From assembly GCA_021805445.1 (NCBI GenBank), contig JAJZFH010000049.1, positions 62,001 to 126,000 on the forward strand: a stretch of 64,000 nucleotides of DNA, in the 5' to 3' direction. Below are positions 1 through 64,000 of the stretch, piece after piece. This DNA is from Pseudomonadota bacterium. Lineage in GTDB: Bacteria; Pseudomonadota; Gammaproteobacteria; Burkholderiales; Ferrovaceae. Position numbers and translations under genes: made by a program. Position 1 is the stretch's first letter. Each line of letters opens with the position of its first letter. The notes under the pieces are model-generated. The model saw nothing but the letters and a program-made list of their open reading frames with translations, was not told the origin of the DNA and did not search any database.

Positions 1-289
1 CACAGATCTTTCCGCCGCTGATTCCTGACTCGGGGTTTCCTTCCAACTTGAGAACCCGTCCTTCGCGGACCTTGCCCATGATCCCGCACCCGGAACCACA
101 CTGCGCACAGGTCGAAGCATAAAAAACTCCGATACCCGGTACCACAAAGTCCTGGGGATTGACATAAGACATGACTTCTTCCACCCCCGACTCGATGGAA
201 GTATGACCACATCCCGCCAGCGTGGCAGCCGCCCCACTGATCCCCAATACCTTGAGGAAATCTCGGCGATCCAAATTACTCATTGTCAT
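1..289 (-). CDS. actB: Alternative complex III iron-sulfur/molybdopterin-like subunit ActB, N-terminal part (cut by window edge)
   Basis: About 96 residues are visible before the left edge. The protein opens with a twin-arginine-like segment (DRRDFLKVLG), a hydrophobic stretch and a cysteine in a lipobox-like LAGC. A C-x2-C-x3-C cluster follows (STCAQCGSGCG) with a further cysteine near the edge, as at the start of molybdopterin oxidoreductases that bind a 4Fe-4S cluster. In alternative complex III (quinol:electron-acceptor oxidoreductase) ActB is the large periplasmic iron-sulfur subunit encoded after pentahaem ActA, which is the order seen here. The start at 289 has AGGAG 8 nt upstream; an ATG at 283 is poorly spaced. 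A related iron-sulfur molybdoenzyme of another complex cannot be excluded from this fragment. Confidence 0.75.
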   Translation of the reverse strand, partial: MTMSNLDRRDFLKVLGISGAAATLAGCGHTSIESGVEEVMSYVNPQDFVVPGIGVFYASTCAQCGSGCGIMGKVREGRVLKLEGNPESGISGGKIC

Positions 290-316
290 TTCATCGTCTC
301 CTGTTTGGTCGCCGTT

Positions 317-931
317 TTATTTATGACAGAGCCAGCAATCGTTGGGACCATGACTGGTCACCGTGCTCCCCGCCTTTTCCAAATGATCTTTTTGGTGACA
401 ACTGACACACCAGCCCATGGACAACGCCTTGACCCGGCGCGCGGTCGTCATGGAAGCGATATCCCCATGACAGTACCCACAGGTTTCGCGAATGGGTCGT
501 TTTTCCTGGAAGTAAAAACGTTGAATATGGCGCTCATGGTTGAAACGAACGAAATCCGGCAAGTCATGCACTTTTTTCCAGGGAATGGGCTGTTTGTTTT
601 CCCAATATTCAAACAATTTCTTGATCCGCGGACGATCCTTGACGCCTTCGATCAAATTGTGGCACCCCATGCATTTGTCGAGACGGGGAATCCCGGACAC
701 GTTGCTGCGGCGCGCATAGGTATGGCAGTACATGCAGTTGATCTGCATGCGACCGGCATGGGTATTATGCGGAAACTCGATGGGTTGCTCCACCACCGGG
801 CCCAGCGCATCGTACCCATCACTGGTTTGCGAACCGATGGGCCCCCCCTGAACGAAAGGCTCCGCAAAGACCTGCGCACTCCCGATCCAGAACAGCATGA
901 TCCAGAGAAAAATTCTTTTTCCGTAATTCAT
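317..931 (-). CDS. actA: Pentahaem cytochrome c, alternative complex III subunit ActA
   Basis: The protein has 204 residues with an N-terminal hydrophobic segment (about residues 7-23) that is a signal peptide or membrane anchor. Five CxxCH haem sites lie at residues 66-70, 87-91, 151-155, 175-179 and 199-203; the last nearly ends the chain. Extra histidines (for example FPHNTHAG near 53-60 and NHERH near 131-135) could be distal ligands. Five haems in a small periplasmic protein directly before an ActB-like gene is the signature of alternative complex III, which oxidises quinol and passes electrons to periplasmic carriers or an oxidase. The gap to actB is 27 nt, so the two are cotranscribed. 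The role is inferred from family and context. Confidence 0.85.
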   Translation of the reverse strand: MNYGKRIFLWIMLFWIGSAQVFAEPFVQGGPIGSQTSDGYDALGPVVEQPIEFPHNTHAGRMQINCMYCHTYARRSNVSGIPRLDKCMGCHNLIEGVKDRPRIKKLFEYWENKQPIPWKKVHDLPDFVRFNHERHIQRFYFQEKRPIRETCGYCHGDIASMTTARRVKALSMGWCVSCHQKDHLEKAGSTVTSHGPNDCWLCHK

Positions 932-1175
932 TCAATAATCCTGCCCAGAAAAAACTCACCCGCGACATCGCCCCAACTGACGAAGGTCTTGACGGTCGAT
1001 CCCTTATTGACATCCACGCACCCACCTGAAACCCAGAAACGACACCCTCCACCGTCACGGCATGCAGAGGAATGCGGAAATGGGCAAGAGTCGGTACGCA
1101 CACGCATCCCGAACCAGAATCAAAGGGTCAAGAAAATACGCTCTTCCCCCAAAAATTCGGATCGAAAACAGAAAC
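932..1175. other. Intergenic region upstream of actA
   Basis: About 245 bases lie between the HiPIP terminator and actA. No convincing gene is present. An actA promoter should be here because a terminator separates it from the HiPIP gene. A TTGACC resembling a -35 box can be read on the minus strand near 1127-1132, but no good -10 box follows at the right distance, so no promoter is called. Confidence 0.4.
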
Positions 1176-1200
1176 GAAAAGGTGCCTTTGGCACCTTTTC
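1176..1200 (-). terminator. Intrinsic terminator after the HiPIP gene
   Basis: A perfect 11-bp inverted repeat (arms 1176-1186 and 1190-1200) encloses a 3-nt loop. Its outer arm is A-rich on one side and T-rich on the other, so it can act in both directions. It begins 24 nt beyond the HiPIP stop codon and would separate that transcript from actA. Confidence 0.8.
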
Positions 1201-1223
1201 GAATACGACTTGGAACTATTGAG

Positions 1224-1529
1224 TTATTTGGGTTTTGCGACGAAGCCGTTGCAATAACAGGTCGGGCAAATTTCATCGTCCCCGGGGTAGAGTTTACACC
1301 CGTGCACGGCACCTGGATCGGTTGGCTTGTCTTTGTTGGGGATGAAGTTCATGCAGCGGTTACACTCCTTTTCCCCGTTGGGATGGTCCTGGAAATGCAA
1401 GGCTGTCCGCACAGCGGTGTTCTTCTTTGCGAAGGCCGAAGTGGTAAAGCCAGCCATCGGCGCTGCCACGATAGCGATGGTGCCCATCTTGAGCAACTGA
1501 CGACGTGAGTGTTTGATACCATTTTCCAT
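1224..1529 (-). CDS. High-potential iron-sulfur protein (HiPIP) with Tat signal
   Basis: This 101-residue protein has a twin-arginine leader (SRRQLLKMG, residues 8-16) and a hydrophobic stretch ending near AFA (32-34), so it is exported folded. The mature part has cysteines at 56, 59, 78, 88, 91 and 93. C56-x2-C59, C78 and one of C91/C93 match the spacing of the four HiPIP ligands of the 4Fe-4S cluster. HiPIPs are soluble periplasmic one-electron carriers; the Iro type occurs in acidophilic iron oxidisers. The start has GGAGGGG 7 nt upstream. Six cysteines is more than the usual four. Its position beside alternative complex III and c4 cytochromes fits a periplasmic electron shuttle, but the partners are inferred. 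Confidence 0.85.
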   Translation of the reverse strand: MENGIKHSRRQLLKMGTIAIVAAPMAGFTTSAFAKKNTAVRTALHFQDHPNGEKECNRCMNFIPNKDKPTDPGAVHGCKLYPGDDEICPTCYCNGFVAKPK

Positions 1530-1964
1530 GTTGTAACCCCTCCAGATCGATTGAATAGTTTTAGGTTATTAGGACCAACGTTAAAGCATATTTTATTTAT
1601 GTGTGTGAAACGACAGAACTCATGGCCGAAAGAAAATCCGCTTCTTCGACTGACCATATGCGTAGCGTAGCGCCCCTGAAACCGACTGTCAAGTGGGTCT
1701 ATTCTTTCACCTTTTTCGGTCCTGCCCACGGCTTCGACGAGGATGCCTAAAAAATCAGTTGCGAAGCCGGTTTTGCCCATGATATAGTCCGCTACGATGC
1801 CACATGGAAAGGCTAGCCAGCGCGAAATTTTGCGGTGAAACCAGCGAACCATGCGGCGTTTGGGAATCTTTGTAGCCCGTTCAATTAAAAAAGCAGTACG
1901 GGTTCATGGAACAGTGGGTCCTGTCTACTGTCCTGTCATTCAATGTCATTCTGGAGGGGGGTAA
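1530..1964. promoter_or_regulatory. Divergent control region between the HiPIP and cytochrome c4 genes
   Basis: This 435-base stretch has no credible gene. The HiPIP side (about 1555-1620) is A+T-rich, with several weak -10-like hexamers but no clear -35/-10 pair. On the cytochrome side an imperfect dyad (GGAACAGT at 1908-1915, ACTGTCC at 1927-1933) is followed by a direct repeat of TGTCATTC at 1934-1941 and 1944-1951, ending just before the GGAGGGGGG ribosome site. The region must hold the promoters of both carrier genes. That the repeats are an operator or an mRNA element is a guess. Confidence 0.5.
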
Positions 1965-2705
1965 ATGCGTAAGTCATTCACTAAGATCACATCCGGGCTG
2001 GCTGTGGCCGCGGCTCTGGTGAGCATGACGGCTCTGGCTGAAGAAGAGGGGGTCATGAACGGCGACCCAGCCAACGGCAAGAAGATCTTCACGGAAGGGA
2101 AAGGCGCCGCTCCGGCGTGCATGACCTGCCATGGAGCCACAGGATGGGGAATGGAAGCCATGGGGGCTCCCCGTCTCAACAATCTCGGGTTTCCTTATAT
2201 CGTCAAGCAATTGACGGATCTGGCCGAAGGCCGGAGAACCCCGTCGGGTGCAGGAGCGGTCATGCCCCTGTTTGCACAACAACTCACGCCACAGGATCGA
2301 CGGGATGTCTCGGCTTACGTCAACTCCCTGCCCCTCGACCCCAAGGACCTGTCAGATTTGCAGGCGATCAAGGATGGGGGACAACCCATTGGAACCCGTT
2401 ACAAGGGAGAAATCCTGGTCAAGTACGGCGTAGGCGGCAAGGTTTCTGCCTGTATGTCTTGCCATGGGTACAACGGACGGGGTGCTGCGCCTGTTTTTCC
2501 AGTCATCGGGGAACAAAAGTTCACTTATCTGGTCAATCAGTTGCACAACTGGCGTGATGAGAGTCGTACAAACGACCCCTACGGGATGATGCGTGCCATT
2601 GCCAAAAAGTTGAGTGACGAGGATATCCTCGATGCCGCAACCTACCTGGCGACTGCACCACGTACCACGGAAGGGAACACGCGCGTCCCAAATACGACCC
2701 GGTAA
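1965..2705 (+). CDS. Dihaem cytochrome c (c4 family), periplasmic
   Basis: The 246-residue protein has a cleavable signal peptide (about residues 1-25, ending ALA) and two cytochrome c domains with haem sites CMTCH (52-56) and CMSCH (163-167). Candidate axial methionines are M100 in the first domain and the GMMR region near 208 in the second. Two fused class I domains of this length are typical of cytochrome c4, which relays electrons to terminal oxidases; CYC1 of acidophilic iron oxidisers is of this kind. A strong ribosome site (GGAGGGGGG) precedes the ATG. The gene is followed by a terminator-like hairpin and then an operon with another cytochrome. Confidence 0.92.
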   Translation: MRKSFTKITSGLAVAAALVSMTALAEEEGVMNGDPANGKKIFTEGKGAAPACMTCHGATGWGMEAMGAPRLNNLGFPYIVKQLTDLAEGRRTPSGAGAVMPLFAQQLTPQDRRDVSAYVNSLPLDPKDLSDLQAIKDGGQPIGTRYKGEILVKYGVGGKVSACMSCHGYNGRGAAPVFPVIGEQKFTYLVNQLHNWRDESRTNDPYGMMRAIAKKLSDEDILDAATYLATAPRTTEGNTRVPNTTR

Positions 2706-2745
2706 TCGTTGGCTTCAAGTCAGCGCATCAGGGGAGTGTGATCAG

Positions 2746-2774
2746 AACCCGCGTGCTTTGCGCGCGGGTTTTCT
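2746..2774 (+). terminator. Intrinsic terminator between cytochrome c4 and the downstream cytochrome operon
   Basis: Arms AACCCGCG (2746-2753) and CGCGGGTT (2763-2770) form an 8-bp GC-rich stem with a 9-nt loop, followed by a T-rich tail. Only 25 nt separate it from the next start codon, which leaves no room for a promoter after it. It may therefore act as a partial terminator that lowers expression of the following genes. Confidence 0.75.
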
Positions 2775-2799
2775 ATTTTACCTGACAGGATACTGACTG

Positions 2800-3378
2800 A
2801 TGAGATTCAACTCTTTGAAACTGGGCGAAAAGATTTTATTCGGCATCTTTGCACTCCTGGTTGTTTTTGCCGTGTCCAGTTTCGTGATGCTGGAAATCTA
2901 TCGCTCCCACCTCAATCACCCCATGTACCCCAATACCACCCAGTTTGATTTCACGCCGGAAGGCAAAGCGGGATCCCAGTTGTTTCGTGAAAAAGGGTGC
3001 ACCGATTGTCATCGTGCCCTGCGTAATGGAACCAACCACGGCGTGGTTCTGGATGGCATCGGCTCTCGGCATACTCTGGATTACATCGAATCATTCCTGA
3101 AAAAGCCCGAGTCCACCTACGAAACCAAAACAGTCGACCACGGTCTGAACAAGCAAGCCGCATACGTGGCGGCCTTGCCGGATAATGAAATTCATTCCAT
3201 CGCCATATTTTTATCGGAGTTGAAAGCGACTCAAGGCTCTGCCGATGCCCGTCTACCCATGCAGGAACGCTCCGGATTCGTGGATGAAATGGTCAAGGTC
3301 TGGGCCCCCAGTTCCTGGAAAACCGAATATCACGATCTGCGCGAGGATGCAGGTCAAAATCAGAAGGAGAAACCCTGA
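2800..3378 (+). CDS. Membrane-anchored monohaem cytochrome c
   Basis: The 192-residue protein has one N-terminal transmembrane anchor (about 13-33) and a single haem site CTDCH (67-71) soon after it; the rest should face the periplasm. The arrangement resembles the small cytochrome subunits of cbb3-type or nitric-oxide-reductase-type enzymes (CcoO or NorC), although overall similarity cannot be judged by eye. The next gene, 2 nt downstream, encodes a short protein resembling part of haem-copper oxidase subunit I, so the two may form a small haem complex in the inner membrane. The stop codon overlaps the ribosome site of that gene (AAGGAG). The electron partner is unknown. Confidence 0.8.
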   Translation: MRFNSLKLGEKILFGIFALLVVFAVSSFVMLEIYRSHLNHPMYPNTTQFDFTPEGKAGSQLFREKGCTDCHRALRNGTNHGVVLDGIGSRHTLDYIESFLKKPESTYETKTVDHGLNKQAAYVAALPDNEIHSIAIFLSELKATQGSADARLPMQERSGFVDEMVKVWAPSSWKTEYHDLREDAGQNQKEKP

Positions 3379-3380
3379 GC

Positions 3381-3890
3381 ATGTCTTCCACCGCCCCTTT
3401 CGATCAACGCATCAATGACCCGGAATACACGTTATTCACCCTCCTGTTCGTGTATGCCTGCATCACCTACGCCATCATCGGTTTTTCATGGGGGGCTCTG
3501 ATGGGGGGAATCCCCGCCTTTCGCATGTTTGTGGATTCGGCGCCTCATGGTCACCTCATCTTGCTGGCCCACGGCCACATCAATCTGCTCGGCTGGGTAG
3601 AAATGGCGATTTTCGGTGCCATCTACTACTTCGTCCCGCGCCTGGTCAATCGACCGATCTACAGTCTCAAACTGGTCAAGATCCATTTTTGGATGCACAA
3701 CATCGGATTGATGGGCATGGTGGTCCTGTTTTCCATTGCAGGCAGCATTGGGGGCTATGACCCGGGACCCGAGATAGAAAAGGCCGTCACCCATTTGATG
3801 GGGGGCGTAGGTTTTTTTGGCACGTTGGTTCTGCTTGCCAACATCATATGGGGCTATAATATCTTCAAGACTGGAAAGCAGGGAGTCTGA
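3381..3890 (+). CDS. Short four-helix protein resembling haem-copper oxidase subunit I
   Basis: The protein has 169 residues and about four hydrophobic helices (near 17-45, 57-86, 97-122 and 134-162). Histidines lie at 56, 58, 64, 66, 102, 106 and 138. The stretch HGHINLLGWVEMAIFG and the following YYFVPRL resemble helices of cbb3 and NOR-type catalytic subunits that ligate haem. A full subunit I has at least 12 helices arranged as three four-helix arcs, so this is about one third of one. The gene looks intact, with clean ends and no frameshift. It is cotranscribed with an anchored cytochrome c. Whether it binds haem or has any oxidase or sensor role is unknown. Confidence 0.7.
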   Translation: MSSTAPFDQRINDPEYTLFTLLFVYACITYAIIGFSWGALMGGIPAFRMFVDSAPHGHLILLAHGHINLLGWVEMAIFGAIYYFVPRLVNRPIYSLKLVKIHFWMHNIGLMGMVVLFSIAGSIGGYDPGPEIEKAVTHLMGGVGFFGTLVLLANIIWGYNIFKTGKQGV

Positions 3891-3896
3891 CGTCCC

Positions 3897-4412
3897 ATGA
3901 AATCAAAACTGAGGTATTCACTGATCGTCCTGGCCATGGCCTTGGGAAGTTGCGGCCAGCAGCAAGGCTTGGGACTGTCCCTGGGAACCCGGGCACCCAG
4001 ACTGGCCACCAAGACCCTGGCCGATGTCGGCGGAGACTTGAGCCGCATGACCACCTATCGCCAGCCCGATCCGCGCATGTACCAATATTCGCTGGATCAG
4101 GCACTGGCCACGGGAAAGCCGATTCTGCTCGAGTTCGCCACCCCAGGTCATTGTTCCGTCTGTGATCGGCAACTGCAGATCACCAAGGCCATGCTCGAAA
4201 AATACCAGCCGAATGTACTGTTTCTGCACATGGACCAGTATGAAAACCCCGAAGCATTCAAAACCTACCGTGTGATGGGCGATCCCTGGACCTTCGTGAT
4301 CGATGCACAGGGTATCGTCCGCTATCAGGAAGCGGGCCCTATGCTTTACCAGGAAATGGATGCAGCCATTCGGGCTGTTCTCCCTCTCCCTCATCAGGCT
4401 TCCCTCCCCTAG
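3897..4412 (+). CDS. Thioredoxin-like lipoprotein
   Basis: The 171-residue protein has a lipoprotein signal (ALGSC, lipid-modified C19) and a thioredoxin-like fold. CSVC (C86 and C89) follows a strand (KPILLEFATPGH), and a GDPWTFVID segment near 125-133 supplies the usual cis-proline. The two cysteines could reduce periplasmic disulfides or hold copper or haem during assembly, as Sco/SenC and DsbE proteins do near oxidase genes. Spacing to the preceding oxidase-like gene is 6 nt. A maturation factor for the two preceding proteins is the likeliest role, by context only. No strong ribosome site is visible, so coupling to the upstream gene is likely. Confidence 0.75.
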   Translation: MKSKLRYSLIVLAMALGSCGQQQGLGLSLGTRAPRLATKTLADVGGDLSRMTTYRQPDPRMYQYSLDQALATGKPILLEFATPGHCSVCDRQLQITKAMLEKYQPNVLFLHMDQYENPEAFKTYRVMGDPWTFVIDAQGIVRYQEAGPMLYQEMDAAIRAVLPLPHQASLP

Positions 4413-4453
4413 TCTGCCGATCCTTTATCTTTGTCAGCCCTCTGAGATCCCTA

Positions 4454-4921
4454 ATGCTGCGCTCCTTTGAATTGAAAAAAGATCCTCGAGGCATGACCTG
4501 GGATCTGTTGCTTTACATCCCCACGGTTTCCGCTCTGGGCGCCTTTGCCGCCAATGCCTGGTACGCGGCAAACCCGAATCTTTCCTATTTGCTCCTTTTC
4601 ATGGCCTGTTTCTTCTTGTTTGCGGGGGCCAATCGGGTGCTGAAGACCCGCCTGCTGTGCCTTCCCAGCGCACCTGTTCGACTGGAAGCCGATCCTCAGG
4701 CTCCCTGTGTGCGGGTCCATCTAAAAAACGGGACACACATCGAACTCCTCAAGGATATTCACGTATACCGTGAGTATTCTGGTCGCTCCATCGGACTGAC
4801 CGGACTGGATGCTGCAGGCAAACGCCTGCAATTCGTTTTTCACAAAGGGCAGTTTTCTCTCGAACGAGATTACCAGTCCCTCCAGGATTTCTTTGCCAAG
4901 AAGAAGGCACCCCTTCCCTGA
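4454..4921 (+). CDS. Hypothetical membrane protein, two N-terminal helices
   Basis: The protein has 155 residues. Two hydrophobic helices (about 17-36 and 43-60) are followed by a soluble part of about 90 residues, rich in beta-strand-like sequence with a KDIHVYREY segment. I do not recognise the family. The layout (helix pair plus small cytoplasmic domain) resembles bacterial PH-like membrane proteins, but I see no defining motif. It lies 41 nt after the thioredoxin-like gene on the same strand and may close that operon. Its start lacks a clear ribosome site. It ends 7 nt from a convergent small gene. Confidence 0.6.
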   Translation: MLRSFELKKDPRGMTWDLLLYIPTVSALGAFAANAWYAANPNLSYLLLFMACFFLFAGANRVLKTRLLCLPSAPVRLEADPQAPCVRVHLKNGTHIELLKDIHVYREYSGRSIGLTGLDAAGKRLQFVFHKGQFSLERDYQSLQDFFAKKKAPLP

Positions 4922-4928
4922 CCCATGG

Positions 4929-5129
4929 CTAGCGGCGACGACGCACCACATCCCAAGCCATGAATCCGATCACCACCGCCACCCCTGAGCAAGCCATCCC
5001 CATGTAATGATATTCCCTGTCTGCCGGGACCAACCCCCCCACCAGCATGTGCACGGTATAGGCGGTCAGGAACAGCGAACTCAGGGTCACCACCCCATAA
5101 ACCAAGGCTTCACGAGGGCTGATTTTCAT
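4929..5129 (-). CDS. Small two-helix membrane protein, unknown function
   Basis: This 66-residue protein has two predicted helices (about 8-30 and 41-58) and a basic C-terminal tail (DVVRRRR). Its ATG overlaps the TGA of the preceding large membrane protein in an ATGA, which implies coupled translation and a shared role. I do not recognise a family. The overlap and clean hydrophobic pattern make it more likely real than a chance frame. Confidence 0.6.
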   Translation of the reverse strand: MKISPREALVYGVVTLSSLFLTAYTVHMLVGGLVPADREYHYMGMACSGVAVVIGFMAWDVVRRRR

Positions 5130-6598
5130 TTGATGGGGTCTCCGGGTGCAGGAGGGGGCGGCTCATCGAGTACCGGTGCGGGTGCCGCAGGAGCCAGGTT
5201 GGGCGTGCGGATCTGCAAGACAACCCCTCCGACTTGCAAGGAAAGGGTCTCCACTTCATTCCCCAGCAGAGACAAGTTTTGAGTCAACCCCAGGTTGGCC
5301 GGAGTTTTTGGTGCCATGATCAGATGGGTCAATCCTCTCATCATGACCAATTGAGCGGCGGGATCCTTGGCGGCGGGGGGAAGAGGCAAGGCATCGCACC
5401 GACAAGCCAACATGGTTCGTGCGGGCCATTGGCTCGCGATCCGTAGACGTGGATCCGGCAGATGACGGGCTTCCGCATCGGTACGGTACTGTTCCACCGT
5501 CTGGGTAAGCGTCCATATCAGTTGATCCTGTTCGGTCAATTGGCGTACCTGCCCCAACGCAAACCAGGCACGATCATCCTGCATGCTGAGGGTAGAGATC
5601 AGGAAGATCCCCAGAAGGACCCAGCCCCGTTGCGCCAAAAAACCAATCTTTCCGGCGCCCCATTCGAGTAGCGCAGGAATCCCCGCATAAAGTAGCGTGA
5701 TCATGCCCAGCAAAGCAAAGGTGGCGTCCCCATTGAGGGAGGAAACCAGGACTCCCCACCAGAGACACCGCCCCAACAAAGTCTTCCAGAGTATCTGCCG
5801 CTTTTGCCACCATACCCAAAGCATCAGGATGAGAATCAAAATTCCCGCCCCCCAATCTGCAGCCGTGAGTTCCGGTTCAAAACCGGGGAAATGACCCCAC
5901 AAGGGGGTCCAGTCACGCAGTGGGTTCTGAAACCAGGTTACCCCGCTCCAACCCCAACGCAGCAGAATCGAGATTCCCGAAAAAACCGTCAATCCTATGA
6001 AAAATGTTTTTTTCTGCAAGGAATTCACCGGGTTTTTATGCCACTCCCAAGCCAGAAGCAGCGGGTAGACCAGCCCCACCGGGTGTAGGCTGACGGCAAA
6101 GGCGGACAACCCCAATTGCCCAAAATACAATCCGCTCAATGCGTGGGGTCGTTGCCGATAGGAACGGTCCAGCCAGTATCCCCCCATGAATGCGACCAGT
6201 ATTCCCAGTCCGGGAGAAAGGTGATCGATTTGCAACAGGGTCAGCGGTGTCAGTAGCCATAATCCCGTGGCCAACAAAGCCGCCTCGTCCTGTCCTTCCA
6301 GGGACTGCCAGCGGTATAGTCCCCATGCCGTGAGCGCAGCCAGGGCGATCATCACTCCCTTGGCAGCCATGACCTGCCCGGGCCACAGGAATCCCAGAGG
6401 AAGCCAGAGAAGATCGCGAAAGTCCGGCACCCCCAGTGTCACGATGGAATTGGCCACATGGTCGGCCACGGACCAATCCAGCAGCAGTGCCTTGGCTGCT
6501 TCTTCCTCTATTCCGTAAGGCCCTCGGTGCAGAACCAGAAATGTTGCCACAGCCCAGACCAAAAGGGCCAACATGCCCCACTGCCTCAAACCCAACAT
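5126..6598 (-). CDS. Large polytopic membrane protein, possibly GT-C-type glycosyltransferase-like
   Basis: The 490-residue protein has roughly ten hydrophobic helices through residue 350 and a soluble, proline-rich C-terminal part ending PPPPAPGDPIK. An early acidic pair (GIEEEAAKA, after the first helix) and the general shape recall GT-C glycosyltransferases such as ArnT/PMT family members, but no diagnostic motif confirms this. The start at 6598 has AAGGAG 7 nt upstream. An in-frame start at 6703 would overlap the preceding cytochrome gene and has no such site. It is coupled to the small membrane gene downstream and lies 58 nt after cytochrome c4, so it could be cotranscribed with it. Confidence 0.65.
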   Translation of the reverse strand: MLGLRQWGMLALLVWAVATFLVLHRGPYGIEEEAAKALLLDWSVADHVANSIVTLGVPDFRDLLWLPLGFLWPGQVMAAKGVMIALAALTAWGLYRWQSLEGQDEAALLATGLWLLTPLTLLQIDHLSPGLGILVAFMGGYWLDRSYRQRPHALSGLYFGQLGLSAFAVSLHPVGLVYPLLLAWEWHKNPVNSLQKKTFFIGLTVFSGISILLRWGWSGVTWFQNPLRDWTPLWGHFPGFEPELTAADWGAGILILILMLWVWWQKRQILWKTLLGRCLWWGVLVSSLNGDATFALLGMITLLYAGIPALLEWGAGKIGFLAQRGWVLLGIFLISTLSMQDDRAWFALGQVRQLTEQDQLIWTLTQTVEQYRTDAEARHLPDPRLRIASQWPARTMLACRCDALPLPPAAKDPAAQLVMMRGLTHLIMAPKTPANLGLTQNLSLLGNEVETLSLQVGGVVLQIRTPNLAPAAPAPVLDEPPPPAPGDPIK

Positions 6599-6656
6599 CC
6601 GTGAACTCCTTGAAATCAAGCAAAAACTCTGTCGATGAATAGAAACGAAGTCAAAA

Positions 6657-7277
6657 TCAATACACGCCAGCAGCGTAGTCCGACAGAGCCTTGACTTCTT
6701 CATTGGTCAGACGATGCGCAATGGTACGCATCACGGCAGCCGGGTCATTGCTGCGCGTGCCATCCTTGAAATGTTGCAACTGCAGTTCGGTATATTCCTG
6801 GTACTGCCCTGAAAGACGCGGATAAAGTGCAGGAACCCCTGCGCCCGTGGGACCGTGGCAACTGGAACACGCGGGGACTCCCCGGTCTGCATCCCCGCCC
6901 CGCCAAAGTCTCTGTCCGATGGACACGAGCTTTGGATCATTGGCGCGCGTCAGATGAGGGGGCTGGATTGCATACCAGGCCGCTACATTGCGCATATCCT
7001 CTGCACTGAGCATGGAAACGATGCCGGCCATGATGGGATTGTCCCGAGCGGGAGGTGCCCCGTTGACCGACTTCATATCATTCAATTGCTTGACCACATA
7101 GTCCGGAATCTGTGCCGCCAAATGGGGTTGGGTCGGGATCGGACTGACGCCATCCAGACCATGACAGGCATAGCAGATGGAAGCCGCAATGACCTTGCCT
7201 TTTTCCGGATCACCCGGTTGCGCCCAGGCAGGAAGAACCAGCAGACTCAGCAGGAGTCCAGTCATCCATTTATTCAT
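6657..7277 (-). CDS. Second dihaem cytochrome c4
   Basis: The 206-residue protein has a signal peptide (about 1-19, ending AWA) and two haem domains with CYACH (35-39) and CSSCH (137-141). Conserved c4 features include GxPxL/YPRLSGQ after the second haem and methionines placed as axial ligands (M83 region and M184 region). It is a periplasmic carrier between quinol-oxidising complexes and terminal oxidases. It is shorter than the c4 protein at 1965-2705 and differs throughout, so the two are not a recent duplication. AAGGA lies upstream of the ATG. A TAGAAT hexamer at 7334-7339 on the minus strand may be its own -10 box. Confidence 0.93.
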   Translation of the reverse strand: MNKWMTGLLLSLLVLPAWAQPGDPEKGKVIAASICYACHGLDGVSPIPTQPHLAAQIPDYVVKQLNDMKSVNGAPPARDNPIMAGIVSMLSAEDMRNVAAWYAIQPPHLTRANDPKLVSIGQRLWRGGDADRGVPACSSCHGPTGAGVPALYPRLSGQYQEYTELQLQHFKDGTRSNDPAAVMRTIAHRLTNEEVKALSDYAAGVY

Positions 7278-7333
7278 GGTGTCATTTCCTTGAAATCACT
7301 CGCCAGAGAAGGATACGGGAAACTGATCGGTCC

Positions 7334-7339
7334 ATTCTA
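7334..7339 (-). promoter_or_regulatory. Possible -10 box for the second cytochrome c4 gene
   Basis: TAGAAT matches the sigma-70 -10 consensus at five of six positions and lies in the 96-base gap between uvrD and the cytochrome gene, 56 nt before its start codon. No good -35 hexamer is seen 16-18 nt upstream. Confidence 0.35.
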
Positions 7340-7373
7340 CCATGCACCCTCGCCGAAAATAAGTCCCCGTTGC

Positions 7374-9539
7374 TCAAAGGGAAGTCAGCCGGGCAAAAGC
7401 CAGCGCCAACCATTTCATTCCGACATCCCTGAAATTCACCTGAACTCGCCCCTCGTTTCCCTGACCTTCCCGTGCCAAAACCACCCCTTCTCCAAATTTG
7501 TCGTGCCGAACCCGCTGTCCGATGTGAAACCTTCCGGCTTTGGCGGATTCTGTGGGGGAAGCGGGGAAACGCACGGAGGTGGGAGCGCGTGTCCCGAAGG
7601 AAAGTTCAGATCTTTTGACGCGCGGATTCAAGATATGACAGAGAGATTCGGGGATTTCTTCAAGAAAACGGGAACGAACCCCATAACGCACCTGTCCGTG
7701 GAGCACGCGACTCTGGGCATGGGTCAGGTACAGTTGACGCCGGGCGCGGGTAAGGGCGACGTAGGCCAGACGACGTTCTTCCTCCAGGCCGCGCGTTTCC
7801 TGCAAGGCATTCTCGTGGGGAAACAGTCCATCTTCCAGCCCTGCCACGAATACCACTTCAAATTCCAGCCCCTTGGCCGCATGCACCGTCATCATCTGGA
7901 TCGCCTCACTCCCTGGTGCGGCTCCGTGCTCTCCGGTCTCCAGGGTGGCATGAGCCAGAAATGACAGAACATCCCCTGAACCTTCCTCCTGGGTGAACGC
8001 CACGGCTGCGGCCACCAATTCTTCCAGATTGGCGATCCGGTCGGCCCCCTCCTTGTCCTGACGATAATGCTCCAGGAGGCCGCTGAACTCCAGCACTGCC
8101 TGGATCACTCTGGGCAAGTCCTGCCCCTGGTGGATCAACTCCGCCAGTTGATCGATCCCCTGCAAAAAACGTTGCACACCCTGTCCTGCCTTGCCCGCCA
8201 ATGAACTGACCCGCGTCGCCTGAAAGAGGCTGGAACGGAGAGTCTGTGCCTCGATTTGAAGATTTTCCAGGGAGCGCGCCCCGATCCCGCGGGGGGGGAA
8301 ATTGATCACTCGTAGAAAAGCCGCATCGTCTTCTGCAGAAACCGCCAGCCTCAGATAGGCCAGGGCATGACGGATTTCCTGGCGCTCGAAGAAACGTAAC
8401 CCGCCATGCACCCGATAGGGCAAGTTGAGAGAAAACAGGGCCTGCTCGAGCGCGCGGGACTGGGCATTGGACCGATACAGCAGGACCATGTCCGACAGGC
8501 GCCCCCCTTGATCGCGCAACTCTGTCACGGTATGCGCGATGAAACGGGCTTCATCTCCATCCGTTTCTCCTTCGTAGACCCGAATCAGTTCTCCCCGCGC
8601 ACCCTCAGTCCAAAGCGTCTTGCCGAAGCGCCCTGCATTATGCTGAATCAAAGCGTTGGCTGCTTCCAGAATGGTCCCCAGAGAACGATAATTCTGCTCC
8701 AGGCGCAGGACCCGGGTCACCCCGTAATCCCGCTCAAAATGGCGCATATTCTCGATTTCCGCACCGCGAAAGGAATAGATGGACTGATCATCATCCCCCA
8801 CTGCAAATACCGTGCTGGCCGGTCCACACAATAAGCGCAGCCAGCGATACTGGAGCGGATTGGTATCTTGAAATTCATCGACCAGAAGGGTTTTGAAGCG
8901 CGCCTGGTAATGTTCGCGCAGTACGGGATGGTGTTGCCATAATTCCACGCAACGCAACAACAACTCGGCAAAGTCCACGGTCCCTTCTCGTTGGCACTGT
9001 GCCTCGTAGGCCAAATAGGCCTCCTGCAGAGGTCGCTGTGCAGAATGGGAAACCACGGCATTCTCCGCGCGTAACCCCTGTTCCTTGTGCCCATTGACAA
9101 AGTTCTGCAACTGGCGAGGATTCACCCGCTCTTCGTCAAAATTCAAGGCTTTCATGACCCGCTTGAGCGCCGCCAACTGCTCCTGTCCATCGATGATCTG
9201 AAATTGGGGCGTCAACCCCGCATCCAGAGCATGCAGACGCAAAAAACGGTGACACAATCCATGAAACGTCCCTACCCAAAGAGAGCGAACGGGCCAGCCC
9301 CCCATGGACGACAACCGTGTCATCATCTCGCGCGCTGCCTTGTTGGTAAAAGTGACGGCCAGCAACTCCTCGGGACGATTCTTTCCCGTCGCCATCAACC
9401 AAGCCATCCGGGTGGTCAGAACCCGGGTCTTTCCACTCCCGGCCCCCGCCAAAATCAGGGCAGACCCCTGATTCCAGGTCACGGCTTCCCGTTGCTGCGG
9501 ATTCAATCCTTCCAGTAAATTTTCCATGGGTATCGCCAT
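7374..9539 (-). CDS. uvrD: DNA helicase II (UvrD/Rep family)
   Basis: This 721-residue superfamily 1 helicase unwinds DNA 3' to 5' in nucleotide excision and mismatch repair. The Q-motif region (LNPQQREAV, 12-20), Walker A (AGAGSGKT, 31-38), the DEFQD Walker B, and the GDDDQSIYSFRGA, LEQNYRS and VHAAKGLEFEVVFVAGLEDGLFP motifs are all present in order. The C-terminal tail has the RVRHDKFGEGVV segment typical of UvrD/PcrA. Length matches the family. The start at 9539 sits behind a weak AGGCGG; an ATG at 9527 has no ribosome site. It is transcribed divergently from leuS. Confidence 0.96.
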   Translation of the reverse strand: MAIPMENLLEGLNPQQREAVTWNQGSALILAGAGSGKTRVLTTRMAWLMATGKNRPEELLAVTFTNKAAREMMTRLSSMGGWPVRSLWVGTFHGLCHRFLRLHALDAGLTPQFQIIDGQEQLAALKRVMKALNFDEERVNPRQLQNFVNGHKEQGLRAENAVVSHSAQRPLQEAYLAYEAQCQREGTVDFAELLLRCVELWQHHPVLREHYQARFKTLLVDEFQDTNPLQYRWLRLLCGPASTVFAVGDDDQSIYSFRGAEIENMRHFERDYGVTRVLRLEQNYRSLGTILEAANALIQHNAGRFGKTLWTEGARGELIRVYEGETDGDEARFIAHTVTELRDQGGRLSDMVLLYRSNAQSRALEQALFSLNLPYRVHGGLRFFERQEIRHALAYLRLAVSAEDDAAFLRVINFPPRGIGARSLENLQIEAQTLRSSLFQATRVSSLAGKAGQGVQRFLQGIDQLAELIHQGQDLPRVIQAVLEFSGLLEHYRQDKEGADRIANLEELVAAAVAFTQEEGSGDVLSFLAHATLETGEHGAAPGSEAIQMMTVHAAKGLEFEVVFVAGLEDGLFPHENALQETRGLEEERRLAYVALTRARRQLYLTHAQSRVLHGQVRYGVRSRFLEEIPESLCHILNPRVKRSELSFGTRAPTSVRFPASPTESAKAGRFHIGQRVRHDKFGEGVVLAREGQGNEGRVQVNFRDVGMKWLALAFARLTSL

Positions 9540-9560
9540 CGCCGCCTACTTGATCCCTGC

Positions 9561-9602
9561 ATTATACGGGAGTCCCCTCCATCCCCCGTGCACGAGTATA
9601 AT
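9561..9602. promoter_or_regulatory. Back-to-back -10 boxes for uvrD and leuS
   Basis: A perfect TATAAT lies at 9597-9602 on the plus strand, 26 nt before the leuS ATG. Another perfect TATAAT lies at 9561-9566 on the minus strand, 21 nt before the uvrD ATG. The -35 regions would overlap between them, and neither matches the consensus well. Confidence 0.5.
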
Positions 9603-9628
9603 CACCCCTTTGCCCGACCTGTGCTGCC

Positions 9629-12049
9629 ATGGAAGATTTTTACGATCCCCTCACCCTCGAACGTCGCTGCCAGGAGGCGTGGACGCGTACGCAACGGTAC
9701 CGTGCCCGCGAGTTGCCGGACCGTCCAAAATATTATTGTCTGTCCATGTTTCCCTACCCCTCTGGAAAGTTGCACATGGGTCATGTGCGCAACTACACGC
9801 TGGGGGATGTGTTGGCCCGCTACCACCGCATGAAAGGATTCAACGTCCTCCAACCGATGGGATGGGATGCCTTTGGCCTACCTGCCGAAAATGCTGCGCT
9901 CAAGCAAGGCGTGGCCCCTGCAGAGTGGACTTATCAAAACATAGAAACCATGAAAGGTCAGTTGCAGGCCCTGGGACTGGCTGTCGACTGGGAACGGGAA
10001 ATCACCACCTGCCGCCCGGATTATTATCGTTGGGAACAATGGCTGTTTACCCGACTGTTCAAGAAAGGATTGATCTATCAGAAAACCGGTACGGTCAACT
10101 GGGATCCCGTAGACCAGACCGTTTTAGCCAATGAACAGGTCATTGAAGGGCGCGGCTGGCGCTCGGGCGCATGGGTGGAAAAACGCGATATCCCCATGTA
10201 CTACTTGCGCATCACGGCTTATGCCGAGGAGTTGCTGCAGGATCTGGAACACCTCGAGTCCTGGCCGGAACAGGTCAAAACCATGCAACGTCACTGGATC
10301 GGACGATCCGAGGGCGTCACCCTCAGTTTCAGGCTGTCTGACCGTGCAACCGACCTGACCGTTTTTACTACCCGTGCCGATACTCTTTACGGGGTCACTT
10401 ATTTGGCCATTGCGGCCGAACATCCCCTGGCCCAGGAATGTGCCCGACAAGATCCTCGATTGGCGGCTTTCCTTCTGGAATGTCGTCAGGGCAGCGTGGC
10501 CGAAGCCGACCTGGCTACCCAGGAAAAAAAGGGGTTCCCCACCCCGTTACAAGCCATTCATCCCCTGACCGGACTCCCCCTCCCCATCTGGGTAGCCAAT
10601 TACGTCCTGATGAGTTATGGGGAAGGGGCCGTCATGGCGGTTCCTGCCCACGATCAGCGCGATTATGAATTCGCACACGACCATGGGTTACCCTCGAAAA
10701 CCGTGATTCGCCCCCCCACAGGAGAAGCCCCCTCCGGGGCTGCCTTCACGGAGGACGGCATTCTCTGTCACTCCGAAGATTTTGATGGACGTACGTCCGC
10801 CGATGCCCGTGCAAAAATGGCCCTGGTTCTGGAAGCACTGAACAGTGGACGACGTCAGACCCAATTTCGTCTGCGCGACTGGGGGGTTTCACGTCAACGC
10901 TACTGGGGATGTCCCATCCCTCTGATTCACTGCCCTTCCTGTGGAACCGTTCCTGTCCCGGAAGACCAACTCCCGGTCGTTCTCCCCGAGGAAGTTTCCC
11001 TTTCCGGCACAGGATCCCCACTCAAACGGGACGCTTCCTTCCGCGCCACGGTCTGTCCGACCTGCGGGAACCCCGCAGAGCGTGAAACCGATACTCTGGA
11101 CACGTTCTTTGAATCCTCCTGGTACTACGCCCGCTATGCCTGTCCCGATGCGCCTGCCATGCTGGATGAACGAGTCGACTACTGGTTGCCCGTCGATCAG
11201 TATGTGGGCGGCGTGGAGCATGCCATCCTTCATCTGTTGTACGCCCGGTTCTTTAACAAGTTACTCCGCGACGAAGGGTTGATTCGGACAGATGAGCCAT
11301 TCACTCGCCTGCTGACCCAGGGCATGGTCCTCAAGGATGGCAGCAAGATGTCCAAGTCCCTGGGCAACACCGTGGACCCACAGGCCCTGATCGACGCCTT
11401 TGGGGCCGATACGGCGCGCTTCTTCATCATCTTTACCAGTCCGCCGGAACAGTCCCTGGAATGGTCGGATAGCGGAGTTCAGGGAGCGCATCGTTTTCTC
11501 AAGCGCCTGTGGAATTTTGCCGCGCAATACCAGGCTCGACAGCAGGTAGGCCATGCCGGGCAAACCCTCGAAACCCCTCATGTCCGACACGAAATTCATC
11601 GCCTGCTCCAACAGGCAACCCATGACATGGAACGCCAACAGTTCAACACGGTCACCTCGGCGGCCATGAAAATGCTCAATGCCCTGGAAAAAATTGCCGG
11701 GGTCAACGATTCTCTGGCTCAGGAAGGTTTGTCCTTCCTTTTACGCATGCTGGCCCCCATCACGCCGCATATCAGCGATACCCTCTGGCAACGACTCGGC
11801 TTTGGTGAATCCATCCTCGACGAACCCTGGCCCACCCCCGACCCGCGTGCACTCGAACGCGAGTCCGTGGAACTGGTCCTTCAAATCAATGGAAAATTGC
11901 GCGGCACACTTTCGGTTCCCTCTCACCTGGCCGCCGCAGAAATCGAAAAAATGGCCCTGAGCCACCCCGTCGTGGAAAAATTCCTGAACGGAAGCAGCCC
12001 GCGCAAGATCATTCTGGTCCCTCAACGGTTGGTCAACATCGTGATCTGA
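9629..12049 (+). CDS. leuS: Leucyl-tRNA synthetase
   Basis: This 806-residue class I aminoacyl-tRNA synthetase charges tRNA-Leu. The HIGH-type motif HMGH is at residues 49-52 and KMSKS at 573-577. Between them lie the editing (CP1) domain, with the [14 protein letters not shown] threonine-rich segment near 249-262, and the zinc-like cysteine pairs near CPSCG and CPTCG. Length is slightly below the E. coli enzyme (860). It is the first gene of a rightward operon; lptE starts at the base after its stop codon and holA follows. Confidence 0.98.
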
Positions 12050-12592
12050 ATGCGCCCACTCACCTGCTCCCGTTATCATTTTCCAAGCCCGTGGAAAACC
12101 CTTTTTTTCGTTCTTTTTCCCCTCACGTTGGGCGCCTGCGGCTTTCATTTGCGTGGTCTCCCCGAAGCTCAATTTCACACCCTGTACCTGGACGGCAAGT
12201 TGGGGGAAGTGGGGGACCAGGAGCTCAAGCAGGAAGTTCTGCACCAGACGCATATTACTTTGGTCAATCAATCGGACAAAGCCGATGTCATTTTGTCTCT
12301 CTCTCCGATCCAGAACACCCAACAGATCCTGACCCTCAATGCCGAGGGAACCGTTTCCCAATATACCCTGTACGCCCGCTTGTCCTATCATGCATCGGAT
12401 AATCTGGGGACCGAGTTGATTCCACCTTCCACCCTGACGGTCACTCGTCTGTACAATTACAACGTCATCCAGATTCTAGGCAAACCTGCCGAACAACAAT
12501 TACTCACCCACGACATGCAAGTCGATCTGGTCCATCAACTGCTGCATCGCGTTCTTGCCCTGCATCCCGCCCTGGGCACCGCTGCCCACTGA
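12050..12592 (+). CDS. lptE: LPS-assembly lipoprotein LptE
   Basis: The 180-residue outer-membrane lipoprotein has a lipobox LGAC with modified C30, followed by GFHLRG, which is the hallmark start of mature LptE (formerly RlpB). LptE plugs the LptD barrel that inserts lipopolysaccharide into the outer leaflet. The leuS-lptE-holA order is conserved in many Gram-negative bacteria. The start directly abuts the leuS stop, so translation is coupled. Confidence 0.93.
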   Translation: MRPLTCSRYHFPSPWKTLFFVLFPLTLGACGFHLRGLPEAQFHTLYLDGKLGEVGDQELKQEVLHQTHITLVNQSDKADVILSLSPIQNTQQILTLNAEGTVSQYTLYARLSYHASDNLGTELIPPSTLTVTRLYNYNVIQILGKPAEQQLLTHDMQVDLVHQLLHRVLALHPALGTAAH

Positions 12593-12594
12593 GC

Positions 12595-13608
12595 ATGCGT
12601 CTATCCCCCGAGCAGTGGCCATCCCATTTGAACCGTCAGGTTCCACCGCTCACACTGTTGATCGGGTCCGAACCCTTCCTTTCCCTGGAGTGTCAGGACC
12701 ATTGGCGACGAGCCTGCCGTGCCCAAAACTACGAAGAACGTAAAGTCTGGACCGTGGAAGCGCGCTTTGCCTGGACTGAAGTGGATCTGCACTGGAACAG
12801 TGGTTCCCTGTTTGGTTCACGGAGCGCCGTGGAGATCCATCTGCCCAGTGGCAAACCAGGCCCTGAGGGCATCCGGCAACTGGAGAAATTGGTAAATTCT
12901 CCCCAGGAAGACAAGCGCCTCCTGATTCTCCTGTCCGAACTGGATTACCGGACACGCCAAGCCACCTGGTTGACCCAATTGCAAACCAAAGCCCTCTGGA
13001 CGGAAACCCAACCCGTTCCCCGAAACGCCCTCACCCAGTGGATTGCGCAGCGCCTGGGGGCCTGTCAGGCCAGTTCCGAAGCTTTGGAGTTTCTGGCAGA
13101 CTGTACGGAGGGAAATCTCTTGGCCACGGCCCAGGAAATCGCCAAACTTTCTCTCCTCCATCCAACCGGCCCTTTGACCCTGGAACACGTACAGTCCGCT
13201 GTCATGGTCATGAGCCGCCACACCCTGACGGATCTGACCCGCGCCTTGAGTCAGGGCAATGGGGCCCAGGCGCTGTTACTCCTGCGTTCCCTGAATCAGG
13301 AAGGCGAAGCCTTGCCCTTGGTCCTCTGGTCCCTGAGCGAAGATTGGCGCGCTGCCTATCTGTTGTGTCGCACCCGTGAAGAGGGACGGGCTCTGTCTCC
13401 GTCGATTTTCAAGGAAGCCCGTTTATGGGGGGAACGTCGCCCGTTGCTCGAACGTTTTTCCCAAAGGGTCAGCAGCCGTGCCTGCGCTCGGGCCCTCCAG
13501 GGGGCTGCCGAGGTGGATAGGTTGATCAAGGGGCTCCGCCATGGGGACCCTTGGGAAACCCTGGGTCAAGTCATTCTGGATTTGTTGCCCCGGACAACAC
13601 TCAACTGA
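12595..13608 (+). CDS. holA: DNA polymerase III delta subunit
   Basis: This 337-residue clamp-loader subunit opens the beta sliding clamp. The N-terminal LLIGSEPFLSLE segment (about 19-30), the RLLILLSELDYRTR region and the DLTRALSQGNGAQALLLLRSL helix match the HolA pattern, as does the length (E. coli 343). It starts 2 nt after lptE. Its last 8 nt overlap the convergent formyltransferase gene. Recognition rests on context plus these segments. Confidence 0.93.
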   Translation: MRLSPEQWPSHLNRQVPPLTLLIGSEPFLSLECQDHWRRACRAQNYEERKVWTVEARFAWTEVDLHWNSGSLFGSRSAVEIHLPSGKPGPEGIRQLEKLVNSPQEDKRLLILLSELDYRTRQATWLTQLQTKALWTETQPVPRNALTQWIAQRLGACQASSEALEFLADCTEGNLLATAQEIAKLSLLHPTGPLTLEHVQSAVMVMSRHTLTDLTRALSQGNGAQALLLLRSLNQEGEALPLVLWSLSEDWRAAYLLCRTREEGRALSPSIFKEARLWGERRPLLERFSQRVSSRACARALQGAAEVDRLIKGLRHGDPWETLGQVILDLLPRTTLN

Positions 13609-14536
13609 CCCCCAGACGCATCCCCACCTGCAGTCCCTGTTCTTCCGCAAAGGGATGCGCATCCACTTTCTTTCCGCCTTCGAGTTTTACACGCAGAACC
13701 TCGATCTGCCCCCCTTGAGCGGTGACCAAAAACCCCTGGTCGGTCATTCCGGAGATTTCTCCAACCTTCCCCCGCACGGCACCAAAAGTCCGAAACAGAT
13801 GCTTGCGGACCTCGAAAATCTGAAGCTTCTTTCCGCCCAGCAGAGTCCAGGCGCCCGGGGCCGGGTTGCACCCCCGAATCAGATCATGGAGGACCGTCAC
13901 ATGCTGTGCCCAATGGATCTCGGACTCGGCAGTCCGACACCAGCCTTCGTAACTGGCCAGTTCCTCATCCTGCACCACTTCCTGATGGGTACCGGCCACC
14001 ACCTGATCGGCGGCTTCCAGCAACGCCTGTACGCCCAAGGGGAAAAGATGATCGAAATACACCGAACCCAAGGTATCTTCCGGTCCAATGGGGACATTTT
14101 TTTGCAGGATGATGGGCCCCTCATCCAGCCCGTCGGTAGGACGAAAAATGGTCAGACCGGTTTCACGGTCCCCACGCAGGATGGGCCAGTTGATGGAACT
14201 GGGTCCCCGATACCGGGGCAACAGGGAAGGATGGTACTGAATCATCCCGTGGAGGGGAATGGAAACGAATTCCTGGGGCGCGAATTGCAGCACATAAGCC
14301 ATGACTCCAATATCCGGCGCCAGTTCACGCAGGATCTGGATGGCTTCCGACGTTTTCAAACTGGGGAGTTGAATGACCCGGATCCCCTTTTCCTGTGCCG
14401 CCACCCGCAGGAGGTCCGGCCGAGCCCCTTCTTTTTCCGGTGCGCAAAATACGCCCACCACTTCGTCCTGACGCGCCAGAAAGGCTTCCAGTACGGCTTT
14501 GCCAAAATCCTGCTGTCCTATGATCACTACTTTCAT
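13601..14536 (-). CDS. Formyltransferase resembling the N-terminal domain of 10-formyltetrahydrofolate dehydrogenase
   Basis: The 311-residue protein has the formyltransferase fold: VVIIGQQDFG (3-12), HPSLLPRYRGPSSINW (102-117) with catalytic H102, and DGLDEG (135-140) with D138. The H-to-D spacing of 36 and the sequence around HPSLLP follow the hydrolase domain of 10-formyl-THF dehydrogenase more closely than methionyl-tRNA formyltransferase. A C-terminal OB-like domain follows (about 205-311). It is the last gene after a ThDP enzyme and a formyl-CoA transferase, overlapping the latter by an ATGA. A plausible role is moving formyl groups between formyl-CoA and tetrahydrofolate, or hydrolysing 10-formyl-THF. 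Substrate is inferred. Confidence 0.8.
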   Translation of the reverse strand: MKVVIIGQQDFGKAVLEAFLARQDEVVGVFCAPEKEGARPDLLRVAAQEKGIRVIQLPSLKTSEAIQILRELAPDIGVMAYVLQFAPQEFVSIPLHGMIQYHPSLLPRYRGPSSINWPILRGDRETGLTIFRPTDGLDEGPIILQKNVPIGPEDTLGSVYFDHLFPLGVQALLEAADQVVAGTHQEVVQDEELASYEGWCRTAESEIHWAQHVTVLHDLIRGCNPAPGAWTLLGGKKLQIFEVRKHLFRTFGAVRGKVGEISGMTDQGFLVTAQGGQIEVLRVKLEGGKKVDAHPFAEEQGLQVGMRLGVS

Positions 14537-15774
14537 TTGTCAAAGGCTCCCTTCTGACGATGATGCTCGATGGTCTCGGGCGACCATTGCAGGATTTCCT
14601 GCAACAGTTCATCGGTATGCTCGCCCAACAGGGGAGAACGGGTGATGTCCACCTTGTTGTTGGACAACTTGATGGGCATCCCGACGTTGTGCCAAGGTCC
14701 TCGTTCCGGATGATCCAGTGGAACATACATCTCTCGCAGTCGGACATGCGCATCTTCTGCCAGATCCTGCGTGCTCATGATGGGGCCGCAGGGCACATTC
14801 AGCTCATTGAACAAAGCCATCAACTCTCGCTTGGTATGATCCAGCGCAAAGTTTTCCAGAATTTGCCACATCTGAACCTGATTTTTGCGTCGTTCGGCCA
14901 ACGTGGAGAAACGCGGATCCGTGACCATCGCCTCCCCACCAATCCGGCGGGCCAAGGCATCCCAAACCACTTCCTGAACCACCACATAAATGAAATCATT
15001 GGGGCCTCCGGGTTTGCAACGAATGGCATTCCCCAACTGTCCTCCCCCCGAATCATTGCCGCTACGCGGGGTTGCCACAGTTTCCGCCGTAGGCACCGAA
15101 TACTCCGGCAAGGTCCCACGAGTCAAACGCTGATGGTCGCGAAACTTGACCCGACATAGATTCATGACCGCATCCATCATGGCCACTTCCACAAATTGAC
15201 CACGCCCGGTCCGGTAACGCGCATTGAGCGCGGCCAGAATACCGATGGCCAGATGCAACCCCGTCCCTGAATCTCCGATCTGTGCTCCCGTGACCAGGGG
15301 CGGCCCATCGTTGAACCCCGTGGTACTCATGGATCCCCCCATGGCCTGAGCCACGTTTTCGTAGGCCTTGAATTCGGCATAGGGACCGGTGGACCCAAAT
15401 CCCTTGATAGAGGCCATGATGATGCGCGGATTTTTCGCGTGGATGGCTTCCCAGTTATAGCCCAGCCGATCGAGCACGCCGGGGCCAAAGTTTTCCATGA
15501 TGACGTCGCATTCCTGCAGAAGGGCTTCGAAGACTTCCTTGCCAGCCGGCTTTTTCATGTTCACCGTAATCGACCGCTTGTTGCAGTTGAGCATGGTGAA
15601 ATACAGACTGTCTGCTCCTGGAATATCGCGCAACTGTCCCCGGGTGATATCACCGCTCGGTGGTTCGAATTTGATCACATCCGCCCCCAGCCATGCCATC
15701 AGTTGGGATGCTGTGGGCCCAGCCTGAACATGGGTCATGTCAAGGATACGTATACCCGCCAATGCTTTATCCAT
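14533..15774 (-). CDS. frc: Formyl-CoA:oxalate CoA-transferase (class III CoA-transferase)
   Basis: This 413-residue family III CoA-transferase exchanges CoA between formyl-CoA and oxalate. D168 (in GAQIGDSGTG) aligns with the catalytic aspartate (Asp169) of the Oxalobacter enzyme, and a glycine-rich loop (SGGGQLG, near 241-247) corresponds to its mobile GGGGQ loop. The segment FVEVAMMDAVMNLCRVKFRD is nearly identical in pattern to known Frc proteins. It lies 19 nt after the ThDP enzyme gene and overlaps the formyltransferase gene by 4 nt, forming one operon. Other CoA acceptors such as 2-hydroxy acids are possible because family III enzymes diverge in substrate. Confidence 0.88.
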   Translation of the reverse strand: MDKALAGIRILDMTHVQAGPTASQLMAWLGADVIKFEPPSGDITRGQLRDIPGADSLYFTMLNCNKRSITVNMKKPAGKEVFEALLQECDVIMENFGPGVLDRLGYNWEAIHAKNPRIIMASIKGFGSTGPYAEFKAYENVAQAMGGSMSTTGFNDGPPLVTGAQIGDSGTGLHLAIGILAALNARYRTGRGQFVEVAMMDAVMNLCRVKFRDHQRLTRGTLPEYSVPTAETVATPRSGNDSGGGQLGNAIRCKPGGPNDFIYVVVQEVVWDALARRIGGEAMVTDPRFSTLAERRKNQVQMWQILENFALDHTKRELMALFNELNVPCGPIMSTQDLAEDAHVRLREMYVPLDHPERGPWHNVGMPIKLSNNKVDITRSPLLGEHTDELLQEILQWSPETIEHHRQKGAFDK

Positions 15775-15793
15775 GAATCCCTGTCTCCCGCAA

Positions 15794-17479
15794 TTATTTG
15801 TACATGGTCTGGTTCATCGTCCCGCTGGAATATTTTTCGCGGTCGATCACCACATCCACCAAGGCCGGTTTTCCGGAATCCCGTGCTTTTTCGAGCGCAG
15901 GCCGAATGTCCGCCGGATCGGTCACCCGAATCCCGAAGCCCCCCATGGATTCGGCAAAGCGATCAAAGCGCACATCATCGAGGATATTCCCCACATCGCC
16001 CCGCTCTGCCCCATATTTGCGTGCTTGTCCATAGCGAATCTGGTTCCAGGAAGCGTTGTTGCCGATCACCCCGACAAAGGGCAATTGGTTACGCACCATG
16101 GTCTCGAAATCAAAACCGGTCAAACCGAAGGACCCATCCCCAAACAACACCACCACGTCACGCTCGGGCTGCAACAATCTGGAGGCCAATGCAAACCCTG
16201 TTCCTACCCCCAAGGTTCCCAGAGGTCCCGGATCCATCCACCCCCCGGGTTTATGGGGGCGCACCACCGATCCGGAAAAGGTCACGATGTCCCCGCCATC
16301 ACCAATATATACCGTGTCCTCCAGCAGAAATTCATTGATTTCATGGACCAGACGGATGGGATGGATGGGGGTGGCATTGGCCTCGATGATGGCCCGGTTC
16401 TTGTCCTGGGATTTGGCCTCTTCAGCCCGCAACAAATCGAGGAAGGAGTCGTGACGATGGGTTGCATCCCCGGCAGAGGCATCGCACAGGGCATTCACCA
16501 CCGCACGAATGTTCCCGACCAGACCGATGTCAAAATCCCGGTTGTACCCCACATTGCGATAATCCATGTCGAGAATGATGACCGTCGCCTTGGGGTTGAG
16601 TCGACGCCCGTATCCCATACGGAAATCCAGAGGGGTCCCCGCCAGAAAGATGACATCGGCCTGATCAAAGGCGGTCTTGCGTGAAGACATCAAACCATAG
16701 GGGTGAGCACGCGGCAAAGTCCCACGCGCCGCGCCATTTACATAAATGGGCATATTGAAGTGCCGGGCAAGGCGGTCGATGGCGTCATGGGCACGACACG
16801 TGCGTGCCTGCGTGCCGAACAGGGCGACCGGGCGCTCGGCACGGGCCAGGGCCTCAGCAGCCCGGGCAATGTCGTTGGGATCTCCGATGAACTCCCCTTT
16901 GACCCGATAATTGACCGGGATCCGTACCTTGGATACCTCCACCCGCGCATCCAGCACGTCATGGGGAATTTCCAGATATCCCGGCCCCGGCGCCCCATGA
17001 AACATCTCGCGAATCGATTGCCCCATCATTTCTGCGCAGCGTTCCGTGGTCATCACCGTGGAAGAAAATTTTGAAATGGGGGTCATCATGGCCACATGGG
17101 GCAGGTCCTGCAATGCGCCCATGCGGTACTGTTTGAGAGGCCCTCCCCCGCCGATCAACAACAGGGGGCTTTCAGCACGAAAAGCATTGGCCACGCCCGT
17201 CACTGCATCGGTGGTTCCCGGTCCTGCCGTCACCACGGCACAACCCACCCCGCCCGTAATCCGTGCAGCCGCATCGGCAGCATGGGCAGCCACCTGCTCA
17301 TGACGCACATCCACGATGCGGATGCCTTCGTCCAGACAACCATTATAGATGTCGATGATATGACCACCGGAGATGGTAAAGATATGCTTGACCCCCTCCT
17401 GCTTGAGCATTTTTGCGACAATCTGCCCACCACTCAAGGTTTGGGCATGGTCGGGGGTTGGGGTTGCAGTCGTCTCCAT
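15794..17479 (-). CDS. ThDP-dependent enzyme; probable oxalyl-CoA decarboxylase or 2-hydroxyacyl-CoA lyase (acetolactate synthase-like)
   Basis: The 561-residue protein has the three ThDP enzyme domains. The cofactor-activating glutamate is in RHEQVAAHAADAAAR (near 57-71), and the GDG-x24-NN thiamine/Mg motif runs from GDGSFGLTG to GNNASW. Next to frc, an oxalyl-CoA decarboxylase is expected (oxalyl-CoA to formyl-CoA plus CO2). However, FTISGGHIIDIYNG, the AARGTLP and FRMGYG segments and the NNASWNQIRYGQ loop resemble the IlvG-like or 2-hydroxyacyl-CoA-lyase-like branch more than the Oxalobacter enzyme, whose NN is followed by GGIYKG. The start at 17479 has GGAG 6 nt upstream; a longer in-frame start would run through the promoter. 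The exact reaction is open. Confidence 0.8.
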   Translation of the reverse strand: METTATPTPDHAQTLSGGQIVAKMLKQEGVKHIFTISGGHIIDIYNGCLDEGIRIVDVRHEQVAAHAADAAARITGGVGCAVVTAGPGTTDAVTGVANAFRAESPLLLIGGGGPLKQYRMGALQDLPHVAMMTPISKFSSTVMTTERCAEMMGQSIREMFHGAPGPGYLEIPHDVLDARVEVSKVRIPVNYRVKGEFIGDPNDIARAAEALARAERPVALFGTQARTCRAHDAIDRLARHFNMPIYVNGAARGTLPRAHPYGLMSSRKTAFDQADVIFLAGTPLDFRMGYGRRLNPKATVIILDMDYRNVGYNRDFDIGLVGNIRAVVNALCDASAGDATHRHDSFLDLLRAEEAKSQDKNRAIIEANATPIHPIRLVHEINEFLLEDTVYIGDGGDIVTFSGSVVRPHKPGGWMDPGPLGTLGVGTGFALASRLLQPERDVVVLFGDGSFGLTGFDFETMVRNQLPFVGVIGNNASWNQIRYGQARKYGAERGDVGNILDDVRFDRFAESMGGFGIRVTDPADIRPALEKARDSGKPALVDVVIDREKYSSGTMNQTMYK

Positions 17480-17499
17480 CAATTTCTCCGTCTGGGTCA

Positions 17500-17528
17500 G
17501 CCCCCCACAGGGGGGCAAGCAAAAAAAA
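17500..17528 (-). promoter_or_regulatory. GC hairpin with preceding T8 tract in the leader of the ThDP-enzyme operon
   Basis: In the transcript, eight U residues (from 17528-17521) are followed by a 7-bp pure G-C stem (arms 17510-17516 and 17500-17506, 3-nt loop), then 10 nt to the GGAG ribosome site at 17486-17489. The U tract precedes rather than follows the stem, so it is not a terminator for this direction. It could affect mRNA stability or ribosome access. Confidence 0.45.
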
Positions 17529-17545
17529 CCGGTTTCAAGGTTTCG

Positions 17546-17574
17546 ATTATAGCCAAGCCCAGGGGTTTTGTCTG
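17546..17574 (-). promoter_or_regulatory. Sigma-70-type promoter for the ThDP enzyme-frc-formyltransferase operon
   Basis: A perfect TATAAT (17546-17551) lies 17 nt downstream of CAGACA (17569-17574), which matches TTGACA at four of six positions. Transcription would start near 17539, giving a leader of about 60 nt. The box lies just after the stop codon of the reductase gene, so the three-gene operon can be expressed on its own. Confidence 0.7.
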
Positions 17575-17583
17575 ATCTGCCCC

Positions 17584-18441
17584 TCAAGAGGCACGCAGTG
17601 CCAACCACAACGCGCTGTGATCCAGTTCACCTCCCTCACCCTCCTCGACAAAAGTTCGGTACAGTTGCGTCACGCACTGGGTCAGAGGGAGGGATACCCC
17701 CAGCGCACGCGCGCTGTCCAGGGCACTGGCCAGATCCTTGAGTTGGGTCCGGCCATGGGCACCCGGCGTAAAATCCTGACGAATCATCCGTTCCCCATGG
17801 ACTTCCAGCACCCGACTTTCGGCAAATCCGCCTCGGATGGCCTGCCGGACGGCGGCGGGGTCCGCGCCCCCCGCCTCGACCAAAAGCAACGCTTCGGCGA
17901 CCACCCCAATGGTCACGCCCACGATCATTTGATTGGCCAACTTTGCCAGGGCGCCGGTCCCCGCCGGACCAACCCAGGTGGCTCGACCCAGATGCCCCAT
18001 GAGCGCTCCGGCCCGCTCGAAACCCATGGAGTCCCCCCCCACCATGATCGCCAACGTCCCCTCGGCGGCGCCCAGAACCCCGCCTGAAACAGGCGCATCC
18101 AGCGCCCAAACCCGCCGTTTTGCCAAACGCTGAGCGTGCTGCCGAGCCGTTTCCGGAGGAATGGAACTCATGTCCAGCCACAGCGCATTCTCGGGCAATA
18201 CGTCTTCCACCTGATCCAATACTGCCGTCACCGCCGGACCGTTGGCCAGTAACAGGATCACCCCTTCTGCCTCGCGCACGGCTTTCTGTGGGGTAGGCGC
18301 CCAAAGCGCCCCGGCCGCGCAGAGTGGCGCCGCCTTTTCCGGCGTACGATTCCACACCGTCAGCGCATACCCCGCCGCCAACAACCGTTTTCCCACGGGG
18401 ACCCCCATCAATCCACAACCCAGCAATGCAATCCTTTTCAT
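17584..18441 (-). CDS. Beta-hydroxyacid dehydrogenase, tartronate semialdehyde reductase-like
   Basis: The 285-residue NAD(P)-dependent reductase has GCGLMG (residues 8-13) of the Rossmann domain, substrate loop DAPVSGG (near 119-125) and catalytic lysine in LAKLANQM (near 168). The later segments AIRGGFAESRVLEVH, KDLASALD and DHSAL follow 2-hydroxy-3-oxopropionate (tartronate semialdehyde) reductases such as GarR/GlxR closely; 3-hydroxyisobutyrate dehydrogenase is the alternative. The product would be D-glycerate, linking glyoxylate to central metabolism. The start has GGAG 7 nt upstream. It sits 13 nt after an rRNA methyltransferase gene and just before the promoter of the ThDP-enzyme operon. 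Confidence 0.83.
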   Translation of the reverse strand: MKRIALLGCGLMGVPVGKRLLAAGYALTVWNRTPEKAAPLCAAGALWAPTPQKAVREAEGVILLLANGPAVTAVLDQVEDVLPENALWLDMSSIPPETARQHAQRLAKRRVWALDAPVSGGVLGAAEGTLAIMVGGDSMGFERAGALMGHLGRATWVGPAGTGALAKLANQMIVGVTIGVVAEALLLVEAGGADPAAVRQAIRGGFAESRVLEVHGERMIRQDFTPGAHGRTQLKDLASALDSARALGVSLPLTQCVTQLYRTFVEEGEGGELDHSALWLALRAS

Positions 18442-18454
18442 GCTTCTACTCCGG

Positions 18455-19237
18455 TCATCCTGCATTGTGGGCGCGTAACTGGCGCTGTCGTTCAAACAAC
18501 AGGATGGATCCCGCCACCCCCGCGTTGAGAGATTCCACCCCGGCACTCATGGGAACCCCTATTCGTTCGTGGAGCAAATCCCGGACGTCGCGCGTCAACC
18601 CGGCCCCCTCGTTCCCGATCACCAGCGCCACCGTCCCTCTGAGATCAAACTCGTCATAGGCGCGGGAAGCCCCGCGCTCTGCCCCCAGAATGGTCCCGGA
18701 ATAACCGGACAACCAATCTCGCAGGTCTGCGCCTTCGTGCAGGGCCAGTTGAAAATGGGCGCCCATCCCCGCGCGCAATACTTTGGGAGACCAAACCTGC
18801 ACGGTCCCCGTCGCGCAGACCACGGTCGACATTCCTGCCGCTGCCGCAGAGCGCAACAGCGTCCCTACGTTACCCGGATCCTGTAACCCATCCAGCACCA
18901 GGCAGGACTCTTCCTTAGGCAGGGAAGCGGGCGCAGCAGGCCAGGAAATGAGCGCCGCCACCCCGCCGGGCGACTGGAGGGAAGAGTATTCGTCAAACAG
19001 GTCATCGACAATCACGGTGGCTTCCGGCCACAGAGAATGCCTTTGCAAAGCGCCCACTTCCGGATCTGCCACGACGCTTGCGCGGACGAACCAATGCAAG
19101 GGGATCCCCCCCTTGGCCTGGTACCCCTGCAGCAAATGCACCCCTTCCAGTATCGTTTGCCGTTCTCTGCGTCGGAGATGGGCCGACTCTGCCAAGCGCC
19201 CCCACAGACGCAGGGCAGGCGAGCGTGCAGTTTTCAT
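18455..19237 (-). CDS. TrmH/SpoU-family RNA 2'-O-methyltransferase
   Basis: The 260-residue SPOUT methyltransferase has an N-terminal substrate-binding part and the knotted SpoU domain with LDGLQDPGNVGTLLRSA (motif 1), LVIGNEGAGL (motif 2) and VESLNAGVAGSILLFE (motif 3). It methylates a ribose in rRNA or tRNA; the specific target cannot be read from the sequence. The ATG overlaps the rnhB stop in an ATGA at 19234-19237. It ends the long envelope operon, followed closely by the reductase gene. Confidence 0.9.
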   Translation of the reverse strand: MKTARSPALRLWGRLAESAHLRRRERQTILEGVHLLQGYQAKGGIPLHWFVRASVVADPEVGALQRHSLWPEATVIVDDLFDEYSSLQSPGGVAALISWPAAPASLPKEESCLVLDGLQDPGNVGTLLRSAAAAGMSTVVCATGTVQVWSPKVLRAGMGAHFQLALHEGADLRDWLSGYSGTILGAERGASRAYDEFDLRGTVALVIGNEGAGLTRDVRDLLHERIGVPMSAGVESLNAGVAGSILLFERQRQLRAHNAG

Positions 19238-19845
19238 GGCAACAGCGCCCGCACCGGAGCAAAACTGCGCCGATGCTCGGGACAAGGGCCTTTGCGCAGG
19301 AGCGCGGCACGATGCGCCGCACTGGCATACCCCTTATGTTGCTCGAAACCATACCCCGGATAACGGTCGGACAGGTGGATCATGTGGGCATCCCGCGCCG
19401 TTTTGGCCAGAATGGAAGCGGCGGAGATGCTGACCACTCGTTGATCTCCCTTGACCACCGCCCGACTGAGCCAGGAAAATGAGGGCGCATGAAGTCCATC
19501 CACCCAAACCTCCGTCGGTGCGTGAGTCAACCCTGACAAGGCTCGTTGCATTGCCAACAAAGTAGCCTGGAGAATGTTCAAGGTATCGATTTCCGCAGCA
19601 GACGCTGATCCGATGGCCCAACTCACCGCCATCCCCTGGATCTCGCTCGCCAGGCGAGCGCGCTGGAGGGCGCTCAACAATTTTGAATCCCTCACCCCCT
19701 CCAACCCCACCCCGGCGGGCAGAATGACGGCAGCCGCCAGCACCGGACCTGCCAGAGGACCACGCCCGGCCTCATCCACGCCACAGGCACCGGCGGGAAA
19801 TTCGGGCAGAACATCCTGGGCACGATAGCAATAATCAGGGCGCAT
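19234..19845 (-). CDS. rnhB: Ribonuclease HII
   Basis: The 203-residue nuclease removes RNA from RNA-DNA hybrids and misincorporated ribonucleotides. GVDEAGRGPLAGPV gives metal ligands D24 and E25; VWVDGL and the DAHMIHL segment supply the remaining acidic residues. The start at 19845 is the only one that gives the normal family length; it overlaps lpxB by 11 nt. The lpxA-lpxB-rnhB order is conserved in proteobacteria. Confidence 0.95.
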   Translation of the reverse strand: MRPDYCYRAQDVLPEFPAGACGVDEAGRGPLAGPVLAAAVILPAGVGLEGVRDSKLLSALQRARLASEIQGMAVSWAIGSASAAEIDTLNILQATLLAMQRALSGLTHAPTEVWVDGLHAPSFSWLSRAVVKGDQRVVSISAASILAKTARDAHMIHLSDRYPGYGFEQHKGYASAAHRAALLRKGPCPEHRRSFAPVRALLP

Positions 19846-20974
19846 GAGCCAATACCCCCTCCACCCCGCGCACCAATGCCCCCATGGTATCGGCTTGCAG
19901 CCTTCGGCGCACCTCCCGGAAGGACTGGCGCATGTCGGCGCGGCGCCCGGCATCCCGCAACAAATTGCCCAATTCTTCGGCCAAACGCTCAGGAGTCGCC
20001 TGTTCCTGCAAGATTTCGGGAACCACGGCACGCCCCAGGATGATATTGGGCAGCCCCACGCAGCCATTCATCCCCTTGCGCCGCACCAACCAGGCGGTCA
20101 ACCCGGACAACCGATAGGTCAGAATCTGAGGGCATTCCAGCAGGGCGGCTTCCAGCGTCGCGGTGCCGGAGGCCACCAGGGCCACCTCTGCGCCAGCGAG
20201 AATGCGTGTGGCATCTTCTTCAAATACCGTCACTGGCAGGGAAGCATAGGCCGGTTCACGCAGCAATCGCTGAAAATAGTCCCGGGTCCCCTCATTGATC
20301 AACGGAACGGCAAAACGCGATTGCGGAAAATCCCGCTGGAGACGCAAGGCCGTCTCCAGAAACAGACGTCCATGATATTCCAGTTCGGACATTCGACTGC
20401 CGGGCAATAAAGCGATCCAGGATCCCGACCCGGTGGGGTCCAACGCTGCACGAGCCCGGGCTCGATCCGGCGGAGGCAAAAGGTGCACCAGAGGATGGCC
20501 GATGTAAGTCAGGGGAATGCCCGCCTGCTCGAATATCGGGGCTTCAAAAGGGAAGATGGAGAGGATGCCCGAGACTGCCGCACGAATTTTTGGCAACCGC
20601 TCCGCGCGCCAGGCCCAGACGGTGGGCGCCACCATCTGCAAGGTGGGAATGCCTCCCCTCTTGAGCGCTTTCTCCAATCCCAGATTGAAGTCCGGGGCAT
20701 CGATGCCCACAAAAAAATCGGGCGGGTGACTCAGAAAATGGCGTCGCAACTGCCGCCGAATCCACAACAGGCGCGGGAGTGCGCGCAAGACTTCCCAGTA
20801 CCCCCGTACCGACAAGGCTTCCATGGGAAATAAGGAGCGGGCCCCCAAAGCCTGCATGCGCGGACCCGCAATGCCCTCAAAAATCGCCTCGGGATAACGT
20901 TGTCGCATGGCATTCATCAGGGCCTCCCCCAGCATATCCCCGGACGCCTCCCCTGCCACAACGCCGATGCGCAT
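19835..20974 (-). CDS. lpxB: Lipid-A-disaccharide synthase
   Basis: The 379-residue GT19 glycosyltransferase joins UDP-2,3-diacylglucosamine and lipid X into the lipid A disaccharide at the inner membrane. The N-terminal VAGEASGD (6-13) is diagnostic, followed by GIDAPDFN and the LLPGSRMSELEYH donor-site segment. Length matches E. coli LpxB (382). It starts 2 nt after lpxA and overlaps rnhB. Confidence 0.97.
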   Translation of the reverse strand: MRIGVVAGEASGDMLGEALMNAMRQRYPEAIFEGIAGPRMQALGARSLFPMEALSVRGYWEVLRALPRLLWIRRQLRRHFLSHPPDFFVGIDAPDFNLGLEKALKRGGIPTLQMVAPTVWAWRAERLPKIRAAVSGILSIFPFEAPIFEQAGIPLTYIGHPLVHLLPPPDRARARAALDPTGSGSWIALLPGSRMSELEYHGRLFLETALRLQRDFPQSRFAVPLINEGTRDYFQRLLREPAYASLPVTVFEEDATRILAGAEVALVASGTATLEAALLECPQILTYRLSGLTAWLVRRKGMNGCVGLPNIILGRAVVPEILQEQATPERLAEELGNLLRDAGRRADMRQSFREVRRRLQADTMGALVRGVEGVLAHAP

Positions 20975-20976
20975 GA

Positions 20977-21774
20977 TCAGCGCAGGATGCCGCGGGCAGA
21001 CTGGTCGAGAAAGTCCCGCAAGGGAAGTACACAGGGGGCGTTCTGCGCCAGTAGCGTCAGTTCCTGTTGGGCCTGTTCCAGGGACAATCCCGAACGATAT
21101 AGCTTGCGGTACGCCTGCTTGAGCGCACTCAATTCCTCCATCGTGAAGCCTCGCCGCTTCAACCCTTCCGCATTGATGCCGTGGGGTGCCGCCGGAATCC
21201 CGGCCACCAGCAGATACGGGGGAACATCCTGGGTGATGACCGCAGAAATGCCAATGAAACTGTGGGCACCGATCCGTACAAATTGATGCACCCCGACAAA
21301 CCCCCCCAGCGTCACCCAGTCGCCCACATGAACATGCCCGGCCAAGGTCGCATGGTTGGCAAAGGTCGTATGGTGACCCACCTGACAGTCATGGGCCAGG
21401 TGGACGTAGGCCATGATCCAGTTATGGTTCCCCAACCGGGTTACCCCCACATCGTCTTCGGTTCCCAGATTGAAGGTACAAAACTCGCGAATGGTGTTGT
21501 CATCGCCAATCTCCAGGGCCGACTCTTCCCCCTGATACTTTTTGTCCTGAGGCTCACCCCCCAAAGAACAAAATGAGTAAATCCGGTTACGTTGGCCAAT
21601 GGTCGTCCGGCCTGCAATCCGCACATGATCCTGGATGACCGTTCCTGCGCCTACCGTAACGCCGGGACCGATCAAACTGTACGCCCCGACACGCACATCG
21701 GGTGCCAGTACTGCGTCAGGATGAATCAATGCCGTCGGATGGCGCAGAAAGTCTACAGAATTCCAGGAATCCAT
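20977..21774 (-). CDS. lpxA: UDP-N-acetylglucosamine acyltransferase
   Basis: The 265-residue protein performs the first step of lipid A synthesis, 3-O-acylation of UDP-GlcNAc from acyl-ACP. The left-handed beta-helix hexapeptide repeats are clear from residue 15 to 190; catalytic His lies in HLAHDC (H128). Length and C-terminal helices (from about 205) match the family. It lies between fabZ and lpxB, 9 and 2 nt away. Confidence 0.97.
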   Translation of the reverse strand: MDSWNSVDFLRHPTALIHPDAVLAPDVRVGAYSLIGPGVTVGAGTVIQDHVRIAGRTTIGQRNRIYSFCSLGGEPQDKKYQGEESALEIGDDNTIREFCTFNLGTEDDVGVTRLGNHNWIMAYVHLAHDCQVGHHTTFANHATLAGHVHVGDWVTLGGFVGVHQFVRIGAHSFIGISAVITQDVPPYLLVAGIPAAPHGINAEGLKRRGFTMEELSALKQAYRKLYRSGLSLEQAQQELTLLAQNAPCVLPLRDFLDQSARGILR

Positions 21775-21783
21775 GAATCGGCG

Positions 21784-22239
21784 TTACGCGGGTTCGGCCA
21801 GATTTTTTTCTGCGCACATCAACTGGGCTTCAGCCGCCAGGCGATCTTCCACCCAGGCCTTGGCAGAAAACTTCCAGATCTTGTAGGAACGCCGCAACAA
21901 TGAGACCTCGAGCCGCAACTGATCCCCCGGAAAAACCGGGTTGCGAAAACGGGCCTGATCGATCCCGACGAAATAGGTCACGATTTTGCCATCCGGCTTG
22001 ATGCCTTCCGTCTTGAAACTGAGCAGGGCAGCCGCTTGAGCCAGGGATTCGATGATCAATACACCGGGCATGACCGGATGGTGAGGAAAATGTCCCTGAA
22101 AATATTCTTCATTACGACTGACATTCTTGATCGCCACGATAGACTTTCCCGGCGCGACCTCCAGAACCCGATCGACCATGAGAAAAGGATAGCGATGAGG
22201 AAGATATTGCATGATTTCATTGATGTCCATACTGCTCAT
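21784..22239 (-). CDS. fabZ: 3-hydroxyacyl-ACP dehydratase FabZ
   Basis: The 151-residue hot-dog fold enzyme dehydrates 3-hydroxyacyl-ACP in fatty acid synthesis, competing with LpxA/LpxD for the same substrate. [13 protein letters not shown] (13-25) and [21 protein letters not shown] carry catalytic H50 and E64. The start at 22239 has GGAGA 7 nt upstream; an ATG three codons later is too far from it. The lpxD-fabZ-lpxA order is standard. Confidence 0.97.
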
Positions 22240-22260
22240 CGTTCATTCTCCGTTCTCAAT

Positions 22261-23298
22261 TTAATGACCCTGCTGCACCTGTGCCATTTCAAGCACACGA
22301 ACCCGCTCCACCCATTCCGGAAGTCCCCTCAAATGCGCCAGGGTATGCAACCACTCGCGATGAGGCTGGCTGGGAATGGCCGACGTATAGACCCCGGGCT
22401 GCGTAATGGACTTGGTGATCAGGGAAAACCCGGATACCGTGACGCCATCACAGATCTCCACATGCCCCACAATGCCCACTCCCCCGCCAATTCTGCAATG
22501 CGCCCCGATCCGGGAACTCCCCGAAATGCCCGTGCAGCCCGCAATCACGGTATGGGCGCCGATTCGGCAGTTATGGGCAATCTGGATCTGGTTATCCAAC
22601 TTGACCCCCTCCTCGATGACCGTGTCCTCGATGGCTCCACGATCGATGGTGGTATTGGCCCCGATCTCCACGTCTGCCCCGATACGCACGCTCCCTACCT
22701 GAGGGATCTTCAACCATCGTCCTTCCTGCCAGGCCATGCCAAAACCATCCGCCCCGATCACGACACCGGAATGCACCAGGGTGCGGGGACCCAAGGTGAC
22801 TCCGGCGTACAAGGTGACGCGCGGATGAAGGAATACGTCCTGAGCCAGGTGGACCCTTTCACCGACATATCCCCCTGCGCCCACCACCACTCCATCGTCG
22901 ACAAGGGCACCCGCCCCGATCACCGCCTGCGGGCCAATACTGGCGAGAGGAGAGACCCGGGCTTCGGGATGAATCTCTGCCGTCCCGTGAATACCCGGCA
23001 TGGGTTTGACTTCGGGAAAAAGTTTCTGGGCTACCCGAGCATAACATCCGTGCGGATTATCCGTGATCAGGCAGGGCAAATCCGTCGCTTCCCGATCCCG
23101 TTTCCTGAGAATCACGGCGGCCGCGCGGGTATTGCCCAGGTGCGCTCGATACAGCGGATTGGTCAAGAAGGTGATGTCACCCGGTTCGGCTCCCTCCAGA
23201 GTCCCCACGCCCTCGACCAGGGTATGAGGATCTCCCTCTACCTCGACGCCACAGAACCGGGCCAGTTCGCCCAGTGTATAAGTGCACTGTCCACGCAT
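22261..23298 (-). CDS. lpxD: UDP-3-O-acylglucosamine N-acyltransferase
   Basis: The 345-residue protein performs the third step of lipid A synthesis, N-acylation of UDP-3-O-acylglucosamine. An N-terminal uridine-binding domain (about 1-100, TFLTNPLY) precedes a left-handed beta-helix with dense hexapeptide repeats (105-300). QIQIAHNCRIG contains catalytic H242. It lies 8 nt downstream of skp. Confidence 0.97.
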   Translation of the reverse strand: MRGQCTYTLGELARFCGVEVEGDPHTLVEGVGTLEGAEPGDITFLTNPLYRAHLGNTRAAAVILRKRDREATDLPCLITDNPHGCYARVAQKLFPEVKPMPGIHGTAEIHPEARVSPLASIGPQAVIGAGALVDDGVVVGAGGYVGERVHLAQDVFLHPRVTLYAGVTLGPRTLVHSGVVIGADGFGMAWQEGRWLKIPQVGSVRIGADVEIGANTTIDRGAIEDTVIEEGVKLDNQIQIAHNCRIGAHTVIAGCTGISGSSRIGAHCRIGGGVGIVGHVEICDGVTVSGFSLITKSITQPGVYTSAIPSQPHREWLHTLAHLRGLPEWVERVRVLEMAQVQQGH

Positions 23299-23306
23299 GA
23301 ATGAAG

Positions 23307-23816
23307 TTATTTACTGCCGCTGTCGATGATCCGGATGACCTTGTCGGTGATATCGATGCGGGGGCCGGCATAAATGGCATCGGTCAGAATCAGGTCATAA
23401 TTCTCCGTCGTGGCAATTTCCTTGATGGCCTTGTTGGCCCGCTCCTGGATGGAAGCAAATTCCTCGTTGCGACGCGTATTGAGATCCTCCCGAAATTCCC
23501 GTTGCATGCGTTGGAAATCACGGTTCAGATTGGCCAGATCACGCTCCTTGTGCGCGCGTTCGCCCTCACTCATGGTCATTCCGTTCTTGTCCAGTTCGGC
23601 CTGCTGATCCTGGATCTGCTTACCCATTTTTTGCAACTCTACCTGTCGTTTATCGAACTCTTTCTCCAACTTTTTAGTGGCCACCTGAGCAGGCGCCGCC
23701 TCGCGAAAAATTCGCTCGATATTGATCCAGCCCACCTTCAGTTCGGTGGCCATGACCGATGAACTCAACAAAAAGAAGGCAAACAACAGGGAAACGAATT
23801 TGGCGATCTTATGCAT
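23307..23816 (-). CDS. skp: Periplasmic chaperone Skp/OmpH
   Basis: The 169-residue protein has a signal peptide (about 1-23, ending VMA) and a long charged, coiled-coil middle (about 42-110, rich in K, E and Q). This is the tentacle architecture of Skp, which holds unfolded outer-membrane proteins on the way to BamA. Its place between bamA and lpxD is conserved. It starts 19 nt after bamA. Confidence 0.93.
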   Translation of the reverse strand: MHKIAKFVSLLFAFFLLSSSVMATELKVGWINIERIFREAAPAQVATKKLEKEFDKRQVELQKMGKQIQDQQAELDKNGMTMSEGERAHKERDLANLNRDFQRMQREFREDLNTRRNEEFASIQERANKAIKEIATTENYDLILTDAIYAGPRIDITDKVIRIIDSGSK

Positions 23817-23835
23817 GGGGCATCTCTCTTCAAGT

Positions 23836-26133
23836 TTAGAACGTATTACCTAACTGAAATTGTAGTCGCTCAATGTTATCAGTGACTGAGTTATAGTGAA
23901 AGGGGGCTGCGTAACTGAACTCGAGGGGGCCCATGGGCGAATACCAGGACAGGGCAAGCCCGGCAGAATAGCGCAGTTGCGGGATGGAAAAGCCCTGATT
24001 GTACCCATAGACGTTCCCGGTATCCACGAACGTACTCAGGCGGAAAGACTTGTCCGTACCCTTGGAACCCGGCAAGGGAAAGAAGTATTCGGCACTCCCG
24101 GTAATCATCTTGTTCCCCCCAAGGTTCAGGAGGTTACCATAATTATCATAAACCTGGGGACCCAGACTGCCCGGGAAGTATCCCCGCACCGATCCCACCC
24201 CCCCGGCGAAGAAGTTTTTATAGAAGGGCAAAGGCACGCCTCCATACCCATTGGCATACCCCAACTGTCCTGACAGGGAAAGTGTCGTATTTTGACTGAT
24301 AGGAGTAAGCACTTGCTCACTGGCCGTTGCGCGGTAGTACGTTAGATTTTCGCCGGGCACCCCCACTTCCATGCCATATTTCTGACTCCATCCCTTCATC
24401 GGGTAGATGATGCTGTCGCGGGTATCATGGGTATAGCCCATACTTACCTTGATGGCTTTGGCCTGCGAACCGAACTGATTGACGAAATCCACATACTCGG
24501 CGGGGCTGGTATTGAATACCCCCACACTGGTGGCTTCAAATCCATACCCGAGAGAATAGGCGTTCACTTCCGAGACCGGTATCGTATAGGTCACGTCGGC
24601 CCCCAAGGTCCGGGTCGAATAGGGGCTGACCCCGATCAGATAGGAGGTATCGATGGAACGATCATAGAGACTGATGGTGCGCGCGATGCCTTCCTCGCTC
24701 CAATAAGGATTGGTATAGGCGACGGAGTAGGTCCGTGTCACCAACCCGGTGCTGACCCCGAAGGAAAGCGAGTTACCGCTCCCGAACAGATTGCTCTGGG
24801 TAATCCCGGCACTCAAAATGATGCCTTCGGCATTGGAGTACCCTGCACCCAACTGGATGGATCCGGTCTGACGTTCCGCGACCGTAAAGTTGACGTCCAC
24901 CTGATCGGTGGTACCGGGCACGGGCGGACTGTCTACCGTCACCTCGGAGAAAAAACCCAGGCGGTCGATCCGTTCCTTGGAGCGGTTGACCTTTTCCACA
25001 GAGTACCAGGCCCCTTCCATCTGACGGATTTCACGGCGAATCACCTCATCCCGGGTCGTGGTGTTTCCATAAATATTGACCCGGCGCACATACACCCGTC
25101 TTCCGGGGTCGATGACAAAGGTAAAGGCGGCGGTATGGTGCTCTTTATCGATTTCCGGATTGGCATTGATATTGGCAAAGGAGTAACCATCCTTGGCCAA
25201 TCGATCCGCAATCGCCTTGGTGGAAGTCGTGACCTTTTCACGGGAGAATAAATCCCCTGGCTTGAGCGTGAGCAGTTTTCGCAACTCTGCTTCGGGCACC
25301 AAAAATTGGCCCGCCAGTTTCACGTCTGACACTTTATACGGTTGTCCTTCGGTGATGTTGACGCTGATGTAGACATCCTGTTTGTCCGGAGAAATGGACA
25401 CCTGGGTCGAATCCACGGCAAACTCCAGATAGCCCCGATCCTGATAGAAGGAACGCAAGGCTTCCAGGTCTCCAGACAATTTCTGTTTGGAATACTGATC
25501 GTTTTTGGTATACCAGGACAACCAGTTGGGCGTGTTCAACTGTAATTGATCCTGCAGTTCCTTGGCAGAAAAGGCATGGGCCCCGACAATATTGATTTCA
25601 CGAATATGCGCTGCTTCCCCCTCCACAATGTTGAACGCCAGCGCGACTCGATTGCGGGGAAGCGGCGTCACGGTGGTGGATACTTGTGTCGAATACTTCC
25701 CTTTTCCCAGATACTGTCGTTTGAGTTCCTTCTCTGCCTTGTCCAGCAAGGATTTATCATAGATCCGCGATTCTGCAATCCCGATGGATTTCAAGGCATC
25801 CTTGAGTTGATCCTTGGTAAAGGATTTTGCGCCGTTGATTTCAAGACGAGCGATGGAGGGGCGTTCCTGCACGTAGACCACCAGGACATTGCCGTCAGAT
25901 TCGAGACGCACATCGGAAAAAAATCCGGTATCGTAAAGCGCCTTCAGTGCAGCAGAAGCTTTCTCATTGGTAATGGTATCGCCCACCTTGAGGGGAAGAT
26001 AACTGAAAATCGTCCCCGGTTCGATGCGTTGCGCGCCTTCCACGCGGATATCCTGAATCGTGATCGGCGCCAAGGCCAACGCCAGTGAACTCCAACCTAT
26101 CCAGAACAGGAATAACAGTGAACGAAAAAACAT
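23836..26133 (-). CDS. bamA: Outer membrane protein assembly factor BamA
   Basis: The 765-residue Omp85-family protein has a signal peptide (about 1-21), five POTRA domains (about 22-420) and a C-terminal 16-strand beta barrel. GGVGSVRGYFPGSLGP contains the VRGY motif of barrel loop 6, and the chain ends in an aromatic residue (NTF) as barrel proteins do. BamA folds and inserts outer-membrane proteins. It lies 14 nt after rseP. Confidence 0.97.
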   Translation of the reverse strand: MFFRSLLFLFWIGWSSLALALAPITIQDIRVEGAQRIEPGTIFSYLPLKVGDTITNEKASAALKALYDTGFFSDVRLESDGNVLVVYVQERPSIARLEINGAKSFTKDQLKDALKSIGIAESRIYDKSLLDKAEKELKRQYLGKGKYSTQVSTTVTPLPRNRVALAFNIVEGEAAHIREINIVGAHAFSAKELQDQLQLNTPNWLSWYTKNDQYSKQKLSGDLEALRSFYQDRGYLEFAVDSTQVSISPDKQDVYISVNITEGQPYKVSDVKLAGQFLVPEAELRKLLTLKPGDLFSREKVTTSTKAIADRLAKDGYSFANINANPEIDKEHHTAAFTFVIDPGRRVYVRRVNIYGNTTTRDEVIRREIRQMEGAWYSVEKVNRSKERIDRLGFFSEVTVDSPPVPGTTDQVDVNFTVAERQTGSIQLGAGYSNAEGIILSAGITQSNLFGSGNSLSFGVSTGLVTRTYSVAYTNPYWSEEGIARTISLYDRSIDTSYLIGVSPYSTRTLGADVTYTIPVSEVNAYSLGYGFEATSVGVFNTSPAEYVDFVNQFGSQAKAIKVSMGYTHDTRDSIIYPMKGWSQKYGMEVGVPGENLTYYRATASEQVLTPISQNTTLSLSGQLGYANGYGGVPLPFYKNFFAGGVGSVRGYFPGSLGPQVYDNYGNLLNLGGNKMITGSAEYFFPLPGSKGTDKSFRLSTFVDTGNVYGYNQGFSIPQLRYSAGLALSWYSPMGPLEFSYAAPFHYNSVTDNIERLQFQLGNTF

Positions 26134-26147
26134 GAGGTAAGCGGAAG

Positions 26148-27515
26148 TCAGTGATTGAAAAAATGGCGCAAATCATTAAGGAAGGTAAAAACCATGAGCC
26201 CCGCCAGCAAAAAGAACCCCAACCGCTGGGTGAGACCCAAGATTTCCGTGGACAAGGGTCGCCCCCTCACCCATTCCACCGCATGATACAACAAATGTCC
26301 CCCATCCAATAAGGGAATGGGCAATAAATTAAGGACGCCCAGACTGAGGCTGATCAACGCCATGAAGTGCAAATAGGACAGCAGCCCCGAGCGTGCGCTT
26401 TCTCCCGCCAGCGATGCGATCCGGACCGGCCCCCCCAGATCATCCAGGGAAGCCTGTCCCGTGAGCATCTGACCGAAGGAATCCAGGGTCAACAGGGTGA
26501 GTGACCAGGTTTTCATGGCGCCATGCCCAAGCGCCGTCAGGGGCGAATCCTTTTCAAGAACCGTCCATTGACGGCGCATGGTCTCGGTGACCTGCGGGCT
26601 GATGCCAATCCGCCCGATCCGGCGACCATTGGGCAAATCCACCGCACGGGGAATGACCTGCAACTTCCTGGTTTGACCGGCACGTTGCAGTTCGATCTCC
26701 ACTATGGCCTGAGGATGATTTTCAACGATCCTTACCACTTGCGCCCAGGTTTCCACCGGCTGACCCGCCACTCGCAGCAACCGATCCAAAGGTTTCAGTC
26801 CCGCCTCGTCCGCCACACTGTCCGGAATGACCTCTCCGACCACCGGGGGCAGGGGGGGCGCCCACAGATGAAAACCACTCCCTTCCACCCCTTCCTCCTC
26901 AGCCGCCGAGGTGACGTGTACCGTTGCCAGCCGATGAACTTCTTCCTGACCCCGGTCATTCCGTGTCACCAAGGTCACGGTTCCCCGCCCCCGGATCGCT
27001 CTGGGCCATTCCAACTCAAAATCCTGCCAGGTACGGATCGCTCCTCCGTCCAGACTGAGCACACATTCCCCCGCCCGGATCCCCGCATTCCACGCCAGGG
27101 TGCCTGTCTCCGGTGCGTCCAGACAAGGTCGCTGCCCGGGAATCCCCAGGGTATAAAGCAAACTGAATAATAACCAGGCCAACAGAAAATTCGCCAGAGG
27201 ACCCGCCACCACAATCGCACTTCTTTGCGCCAGGGTTTTCTGGTTGAAGGCATGCTGGACGTCCAGCGGAGACACCGGCCCCTCTCGCTCGTCCAGCATG
27301 CGTACGTACCCCCCCAGAGGAAAGAGTGCCACCACCCACTCGGTCCCGTTTTTTGCCTGTCGGCGCCAGAGCGGACGCCCCAGTCCGATGGAAAAACGCA
27401 GGACTTTGACTCCGACCCAACGCGCCACTGCGAAATGCCCCAGTTCATGAATGAAAATCAGGCAACTGAGCGCCAGCAGGAAAGCCCCGAGCGTGCCCGC
27501 CCCCCCCTTCAGCAC
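26148..27515 (-). CDS. rseP: RIP metalloprotease RseP
   Basis: The 455-residue inner-membrane zinc protease performs the intramembrane cut of the anti-sigma factor RseA in the envelope stress response. HELGH (23-27) is the zinc site; two PDZ regions (about 110-290) follow, and [13 protein letters not shown] holds the third zinc ligand. The start is a GTG at 27515 with GGAG 6 nt upstream, overlapping dxr by 7 nt; no ATG fits. A run of eight G residues (27500-27507) spans codons 3-6, close to the start. Confidence 0.94.
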
Positions 27516-28693
27516 ACGCTTCTCCCGGACAGGATCTGCTCGGTGGACTGCCGTGCCCGTCGATCCGCCTCGATGACCTCTTCCAAGGTGGTACATGCTT
27601 GGGGAGGGAGTTGGTCGAGCACCCGCGCAATGGTGTCGGTGATCGCCCGGAAATTCAAATGTCCCGCCAAAAACGCCGCCACAGCCACCTCATTGGCGGC
27701 ATTCAGCAACGTGGGGCCCGTTCCCCCGGCCTGCATGGCCTGTTCAGCCAATGCCACGGCCGGAAAACGTTCACGTTCCAGAGGAAAAAAAGTCAAAGGC
27801 CCCGCCATGGTCAAATCAAGCAAGGGCACTCCAGAGGAGTGACGTTCGGGATAAGCCAAGGCATGAGCAATGGGAATCCTCATGTCCGTGTACCCCAATT
27901 GGGCCAACAACGAACCGTCGATGAACCCGACCAGAGAGTGAACCAGACTCTGGGGATGAATGACGATCTCGACTTTTTCGGGCGGCAAGCCAAATAACCA
28001 GCAGGCTTCGATCAACTCCAGCCCTTTGTTCATCATGGTCGCCGAATCCACCGAAATCTTTTTACCCATACGCCATTTGGGATGCTGACACGCTTGTTCC
28101 GGCGTGACTTTAGCCAAATCCTGCAACGTCGTGTTCAGGAAAGGGCCACCGGAGGCCGTCAATAGAATTTTTTCCACGCCGGAACGTCCCCCTTCGTCAT
28201 TCGGCCAGCATTGAAAGATGGCATTATGCTCGCTGTCCACAGGAAGCAGGCATGCCCCCCCCTGTACAACGGCCTGCATCATCAAAGGGCCTGACATGAC
28301 CAGAGATTCTTTATTGGCCAGGAGTATTTTTTTCCCCGCACGGGCCGCCGCCAAGGTCGATGCCAAGCCAGCAGCCCCCACGATGGCGGCCATCACCGTC
28401 GTCACTTCCGGGGCTGCGGCAACTTCCTCGAGCGCACCCTCGCCTGCCCTCAATTCCGTGGGACAGTCAGGATCCAACGCACGCAGGATTCGTGCCAGTT
28501 CATCCAGTTGAACCACCTCGGGCACCACGGCCAGACGAGGACGAAAGTCCACACATTGTCGCGCCAGTCCAAGCAGGTTGCGATGTGCGGTCAAGGCATG
28601 AATTTCGTAGCATTCCGGGTGGCGTCGAACGACCTCCAGGGTGCTCATGCCGATACTGCCGGTGGCGCCCAGAATGGTCAAGTGTTGTTTCAT
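27509..28693 (-). CDS. dxr: 1-deoxy-D-xylulose 5-phosphate reductoisomerase
   Basis: The 394-residue enzyme converts DXP to MEP, the committed step of the non-mevalonate isoprenoid pathway. [14 protein letters not shown] (8-21) binds [17 protein letters not shown] and the SASGGPF metal/substrate motifs follow. The ATG overlaps the cdsA stop (ATGA, 28690-28693). Isoprenoids feed the neighbouring uppS product. Confidence 0.97.
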
Positions 28694-29499
28694 GCGCCCC
28701 CCAGAAGATGGATGCTCAAGGCTGCCAGAGGAAGCGTCGCCGTGAGCGCATCGATTCGGTCCAGAACCCCGCCATGCCCCGGCAGACCCCTGCCGCTGTC
28801 CTTGACGCCGGCACAACGTTTGATCCAGGATTCAAACAGGTCTCCCAAAATGCCTAACCCGACCAGTCCCCAAATGAGCGGGAACCAGGCCCATCCCAAG
28901 TGATTGACCAGTTGGGCCATGGAAGAGGCTCCCGTACGGGCCAGCCACCACCAGATTCCCCCGTAGACAGTCACCACCAGCCATGCGCCAGCCACCCCTT
29001 CCCAGGTTTTTCCCGGGCTGATGGCAGGGGCCAGTCGGTGCTTTCCCCAGGCACGACCCGTAAAATAGGCCGCACTGTCCGATATCCAGAGTACGGCCAT
29101 CAGGGCCAGAAGCACCAGATTACCCTGATGCTGAAGAAGCGTGAGGGACCAACCCGTGGTGAGCAGCACCAGGAGGCCGACTACGAGAAGCGGCGTTCCC
29201 CCGATCCGCCATTGCCGTTTCATCCACAAAGGAACCAAGGCAATCCAGAAGACCAGAGAGACCTCCATCCACAGGTTTTGCCAGGCAGTTTCCCGTCCGA
29301 TCTGATAGAACAGCAGAAGCAGAAAGGCATACAGGCAGCGCTGCCAGAAGACTGCTTTTGCCAGACCCGCCCATTCCCAACCCGCCCAAATCATGACTCC
29401 AGCCACCAAGCCATCCCATACCGAAGGAGAGGCCCAGAATAAACTCAGGCCCACCACCACCAGGAGCACGGATGCGGTCAGGAGCCGAGTGCGGAGCAT
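28690..29499 (-). CDS. cdsA: Phosphatidate cytidylyltransferase
   Basis: The 269-residue polytopic membrane enzyme makes CDP-diacylglycerol from phosphatidic acid and CTP. About eight hydrophobic helices precede the C-terminal signature S-x2-KR-x3-K-D-x5-PGHGG-x2-DR-x-D ([19 protein letters not shown] through GVLDRID), which binds Mg and CTP. It overlaps uppS by 22 nt. Confidence 0.97.
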
Positions 29500-30236
29500 T
29501 GTTCACTGGTCCGACCAAAACGTCGTTCACGACTCTGATAGGAATGAATGGCCTGATCCAGTGCTACGCGATCAAAGTCTGGCCAGAGGGTTTCGGTAAA
29601 ATAAAACTCCGTGTACGCCAACTGCCAGAGCAGAAAGTTGCTGACGCGTTGTTCGCCTCCGGTGCGAATGAACAGGTCTGGCTCCGGCAAATCACCCAGG
29701 CAGAGATGAGCCCGCAAATCCGCTTCGGTCATGGGGGGCACCGGAGCGGGATGTGTCCTGTTCCAGGCATTGACCGCCTGCAGAATGTCCCAACGTCCCC
29801 CATAATTCACCGCGAGCGTCAAGGTCAACGCCTGATTGGCCAAAGTCAACCGTTCCGCTTCTTCGATCAGCACCTGCAATTTATTGCCCAGGGGCGACCG
29901 GTCCCCTATCACACGTAAACGCACCCCAGCCTCGTGCAGTTGCTGAATTTCTTTTTCCAGCATGTGCATGAAAAGTTGCATGAGCAAACCGACCTCATCT
30001 GCCGGACGACGCCAATTTTCACTGCTGAAGGCAAAGAGTGTCAGGTAGGGGATGCCGCATTGCAACCCCGATTCCACCAGGGTGCGTACTGCCTCACTTC
30101 CCTTGCGATGTCCTGCGATCCGCGGCAAAAGACGCTGACGAGCCCAGCGCCCATTGCCGTCCATGATGATGGCGATATGGTGAGGAATCGTGGCAACGTC
30201 CGGGATCGTCTGGGTGGAACTTTTTGCCCTGACCAT
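29478..30236 (-). CDS. uppS: Undecaprenyl diphosphate synthase
   Basis: The 252-residue cis-prenyltransferase makes the C55 carrier lipid for peptidoglycan and O-antigen. [12 protein letters not shown] contains catalytic D26; [10 protein letters not shown] and the C-terminal [19 protein letters not shown] and ELYFTE-like ([12 protein letters not shown]) motifs are present. I chose the ATG at 30236; an in-frame TTG at 30260 overlaps the frr stop and cannot be excluded, as neither has a clear ribosome site. Confidence 0.94.
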
Positions 30237-30256
30237 GGCAAGTTTGCGCCGAACCG

Positions 30257-30814
30257 TCAAACCGCCATCAACTCGGCTTCCTTGACGGCCAGCATCTTGT
30301 CGATTTCCTGAATGAAACGATCGGTCATTTTCTGGATGTCCTCCTGCGCACGCCGCTCCTCATCTTCCGAAAGGGTTTTGGCTTTGACCATATCCTTGAA
30401 CTGCGCCAAGGCATCGCGTCGAATATTGCGCACCGCCACACGCCCGCCTTCAGATTCGGCCTTGACCACCTTGGTCAGGTCACGTCGCCGCTCTTCGGTC
30501 AAGGAAGGCATGGGGACCCGGATCAGATCCCCCTGAGAGGAGGGATTGAGACCGAGGTCCGACTCCCGGATGGCCTTTTCGATCACTGCGCCCATTTTTT
30601 TCTCATACGGATTGACCCCAATGGTCCGGGCATCCATCAGATTGACACTGGCCACCTGACTGAGCGGGGTGGGGGTTCCGTAATAATCCACTCGAACGTG
30701 ATCCAGCAAACCGGCATGGGCTCGCCCCGTTCGCACCTTGGCCAAATCTGCCTTGAGGGTTTCCACGGATTTGGCCATTTTCTGTTCGGTAGTCTTCTTG
30801 ATATCGGAAATCAT
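30257..30814 (-). CDS. frr: Ribosome recycling factor
   Basis: The 185-residue protein splits post-termination ribosomes with [24 protein letters not shown] (26-46) and the long helical C-terminus with [11 protein letters not shown] are typical, and length is exact for the family. It lies between pyrH and uppS, an order conserved in most bacteria (rpsB-tsf-pyrH-frr). Confidence 0.97.
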
Positions 30815-30828
30815 CTGACGTTACCCTT

Positions 30829-31542
30829 TCAATTCGTCACAAAGGTGCCTTCGGGTTCACCCCGAACGACACGCATCAAAGCACCCGGTTTGAAAATGCT
30901 GAACACGCCGATGGGCAGGTTCTGATCCCGACACAGAGTCAGTGCCGTTGCATCCATCACTTTCAGATTGTTGACGATGGCTTCCTCAAAGGTGAGGCGT
31001 ACATAGCGGCGGGCGTCCGGGTTCTTTTTTGGATCGTCCGTATAGATACCGTCCACTTTGGTCGCTTTGAGCACCACCTCTGCGCTGATCTCTGCCCCCC
31101 GCAGCGCGGCTGCCGTGTCCGTCGTAAAAAATGGATTACCCGTCCCTGCAGCAAAAATCACCACCTTGCCTTCTTCCAGATAACGTAGCGCCTTGCCACG
31201 AATGTAAGGTTCTGCCACCTGTTCCAGATTCAAGGCGGACTGAACCCGACTGACCACCTCCACCCGTCGCATGGCATCCTGCAAAGCCAAGGCATTCATG
31301 ACCGTAGCCAGCATTCCCATGTAGTCGGCGGTAGCGCGGTCCATTCCTTCGGCTCCGGGGGCCACCCCGCGAAAGATATTGCCCCCGCCAATCACCACGG
31401 CAACTTGCACACCCTGCCGCACGACAGCGGCAACCTCAGCCACGATACGATCGATCGTGGCCCGATTGATGCCGTAAGCATCCTCCCCCATCAGGGCTTC
31501 ACCCGACAGTTTCAAGAGAATACGTTGATAAGCAAGTTTCAT
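30829..31542 (-). CDS. pyrH: UMP kinase
   Basis: The 237-residue kinase phosphorylates UMP to UDP in pyrimidine nucleotide synthesis. [11 protein letters not shown] (9-19), [11 protein letters not shown] and [12 protein letters not shown] are hallmark segments of bacterial UMP kinases of the amino-acid-kinase fold. The start at 31542 has AGGGA upstream; longer in-frame starts run into tsf. Confidence 0.97.
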
Positions 31543-31555
31543 GGTCTTCCCTGTA

Positions 31556-32440
31556 TCAAGCCATCGTACCTGCGGCAGCGGCGACTTCCGCCGCAAAGTT
31601 CTCGACTTTTTTCTCGATGCCTTCCCCCACCACCAGCATGGAGAAGCGCTGCACGCTGGCACCCCGACTTTTGAGCAGAACTTCGACGGTTTGATCCGGA
31701 TTCTTGACAAAGGGCTGCCCAACCAAGGTTACCTCGGCCAAATATTTCTGAACCCGCCCCTCCACCATCTTGGCTACGATCTCTGCCGGTTTTCCGGATT
31801 CTGCGGCTTGTGCCGTATAAATTTCGCGCTCGCGCCGAAGCAATTCAGCGGGAACCTCTGCCGCGGAAACACACACGGGTTTGCTGGCCGCAATATGCAT
31901 GGCAATGTCACGCCCCAGCGCCGCATCCCCCCCGATCATGTCCACCAATACACCAATTTTTTGCCCATGCATGTACTGAGCCAGATGCCCGGTGGTCTCG
32001 TAGCGAACGAAACGACGCAAGGTCATATTTTCACCCAACTTCATGACCAGGGCCTGCCGAATGTCTTCCAGAACCCCGCCTGCGGGCAGAGAACACTGGG
32101 CCAAGGCCTCCACTGTCGCCGGGTCGTCACACGCCACACACTCGGCGGCCGTGCGCGCAAAAGCCATGAACTCTTCATTCTTGGCCACAAAATCGGTTTC
32201 GCAGTTGACTTCCACCAGTGCGCCGACCCGAGCATCCGAATGGATGACCACCGCCACCACGCCTTCTGCAGCCACCCGAGTCGCGGCCTTGCTGGCTTTG
32301 GCTCCACTCCGAATGCGCAACAGATCTTCCGCGGCTTTCATCTCTCCCTGAGCCTCGGTCAATGCCTTCTTGCATTCCATCATCCCCAAACCTGTGCGTT
32401 CGCGCAATTCCTTCACCATCGATGCGGTAATTTCCGCCAT
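31556..32440 (-). CDS. tsf: Elongation factor Ts
   Basis: The 294-residue nucleotide exchange factor recycles EF-Tu. [19 protein letters not shown] (9-27) is the N-terminal UBA-like signature and [14 protein letters not shown] (near 79) the core signature. AAGGAG lies 7 nt before the ATG. It follows rpsB after a 63-nt gap containing a hairpin. Confidence 0.98.
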
Positions 32441-32468
32441 AGCGTAACTCCTTCAATTAATCCAGGAA

Positions 32469-32485
32469 CCCCCGCTTGGCGGGGG
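32469..32485 (-). promoter_or_regulatory. GC hairpin between rpsB and tsf
   Basis: Arms at 32469-32475 and 32479-32485 form a 7-bp G-C stem with a 3-nt loop, 19 nt after the rpsB stop codon. No T run follows on the transcribed strand. It may be a processing or stability element, or a weak attenuator between the two genes. Confidence 0.5.
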
Positions 32486-32503
32486 GAGCCAGTTTCCGAC
32501 TCT

Positions 32504-33247
32504 TCAGGCCTCGGAAACGTCACTTTCCTCTTCTACAAATTCTTCTCCCGCAACGGCCTCATCGAGGCTTTGGGCACGCCCTTCCAGAATGGCGTCCGCC
32601 ACTCCACGGGCATAGAGTCGAATGGCGCGGGTCGAATCATCGTTCCCCGGAATGACATAATCGATGCCTTCCGTGGAGTTGTTGGTATCCACGATGCCAA
32701 TGATGGGAATCCCCAACTTGCGTGCTTCTACCACGGCATTTTTTTGGTAACCCACGTCTATCACGAACAAGGCGTCCGGTACGCCATTCATGGACACGAT
32801 CCCCCCCAGACTGCGCGCCAGTTTTTCTTTTTCGCGTTGATAGTTCAGGGCTTCCTTCTTGGACAAACGATCCATGGAACCATCTTCGACCATCAGGGAA
32901 AGTTCATTGAGGCGCTTGATCGATTGCTTGACGGTTTTGAAATTCGTGAGCATCCCGCCCAGCCAACGGTGATCCACAAAGGGAGAACCCGCTCGCAGTG
33001 CTTCCTCGCGCACGATGTCGCGCGCCTGACGTTTGGTCCCGACAAACAGGATCGACTGATTGTTGGCGGCCAGACGACGCACGAAGGTCATGGCTTCCTG
33101 ATAAAGAGGAAGCGTCTTTTCCAGATTGATGATGTGGATCTTGTTGCGGTGGCCAAAAATGAACGGGGCCATCTTGGGATTCCAGTAACGGGTCTGGTGT
33201 CCGAAATGAACTCCGGCTTCCAGCATTTGTCGCATGGTGACTGACAT
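32504..33247 (-). CDS. rpsB: 30S ribosomal protein S2
   Basis: The 247-residue ribosomal protein has the start [22 protein letters not shown], then [18 protein letters not shown] and [12 protein letters not shown], all S2 signatures. The acidic C-terminal tail ([13 protein letters not shown]) is common in proteobacteria. It heads the leftward block with tsf, pyrH, frr and the envelope genes and is divergent from map. Confidence 0.98.
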
Positions 33248-33349
33248 GGTAAAACTCCTGATCGAGGGTTGAGCCGCCGCCGGTCCATTTCACCTTTTCC
33301 AAGGCACCCTGTGTTTTAACCGGCGTGTGAAATTGCGATAAAGCCCTTT

Positions 33350-33379
33350 ATGATACCATCCCGACTTCCCAATAATCAA
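33350..33379 (-). promoter_or_regulatory. Promoter of the rpsB operon
   Basis: TTGATT (33374-33379) and TATCAT (33350-33355) are separated by 18 nt; they match the sigma-70 consensus at four and five of six positions. The resulting leader is roughly 95 nt. In other bacteria the rpsB leader is bound by S2 itself for feedback control; whether this leader has that structure cannot be told by eye. The box lies in the gap shared with divergent map. Confidence 0.6.
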
Positions 33380-33399
33380 CCAATCCAAATTCCCGACCC

Positions 33400-34197
33400 A
33401 TGCCTCCTTCTGCCGTCAGTCTGAAAAGCCCCGAAGAAATTCATAAAATGCGTATCGCCTGTCGGCTCGCCGCTGAAGTACTGGACTACATCACCCCCCA
33501 TGTCGTTCCGGGGGTCACCACCGACCATTTGGACCGACTGTGCCATGACTACATGGTCGAGGTTCAACAAACCATCCCTGCGCCGTTGAATTATGCGCCC
33601 AAAGGACATCGGCCCTACCCCCGTTCGATTTGCACTTCGGTCAACCATCAGGTCTGTCACGGCATTCCCGGCGACCGCATCCTCAAGAATGGGGACATCG
33701 TCAACCTCGACATCACTGTCATCAAGGAAGGATTTCATGGGGATACCAGCCGCATGTTTTGTGTGGGGGAGGTCAGCAAACAGGCCCGCCGTCTTTGTGA
33801 TCTGACGTATGATTCTCTCTGGCACGGCATCCGTGTCGTTGCTCCGGGCCACCATCTGGGAGACATCGGCCATGCCATCCAGACCTTTGCCGAAAAAGCG
33901 GGATACAGCGTGGTCCGCGAGTTTTGTGGTCATGGCATCGGGCGCCACTTTCATGAAGAACCGCAGGTTCTGCATTACGGCAGAAAAGGCAGCGGCTTGC
34001 GCCTCGAAGCCGGCATGATTTTCACCATCGAACCCATGATCAATGCCGGGCGTAAAGATATCCGCCCATTGGGTGATGGCTGGACCATTGTCACCGCCGA
34101 TCACAGCCTGTCCGCCCAGTGGGAACATACGATTCTGGTCACACCGGAGGGATTCGAGGTTCTGACCCTCTCTCCCGGAACACCTCCCGCCCCCTGA
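33400..34197 (+). CDS. map: Methionine aminopeptidase type I
   Basis: The 265-residue dinuclear metalloprotease removes N-terminal methionine after deformylation. Metal ligands D104, D115, H178 (in GHGIGRHFHEEP), E211 and E242 are in place. The divergent rpsB-map pair is a classic arrangement. glnD starts 2 nt after the stop codon, so the two are cotranscribed. Confidence 0.97.
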   Translation: MPPSAVSLKSPEEIHKMRIACRLAAEVLDYITPHVVPGVTTDHLDRLCHDYMVEVQQTIPAPLNYAPKGHRPYPRSICTSVNHQVCHGIPGDRILKNGDIVNLDITVIKEGFHGDTSRMFCVGEVSKQARRLCDLTYDSLWHGIRVVAPGHHLGDIGHAIQTFAEKAGYSVVREFCGHGIGRHFHEEPQVLHYGRKGSGLRLEAGMIFTIEPMINAGRKDIRPLGDGWTIVTADHSLSAQWEHTILVTPEGFEVLTLSPGTPPAP

Positions 34198-34199
34198 TC

Positions 34200-36758
34200 A
34201 TGCGCACCGCAGCCACGCTCAAATCCCAACTCCAAAAAAAAAGAACCGAACTTTTTGAGGCCTACCTGCATCAGCCTTCCCCTCGACGCCTACTCAAGCA
34301 GTGGCGCGTCATCGTGGATGAAACTCTGCGCCAACTCTGGATCACGCACGACTTCAAACAGGACGCCACGTTGGTGGCCGTGGGCGGCTACGGGCGCGGG
34401 GAGTTGTATCCCTATTCCGACATCGATCTGCTCATCCTGTTGCCCGGTCAAGCAAACGACTTCCTCGCCCAACGCATTGAATCCTTCATTGGGGCCCTCT
34501 GGGATATCGGACTGGAAGTCGGTCACAGCGTCCGTACTGAAGCCGAATGCCTGGAAGAAGCCGTTCGGGACCTGACCATCGCCACCAATCTGTCCGAACA
34601 ACGATTCCTCAGCGGGAAACGACGCGCCCAACAGGAACTTTGTCAAAAACTTCCCGCCGCTCTGGATCTGGGTGCCTTCAGAGCCGGCAAGATCCAGGAA
34701 CAGCGCCAGCGCCATCACAAACACCACGACACCGCCTTCAATCTGGAACCCAATCTCAAGGAAAGTCCGGGAGGACTGCGCGATCTACACACGATCTTCT
34801 GGATCGCATGGGGCGCAGGATTGAACCCCGGTTGGACTTCTTTCACCCAGGCCGGATTGATCAGCGCGGCAGAAGCACGACAGGCACGTGCGCTCCGGGG
34901 GTTTTTACAGGATTTGAGAATTCGTTTGCAGTGTCTTGCACAACGCCGCGAAGATCGCCTCCTCTTCGATTACCAGACACCGCTCGCCCTTCAACTCGGT
35001 TGGCAAGACAGTGGGCAACGACGCGCCGGCGAAGGGTTGATGCAAGCCTACTACAAGACCGCCAAATCCGTTCTATTGATGAATGCCATTCTGGTGGAAC
35101 AGATCGAAGAACGCGCCCGACCCGTGCACACCCCCCCGGTTCCCTTGCGAGAACCCTTCGTACGGCAGGGAGATTTGCTGGGCACCCCCCCCGGGACATT
35201 TCTGGATCAGAAACCAGAACTCCTCTTCACCGCCTTCCTTCTGCTCCAGCAATACCCTGACCTACGCGGTTTCACACCCGAGGTCTTGCGCGCCGTCTGG
35301 CGTGGGAAACGTCATATCAACGCGGCTTTTCGTTCCAACCCGGTGCATCAGCAACAGTTTCTCGAAATCCTGAGACAACCGGCGCGTACCGCCGACGTCC
35401 TGAGACGCATGAATTATCTGGGGGTCCTGGGACGTTACCTGCCCGCCTTCGGGCGCATCGTGGGGCAAATGCAGCATGACCTGTACCATGCCTATACCGT
35501 AGATGAGCACACCCTGCGAGTCATCCGCAACCTGCGCCGCTTTGCCCTGCCCCGTTTCGACCATGAATTCCCTCTCTGCTCCACCCTGATGCAACGATTC
35601 GACCGCCCTGATCTGTTGATTCTGGCGGCGCTCTTTCATGACATCGCCAAAGGCCGAGGCGGAAATCATGCCCAACTCGGTCGCTCGGATGCCCTCTATT
35701 TTTGTCGCCAACACCGCTTGCCCCGAACCGATACGCAATTGGTGGGATGGCTGGTGGAACAACATCTCAATTTTTCTGCAGTGGCCCAGAAACAAGACCT
35801 TTCAGACCCCGCAGTGATCCTCCGTTTTGCCGAACAAACGGGGAACCTGCGTCGCCTGACTGCCCTTTACCTGCTCACCGTGGCCGATATCCGGGGCACC
35901 AGTCCCAAGGTATGGAATGCCTGGAAAGGAAAACTGCTGGAGGATCTGTATCGCCTGACCGAACGGGTTCTGGAGGGAGAGCAAACGGCTCATGACGAAC
36001 CCAGCGCAAGTCGTCAGACTCAAGCCCTGAAAATTCTGAAACACTATGGCTTGCAAGAGGTTTCCGAAGTAACCTTGTGGAAAACCTTGGAAGACGGCTA
36101 TTTCCGGCGCCATGAAATCCAGGACATCGCCTGGCATGCCCGTAGTTTGCAGGGCTGCACCGGGTCTTTGAAACCTCGGGTACGGGCACGTCTCTCCCCA
36201 GTGGGAGAAGGATTCCAGGTCCTGATCTACAGCCCGGATCGAACCGGTCTGTTTGCCCATCTTTGTGAATACTTCGAGCGTTCCGGACAAACCATCGTCG
36301 CAGCCCGTATCCACACCACTCTGGATCATCATGCCCTTGACACCTTTCAGGTGCTGCCCCGCCACAGTTCGGCCGAACATTATCGAACACAACTCAAACA
36401 GATGGAAAACGAGTTACAGGAACAACTGGAGCATCCCGGCCCCCTTCCCACTCCACGCAAGTCGCGCCTGCCCCGCCAACTCCGCCATTTTCCCTTTCCC
36501 CCGCGTATCCTGTTGGGAGATCCGGAGCGCGATGGTCAAGTCCCGCTGACCGTGGTCACCGGCGACCGTCCCGGATTATTGTACCGACTGGCCTGTGTTT
36601 TCCTGCGCCACGGCATCGATCTGCATGGTGCCCGTATCAACACCTTGGGCGAACGTGTCGAAGACGTCTTTCTGATTTCTTCTCCATGCCTGGAGAATCC
36701 GATGGAACGCCAGTGCCTGCACAATGACCTGCTGCACGAAGTCTCTCAGGAACAGTGA
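34200..36758 (+). CDS. glnD: Bifunctional uridylyltransferase/uridylyl-removing enzyme GlnD
   Basis: The 852-residue nitrogen sensor uridylylates PII when glutamine is low and reverses this when it is high. The nucleotidyltransferase motif GGYGRGELYPYSDIDLL is at 62-78, the HD phosphohydrolase pair H480-D481 lies in FHDIAKGRGG, and two C-terminal ACT domains (PDRTGLFAHL near 680; GDRPGLLYRL near 785) bind glutamine. Length matches the family. It ends 15 nt from convergent def. Confidence 0.96.
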   Translation: MRTAATLKSQLQKKRTELFEAYLHQPSPRRLLKQWRVIVDETLRQLWITHDFKQDATLVAVGGYGRGELYPYSDIDLLILLPGQANDFLAQRIESFIGALWDIGLEVGHSVRTEAECLEEAVRDLTIATNLSEQRFLSGKRRAQQELCQKLPAALDLGAFRAGKIQEQRQRHHKHHDTAFNLEPNLKESPGGLRDLHTIFWIAWGAGLNPGWTSFTQAGLISAAEARQARALRGFLQDLRIRLQCLAQRREDRLLFDYQTPLALQLGWQDSGQRRAGEGLMQAYYKTAKSVLLMNAILVEQIEERARPVHTPPVPLREPFVRQGDLLGTPPGTFLDQKPELLFTAFLLLQQYPDLRGFTPEVLRAVWRGKRHINAAFRSNPVHQQQFLEILRQPARTADVLRRMNYLGVLGRYLPAFGRIVGQMQHDLYHAYTVDEHTLRVIRNLRRFALPRFDHEFPLCSTLMQRFDRPDLLILAALFHDIAKGRGGNHAQLGRSDALYFCRQHRLPRTDTQLVGWLVEQHLNFSAVAQKQDLSDPAVILRFAEQTGNLRRLTALYLLTVADIRGTSPKVWNAWKGKLLEDLYRLTERVLEGEQTAHDEPSASRQTQALKILKHYGLQEVSEVTLWKTLEDGYFRRHEIQDIAWHARSLQGCTGSLKPRVRARLSPVGEGFQVLIYSPDRTGLFAHLCEYFERSGQTIVAARIHTTLDHHALDTFQVLPRHSSAEHYRTQLKQMENELQEQLEHPGPLPTPRKSRLPRQLRHFPFPPRILLGDPERDGQVPLTVVTGDRPGLLYRLACVFLRHGIDLHGARINTLGERVEDVFLISSPCLENPMERQCLHNDLLHEVSQEQ

Positions 36759-36776
36759 CCCACCCCGCCAGGGTCA
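36756..36776. terminator. Weak inverted repeat at the glnD/def junction
   Basis: TGACCC (36756-36761) and GGGTCA (36771-36776) form a 6-bp stem with a 9-nt loop spanning the glnD stop codon and the end of def. No T run follows in either direction, so it is at best a weak shared end signal. Confidence 0.3.
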
Positions 36777-37313
36777 GTCACAGGCAGGGCGCTGTTCGGG
36801 GTCGGGAAACAATTCCTCGATGAAGCCAAAACGGCTGAAATCCCGAACCCGAGCGGGGTAGAGAATGCCCTCCAGATGGTCGCATTCATGCTGTACCACA
36901 CGCGCATGAAAACCGCTGACGGTTCGTTCGATCCATTCCCGCTGCAGATTCCAGCCCGCGTAATGGAGATGTTGGGCACGGGGAACCCAGCCACGCATGC
37001 CGGGAATGGACAGACACCCTTCCCATCCCTCTTCAAGATCTTCCCCCAAAGGAGACCAGACCGGATTGATGAGAACGGTACGCGGAATCGGTGGCGCATC
37101 GGGATAACGTGCACTGGCCTCGAAACCGAACAGGACGACCCTCCATCCGATGCCAATCTGTGGCGCGGCCAGCCCCACCCCCTCCGCTTTGAGCAAGGTG
37201 TCTTCCAGATCCCGGACCAACTCGGGCACGCATGGCCATTCCGCCTCCGACACCGGCTCGGCGGGGGCGCACAGGGCAGGATGCCCCATTCTTACGATGG
37301 GACGCACCGCCAT
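36774..37313 (-). CDS. def: Peptide deformylase
   Basis: The 179-residue metalloprotease removes the formyl group from nascent proteins. All three motifs are present: GVGLAAPQIG (45-54), EGCLSIPG with ligand C100, and QHECDHLEG with H142, E143 and H146. The ATG follows the galU stop directly (TGAATG). It closes the smc-zipA-ligA-galU-def set. The usual partner fmt is not adjacent. Confidence 0.96.
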   Translation of the reverse strand: MAVRPIVRMGHPALCAPAEPVSEAEWPCVPELVRDLEDTLLKAEGVGLAAPQIGIGWRVVLFGFEASARYPDAPPIPRTVLINPVWSPLGEDLEEGWEGCLSIPGMRGWVPRAQHLHYAGWNLQREWIERTVSGFHARVVQHECDHLEGILYPARVRDFSRFGFIEELFPDPEQRPACD

Positions 37314-38183
37314 TCAGGTTCGCTCCGCCAGCCAATGGGCAAAAGCAGCCCCGGTTTCTTCATGGCGCAAACCATAGGTCACCGTCGCCTTGAGATAACC
37401 TAACTTGCTTCCGCAATCATAGCGCACCCCCTCAAAGGGACAAGCCAGGACCGTTTCACGCTCCAGTAGACGAGCAATCCCGTCGGTCAATTGAATTTCT
37501 CCGCCCGCACCCGGTGCCACCTCGCGCAGGGTATCAAAAACTGCCGGGGTCAAAATGTAACGCCCAACCACCGCCAACGTGGAAGGAGCCCGATCCGGGG
37601 CCGGCTTCTCCACGATTCCTGTGACCCTCAGATACTCACCCCTCCCATGTTCCGTCTGGACGATCCCGTATTGCCCGGTCTGAGCACGGGGTACTTGTTG
37701 CACACCCAGGACGGAGGAACCACTTTTTTCGTACCATTCCATCATCTGACGTAATACCGGAACTTTCGAATCGATCAAATCATCCGCCAGTACCACGGCA
37801 AAGGGCTCATCCCCCACCAAAGGCGCAGCACATAAAATGGCATGCCCCAAACCCAGAGCTTCCGGCTGCCGAATATAGGCACAACTCACCCCAGGGGGCG
37901 GCAGATTGCGAACGATTCCCAACATCCGGTCTTTCCCCCGCTGAGCCAGTTCGGCCTCCAATTCATACGCCTTGTCGAAGTGATCTTCGATCGCCCGCTT
38001 ACCTCGACCCGTCACAAAAATCATTTCCGTGATGCCCGCCGCGACGGCCTCCTCCACGGCGTATTGAATCAATGGCTTGTCCACTACCGGCAACATTTCC
38101 TTGGGACTGGCCTTGGTCGCGGGCAAAAATCGGCTCCCCATTCCCGCCACCGGAAATACCGCCTTACGAATTTTTTTGATCAT
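37314..38183 (-). CDS. galU: UTP-glucose-1-phosphate uridylyltransferase
   Basis: The 289-residue enzyme makes UDP-glucose for polysaccharides and LPS core. [21 protein letters not shown] (8-28) binds UTP, and [15 protein letters not shown] and the VEKP segment (near 195) are conserved. The ATG at 38183 overlaps the ligA stop (ATGA). An in-frame ATG at 38213 inside ligA is less likely. Confidence 0.96.
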
Positions 38184-40201
38184 GCATTGATTCCCTTGAA
38201 AAGTTTGTCCCACTGATCCTCATCGAGCATCGAAATGCCCAATTTTTGTGCTTGCGCGACCTTGCTGCCCGGATCTCGACCCACCACCAGATAATGGGTC
38301 GATCGCGTCAGACTACCCACCACCTTTCCTCCGGCTTTCTCGATACGTTCCCTGGCTTCCTCCCGGGAATAATGGGCCAGGGTTCCGGTCAGGACGAAGG
38401 TCAAACCGGCCAGAACCTGCACATCCCGCCTCTCTTGGGCGTTTTCGCGCCAGTGCACACCCTGGGCACGCAGGTGCGCGATGACCTGTCGATTGCGTTC
38501 CACGGAAAAAAATTCGCGAATGGACTGGGCCACCACGGGCCCAATCTCCGCCACCGCCTGCAAATGGGTCTCATCGGCTTCCATCACGTCTTCCAACCTC
38601 ACGAAATGAAGAGCCAGATCATGGGCCGTGCGTTCACCGACCTGACGAATTCCCAAGGCGAATAAAAACCGCGCCAGTGTGGTTTCCTTGCTATGTTCCA
38701 GGGATTGAACCAGATTTTCTGCTGATTTCCGCGCCATACGGGGCAATGAAGCCCATTGTTCGAGGGTCAGGTGGTAGAGATCGGCGGGTTCCGTCACCCA
38801 GGAGCGTTCAACCAGTGCATCCACCAGTTTCTCCCCCAGTCCTTCCACGTTCATGGCACGTCGCCCGACGAAATGCAGCAATGCCTGCTTGCGCTGGGCT
38901 GGACAGTGAAGGCCGCCACTACAGCGCCAGGAAATTTCCTCGGGAAGTCGGCGTGCCGGGCTGCCACATACCGGACAGGTCGCGGGCATCTCAAAAGCCA
39001 CCGTTTCCGCGGGGCGAAGTTCCTGAACCACCTTCACCACTTCCGGAATGACATCGCCCGCACGACGGACCCAGACCTGATCTCCTACCCGGATGTCCTT
39101 GCGACGAATTTCCTCGTCATTGTGCAGGGTTGCACGCGTCACCGTCACCCCCCCCACAAACACGGGCTTCAAAAGTGCCACGGGAGTCAGCGTGCCGGTA
39201 CGCCCCACCTGAACCTCGATGGCTTCCACCGTACTCAAAGCCTCCTCGGCGGGAAACTTGTGCGCCAGGGCAAAACGCGGTGCGCGGGTGACAAACCCCA
39301 ACTTCTGCTGGGCCTTGCGCGCGTTGACCTTGTAGACCACCCCATCCACTTCGTAAGGCAGGGAAGCGCGGCGCGCACCCAAATCCTCAAAAAACATCCG
39401 GAGCCCGCTTTCGCCCTGAACGACCCGGACCTCTTCCGCCACGGGAAAACCCAACATGCCCAGCCAACGCAGTAACGCATCCTGATGATCCGGCAATTCA
39501 AAGTCGGGAGAGCACCCCCCCACGCCATAAGCCAGAAAGGCCAGGGGACGACGCGCCGTTTCCGCCGGGTCCAGTTGGCGCAGCGCGCCTGCGGCAGCAT
39601 TGCGCGGATTGACGAAAGTACGTTCTCCTGCCCCGGTTTGACGCCGGTTGAGTTGTTCGAAGTCCTTCTTGAGCATCAGGACTTCTCCGCGCACCTCCAG
39701 CCACTCCGGCCAGGGTTCAGAACCTTGCCTACGTCGGGGAATGCTTTTCACCGTCATCAGGTTGGCCGTCACCTCTTCTCCCTCCTCGCCATCGCCGCGT
39801 GTGGCCCCCTGCACCAGGGCACCCCCACGATACAACAGGTTGATGGCCAGGCCATCGAATTTTGGCTCGCAACAATAGTCCACCTCGTCCACCCCCAGTC
39901 CCGTCCGGACACGACGATCGAATTCCTGGAGGTCGCGCACATCAAATCCGTTATTCAGGCTCAACATGGGTTCGCGATGTTGGACCAAACGCACGTTGCG
40001 GCGCAAATCCAGCGATCCCACCCGCCGTGTCGGGGAATCCGCCCTGACCTGATCGGGATGCCGTATTTCCAATGCCACCAGTTCACGATACAGCGCATCA
40101 TATTCGGCGTCAGGAATCGTGGGCGCGTCGAGCTCATGGTATTCCCGGTTGTAACGCTTCAGTTCCTCCTGCAGGTAATGCAGACGGGAAACTTCGTCCA
40201 T
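38180..40201 (-). CDS. ligA: NAD-dependent DNA ligase
   Basis: The 673-residue ligase seals nicks using NAD. The Ia domain ([15 protein letters not shown]) precedes catalytic K114 in [10 protein letters not shown]; an OB fold, a four-cysteine zinc finger (CPVCGS...C...C), helix-hairpin-helix repeats and a C-terminal BRCT domain (about 595-670) follow. The start has GGGAGGAGG upstream. smc-zipA-ligA order is typical of betaproteobacteria. Confidence 0.97.
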
Positions 40202-40212
40202 GCCTCCTCCCT

Positions 40213-41250
40213 TCAGGAAAAGAAACGCCGTGCCAGCGTACTGCCAGAGGGAATACCCTGAACTTCCAAAGTCCCCATCACCTGAGCCAGTTGCTTCTCG
40301 ATGGTGGTGCATTGACGCACCCCCAGACGTTCTCCCTGATCATCCACCACTTCTCCTTCCAGCACCAGGGCAAGCCGTTCAGCCACTGCAAACATCTCCC
40401 TGAAAACAGCCACGGGGTCCGGCACACGCACCACTTCCAATAACAGGGTCACGGCATTGATGGGTTCATGATCCAGATTCAAGGGCAGGAAAGGTGCCCC
40501 ATCCTGGCGAACCAAGGTAAAACGATCCTCGCCATCTGTCGCACGGGCATGACATACCCCATCTTCTCCCAGGGCCATTCCTTCCTGTGTCAAATATTTC
40601 AGGAGCCGTGATCCCAAGGGGCTTTTGATTGGGGTAAAGTGCACATTGATCCCCACGATGATGTCCACCTGTTCACAGAATCGATCCAGTTCTTGGGCGC
40701 GTTCCATTGCCTGCCCTACGTCTCCGGGCTCGATGGTCGCCCCCAGACGGCTGGCGAGCGCACGCATTTCATCTGCAAAGAGGACAAGTCTCGCCTCGCT
40801 GATCCGGCCTGCCCGACTGACCAGAGGCAACAGCGCATGACATTGCTCAAAATTCACGGCCCCCTGAGCCGTCACGTCCGCCCATTGCCCCTGGTGCTGG
40901 CCCACCCAACGCAATCCCTGGGTCATCAGGCGGGATTGATGAATGGCTTGTCGCACGTCATTTCCCGTGAAAGGACCCCGCACGACCACATCGTATTCAA
41001 AACGAAGGTCGGGAGCCTGTGCAAGGCTCATGGAACCCTGGTCCGCCGAAGCAGGGATTGTCCCCAATTTTGGTTCATCGCGAACGGCGACTTCGGATAC
41101 CTCATCCAGCAAAGGATCGTGGACCGAGGTCGGAATCAAGTCCCGGGCCAGCCGCTGCTGACGTTGTTCCTGCCAGCGACTCCACAATACCACCCCCACT
41201 ACCAAAGCCAAAGCCGATACCCCAGCCACTATCCGCAATTCACTCATCAT
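40213..41250 (-). CDS. zipA: ZipA-like cell division protein
   Basis: The 345-residue protein has an N-terminal transmembrane helix (about 5-22), a short charged linker and a C-terminal ZipA FtsZ-binding domain (about 195-335). Betaproteobacterial ZipA-like proteins between smc and ligA share this shape. The linker is shorter than in E. coli. ZipA tethers FtsZ polymers to the membrane. It lies 7 nt after smc and 11 nt before ligA. Confidence 0.82.
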   Translation of the reverse strand: MMSELRIVAGVSALALVVGVVLWSRWQEQRQQRLARDLIPTSVHDPLLDEVSEVAVRDEPKLGTIPASADQGSMSLAQAPDLRFEYDVVVRGPFTGNDVRQAIHQSRLMTQGLRWVGQHQGQWADVTAQGAVNFEQCHALLPLVSRAGRISEARLVLFADEMRALASRLGATIEPGDVGQAMERAQELDRFCEQVDIIVGINVHFTPIKSPLGSRLLKYLTQEGMALGEDGVCHARATDGEDRFTLVRQDGAPFLPLNLDHEPINAVTLLLEVVRVPDPVAVFREMFAVAERLALVLEGEVVDDQGERLGVRQCTTIEKQLAQVMGTLEVQGIPSGSTLARRFFS

Positions 41251-41257
41251 GCCTTCC

Positions 41258-44200
41258 TCAAAGGATCACTTGTTCTGTCAAACGCAGGGCTTCTTCCACA
41301 TCCACCGCCACCATACGCGATACCCCGGATTCTGCCATAGTAATGCCAATCAGCTGTTGTGCCATTTCCATTGCCACCTTGTTGTGGGTGATAAAGAGAA
41401 ACTGGGTATGCTCGGACATCCTCTGCACCATGCGCGAAAACCGCTCGGTATTCGTATCATCCAGAGGCGCGTCCACTTCGTCCAGCAGGCAGAAGGGTGC
41501 CGGATTGAGTTGAAACAGCGCAAAGATCAGCGCCATGGCCGTCAAAGCCTTTTCTCCGCCGGACAAAAGGTACAGACTGGAATTTTTTTTGCCTGGGGGC
41601 TGAGCCATGAGTTGCACTCCAGCTTCCAGGATATCCTCCCCCAACCACTGAAGAGAAGCCGCCCCTCCTTCGAAAAGTTCTTGAAACAAAAGGGCGAACT
41701 GCGCATTCACCTGATCTACCGTCGCCCCGAGTTGGGTTCGTATTTCCCGGTCGATGGTATTCAAAGCCCGTTCCAGGGTCTGTACCGCTCCTTCCAGATC
41801 GGCCAACTGTTCTGCCAGCCATGCGTGGCGCTGTTGCAATGCGTCCAACTCTTCCAGAGCAGCCAAATTGACTGCACCCAGAGCATTCATCGCCTCCTCC
41901 AACTGAGTCATGAGCAGATCCTGTCCCTCGTTATGCCCCGTCAATGACCACCAGCGTTCGAGACTCTCGAGAACTCCGGGGTCCTCTTCCGCCAGGGAGG
42001 CCCAGGCCTGCTCCCCGCGCAAGCGCGCCTCCTGGATTTTGAGGCGGAGATTTTCCAGTGCCTGGCGCACGGGTTCCTGAACCTGCACACTCCGCAGAAG
42101 ACGCTCCTCGTGCTGGCGCAATCCTCCTTCCAGCGTTTCCATTTCACTCTGCTGCTGCTCCAATTGGGCAGCACAGGTCTTCTGCGCCTGCAGCGCCTGT
42201 TTCAGATTCGCTGCGGCCGTCTCCTCGTCCAGCGCCTGTAATTCCGTTTGCAGGCGTTCCAGATCGGCACGGTAACCCGCCATACGTTGCTGCCGTTCGT
42301 TCTGCGCCGCGCTGAGGTGACCCAATTTCTCCGTAGCGCCACGCTGGGTAAAACGGGCTTCCTGACACGCCGATTCCAGAATTTGCCCTTCCTTCTGGCA
42401 CTGCGCCCAGGATGCTTCTTCCCGAACGCATTGGGCGCGTGCCGCTTCCGTGGCCGCCCGGGCATTCTCCCGCGCCACACCGAGCCCCCCGAGGCGGACC
42501 ATGCTCTCCGACCTGCCCTGGGTTTCCAGCGTTTCAGCCTGGACCAGGGCTTCCGCCTCCTTTTCCAGGCGCAGCCATTCCTGTCGAATCCGTTCCTGTT
42601 CGGCACGCACCTGCGTCAAAGCCAAGGCTTCCTGATGCTGTTGCTTGCGCAGTTGGTGAAGTCGCCTTTCCACGTCCAACACAAGGGCCGCCCCCCTCTC
42701 CTTTCCTTCCTCCCGAATCTCCAGGCACCGACGGGCTTCTTCCTCCGCCTTCCGGCATACCGGCAATTCTGCCGATAACCTTCGGATTTCACGCGCACGG
42801 GCCAGGGTTCCCAGATGCCCCTCCTCCATCCCCCACAAGGTGAGGGAATGGGCATCCCGCTGATGACCCTCCGGCGTAACCAGACACAGACCCGGCCCCC
42901 ATTCTCCCGCCCAGGTAAGCATGCGTTCCAGGTCGGCACACCCATACCACCCTTGCAACCAGTGGTTCACAATGCCGCGAATGGTCGGATCTTCACTGTG
43001 TACCTGACGAGACAACGGACTCAAACCCGGCAATATCCTTTCAGCAGACCCCGTGGGGGAAACCTCATGATAAAAAGCGCAGGCTTGCCGTGGCCGGGCA
43101 ACCAACTCGGTCCAGGTCGGCAGATGATCGCGGCGCAACGCCTTCAGGCGCACGCCCAGGAGGAACTCCACCACCTTCTCCCAACGCGGTTCCACCTGAC
43201 AATGTTGCCAAAGGCGCCCTACGCTCGTATCTTCTGGAACGAAAGTGCCCCGCTCGCTCTCCTCCTCCTGGCTCTGCAAGCCCTGCAGGGTATTTTCCAC
43301 GACTCGACGCCGAGCCGTACACTCAGCCAGATATTCCCGCTGGCTCTCCACCTGCGCGCGACACCAGGACAAACGGTGGCGTGCGGACACTTCGGAGGCT
43401 TCCAGAATACTTGAGGAGACGGCACGGCTACGCGCAAGGATTTCTCCCTCAGAGACCCCTTTCGAGTCAGGCAGGCACAGACCCGACCGTTCCGCTTCCA
43501 GACGTTGACGACGCACCAGAATGTGTTCCAGGGCACGGCCCCTGGCTTCCTGTTCCGCATCTTGCTGATTCCACTGGCGCTCTATTCCTTGTTCGGTCTG
43601 TCTTGCCTGTTCCAGTTTCTGGCGCGACCGCGTCAAACCCCGGCGGAGTTGCTCGCATGCGGCTTGCCCAGTCCGGCTCTGTTCCTGGCGAATCAGGACC
43701 GTCTGGTGCAGGGCTTCCTGCTGTTCCTCCATGCAGTTCAATGCATGCTGGTCTTTTTCCCACTGTTGGCGCTCGGTATCCCACTGTGCGTGCAAGCGCT
43801 GACTGTCCCGCTCCATCCTTTGGCGTTCCTGACGCTGTCCGTGCACACTCGACTCGGCCTTGAGCAGGGCATGATTCGCCTGATAGAGGGCACCTTGGGC
43901 CTGACGTACCATTTCCTGCCGAGCGCGCCAGTGCAGACGTGTCGCTTCAGTCAGAGATTCATGGCCCTCCTGGGTCAGCCGCATCTGTTTCAGTTCTTCG
44001 ATCAGTCGAGCGCATTCCAGTTCTCCTCGACCCTGCTCTGCCCGTGCAATTTTCCATCGGCCATAGTACCAACGCGCTTCGGCTTCCCGGTGCCGAGCAC
44101 GCAATGCTTTCCAGTGCCCGGCCCGTTCTGCCTGTTTTTTCACCTTTTCGATCTGGTGGGTCAACTCCTGCACCGTGTCCCGAATCCGTTCCAGATTGGG

Positions 44201-44764
44201 ACGGGTCTCGGTCAGATGCTGCAAGGTTTCACGACGCCGCTCACGATACCGGGAAATACCCGCAACTTCTTCCAAAAAGACCCGAATCTCCTCGGGTCGC
44301 GCCTCGATGATACGCGTGATCATGCCCTGTTCGATGATGGCATAGGCCCGGGGTCCCAACCCCGTCCCCAGAAAAATATCCTGGACATCACGCCGCCGCA
44401 CCGTGGTCTCGTTGAGGGTGTAACGCGACACCCCGTTGCGGGTCATCACCCGTTTGACGCAAATCTCTGCATAGGAAGACCAAAGGCCTGGAGCCCGTCC
44501 TGCGGAATTGTCAAAAACCAGTTCCACGCTGGCCCGCCCTTGGGGTTTGCGCTGGGCGCTTCCCCCAAAAATGACATCCTGCAGAGATTCTCCGCGCAAC
44601 TGTCGCGCCTGGGATTCCCCCAGTACCCAGCGCACAGCATCGATCACGTTGGACTTGCCGCACCCGTTGGGTCCCACGATACCCACCCGTCGCCCGGGGA
44701 TGGGGATATGAACCGCATCGGCAAAGGATTTGAAGCCCGCCAGTTTAATGTGTTTGAGATGCAC
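41258..44764 (-). CDS. smc: Chromosome segregation protein SMC
   Basis: The 1168-residue condensin ATPase has Walker A GPNGCGKS (31-38) in the N-terminal head, long coiled coils rich in E, Q, R and A on each side of a hinge (about 520-660), and the ABC signature LLSGGEKALTAMAL and Walker B CLLDEVDAPLDD near the C-terminus. The start is a GTG at 44764 (VHLKHIKLAGFKSF); further upstream the frame runs into the divergent queF gene. It partners with ScpA and ScpB, encoded 6 kb away. Confidence 0.95.
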   Translation of the reverse strand: MHLKHIKLAGFKSFADAVHIPIPGRRVGIVGPNGCGKSNVIDAVRWVLGESQARQLRGESLQDVIFGGSAQRKPQGRASVELVFDNSAGRAPGLWSSYAEICVKRVMTRNGVSRYTLNETTVRRRDVQDIFLGTGLGPRAYAIIEQGMITRIIEARPEEIRVFLEEVAGISRYRERRRETLQHLTETRPNLERIRDTVQELTHQIEKVKKQAERAGHWKALRARHREAEARWYYGRWKIARAEQGRGELECARLIEELKQMRLTQEGHESLTEATRLHWRARQEMVRQAQGALYQANHALLKAESSVHGQRQERQRMERDSQRLHAQWDTERQQWEKDQHALNCMEEQQEALHQTVLIRQEQSRTGQAACEQLRRGLTRSRQKLEQARQTEQGIERQWNQQDAEQEARGRALEHILVRRQRLEAERSGLCLPDSKGVSEGEILARSRAVSSSILEASEVSARHRLSWCRAQVESQREYLAECTARRRVVENTLQGLQSQEEESERGTFVPEDTSVGRLWQHCQVEPRWEKVVEFLLGVRLKALRRDHLPTWTELVARPRQACAFYHEVSPTGSAERILPGLSPLSRQVHSEDPTIRGIVNHWLQGWYGCADLERMLTWAGEWGPGLCLVTPEGHQRDAHSLTLWGMEEGHLGTLARAREIRRLSAELPVCRKAEEEARRCLEIREEGKERGAALVLDVERRLHQLRKQQHQEALALTQVRAEQERIRQEWLRLEKEAEALVQAETLETQGRSESMVRLGGLGVARENARAATEAARAQCVREEASWAQCQKEGQILESACQEARFTQRGATEKLGHLSAAQNERQQRMAGYRADLERLQTELQALDEETAAANLKQALQAQKTCAAQLEQQQSEMETLEGGLRQHEERLLRSVQVQEPVRQALENLRLKIQEARLRGEQAWASLAEEDPGVLESLERWWSLTGHNEGQDLLMTQLEEAMNALGAVNLAALEELDALQQRHAWLAEQLADLEGAVQTLERALNTIDREIRTQLGATVDQVNAQFALLFQELFEGGAASLQWLGEDILEAGVQLMAQPPGKKNSSLYLLSGGEKALTAMALIFALFQLNPAPFCLLDEVDAPLDDTNTERFSRMVQRMSEHTQFLFITHNKVAMEMAQQLIGITMAESGVSRMVAVDVEEALRLTEQVIL

Positions 44765-44790
44765 TAATGCGCTGCTGTCCACAAAGAAGT

Positions 44791-44808
44791 TAGAATGGGA
44801 AGATTCTA
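44791..44808. promoter_or_regulatory. Symmetrical dyad with back-to-back -10-like boxes between smc and queF
   Basis: TAGAAT (44791-44796) and ATTCTA (44803-44808) form a perfect 6-bp inverted repeat around 6 nt. Each arm reads TAGAAT, a good -10 box, towards queF on the plus strand and smc on the minus strand, at about 36-38 nt from each start codon. No good -35 boxes are seen. It could be a divergent promoter, a regulator site, or both. Confidence 0.45.
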
Positions 44809-44832
44809 CTCTATCTGACAGGATCTCCCCCA

Positions 44833-45261
44833 ATGCCCGCTCACCCCAGTCGTACTCTGGAAACCTTCCCGAATCCAAGTCCGGAACGGGATTATCTGAT
44901 TCATATGGAACTGCCTGAATTCACCTGTCTGTGTCCCAAGACAGGGCAGCCCGATTTTGCCTGGTTGAGTCTCGACTATGTCCCGGACCAGGCCAATGTC
45001 GAGTTGAAAAGCCTCAAACTGTATCTGTGGTCTTTCCGGAATGAGGGCGCCTTTCATGAGGCCGTGACACAACGCATTCTCGATGATCTGGTCGCGGCGA
45101 CACAACCCCGCTTCCTGCGCCTCTTGAGTCGCTGGAACGTGCGCGGCGGCATCTTTACCCATGTGCTGAGCGAACACCGCCAGGAAGGGTGGCAACCCCG
45201 TTGCTCTTTGCCGCCGGTACACTTTGCCGGAGCGACTCCCTGGGCCCCTCCTTTGGCATGA
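44833..45261 (+). CDS. queF: NADPH-dependent preQ0 reductase QueF
   Basis: The 142-residue short-form (YkvM-type) enzyme reduces 7-cyano-7-deazaguanine to preQ1 in queuosine synthesis. [14 protein letters not shown] contains catalytic C34 and D41, and [21 protein letters not shown] is the NADPH-binding QueF motif. Its stop overlaps the dapC start in an ATGA (45258-45261). Being first in a lysine pathway operon is unusual but the coupling is clear. Confidence 0.93.
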
Positions 45262-46454
45262 ATCCCCGTCTTGACGCACTTCAGCCCTATCCTTTTGAAC
45301 GCTGGCGAAGCCTGATCGGAGCGCAGTCTCCCTGCCCCGACCATACCCCCATCGCACTATCCATCGGAGAACCCCGTCATCCTACCCCGCGTTTCATTCA
45401 GGACGCGCTCTGTGCGCATCTGAACGAACTGGCCCACTATCCACAGACCTTGGGAACCCGAGGTTTGCGCGAAGCCCTGGCGGGCTGGCTGGAATATCGT
45501 TTTCACCTCCCGCCTCTGGATCCGGAGACGGAAGTGCTGCCCACTTTGGGCAGTCGTGAAGCCCTGTTTTCCATTACCCAGACCCTGCTCGACCCGAGTG
45601 CCGGAGAAAGGGTGGTCTGTCCCAACCCTTTTTACCAGATCTACGAAGGGGCCACGCTGCTGGCCGGAGGACATCCCTACTTTGTCAACGCGGATCCTGC
45701 TCAAGCCTACCGCGTCGATTACAGTCGGGTTCCCGAATCCGTCTGGACCCATACCCGCATGGTCTTTGTCTGCTCTCCCGGCAACCCGACCGGACGGGTC
45801 CTGAGCCTGGAGGAGTGGGCCCGGTTGTTCACCCTCTCTGACCGGTATGGGTTCACCCTGGTGAGTGACGAATGCTATTCGGAAATCTACCCTCTGGACG
45901 GTGCCCCTCCGCTGGGGGGATTGGAAGCCGCCCAGCATCTCGGCCGTTCGGGTTATCCGCGCCTCCTCGTCATGGGCAGCCTGTCCAAACGTTCCAATGT
46001 CCCCGGATTACGCTCGGCCTTCGTGGCAGGAGACCGAGATTTACTCAGGCGTTTCGCGCTCTACCGCACCTATCATGGCAGCGCCATGAACCCGGCGGTC
46101 CAGGCAGCCAGTGTCGCAGCCTGGCGGGACGAGACTCATGTTCAGGAAAACCGTCGGCTCTACCAGGCAAAGATGACCCAGTTCTATGACCGGGTCCACC
46201 CGCACCTCCCTTTGGTACGACCACACGCCAGTTTCTACTACTGGGTCCAGGTTCCCGGTTCCGATACGGATTTTGCCCGCGCCCTCTATCTGAAATTTAA
46301 CGTGGCAGTCCTGCCCGGCAGTTATCTGGCACGGACTGCCCACGGCTTCAATCCCGGAACCGGACAGGTGCGTATTGCCCTGGTGGGTTCCCTTGAAGAG
46401 ACCGGGGAAGCCATCGGACGACTGCTCGACTTTCTTGCCCATTACCCCTCCTGA
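45258..46454 (+). CDS. dapC: N-succinyldiaminopimelate aminotransferase
   Basis: The 398-residue PLP aminotransferase makes N-succinyl-LL-DAP in lysine and peptidoglycan precursor synthesis. [11 protein letters not shown] (about 34-44), the [10 protein letters not shown] segment, [10 protein letters not shown] and the lysine in [16 protein letters not shown] are hallmark sites. The assignment to DapC rather than another class I aminotransferase rests on dapD and dapE downstream. Confidence 0.93.
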
Positions 46455-46468
46455 GGAGAATCCATCCC

Positions 46469-47293
46469 ATGTGGTCTGACGCACAAACCTTGATTGAACA
46501 TGCCTTTGAACAACGGGAGCACTGGAGTCCCAGCGCCCCCCCCAGCGAACTGCACGAAACCATTGAACGCGTCATCACGGCTCTGGATCAGGGGATTCTG
46601 CGGGTCGCCGAAAAAAAAGACGGCCAATGGATCACTCACCAATGGATCAAAAAAGCCGTGCTGCTGTCTTTCCGCCTGCAAGCCAACCGCCGCATGGATG
46701 GGGGATTCACTCAATACTGGGACAAGGTGGACAGCAAGTTTGCCCATTACGATGATGCGGCTTTCTCTCAGGGCGGCTTTCGAGTAGCCCCTCCCGCTCT
46801 GGCCCGGCGCGGCAGTTTCATCGCCCGCAATGTGGTACTTATGCCTTCTTATGTCAATATCGGAGCCTACGTTGACGAATCTGCCATGGTCGATACCTGG
46901 GCGACCGTGGGGTCTTGCGCCCAAATCGGCAAACATGTCCACCTATCCGGCGGAGTCGGCATCGGCGGCGTTCTGGAACCCGTCCAAGCCAATCCCACCA
47001 TCATCGAAGATCATTGCTTCATCGGCGCCCGCTCGGAAATCGTGGAAGGCGTCATCGTGGGGGAAGGCTCGGTCATTTCCATGGGCGTCTATATCGGGCA
47101 GAGCACAAAAATCTACGATCGCGAGACAGGCATCGTCACTTATGGACAGGTTCCGGCCGGCTCCGTGGTGGTGTCTGGCAACCTTCCCTCGGCCGACGGT
47201 CGGTACAGTTTATACTGCGCCGTCATCGTCAAGAAAGTGGATGCCAAGACCCGTGCCAAAACCAGTATCAATGAACTGTTGCGGGGCGCCTGA
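46469..47293 (+). CDS. dapD: Tetrahydrodipicolinate N-succinyltransferase
   Basis: The 274-residue left-handed beta-helix acyltransferase succinylates tetrahydrodipicolinate. The N-terminal helical part and hexapeptide repeats (about 105-235; [38 protein letters not shown]) match E. coli DapD in pattern and length. AGGAGA precedes the ATG. dapE starts at the base after its stop. Confidence 0.97.
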
Positions 47294-48427
47294 ATGACCG
47301 ACCCCACCCTGGAACTGACGGCGGAATTGATCCGCCATCCCTCGGTGACTCCCGAAGATGGCGGATGTCAGGAACTCATTGCCCTCCGCTTGGCCCCTCT
47401 GGGTTTCAAGGCTACCCCTCTGGATCGGGGGGAGGTCAGCAATCTGTGGTTGCGACGAGGAACCCAGTCTCCCCTGGTCGTTCTGGCAGGACATACGGAT
47501 GTGGTTCCCCCCGGCCCGGAATCCGGCTGGCATTCTCTCCCCTTCCTGCCGACGATACGAGACGGATTTCTGTATGGGCGCGGCGCGGCAGACATGAAGG
47601 CTTCCCTGGCGGCCTTTGTGACAGCCATCGAAAGCGTTTTGACCACTCATCCAGACCTGCCGGGTTCCATCGCGCTGCTTCTCACTTCAGACGAAGAAGG
47701 CCCCGCGCTGGATGGCACCGTAAGGGTCGTGGAATGGCTCGAGGAAACGGGGCAAATTCCTGACTATTGTCTGGTGGGAGAACCCACTTCCGTAGACCAA
47801 CTGGGCGATACGATCAAAAATGGACGCCGTGGCTCCCTGTCCGGCGTACTGACCGTGCGCGGCATACAAGGTCACGTGGCTTATCCCCATCTGGCACGCA
47901 ATCCCATCCACCTGACCGCTCCTGCCCTGGCCGACCTGACCAACACGGTATGGGATCAAGCCAATGAAGATTTTCCTGCCACGACATTTCAAATCTCCAA
48001 TCTGCAGAGCGGAACTGGTGCCGGAAATGTCATCCCCGGCGAATTGACGGCCTGGTTCAACTTCCGTTTTTCGACGGCCAGTTCGGCAAACTCCCTGCAA
48101 GAGCGGACACGGCAAATCCTGCAACGGCACGGACTGGACTTCGACCTGCAATGGTCTCTGGGTGCTCAGCCCTTCCTGACCCCGCGCGGCACCCTGGTTA
48201 CCGCACTCCAGGAAGCGGTACGGCACGTCACGGGATTAGACCCCACGCTGTCCACCAGTGGCGGCACCTCGGACGGTCGTTTTCTGGTCACACTGGGTTC
48301 CCAGGTGGTCGAGTTGGGGCCTTGCAACGGCACCATTCATCAGCGCAATGAATGCATCGCCAGCACCGACCCGGCCCGCCTGTCCGCCATTTACCAACGT
48401 TTACTCCTGAATCTGCTGACCCCATGA
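47294..48427 (+). CDS. dapE: Succinyl-diaminopimelate desuccinylase
   Basis: The 377-residue M20 zinc hydrolase releases succinate to give LL-DAP. Metal and catalytic residues are H67 and D69 (AGHTDVVPPG), D100 (GRGAADMK) and E134-E135 (TSDEEGPA). It is coupled to dapD upstream and to prmB downstream (ATGA, 48424-48427). Confidence 0.96.
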   Translation: MTDPTLELTAELIRHPSVTPEDGGCQELIALRLAPLGFKATPLDRGEVSNLWLRRGTQSPLVVLAGHTDVVPPGPESGWHSLPFLPTIRDGFLYGRGAADMKASLAAFVTAIESVLTTHPDLPGSIALLLTSDEEGPALDGTVRVVEWLEETGQIPDYCLVGEPTSVDQLGDTIKNGRRGSLSGVLTVRGIQGHVAYPHLARNPIHLTAPALADLTNTVWDQANEDFPATTFQISNLQSGTGAGNVIPGELTAWFNFRFSTASSANSLQERTRQILQRHGLDFDLQWSLGAQPFLTPRGTLVTALQEAVRHVTGLDPTLSTSGGTSDGRFLVTLGSQVVELGPCNGTIHQRNECIASTDPARLSAIYQRLLLNLLTP

Positions 48428-49374
48428 CCCCCTTCCCCAATCCACAGGAAATTCTTCCCCTGAACACCGTGCGCGATCTATGGCGCTGGAGTATCACGAT
48501 CCTGCAGCGCAGCGGTGTATTTTTTGGGCATGGTTATCCTACCCCTCAGGAAGAAGCACGACACCTTCTCCTATTCAGTCTGTCCCTGCCCCGGGATCAG
48601 GATCCCACCCTTTGGCTCGATGCGCGTCTCCTGCCCCACGAACGGGAAGAATTTCTGGAGCTGCTCAAACGGCGCATCGTGGAACGCATCCCCGTGCCCT
48701 ACCTGACTCGCGAAGCCTGGCTCGGCCCGCACCGATTTTACTGCGATGAACGGGTCCTCATCCCCCGTTCTTTCATCGCGGAGGCACTGGAAGAGACCCT
48801 GGTTTTCCTGATCGAGGACTTTCATGCCCTGCAACGGGTCGCGGATGTCTGTACGGGCGGGGGCTCTCTGGCTATTTTGCTGGCACTCCACTGCCCCGAG
48901 GCCCGTGTGGATGCCGTCGACATTTCCCCGGACGCCCTGGCGGTGGCCCGTCTCAACTGCGCCGAATATGGGCTTTCAGAACAGATCCACCTGTTTGAAG
49001 GAGACCTGCTCGAACCGCTGGAAGAAGGAGTCTACGATTTGATCATTTCCAACCCGCCCTACGTCGATCAGGCGGCCATGGAAAACCTTCCGGCCGAGTA
49101 CCGTCGGGAACCCGTCACCGCTCTGGCCAGTGGCCTCGATGGACTGGACCATGTACGGCGAATCCTCGCAACGGCCCACCGCCATCTCTCCCCAGAGGGC
49201 TGGCTGGTGGTGGAAGTCGGCCATCAGGCCAATGAACTGGAAGCCGCTTTTCCGAACCTGCCTTTCATCTGGCTCGAACTTTCCGCAGGGGACCGGTTTG
49301 TCTTCGCCCTTCCATACGCGGCCTTGGAGTCTTGGGACTGCGCGGTCCCGGCACCGTTGTCTCTTCCCGAATGA
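48424..49374 (+). CDS. prmB: Ribosomal protein L3 N5-glutamine methyltransferase
   Basis: The 316-residue SAM-dependent methyltransferase modifies a glutamine of L3. VADVCTGGGSLAILLA (near 140) is the SAM loop and NPPY (210-213) is the glutamine-binding motif. PrmB rather than PrmC is favoured by RVLIPRSFIAEAL and the N-terminal layout. Its 3' end overlaps convergent rluB by 110 nt. Confidence 0.92.
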   Translation: MTPFPNPQEILPLNTVRDLWRWSITILQRSGVFFGHGYPTPQEEARHLLLFSLSLPRDQDPTLWLDARLLPHEREEFLELLKRRIVERIPVPYLTREAWLGPHRFYCDERVLIPRSFIAEALEETLVFLIEDFHALQRVADVCTGGGSLAILLALHCPEARVDAVDISPDALAVARLNCAEYGLSEQIHLFEGDLLEPLEEGVYDLIISNPPYVDQAAMENLPAEYRREPVTALASGLDGLDHVRRILATAHRHLSPEGWLVVEVGHQANELEAAFPNLPFIWLELSAGDRFVFALPYAALESWDCAVPAPLSLPE

Positions 49375-50113
49375 CCGGGTTCATCCCCGCCCAGTCCAGA
49401 ACCCGTTGAACGGTGCGCGCATCCAACTCTTCGAAATGGCCTCGCTTGAGCCGGGGGGGTAATCCAATGAGGCCGAAACGAACGCGCATCAAACGCCCCA
49501 CCATACATCCCAATGCGGCAAACATACGCCGTACTTCACGATTTCTTCCTTCCTTCAACACCACCTGATACCAGTGATTGGTCCCTTCTCCTCCCTGATC
49601 CCGAATGGCTTCAAAACGGGCCGGACCATCTTCCAGCAAGATTTCTTGACAGGACTGCTGCATTTGCAGGTCGGTCAGTTCACCCACGACACGCACGGCA
49701 TATTCCCGTTCGATTTCAAAACTGGGGTGGGTCAGGCGATGCGCCAAAGCGCCACTGGTGGTAAAAATCAGAAGTCCGCTGGTGTTATAGTCCAGTCGTC
49801 CCACGCTGACCCATTTCTCCCCTTTGAGTTTGGGTAGGGTGGCAAACACCGTGGTTCTCCCATCGGGATCGTCACGACTGACGATTTCCCCCTCAGGCTT
49901 GTGATAGAGCAGGATTCGGACCTGTGCTTCGCCGAATTTGAGACGTACCGGCCGTCCCTGTACGGTCACCCGGTCCCCGGGTTCCACTTGCGCCCCAACC
50001 TGGGCCACCGCCCCATTCACCCGAACTTCCCCGGCTTCGATCAGAACTTCCATTTCCCGCCGAGAACCGACTCCGGACTGGGCCAAGACCTTATGTAAGC
50101 GCTGGGATTCCAT
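49265..50113 (-). CDS. rluB: 23S rRNA pseudouridine synthase RluB
   Basis: The 282-residue protein has an N-terminal S4 RNA-binding domain (LHKVLAQSGVGSRREMEVLI, 6-25) and the RsuA-type catalytic motif GRLDYNTSGLL with D108. The C-terminal tail is basic and proline-rich, as in RluB. The start at 50113 has AAGGA 7 nt upstream and overlaps the end of scpB. The last 110 nt overlap prmB on the other strand. Confidence 0.92.
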   Translation of the reverse strand: MESQRLHKVLAQSGVGSRREMEVLIEAGEVRVNGAVAQVGAQVEPGDRVTVQGRPVRLKFGEAQVRILLYHKPEGEIVSRDDPDGRTTVFATLPKLKGEKWVSVGRLDYNTSGLLIFTTSGALAHRLTHPSFEIEREYAVRVVGELTDLQMQQSCQEILLEDGPARFEAIRDQGGEGTNHWYQVVLKEGRNREVRRMFAALGCMVGRLMRVRFGLIGLPPRLKRGHFEELDARTVQRVLDWAGMNPVIREETTVPGPRSPKTPRPRMEGRRQTGPLRKVRAR

Positions 50114-50654
50114 CTTCATTTCCTTCTGTGAGTCCATCCAGTGCAGGCAAATCGCACAAAGTGTGCAGTCCAAGGTGATCCAGGAAACTCCGGGTCGTAC
50201 CGAACAGCGTGGGTCTCCCCGGAGTTTCCCGTTGACCCACGGCCTCGATCCATCCGCGTTCTTCCAGGGTTTTGAGGATCGGAGAGGAAACCGTCACGCC
50301 ACGAATCTCTTCGATATCTCCCCGCGTGACAGGCTGGCGCCAGGCAATGATGGCGAGGGTTTCCATGACCGCCCGGGAATAGCGAGGGCCCGGCTCACGC
50401 TCGAGACGGTCCAGCCAGGCCTGCACCCAGGGGGCACTCTGAAAACGCCAACCGCTGGCCACCTGAACCAGAGATACCCCACGTTCTTTCCACTGCGCCT
50501 GAAGATCCATCAGTGCCTGGTGAATCCTGGACGCAGGAAGTTCAGGGTCGAACAGTCGACGCAACTGGCTGACACTCAAAGGTTGGGAACTGCACAACAG
50601 CGCCGCCTCGAGCACGAGAATGCACCGACCGACCGCATCCTCCTCGCCGTTCAT
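50091..50654 (-). CDS. scpB: Segregation and condensation protein B
   Basis: The 187-residue winged-helix protein contains the ETLAIIAWRQPVTRGDIEEIRGV segment (near 97-119), diagnostic of ScpB. It dimerises and binds ScpA to complete the SMC complex. The ATG overlaps the scpA stop in an ATGA (50651-50654), and the end overlaps rluB by 23 nt. Confidence 0.96.
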   Translation of the reverse strand: MNGEEDAVGRCILVLEAALLCSSQPLSVSQLRRLFDPELPASRIHQALMDLQAQWKERGVSLVQVASGWRFQSAPWVQAWLDRLEREPGPRYSRAVMETLAIIAWRQPVTRGDIEEIRGVTVSSPILKTLEERGWIEAVGQRETPGRPTLFGTTRSFLDHLGLHTLCDLPALDGLTEGNEDGIPALT

Positions 50655-51481
50655 GCCTGCGTCCGCCCCTCAAGCCCTTCGTTTCGACCTACCCCGCGCA
50701 AATGCAAAGGGCCCAGCGCCTCGATTTGAACCACCTCGATCAGGGATTCGCGCACCAGTTCGAGTACGGCAACGAAATGGACGACCAGATGCGAACGGCC
50801 TCGTTCCTTCAGAAATAATTCCTGAAAAGCAAGGTGGGGTTGCTGCTTCAAGACTCTCAGGATCCGGGTCATGGTCTCCCGCACGGAAAGCACTTCCCGG
50901 GTGATTCGGTGAGGGCGCGAGCGCTGGAGACGCCGCCCCATCTGTTGCCACGCACGGTGCAGATCAGCCAGGCCAACTCCTGGCGCAAGGGGAGGGGCGG
51001 GGCCGTCATGAACGACCCGAGCCACCAGGAATTCCCGCCCTTGCTGGGGATGACTTTGCAGTCGAAGCGCCGCCGCCTTCATTTTCTCATAGGCCAACAG
51101 ACGTTGGGCCAAAGCCCAACGGGGGTCTTCCTCTTCTTCCTGGGCCCCCACGGTTTCGGGCACCGGAAGCAGGAATCTGACCTTCAGTTCGATCAACCAC
51201 GCCGCCATGACCAGATAATCCGCTGCCAGGTGGAGTTGGTGATGTCGCATGGCCTGGACATAGACCATGTACTGTTCCGTCAGATCGGCCAGGGGGATGT
51301 CGAGAATGTCGATTTGATGCTTGCGAATCAGGTAGAGCAATAAGTCCAAAGGCCCTTCGAACTGGTCGAGAAAAACTTCCAGGGCTTCGGGAGGGATGTA
51401 AAGATCTTTGGGCCAGGCCGAGAAGGACACGCCGTTGACCCTGGCCTCCAGATACTCGATGGCCACCACTTCCTGGGTCAC
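50651..51481 (-). CDS. scpA: Segregation and condensation protein A (kleisin)
   Basis: The 276-residue kleisin bridges the SMC heads. FEGPLDLLLYLIRKHQIDILDIPLADLTEQY (about 41-71) and YLVMAAWLIELKVRFLLP (near 88-105) are ScpA signatures. It is coupled to trpS upstream (ATGA, 51478-51481) and to scpB downstream. Confidence 0.96.
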   Translation of the reverse strand: MTQEVVAIEYLEARVNGVSFSAWPKDLYIPPEALEVFLDQFEGPLDLLLYLIRKHQIDILDIPLADLTEQYMVYVQAMRHHQLHLAADYLVMAAWLIELKVRFLLPVPETVGAQEEEEDPRWALAQRLLAYEKMKAAALRLQSHPQQGREFLVARVVHDGPAPPLAPGVGLADLHRAWQQMGRRLQRSRPHRITREVLSVRETMTRILRVLKQQPHLAFQELFLKERGRSHLVVHFVAVLELVRESLIEVVQIEALGPLHLRGVGRNEGLEGRTQA

Positions 51482-52680
51482 GAATACACCAAGCCCATGG
51501 CTTCGCGAACATCACGCAGAGTATCGCAAGCCAGACGGCGAGCTCGCTCGCATCCATCCGCGATGATATTGCGCACCAGGGTGGGATCTTCCTGATACAA
51601 CTGGGCCCGCTCACGCAAGGGGCGCAACTCGAGAATGACCTGCTCGATGATCGGTTGCTTGCACTGAACGCACCCGATTCCGGCAGTCCGACACCCGTCC
51701 TCCACCCACGTCAGGGTTTTTTCATCACTGTACAGTTTGTGAAAGGCATAGACAGGGCAACGGGTTGGCTCTCCGGGATCCGTGCGCAATTTTCGTGCCT
51801 CGTCGGTTTTCATGGTGCTGATCTTGTGGGTCAAAGCCTCTTCCGACAGACGCAGGGGCAGGGTGTTTCCGTAAGACTTGGCCATTTTTTGTCCATCCAG
51901 ACCGGGCAAGCGCGAAGCCTCGGTCAAGAGCGCCTGGGGTTCGGCCAGAATCGGCTTGGCATTCCCTTCCAGATAGCCGAAAAGACGTTCTCTGTCTCCC
52001 AGGGAGAGATTTTGGGCTTCGCCCAGCAAATCACGCGCCGCCAGCAACGCCTCTGCATCGCCACGTTCCGTATAACGGGTACGTAATTCCAGATACAGTC
52101 GAGACTTCTTGTTGCCCATCTTGCGTGCCGCTTCCAGCGCGTTGACCTCAAAATCTTTCTCGCGCCCATAAAAATGGTTGAAACGGCGCGCCACTTCCCG
52201 CGCAAACTCGATGTGGGGGACCTGATCTTCTCCCACCGGCACCCGATTGGCACGGTACAATAAAATATCCGCTGCCTGCAGGAGAGGATAGCCCAGAAAG
52301 CCGTACGACGACAGGTCTCGATCTGTCAGTTTCTGCTGCTGCTCCTTGTAGGTGGGGACCCGTTCCAACCACCCCACCGGCGTGACCATGGACAGGAGCA
52401 GATGCAACTCCGCATGCTCCGGAACCCTGGATTGAATGAACAAAGTAGCCTGATTGGGATCTACCCCGGCAGCCAGCCAATCCACGACCATATCCCAGAC
52501 ATGGTTCTCCAACCCCGCGGTGGCATCATAATGGGTGGTCAACGCATGCCAGTCGGCCACCATGAACAGGCATTCGAATTCATGCTGGATCTTGATCCAG
52601 TTTTTTAAAACCCCGTGATAATGACCCAGGTGGAGCGCCCCGGTGGGGCGCATGCCCGACAATACACGATCAGGATACAT
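51478..52680 (-). CDS. trpS: Tryptophanyl-tRNA synthetase, long form
   Basis: The 400-residue class I synthetase has HLGH (17-20), the GEDQVPHIEFAREVARRFN segment and KMAKS (near 258) in place of KMSKS. It is about 65 residues longer than E. coli TrpS; an insertion near residue 333 includes CVQC. Long TrpRS proteins of this type are common in betaproteobacteria. GGGAG precedes the ATG. Confidence 0.96.
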   Translation of the reverse strand: MYPDRVLSGMRPTGALHLGHYHGVLKNWIKIQHEFECLFMVADWHALTTHYDATAGLENHVWDMVVDWLAAGVDPNQATLFIQSRVPEHAELHLLLSMVTPVGWLERVPTYKEQQQKLTDRDLSSYGFLGYPLLQAADILLYRANRVPVGEDQVPHIEFAREVARRFNHFYGREKDFEVNALEAARKMGNKKSRLYLELRTRYTERGDAEALLAARDLLGEAQNLSLGDRERLFGYLEGNAKPILAEPQALLTEASRLPGLDGQKMAKSYGNTLPLRLSEEALTHKISTMKTDEARKLRTDPGEPTRCPVYAFHKLYSDEKTLTWVEDGCRTAGIGCVQCKQPIIEQVILELRPLRERAQLYQEDPTLVRNIIADGCERARRLACDTLRDVREAMGLVYS

Positions 52681-52699
52681 ACATCAAACTCCCTGGAGT

Positions 52700-53554
52700 T
52701 CAGGATAAAAAATAGTTGCGCAGGGATGGATCTTCCCAAACCGGATGACAGTGTCCGGGCAATGGGGGTAAACGCCCTGGCTCGAAACGACTTTCACCGG
52801 GACCGTGGTAATCGGATCCTCGGGAAGCGAGTAATTGACGCTTGTTGGCCTGACTCGCAAATTCATCGATCTGCTCACGGGTATGGTTGGCGGTCACCAC
52901 TTCCAACCCTCGCCCTCCGGCCTCGGCAAATTCATCGAGCAGTTGTGCCAATTCCTTTCCGGACAAGGGGTATCGGCCGGGATGCGCCAGAATCGCCAAC
53001 CCGTTGGCCGCTTGAATCCACGATACGGCATCCCCCAATTCCGCCCAAACATGACTGACATAACCCGGCTTTCCTTTGACCAGAAAGCGTTTGAATACCG
53101 TGGCCACGTCCCGCGCCACCTTTTGCTCCACCAGGTAACGCGCAAAATGGGGGCGTGCCAGAATCTCCGGGTTATGCGCATGACGTCGCGCCCCTTCCAG
53201 GGCCCCTGGAATGCCTGCACGCGCCAGTTCATGGGCAATGCGTTCCGCCCGCTCCTGACGCCCCTGACGAAGCGCGGCCAAACCGTTCTGCAAGACCGGG
53301 GTCGTACGCACCACCCCCAAGCCCACCACGTGAATCGTATGACGGTTCCAGGTCACCGACACTTCAACCCCCGGAATGAAGTCCAGCCCCATCTGAGTGG
53401 CCACTGCCTGAGCCTCGTCCAGTCCGGCCAGATTGTCATGATCGGTCAATGCAAGACCCGTCACCCCATTGGTCACGGCCAACTCCACCAGGGCGCGCGG
53501 CGTCAGAAGCCCGTCAGAAATCTGGGAATGGTTATGCAAGTCTATGTTTTTCAT
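52700..53554 (-). CDS. rnm: PHP-domain phosphoesterase, RNase AM / 3',5'-nucleoside bisphosphate phosphatase (YciV)
   Basis: The 284-residue PHP protein has metal motifs DLHNHSQISDG (5-15), LTDHDN, the PGVEVS glutamate, LAHPGRYP and SDYHG. E. coli YciV (RNase AM, formerly TrpH) matures rRNA 5' ends and degrades nucleoside bisphosphates; the adjacency to trpS and divergent yciB is shared with relatives. It heads the rnm-trpS-scpA-scpB-rluB operon. Confidence 0.93.
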   Translation of the reverse strand: MKNIDLHNHSQISDGLLTPRALVELAVTNGVTGLALTDHDNLAGLDEAQAVATQMGLDFIPGVEVSVTWNRHTIHVVGLGVVRTTPVLQNGLAALRQGRQERAERIAHELARAGIPGALEGARRHAHNPEILARPHFARYLVEQKVARDVATVFKRFLVKGKPGYVSHVWAELGDAVSWIQAANGLAILAHPGRYPLSGKELAQLLDEFAEAGGRGLEVVTANHTREQIDEFASQANKRQLLASRGSDYHGPGESRFEPGRLPPLPGHCHPVWEDPSLRNYFLS

Positions 53555-53581
53555 TAAAATAGGTGAACCTTTAAGCGGACC

Positions 53582-53611
53582 ATCATATCAAACTCCTCGA
53601 GGATGTGCGAA
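53582..53611 (-). promoter_or_regulatory. Promoter of the rnm-trpS-scpAB-rluB operon
   Basis: TTCGCA (53606-53611) and TATGAT (53582-53587) lie 18 nt apart and match the consensus at four and five of six positions. Transcription would start about 20 nt before the rnm ATG. The same gap must also hold the yciB promoter, for which only weak boxes near 53660-53680 can be seen. Confidence 0.5.
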
Positions 53612-53702
53612 TCGGCCTCTTCCCATGATTTGCCCGACTTAGATAACAAACTGTTTTATATGGTACATTACTCTCACTCTCGACTTCACAAATTGCGTAC
53701 GC

Positions 53703-54260
53703 ATGAAATTCTTGTTTGACATTTTTCCGGTGGTTCTGTTTTTCATCGCCTATCAGTGGGGGGGGATTTATTGGGCGACCGGTATGGCCATTGCAGCCAG
53801 CATTCTCCAGGTCGGAAGCCTGCTCCTGCGCCGCAAACCCGTCGATCTCACCGCCTGGATCGGTTTTGCGGTCATCACGATCTTTGGCGGACTGACCCTC
53901 TGGACACACCTGCACCCGATTCCCGGACTCGAGGCCACCCTATTCATTCGTTGGAAACCTACGGTTCTCTACTGGATCTTTGCCGCCATTCTGGCCTTGG
54001 GTCCCTTGTTACTCAAACGTAATCCGCTCAAAGCCGTCCTGTCCCACCAGATGCACCTGCCGGAACGGGTCTGGACCCGTCTGAATCTGGCCTGGAGTTT
54101 CTTTTTCATGGCGCTGGGACTGCTCAACCTTTATGTGGCCTTTTCCTACCCTGAAGCCATCTGGGTCAAATTCAAGGTCTTTGGATTGATGGCCTTGATG
54201 GGGGTCTTCGTGATCGCTCAGGGGATTTATCTCTCTCGGTTTATCGAGGACCGTTCATGA
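53703..54260 (+). CDS. yciB: Inner-membrane intracellular septation protein A (YciB)
   Basis: The 185-residue polytopic protein has about five to six helices. FLFDIFPVVLFFIAY (3-17), the KPTVLYWIFAAIL segment and the WTRLNLAWSFFFMALGLLNLYVAF region are YciB signatures. It affects cell envelope synthesis and septation. bolA overlaps its stop by 4 nt. Confidence 0.95.
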   Translation: MKFLFDIFPVVLFFIAYQWGGIYWATGMAIAASILQVGSLLLRRKPVDLTAWIGFAVITIFGGLTLWTHLHPIPGLEATLFIRWKPTVLYWIFAAILALGPLLLKRNPLKAVLSHQMHLPERVWTRLNLAWSFFFMALGLLNLYVAFSYPEAIWVKFKVFGLMALMGVFVIAQGIYLSRFIEDRS

Positions 54261-54520
54261 CTTCCACGACAGAACAGATCCGTGCCTGCCTGGCCCACCT
54301 TTCCCCACTGATCCTGGAAATTCAGGATGACAGCGCCCAGCATCGCCACCATCCTGGCGCACGGGAGGGGGGAGGGCATTATCGGGTACGGATCGTGGCA
54401 GAAGCCTTTCGTCATCGGTCCCGCCTGGAGGCTCACCGCATGGTCCACACCGCGCTGGGTTCCCTGATGAGCAAAGAAATTCATGCCCTGCAACTTGACG
54501 TGCAGATCCCCCGGGTGTAA
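54257..54520 (+). CDS. BolA-family protein
   Basis: The 87-residue protein has the BolA fold: LEIQDDSAQHRHHPGAREGGGHYRV (20-44, with the histidines that share Fe-S ligands with monothiol glutaredoxins), then SRLEAHRMVHTAL and IHALQL. The yciB-bolA-PPIase order is typical of betaproteobacteria. The exact paralogue (BolA or IbaG) is not resolved. Confidence 0.93.
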   Translation: MTSTTEQIRACLAHLSPLILEIQDDSAQHRHHPGAREGGGHYRVRIVAEAFRHRSRLEAHRMVHTALGSLMSKEIHALQLDVQIPRV

Positions 54521-54558
54521 TCATACCTCCCGCCCCTCTTTCAAAAGGAATGTCATTG

Positions 54559-55392
54559 ATGAAACTGAAGCAAACCCTCCTGTCCCTGACACTGGTTGGC
54601 GGATCTTTGGCCTTGACCCTCGCCTATGCCGAGCAAAATCAGCCCGCCTCTTCCAGTTCACCCACAGTTTCCAGCGCTCCACTCGTAGTCAACGGCAGCA
54701 TCATTCCCAGCGCACGCATCAAACTCGTTACCGATATGCAGATCGCTCAGGGACATGCCGCAAGCCCCGAACTGGATCATGCCGTGCGCGACAATCTGGT
54801 GGCTTTGGAATTGATCAATGATCAGGCCCGCAAAGATGGCGTCAGCAAGGACCCCAATCTGCAAGCCCAGATCGACCTGATGCGTCAACAACTCACGGTC
54901 CGCGCCTTCCAGTCTCACTGGATCAAGGACCACCCGGTGAGTGATCAGACCATTCATGCCGACTATGACCGCATGAAAGCCGAACTGGGAGATCACGAAT
55001 ATTTGACCGAACATATTCTGGTCGCCAAGGAAGGCGATGCCCAAAATATCATCGATCAACTCAAAAAAGGGGCCAGTTTTGAAAAATTGGCCAAGGAAAA
55101 AAGCATCGACCCCGGCTCCAAAGCCAATGGGGGAAAGTTGGATTGGGCAGCTCCCGCCACCTACGACAAGAACTTTGGCGATGCCATGGTCAAGTTGAAG
55201 AAAGGCGAGACGTCCTCTACCCCGGTGAAGTCGCCCTTTGGTTACCATGTCATCCGCGTACTCGACATTCGCCCCCTGAAAGCCCCGCCCTTCGACGAAA
55301 TGAAGGGTCGCCTGATTCAGGCACGGGAACAACAGGCCTTTGGCGAGTATATCCAGCAATTACGCAGCAAAGCCAAGGTGGAAGGCGAGTGA
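54559..55392 (+). CDS. Periplasmic parvulin-type peptidyl-prolyl isomerase
   Basis: The 277-residue protein has a signal peptide (about 1-25, ending AYA), a SurA/PrsA-like N-terminal helical region and a parvulin domain (about 150-245) with LTEHILV, SIDPGSKANGGKLDWA and the SPFGYHVIRVLDIR closing strand. It helps fold exported proteins. The start at 54559 has AAGGA 9 nt upstream; an ATG at 54550 touches that site. It is close to the PpiC/PrsA group but not clearly one named gene. Confidence 0.9.
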   Translation: MKLKQTLLSLTLVGGSLALTLAYAEQNQPASSSSPTVSSAPLVVNGSIIPSARIKLVTDMQIAQGHAASPELDHAVRDNLVALELINDQARKDGVSKDPNLQAQIDLMRQQLTVRAFQSHWIKDHPVSDQTIHADYDRMKAELGDHEYLTEHILVAKEGDAQNIIDQLKKGASFEKLAKEKSIDPGSKANGGKLDWAAPATYDKNFGDAMVKLKKGETSSTPVKSPFGYHVIRVLDIRPLKAPPFDEMKGRLIQAREQQAFGEYIQQLRSKAKVEGE

Positions 55393-55408
55393 TCCGCGCC
55401 TGACCAAG

Positions 55409-55446
55409 CGGGCTTTTCCGGCGGCACTCTACCCCAGAAAAGCCCG
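55409..55446. terminator. Bidirectional terminator between the PPIase gene and purL
   Basis: A perfect 10-bp inverted repeat (CGGGCTTTTC at 55409-55418, GAAAAGCCCG at 55437-55446) with an 18-nt loop spans the end of purL. It starts 17 nt after the PPIase stop codon. There is no long T run outside the stem, so strength is uncertain. Confidence 0.5.
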
Positions 55447-58400
55447 TGCATTTCGAAACATACGCATCCATGGACCATCCTGGCCCCATTCCGGGGATTG
55501 CCAGGACCCCTGCACGGAACGAACCAATCGTTCCGGATGCGGCATGCAAATGGTAAATCGGCCATCGGGCGTCGTCAGTCCGGCGATCCCCTCCGGCGAA
55601 CCGTTGGGATTGGCGGGATAGGTTTCGGCAAGTTGTCCATTCCCCTCTACGTAACGCAGTGTCACCCAAGGCCGCGCAGCAATCCGTTGCGCTTCACCAT
55701 GAAATTCTGCCCGTCCCTCGCCATGAGCTACCGGCACGGGAATTCGGCTTCCCGTCATGCCCTTCAAAAAGAGTGAGGGCGTATCCAGCACTTCCACCAT
55801 GATGAGTCGCGCCTCAAACTGTTCCGAGCGATTACGCTCGAATCGAGGCCAATGGGAAGCCCCGGGAATCAGGGGAGAGAGGACACTCATCATCTGACAC
55901 CCGTTGCATACGCCCAGTGCGAACGTGTCCCGGCGCTGAAAAAAAGTCTCGAAACGTACCCGCATGGCTTCATCAAACAGAATGGATTTTGCCCAGCCCC
56001 CCCCGGCCCCCAGCACATCGCCAAAAGAAAACCCGCCACAGGCGGCAAAACCCGCGAAGGAATGCAGATCCTGACGACCGGAACGCAGGTCATTCATCGG
56101 CACATCCACTGCTTCGAACCCCGCGCGATCGAAGGCCATGGCCATTTCCACCTGCCCATTGACACCTTGCTCGCGCAGAATCGCAATACGCGGCCGGGCT
56201 CCCTTGAGGAGGTAAGGGAAGGCGATATCCTGATCCGTCCCATAGGTGAGTGCGCAAGATAACCCGGTCTCCTGACCGATCCGTGCATGCGCTTCTGTCG
56301 CACAGTCCGGATGATCACGCAATTGCTGGATGCGAAAAGAGGTTTCCGCCCACCGACGATGCAGATCCGACACCGCCTCATCCAGCCAAACCTGCTGTTT
56401 CCACTCGACTCGAAAGCGTCCGGCCTCATCGGGGACTCCCAAAAGATGCATGGCCTCGCCCAACCCATGGCGCTCCAGCGTTTCCTTGAACCGCCTCCGG
56501 TGCGCCTGACGCACTTGAACCACTGCCCCCAATTCTTCGTTGAAGCAGAATGCCCACCCTTGTTCGGAAGGGATCGATGCGCCAAGATCGAGGGTCATCC
56601 CCCGCCTCGACGCAAACAACATTTCGAGAAGCGTGACGACCAGTCCTCCATCGGACCGATCATGGTAGGACAAAATGATTCCGGCCTGACGAAGCGTCTG
56701 CAAAGACTCAAAAAAACCTTTCAGTAACGCGGGATCCTCCAGGTCCGGCGCCTGGTGGCCCACCTGCCCATACACCTGAGCCAGCGCGCTTCCTCCCAGG
56801 CGATGACGGCCCAGATCGATCAACCACAACTCCGTAGGCTCTGCCCCCGAACTCAGTTCCGGGGTCCAGGTAGCCCGAATATCCGCACAGCGGGCAAAGG
56901 CAGTCACCACCAAGGACAGTGGAGAGGTCACTTGCTGCTGCGTCCCCTGATCGTCTTGCCAGCGCGTGCGCATGGACAGAGAATCCTTCCCCACCGGAAT
57001 ACTGACCCCAAGGGCGATACACAAGTCGCGGGTGGCCCGTACCGTGTCAAAGAGCCGGGCATCTTCTCCGGGCGCTCCGGCTGCCGCCATCCAGTTGGCG
57101 GAAAGCCGCACCTGTTCCAAAGAGACCTGTGCGGCAGCCAGATTGGTCAAGGCCTCCCCCACAGCCATGCGCCCGGAAGCGGGACCAGACAGGAGCGCCA
57201 GGGGCGAGCGTTCACCCAGGGCAAAGGCCTCCCCTCGCATGGTCACAAAATCTGCTGCCGTCACTGCCACATCGGCCACCGGTACCTGCCACGGCCCGAC
57301 ACAGGGATCACGGGCACAGAGCCCCCCCACCGTCCGGTCTCCGATGGTGATGAGAAAAGTCTTGTCCGCCACGGCGGGCAAATGCAGGACGCGGACCAAC
57401 GCTTCCTGGAAATTCTCGGCCACGGGCGGCAATTCGAGTTCGGTCAGGGGCCGACTTTCGTGGTCGACAGAACGTACCATACGGGGAGGTTTGCCCAGCA
57501 GGGCTTCCAGTTCCATGTGTACCGGTACCTGGCCCAGAAGGGGATCCTCTACCCGCAAAAACTTCTCCCGGGTTCCCTTGCCCACGATCGCAAAGGGACA
57601 GGATTCCCGCGCACAAAGCGCAGAAAACTCCTCCAGACGGAGAGGGTCGATGGCCAGAACGAACCGTTCCTGGGCCTCATTACTCCAGATTTCACGGGGC
57701 GACATGCCCGTCTCCAGCGAAGGAATTCGGCGCAGATCGAAGTGAGCCCCCACGCCTCCATCGTGAGCCAATTCAGGGAAAGCGTTGGACAGGCCGCCCG
57801 CCCCCACATCATGAATGGCCAGGATGGGGTTGTTCTCCTCCATCTGCCAACAACGATCGATCACTTCCTGAGCCCGACGCTGCATCTCCGGGTTAGCCCG
57901 TTGCACGGAATCAAAATCCAGGGCTTCCGTATTGGCGCCACTGTGCATCGAAGAAGCTGCTCCGCCGCCCAAGCCGATACGCAGGCCGGGGCCCCCCAGT
58001 TGGATGAACAGACAGCCCGGTTCAAGAGGGCGTTTGAAAGCCTGTCGATCATCGATGGCGCCCAGCCCACCGGCCAGCATGATGGGTTTATGGTACCCCC
58101 AGCGCTGCCCCTGTGCCCAGACATCGAAGGTACGAAAGAAGCCGGCCAGTTGAGGACGGCCAAATTCGTTATTGAAAGCGGCACTGCCCAGAGGGCCATC
58201 GATCATGATGGAAAGGGCGGAGGCCATGCGCGCAGGTTTGCTGGCCGTCCCCGACTCCCAGGGCTGAGAAAAATTGGGCAGATGGAGATTCGAAACGGCA
58301 AATCCGCTCAATCCGGCCTTTGGTCGGGCCCCTCGACCCGTGGCGGCTTCATCCCGAATCTCTCCGCCGCTGCCCGTTGCAGCACCCGGAAAGGGGGCGA

Positions 58401-59331
58401 TGGCGGTAGGGTGGTTATGCGTTTCCACCTTGATGAGGGGGTGGGTCAATTGGGTATGAAAGTGATAAATCCCGGAATCCGGTTCCGGATAAAAACGTTC
58501 ACTCTCTCCCCCCTGCAGGATGGCAGCATTATCGGCGTACGCCACCACGGTTCCTGCGGGGTGAGCCGCATGAGTCGCCCGAATCATGGAAAACAATGTC
58601 TCTGCCTGGGGTTCTCCATCGATCACCCAGGAAGCATTGAAGATCTTGTGTCGGCAATGTTCGGAATTGGCTTGGGCAAACATCAGTAATTCGGCATCCG
58701 TCGGGTCGCGTCCTGCGGTCTGATAGAGTGTCAACAGATAGTCGATTTCATCTTCGGCCAAGGCCAACCCGTAGTCCCGGTTGGCGGCTTCCAAGGCCTC
58801 TCTCCCTTGCCCTTGAAGCGGGATGGAGACCAGAGGCTGAGGCGCATGGAGTTCGAAGGAGCGTTTGATTTCAGTCACGTCGACCAGGATCGATTCGGTC
58901 ATGGGATCGTGCAACTGAATCCGTACCCGGTCTTGTTCCCCGGTCGTCAACGCACGTCCTGCCCATACCTGAATCAAAACACCGCGCTCGATCCGGTTGA
59001 CCTCGCTCAATCCACAGCGCCGGGCGATTTCCGTGGCCTTGCTCGACCAAGGGGAGATCGTACCCAAGCGAGGAACCACCCACAGTTTCAGTTCAGGCTC
59101 ACGGTGCAGACCAGAATGACCGTCCCTTTCCTTCGAACCATAAGTCAGGAGTTCTTTCAGGCGCTGGTGCTTTTCTTCATCCCAGGTCTCAGCCACTTCC
59201 GCACAGTGAAAAAAGTTTGCCTCCAGATGGATCACAGGGATCTGTTGTGCCTGAAACCGCGCCAATTCGCGCGTCACACGAAACTCGGAAAGGGCACGGG
59301 GGCCAGACAGGGTAACCAGGGAAGAGGTCAT
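55429..59331 (-). CDS. purL: Phosphoribosylformylglycinamidine synthase (large form)
   Basis: The 1300-residue protein is the single-chain enzyme of purine synthesis that converts FGAR to FGAM using glutamine. ATP-grasp-like halves carry [40 protein letters not shown] and GGLGAIDD; the C-terminal glutamine amidotransferase has nucleophile cysteine in [10 protein letters not shown] and a closing CMPHPER segment. Two ATGs, 59331 and 59343, are possible; neither has a good ribosome site. It follows ygfX by 34 nt. Confidence 0.96.
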
Positions 59332-59365
59332 GAGCGGGACCATCACAGAAGGGATAAACCGCCAA

Positions 59366-59821
59366 TTATAACGGATGCCGCAACAAGACCCGCAGTTTAC
59401 GCAATTTTTCCGGGGCAGCGCTCCGTCCATTCAGGATCACGGGTTCCGCATACCGCCCTGCCTCCGTACGCCAGTACAGGATGACCAGAAAGGGACTCAC
59501 CCGGCAGCCTGCCACCACTCGTCCGCGCTGGCGCTCCCCCGAACGGCGGTGTACCAGCACTTCACCAAGACTGGACAAATCCACGCGATCCACAGCGTGC
59601 TGGCTCCGTTTTGTCAGTGAACGCGCTTCCCACCCGGCGATCAATCCTTGAACACAGCCCCCAAGACAAGCCAGAATCCCCAAACGGGCGTTACAATGGC
59701 AAAGGGTCCAGAGTCCCACCAGATTCCCCAGGCTCCAGAGAACCCACAAGAAACCTGCTGGCCCGAGAATGACCCGGACCATGCCGGCGCTTTCCGAACC
59801 GTTTGTACCCAAAGAAGTCAT
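59366..59821 (-). CDS. YgfX-like small membrane protein
   Basis: The 151-residue protein has two hydrophobic helices (about 15-62) and a soluble C-terminal half with [14 protein letters not shown] and a terminal [16 protein letters not shown], the pattern of YgfX (CptA) proteins. In E. coli ygfX is cotranscribed with sdhE and divergent from ygfZ; here ygfZ is also divergent but sdhE is absent from the junction. A G-rich site (AAGGGGGGAG) precedes the start at 59821. Similarity is weak by eye, so function is tentative. Confidence 0.65.
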
Positions 59822-59897
59822 GCTCCCCCCTTTCTATGGTCCAAAGCATAACGACACCGGGACAGGCCATAACCACGAACACTCAGGATATTTTGCC

Positions 59898-60800
59898 ATG
59901 TTTGAATTTTCTGCCGGTTGGATCTCCCTGAAGGACCGAACCCTGATTCAGGTGACGGGTTCGGATGCCCTGCACTTTCTTCAGGGACAACTGACCTTTG
60001 ACCTGTTGACCCTGGGCCCGGACAACTTCGGCTGGGCGGCGCATTGCACGCCCAAAGGGAAAGTTTTATTTACCGCCCTCATCGTCAAAACAGGAGAAAC
60101 TTTCCTGCTGGATGCGGCCATTGGAATGAGTGACCCCATACTGTCCCGGCTTCGTCCATTCATTCTTCGCTCCAAGGTACGGATCGAGGAAGCCCATGCC
60201 CATTTCAGTGCCGTTGGCCTGATGGGCCGTGACCTGGAAGAGGGGGCCAAATCCGCCGGCCTGAGCCCTTTGCCGGCGGTGGGGCGTCAGGATGAACGGT
60301 CGGGTCTCCTGCGCCTGCGCCTCTCCCCTGACCGCCTCATGATCATCGCCTCACCCGAGCGTCTGGCCGAACTGCCCGCCCCCTCTGCTTTGCCCTCCCA
60401 ATCCTGGGAATTGGGCAATGTGCGCGAAGGCATTGCCGAAGTCACTCCTCTGACGACCGATCGATATATCCCCCAATGGCTGAATTGGGACCGGATTGGC
60501 GGAATCAGTTTTCGCAAGGGCTGTTATACCGGACAAGAAATCGTGGCACGCACCCACTACCTCGGCAAGGTCAAACGGCGCGCCCTGCACATTGCCCTGG
60601 ATTCGGCGGTCCCCGTGGGTACCTCGATCCTGCGTGGGGGCGAAGTGACGGGAGAGGTTTTCTCCTGCGTCGAAAATGAGCAGGGAGGATACGAAGGACT
60701 GGCCATCATCGCCGGCGAGGAACCGTCAGACCTCGTGATCGAGGGAGCCCCCCCCCAGGCCCTGCACATCCTCCCACTGCCCTATGCCCTGTCTGCCTGA
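59898..60800 (+). CDS. ygfZ: Folate-binding Fe-S cluster assembly protein YgfZ
   Basis: The 300-residue protein resembles the GcvT folate-binding fold. RKGCYTGQEIVAR contains the YgfZ signature K-G-C-[FY]-x-G-Q-E with C209. It supports maturation or repair of certain 4Fe-4S enzymes with tetrahydrofolate. AGGA lies 9 nt before the ATG at 59898; longer in-frame starts overlap ygfX. A run of nine C residues is near its 3' end (60748-60756). Confidence 0.93.
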   Translation: MFEFSAGWISLKDRTLIQVTGSDALHFLQGQLTFDLLTLGPDNFGWAAHCTPKGKVLFTALIVKTGETFLLDAAIGMSDPILSRLRPFILRSKVRIEEAHAHFSAVGLMGRDLEEGAKSAGLSPLPAVGRQDERSGLLRLRLSPDRLMIIASPERLAELPAPSALPSQSWELGNVREGIAEVTPLTTDRYIPQWLNWDRIGGISFRKGCYTGQEIVARTHYLGKVKRRALHIALDSAVPVGTSILRGGEVTGEVFSCVENEQGGYEGLAIIAGEEPSDLVIEGAPPQALHILPLPYALSA

Positions 60801-60806
60801 CGGAAC

Positions 60807-61691
60807 ATGGGAACCCGCCTGCTTCTGGGACTGCTCTGGCTGATCCATGGCTTCCCGCTCCGCGTCATTGCCGTTCTGTCCGTCCCGCTCGGGTTTATCG
60901 CAGCACACGGACGGGCCAGGCGCACCACCGCGATCAATCTGCACGCCTGTTTTCCCGAGATGTCGCGTGCCCAACGTCAACATCTGACCCGCGCTCATCT
61001 CACCGCTCTGATCCGTAGCGTCCTGGAACTGGGCATCCTGTGGTGGTCTCCTCCTGCGCGCATCCAACGCCTCGTGCGCTTCAAAAATGCCCACTATGCC
61101 CAGAACAGCGATCGCCCGGTGATCTGTCTGAGCCCGCACATGGTAGGCCTTGAAATGCAGGGAGCCCTGATCGGAATGCATTTTCGCGGGGTAGGGTTTT
61201 TTACCCCCCATAAGGACCCCCTCATCGATCAGCACCTGCGTGCAGCCCGTGACCGCTTGGGAGATGTGCTCATGCTGGAGCGAAAAAAAGGATTGCGCCC
61301 CCTGGTCCGTGCCATTCGGGATGGACGATTGCTTTATTTCCTGCCGGATATGGATTTTGGGGAACGGGATGCCCACTTCATCCCGTTTTTTGGCATTCCT
61401 GCAGCCACCGTGCCCACCCTGCCCTGGCTGGCGCGCCAGTGCAATGCTCGGGTCATCCCCTGTGCTTGCCACCGCCTGCCCAATCATGAAGGCTACGAGG
61501 TGGAATTTTTCCCCCCCTGGGAAGATTTTCCCAGCGCAGATCTGACGCAGGATCTTCAACGCATGAATCAGTTCATCGAAGCGATGGCCCGTCAATACCC
61601 GGCAGAATACTACTGGAGCCACAAACGATTCCGCACACGCCCTTCTCCCGTCGACCCCCCCTTCTATCGCTGGCCCCAACCGCTCGACTAG
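60807..61691 (+). CDS. lpxL: Lipid A biosynthesis acyltransferase (LpxL/HtrB family)
   Basis: The 294-residue membrane-associated acyltransferase adds a secondary acyl chain to lipid A. One N-terminal helix (about 5-33) precedes the H-x4-[DE] catalytic motif H111-E116 (SPHMVGLEMQG); FLPDMDFGERDAHFIPFFG and YYWSHKRFRTRP are conserved. LpxM is possible but LpxL fits the ending better. It begins 6 nt after ygfZ, and its TAG stop shares bases with that of the convergent gene. Confidence 0.9.
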   Translation: MGTRLLLGLLWLIHGFPLRVIAVLSVPLGFIAAHGRARRTTAINLHACFPEMSRAQRQHLTRAHLTALIRSVLELGILWWSPPARIQRLVRFKNAHYAQNSDRPVICLSPHMVGLEMQGALIGMHFRGVGFFTPHKDPLIDQHLRAARDRLGDVLMLERKKGLRPLVRAIRDGRLLYFLPDMDFGERDAHFIPFFGIPAATVPTLPWLARQCNARVIPCACHRLPNHEGYEVEFFPPWEDFPSADLTQDLQRMNQFIEAMARQYPAEYYWSHKRFRTRPSPVDPPFYRWPQPLD

Positions 61692-62668
61692 ACTGCTCCC
61701 TGACCACAGGGATATCGGGGGATCGTTCCCGCCCAATCTTCCAGTCCACGCATCACGGCGATACCCTGGGCTCCCTGCTGTATGGCCGGGTTCAATGCGA
61801 GACCGGTGAGCCCTCCTATGGCATAGACGGGCAGGGCGGATTCGTGAGACAGGGCTGCAAACTCTGTCCATCCCAAAGAAGGGGCGTCTGGGTGGGTCCG
61901 GGTGGGCAACACCGGCCCCAACACCGCAAAGTCCACACCCAGCTCCTGAGCCCGCGCCAGTTCGGCTCGAGAATGGCAGGAAGCGCCCACCCACGGCAAA
62001 GCCGGACGGTCTTTCAAGAGCCTCAAAAGACGGGCCGGCAAGTGAACGCCATCGGCACCCGCCTCCTGCGCCAGTTCAGGATCGCCATTGACCAGGATGC
62101 GGACGGGCCAAAGTTGGGTGCGATGCCGGATTTTCCGTACGAAGTCTGTGATCTGCCCGACCGACCAGGATTTCTCGCGCACCTGGAGCAGACGCAAACC
62201 GCGCGCGCACGCATCGTCGATCACCGTCAGCATGCGTTCCTCACCCAATTCATTGGCTCGTGTCAAACCATAAACCGGTGGCAGGGACAACGCGCGAATC
62301 ACGGGAAAGTTGGCGGGCAGAAGGGCCAACCCTTCAGGCAGAGGAACTGCGGAATCGAACCATCCCAGGGTTTGAGATTCGCAAGAACGAGGGATACCCG
62401 ACCATGCCAGAACGCGAAAGAAACTCACCCCCACGCGGGCATGGGGATAATCGAACTGCTGTGTCATCCAGGGTGTGGCACAGTCCACCCGAATGCCTAA
62501 TTCTTCTCCAAGTTCACGGTCCAGTGCCTGGCGCAGAGTTTCGCCGGCTTCCACCTTTCCACCCGGAAATTCCCAGAATCCGGCCATGACCTTGCCTGGC
62601 GGACGTTGCGCCAGAAGATAGCCGCCGCGCCCATTCAACAGGATTCCGGCCACCACCGGAAGGATCAT
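61688..62668 (-). CDS. Nudix hydrolase fused to thiamine-phosphate-synthase-like domain
   Basis: The 326-residue protein has two parts. Residues 1-128 are a MutT-type domain with the Nudix box GGKVEAGETLRQALDRELGE (36-55) followed by ELGI, likely hydrolysing 8-oxo-dGTP. Residues about 130-320 are a ThiE/TenI-like barrel (GADGVHLPARL, GASCHSRAEL, VLGPVLPTRTHPDAPSLGW, VYAIGGL). This fusion next to argJ and secA is common in betaproteobacteria; the role of the second domain is not settled. It starts 3 nt after argJ. Confidence 0.92.
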   Translation of the reverse strand: MILPVVAGILLNGRGGYLLAQRPPGKVMAGFWEFPGGKVEAGETLRQALDRELGEELGIRVDCATPWMTQQFDYPHARVGVSFFRVLAWSGIPRSCESQTLGWFDSAVPLPEGLALLPANFPVIRALSLPPVYGLTRANELGEERMLTVIDDACARGLRLLQVREKSWSVGQITDFVRKIRHRTQLWPVRILVNGDPELAQEAGADGVHLPARLLRLLKDRPALPWVGASCHSRAELARAQELGVDFAVLGPVLPTRTHPDAPSLGWTEFAALSHESALPVYAIGGLTGLALNPAIQQGAQGIAVMRGLEDWAGTIPRYPCGQGAV

Positions 62669-62671
62669 CCG

Positions 62672-63889
62672 TCAACTCCGATAGTCGGCGTTGATTCTGA
62701 CGTATTCATGGGACAGGTCACAAGTCCAGACCCGTGCTGCGGTCGTACCTCGTCCCAATGCCACCCGAACGGTGATCTCGGGACGGGCCATGACACGCTG
62801 CCCTTCTTCTTCGCGGTAACTGGAGGCCCGTCCACCCCCTTCGGACACCAGAACCTCATCCAGGTACAGACGTATCCCCTCCACGTCCAGATCCGTAATC
62901 CCGGCATACCCGATGGCGGCCAGAATTCGCCCGAGATTGGGATCGCTGGCAAAGAAAGCCGTCTTGACCAGAGGAGAATGACTGATGGCATAGGCCACCT
63001 GCAGGCACTCCGCCTCGTCCCGTCCTTCTTCCACCTGCACCGTGATGAACTTGGTGGCTCCTTCCCCGTCTCGAATGATGGCATGAGCGAGTTCCAGCGC
63101 CAGGTCACGCACAGCCTCGAACAATTGTTCGTACGCCGTACCCCCCCGAATGATTTCCTCATTTCCCGCCTGCCCTGTGGCCATGACGAGGAAAGAATCA
63201 TTGGTCGAGGTATCTCCATCCACCGTGATGCGATTGAAAGTCAGGTCAGCCACATCCCGCGTCAGTTGCTGTAACAATGGGGCGGAGATACAGGCATCGG
63301 TAGCAATGAAACTCAGCAGGGTGGCCATGTTGGGGCGAATCATCCCGGCCCCTTTGGAAATACCGGTCAGAGTCACCGTTCGTCCCTGTAACGTCATTTG
63401 ACGGGAAGCCGACTTGGGAAAGGTATCCGTGGTCATGATCGCGCGCGCAGCTTCCTCCCATGCGTCTGCCTTCAACTGACCGACGGCAAGAGGAATCCCT
63501 GCCAGAAGGGGGCTCATGGGCAGACGTTCGAGGATGACCCCCGTTGAGAAGGGCAGGACGGCCTGGGCACTCAGTCCCAGTCGGGCAGCCACTTCCGCAC
63601 AGGTTTGAGCCGCATCTTCGCGTCCGACCCGACCCGTCCCGGCATTGGCACATCCCGTATTGATGATCAAGGCACGGGGCGTATCCTGATCCAGGTGTTC
63701 ACGACACAGTTGGACGGGTGCCGCACAGAAGCGATTGCGGGTAAATACCGCGCCCACCCGGGTCCCTTCGCTCAAAGTCACCAACAGCAAATCGAGCCGG
63801 CCCATCTTTCGAATGCCCGCCGCCACGGCTCCCAAACACACACCCGCCACCGGGTGGAGCACCTTGTTCCCATCGGTCTTCACGCGCAT
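62672..63889 (-). CDS. argJ: Bifunctional ornithine acetyltransferase/N-acetylglutamate synthase
   Basis: The 405-residue self-cleaving enzyme recycles the acetyl group in arginine synthesis. [14 protein letters not shown] holds the autoproteolysis site A189-T190, whose threonine becomes the nucleophile; NTGCANAGTG forms the oxyanion region, and DGDTSTNDS is conserved. The ATG at 63889 lies 7 nt after the secA stop codon, with its G-rich ribosome site overlapping that stop. Longer in-frame starts lie inside secA. Confidence 0.96.
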
Positions 63890-63896
63890 TCCCCCC

Positions 63897-64000
63897 TCAC
63901 AATTTGCCGTGGCAATGCTTGTATTTTTTGCCCGACCCACAGGGGCAAGGATCATTGCGTCCCACACGCATTCTGGCTTCTGCGGAGAGCGCACGCATTT
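63897..64000 (-). CDS. secA: Preprotein translocase SecA, C-terminal end (cut by window edge)
   Basis: The last 34 residues of an open frame are visible. [20 protein letters not shown] is the SEC-C zinc-binding tail of SecA, with the C-x-C...CH ligand set that binds SecB and phospholipid. The protein ends KL. The frame continues past the right edge. The secA-argJ-Nudix order supports the call. Confidence 0.92.

Follow-up and report, generated by a model that had tools for sequence, protein, structure and literature searches.

A one-repeat relative of oxidase subunit I in Ferrovum, a probable partner of a divergent cbb3-type oxidase

The gene block and its proteins

The DNA analysed here (the window; 64,000 nucleotides, G000:C21:62001-126000) belongs to a 1.97-Mb genome, judged by its close relatives to be that of a Ferrovum, an acidophilic iron oxidiser. 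Near its left end, three intact and tightly spaced genes—2 bases separate mcytc from mini, and 6 bases mini from trxlp—encode an anchored cytochrome c, a 169-residue membrane protein and a CSVC lipoprotein in an order that is conserved elsewhere. The initial annotation had proposed an operon of these three. The gene positions within its extent of 2800-4412 hold; the conserved block itself is wider, reaching from the c4-type cytochrome gene at 1965 to position 4921 (Table 1). The labels mini, mcytc, trxlp, mem155, miniP, c210 and ccoQ109 were coined in this analysis. Ferrovum myxofaciens P3G carries a 98% match to mini, and the further close relatives are Ferrovum MAGs. Judging from its sequence, the hairpin between c4 and mcytc may end or attenuate the c4 transcript. 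The ActA-like gene forms the right end of an ACIII/Qrc-like cluster, which runs leftwards beyond the window to cbb3-like oxidase genes. We also observed, on the minus strand at 1224-1529, a gene for a small protein with a Tat-like leader and, by eye, a HiPIP-like cysteine pattern, for which a Pfam HiPIP match was absent. Also on this strand, 4929-7277 encodes a protein of 66 aa and a multi-helix protein of 525 aa, neither of which has a Pfam match, as well as another di-haem c cytochrome. Other genera, too, carry relatives of the 525-aa protein close to the block.

Table 1. Features at the left end of the window (positions within the window)
Feature	Position	Strand	Remarks
Multihaem cytochrome c, ActA-like	317..931	-	named from position beside ActB/QrcB-like genes
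Di-haem cytochrome c (c4 type)	1965..2705	+	upstream neighbour in 74/80 loci (best 80 of 334)
Terminator-like hairpin between c4 and mcytc	2744..2772	+	13 pairs, T-rich tail; consensus match only
mcytc, membrane-anchored mono-haem cytochrome c	2800..3378	+	192 aa, intact ORF; CTDCH and invariant His114
mini, one-repeat COX1 protein	3381..3890	+	169 aa, intact ORF; four long helices; invariant H64, H66, H102, H106
trxlp, thioredoxin-like lipoprotein	3897..4412	+	171 aa, intact ORF; lipobox Cys19, CSVC motif
mem155, small membrane protein, conserved fourth gene of the block	4454..4921	+	

The cytochrome mcytc has one CxxCH motif and one N-terminal anchor helix (residues 8-37). Both His114, which sits within a T-x-D-H motif, and Met164 are invariant in 76/76 sequences. 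The mcytc paralogue of the oxidase cluster described below carries an RMPS motif, as expected of an axial Met, and His114 of mcytc aligns close before that place, which suggests His/His ligation of the mcytc haem through His114; the predicted structure is poor (pLDDT 68.0, pTM 0.47) and leaves both His114 and Met164 eligible as the sixth ligand. In trxlp, the lipobox ends at Cys19 and the motif GHCSVC follows, with C19, C86 and C89 invariant in 78/78 distinct homologues. Its scores against the Pfam families AhpC-TSA (25.1 of 26 bits) and Thioredoxin (20.9 of 23.5) are both just under the gathering score, and a profile search links it to PDB chains of the thioredoxin fold (best E 8.8e-5). For mem155, neither a Pfam match above cut-off nor a PDB relative was found.

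Fold and histidines of mini

Mini matches the Pfam family COX1 (PF00115) with 54.1 bits (E 1.6e-14; cut-off 34.8), over profile positions 308-405 of 436 only, and 36/36 of its homologues match the same family at E <= 0.01. Against the CcoN equivalog TIGR00780 it scores 41.3 bits, below the cut-off of 583. DUF2871 (PF11070) resembles mini in being a short membrane family and is matched at E <= 0.01 by 22/36 homologues; it differs in that mini of the window stays below the cut-off (15.1 bits against a gathering score of 27.4). The AlphaFold2 model built with the 36 homologues (pLDDT 90.1, pTM 0.83) contains long helices at residues 14-43, 58-88, 96-122 and 130-166, besides two short ones (9-12, 45-53)—that is, four long helices in 169 residues instead of the twelve helices and three units that define COX1. 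With this model, Foldseek returned CcoN chains for all of its top six matches (query TM 0.76-0.79; E 1.1e-3 to 6.2e-3, none < 1e-3), and VIA-align gave Z scores of up to 16.4 (rmsd 4.5, 160 aligned), which exceeds the tool's warning level for helical bundles of about 13. The CcoN rows of the latter comparison cover most of the chain, and several mitochondrial oxidase rows consist of the last unit alone, e.g., 1occ_A 332-480 (Z 13.4, rmsd 2.7).

Sequence profiles lead to the same family, the best PDB relatives of mini being cbb3 CcoN chains. When the mini profile was aligned by hhalign to the repeat units of the CcoN homologue of the same genome (the partner CcoN), unit 3 scored 102, and units 1 and 2 scored 42 and 45; in the nitric oxide reductase 4xyd, it is the first unit that matches best. 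A search of the PDB for a solved one-repeat relative yielded only full-length oxidases and NO reductases, besides chance matches. Plasmid records that match mini include 62 rhizobial ones, in which the matching feature is ccoN in the annotated rows listed, one row being without a feature. As modelled, mini thus has the fold of one four-helix repeat unit of subunit I, nearest the third, in which the HxH ligands of helix X are found. The proposal of a four-helix, subunit-I-like protein is therefore upheld: the COX1 profile search suggested as a check gave a score above gathering, and the lack of fold similarity that was to speak against the proposal did not occur. With CcoN (PF00115; PDB 3mk7, 6xkw, 9g83), mini shares the four-helix unit, the HxH motif of helix X and the stretch from there on through the VPRL and YS..LV..HFW motifs, whereas it has one unit in place of three and lacks the CuB His pair.

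The seven histidines listed in the initial annotation (56, 58, 64, 66, 102, 106 and 138) are placed correctly; a meaning for all seven is not borne out. H64, H66, H102 and H106 are invariant in 80/80 distinct sequences, a set made up of the window and the loci from the best 80 of 334 matches, with identical copies and copies of <70% full length excluded. The other three are the ones to which the refuting outcome of non-conserved histidines applies, H56 being kept in 62/80, H58 in 35/80 and H138 in 36/80 of these sequences. Across an alignment of 36 sequences, 50 of the 169 columns are invariant. H64-x-H66 aligns with the HxH of helix X, which we take to provide the ligands of the high-spin and the low-spin haem in cbb3 enzymes. 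By eye, this motif is the only clear counterpart in mini of the COX1 set of six His and the cross-link Tyr, and neither a CuB-type HH pair nor a NorB-type FeB ligand set was found in the mini sequences inspected in this way. H102 aligns, again by eye, with an HFW motif that is also present in units 2 and 3 of CcoN, and it need not be a haem ligand. From the helix positions in the model, H102 and H106 would lie near the other membrane end from H64 and H66. H64 and H66 share a helix and cannot both ligate the same haem, so that any haem held by mini would have to draw its other ligand from a second chain. Distant one-repeat proteins (L070, L072, a Thermus protein and miniP, described below) keep the HxH motif but not H106. 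Two candidate functions were rejected, namely a stand-alone oxidase, the ligands for which are missing from mini, and an NO reductase module, for which the NorB-like catalytic set is absent by eye and NorH is unmatched.

Conservation of the block and its occurrence with a cbb3-like oxidase

Synteny was counted in the best 80 of 334 confirmed relatives in named genomes. Mcytc lies upstream of mini in 77/80 of these loci, the remaining three ending there, and the six loci without the c4 gene likewise end at that point. Downstream, trxlp is found in 78/80 (76 by script, plus L123 and L144 by hand, in which naive ORF starts overlap the preceding gene); of the other two, L141 stops at this point, and L102, which comes from a MAG and bears the label Rhizobiales, is a fragment that lacks both trxlp and mem155 though its sequence continues. 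Mem155 follows trxlp in 76/80, being absent from L092, L102 and L136 with sequence present, while L141 ends before it. The neighbours of mini are hence kept in 76-78 of the 80 loci, more than chance would give, in agreement with the proposed co-occurrence of the genes—the lack of which had been named as a refuting outcome—and the thiol-redox-like lipoprotein is the steady companion it was suggested to be. Labels of these loci include Ferrovum, Gallionella, Nitrotoga and gammaproteobacterial MAGs, among them Ectothiorhodospiraceae, Chromatiaceae and Thiotrichaceae.

Median identities over loci L095-L152 are 63% for mini, 62% for trxlp, 51% for both mcytc and c4, 48% for mem155 and 84% for CcoN (L108 is still Ferrovum, and the CcoN figure includes five probable cross-hits among 42 values). 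None of the neighbours c4, mcytc, trxlp and mem155 is better conserved than mini. Internal stops are absent from 34/34 matches of the class sample and occur, one each, in 2/45 matches of the phylum sample; a single Ferrovaceae copy (G020) is split into two frames. A truncated gene was rejected on this conservation and the near-absence of stops, that one split copy apart. That mini could be a degenerate remnant of a second ccoN copy, retained through hitch-hiking or by chance, is hardly credible: its sequence is nearest unit 3 of CcoN, an AU test allows it to join unit 3 of its partner (p 0.439), and the G020 copy is indeed broken, but the 63% median identity, the scarcity of stops and the four histidines kept in 80/80 sequences strongly disfavour such an origin.

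The partner in Ferrovum is an intact 12-helix CcoN homologue encoded at C21:53543-54946. This place is 7 kb beyond the window and about 10 kb from mini, from which the ACIII/Qrc-like cluster separates it. The same gene cluster also encodes a CcoO-like protein, another anchored cytochrome, a protein with an FGE-sulfatase domain and several small proteins that match no family; ccoQ109 (109 aa, no family match) owes its label to size and place alone. In the partner CcoN, residues H64, H205, Y249, H255, H256, H343 and H345 are kept in 14/14 sequences, and their ligand roles are presumed from cbb3 numbering. Its score against the ccoN equivalog is 224.3 of 583 bits, below the cut-off, and members of its clade are 72-88% identical to the Ferrovum copy. 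In the partner CcoO (319 residues), the stretch 177-266 matches PF02433, the mono-haem CcoO/FixO family, with 60.9 bits (cut-off 29.6); against NCBIfam ccoO the protein scores 62.8 of 200.65 bits, again below the cut-off. No di-haem CcoP was recognised among the oxidase-cluster proteins scanned. By these sequence comparisons, the partner is a divergent cbb3-like (C-family-like) oxidase clade, conserved within itself. A 12-helix CcoN homologue was present in 37/80 loci (best 80 of 334); in 35 of them its gene starts 1.7-4.9 kb downstream of mini, and in two it precedes mini. Locus flanks are at most 6 kb, and absence from the remaining loci is thus uninformative. The whole block together with a partner-clade CcoN occurs, for instance, in the Nitrotoga fabula locus (L135).

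The formylglycine-enzyme-like (FGE-sulfatase) protein (L032:1894-2949, G000:C21:48891-49949) is a steady member of the oxidase cluster, with homologues in L188, L191, L193, L196-L203 and L205-L207. Spermidine-synthase-like genes, recognised by eye at L031:15631-16962 and L032:1-1252 (about G000:C21:45631-48252), lie between the CcoG-like and the oxidase genes and recur in the second class.

To follow mini and the oxidase clade across genomes, two samples were compared. Among the 369 genomes of the class sample, 34 carry mini, each with a match at E <= 2.1e-77, the one after these being at 8.9e-24. The CcoN clade is present in 31 (30 whole, and G093 in two pieces), every one of which also has mini; the 31 exclude G095, whose intermediate CcoN scores 662 bits. 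Mini was found without a detected CcoN in G136, G251 and G346, and in G251 (97% complete) and G136 (96%) it lies on contigs of 6.9 and 3.6 kb. The phylum sample of 398 genomes gave 45 with mini, 42 with CcoN and 39 with both—six with mini alone and three with CcoN alone—and the nine discordant genomes of the 48 positives are all <90% complete. Besides the window genome, the positives of this sample come from another class, presumably Zetaproteobacteria, and there from families f230, f250 and f263. In 20 stretches around CcoN from this second class (L190-L209), mcytc, mini, trxlp and mem155 stand together with ccoN in 11, and in six of the 20 (L191, L198, L200, L202, L203, L207) mcytc-mini-trxlp-mem155-ccoN-ccoO-...-ccoG run on one strand. 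Six stretches (L192, L193, L197, L199, L201, L208) extend no further than about 2 kb from ccoN on the block side or hold only the last block gene, and L194, L196 and L205 (genomes G499, G527, G626) extend for several kb on the mini side without the block, mini being on another contig. Within the class sample, about 333 kb separate block and oxidase genes in G337, and in G081 and G229 the two are on different contigs.

In the sampled genomes, mini therefore occurs near-exclusively with this oxidase clade, and its block is linked to the oxidase genes often, not always. The initial annotation had seen a self-standing minimal complex, a view that the co-occurrence of mini with a full 12-helix cbb3-like oxidase does not support. 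An independent small haem complex, in which mcytc and mini would form a redox unit of their own (from cytochrome c to quinone, for NO handling, or as a sensor), is unlikely on the same grounds, since the presence of mini tracks one oxidase clade almost exactly, and the CuB-type and NorB-type ligand sets looked for by eye are absent. What speaks for such a unit is the self-contained operon with its own cytochrome and a remote one-repeat relative in a Thermus nitrite/NO cluster.

Possible role and other one-repeat proteins

Mini is best explained, at a probability of about 0.52, as a dedicated membrane partner of the divergent cbb3-type oxidase and probably as an accessory subunit that carries haem b. 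The predicted fold, the conserved residues, the conserved block and the near-exclusive co-occurrence support a partnership; physical contact, haem binding, the direction of electron flow and the role of the lipoprotein are what we infer from them. Mini would use H64/H66 to hold haem b where it meets another chain—a second mini, CcoN or mcytc—and, together with mcytc, could extend or stabilise the electron-entry side of the oxidase, while the CxxC lipoprotein might keep haem-c or copper thiols reduced during assembly.

Counting against a partnership are the genomes in which block and oxidase genes lie apart, those with only one of mini and CcoN, the G095 oxidase with its other kind of one-repeat protein (below), locus L102 without trxlp and mem155, and the second chain that haem binding would call for.

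A role in assembly is the main alternative, possible if somewhat unlikely: mini, the cytochrome and the CxxC lipoprotein would insert haem b or copper into the CcoN of this clade and be absent from the final enzyme. CcoG, CcoH, CcoI, CcoS and Sco proteins assist the maturation of known cbb3 enzymes. An assembly factor would fit a block that is separable from ccoNO and has a thioredoxin-like lipoprotein as a steady member, as well as the CcoG-like and SCO1-family genes near the paralogue miniP. However, a cytochrome with covalent haem would be unusual in such a role, and the 50 of 169 invariant columns (36 sequences) and the kept HxH suggest a part that bears a cofactor. We favour the accessory subunit over the assembly factor because the haem-ligand HxH is kept, conservation is at least that of the neighbours, and a cytochrome with covalent haem lies alongside. 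Mini is a near-constant companion of a full oxidase rather than a minimal oxidase, and probably an overlooked part of it or an assembly helper.

Reportedly, cbb3 enzymes come in 'proximal' and 'distal' forms, a division ascribed to Ducluzeau and the year 2008, and the partner oxidase is presumably one of these. Both forms are described in iron oxidisers (PMC8788666, PMC7029218, PMC10734462), and the accessible parts of these three sources name no small one-repeat subunit for them. In PMC8788666, subunit composition is said to differ, and a cyc1 homologue stands beside a cbb3 cluster. Excerpts of PMC8788666 and PMC7029218 place cbb3-type oxidases at the oxygen end of the iron-oxidation chain, and that of PMC6050957 gives N. 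fabula a cbb3 oxidase as the oxygen end of nitrite oxidation; the cbb3 genes named in these three are CcoN, CcoO and CcoP only. The enzyme meant in this literature is presumably of the present clade. For Ferrovum JA12, the relevant passages of PMC4725956 report a cbb3 oxidase of which subunits I and II alone were identified, and they suggest a co-localised cytochrome for subunit III. In Tenderia electrophaga, as far as excerpted from PMC5371394, one canonical ccoNOPQ operon with low expression exists next to further oxidase-like complexes, one of them highly expressed. The one-repeat subunit is unnamed in the excerpts of PMC4725956, PMC6050957 and PMC5371394, and equally in those of PMC3179512, PMC4643136, PMC3770913, PMC8250860, PMC10654088, PMC5748679 and PMC10879576. 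In the open-licence papers searched, we found no description of a one-repeat subunit I protein. If the oxidase needs such a homologue of its subunit I along with an anchored cytochrome of its own, its composition, electron entry and assembly would have to be redrawn.

One-repeat proteins could also, if the reading is true, offer a handle on the origin of the three-fold oxidase fold. A tree of repeat units (73 rows, 139 columns) places mini as a clade (99/97) outside unit 3 of CcoN. By AU tests, neither a single origin of all one-repeat proteins (p 0.175) nor the joining of mini with unit 3 of its partner (p 0.439) is rejected, and joining all one-repeat proteins with all unit 3 sequences gives 0.057; between a protein cut out of subunit I and one older than subunit I, the tree is not decisive. 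It would be a long shot that one-repeat proteins descend from the four-helix unit of subunit I as it was before triplication and are still homotrimers, in which each of three pores has a haem b held between H66 from one chain and H64 from its neighbour, docked here to a modern oxidase.

One genome of the class sample, G095, has an intermediate oxidase (L183, G095:C157:1-14000; CcoN 57% identical). Its CcoN gene adjoins one for a miniP-like protein, and the cluster further encodes a trxlp-like lipoprotein and two cytochromes that resemble mcytc; mini is absent. A one-repeat protein may thus be a general companion of this oxidase group, though not always the same one.

NorH resembles mini in being a small membrane protein and an extra subunit of a haem-copper superfamily enzyme; work attributed to Bricio and the year 2014 is said to have identified it as the third subunit of the Thermus nitric oxide reductase NorCBH. 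It differs in its 98-aa length and in that the one-repeat protein of Thermus is another gene of the same cluster, and Thermus NorH gave no match at E <= 10 to the mini and miniP profiles. NorCBH is also named in the accessible part of PMC5748679.

Other one-repeat proteins were noted in passing. A Thermus thermophilus plasmid (NC_017273.1, L210:5989-6366) encodes a 125-aa one-repeat relative that is annotated as hypothetical. In the nitrite/NO cluster, its gene comes right behind those for the Rrf2, DUF542 and cupin-like proteins and is divergent from norC-norB-norH; with L072 as the query, plasmid records gave 16 Thermus matches, whose features read 'hypothetical protein'. Left of the window, the Ferrovum genome itself encodes miniP (L031:12935-13459, G000:C21:42935-43459), a second one-repeat COX1 protein of 174 aa that matches PF00115 with 42.5 bits. 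The miniP gene adjoins an SCO1-family gene and lies about 0.9 kb from a CcoG-like gene, and relatives of it are found near ccoG or ccoN in Gallionella loci.
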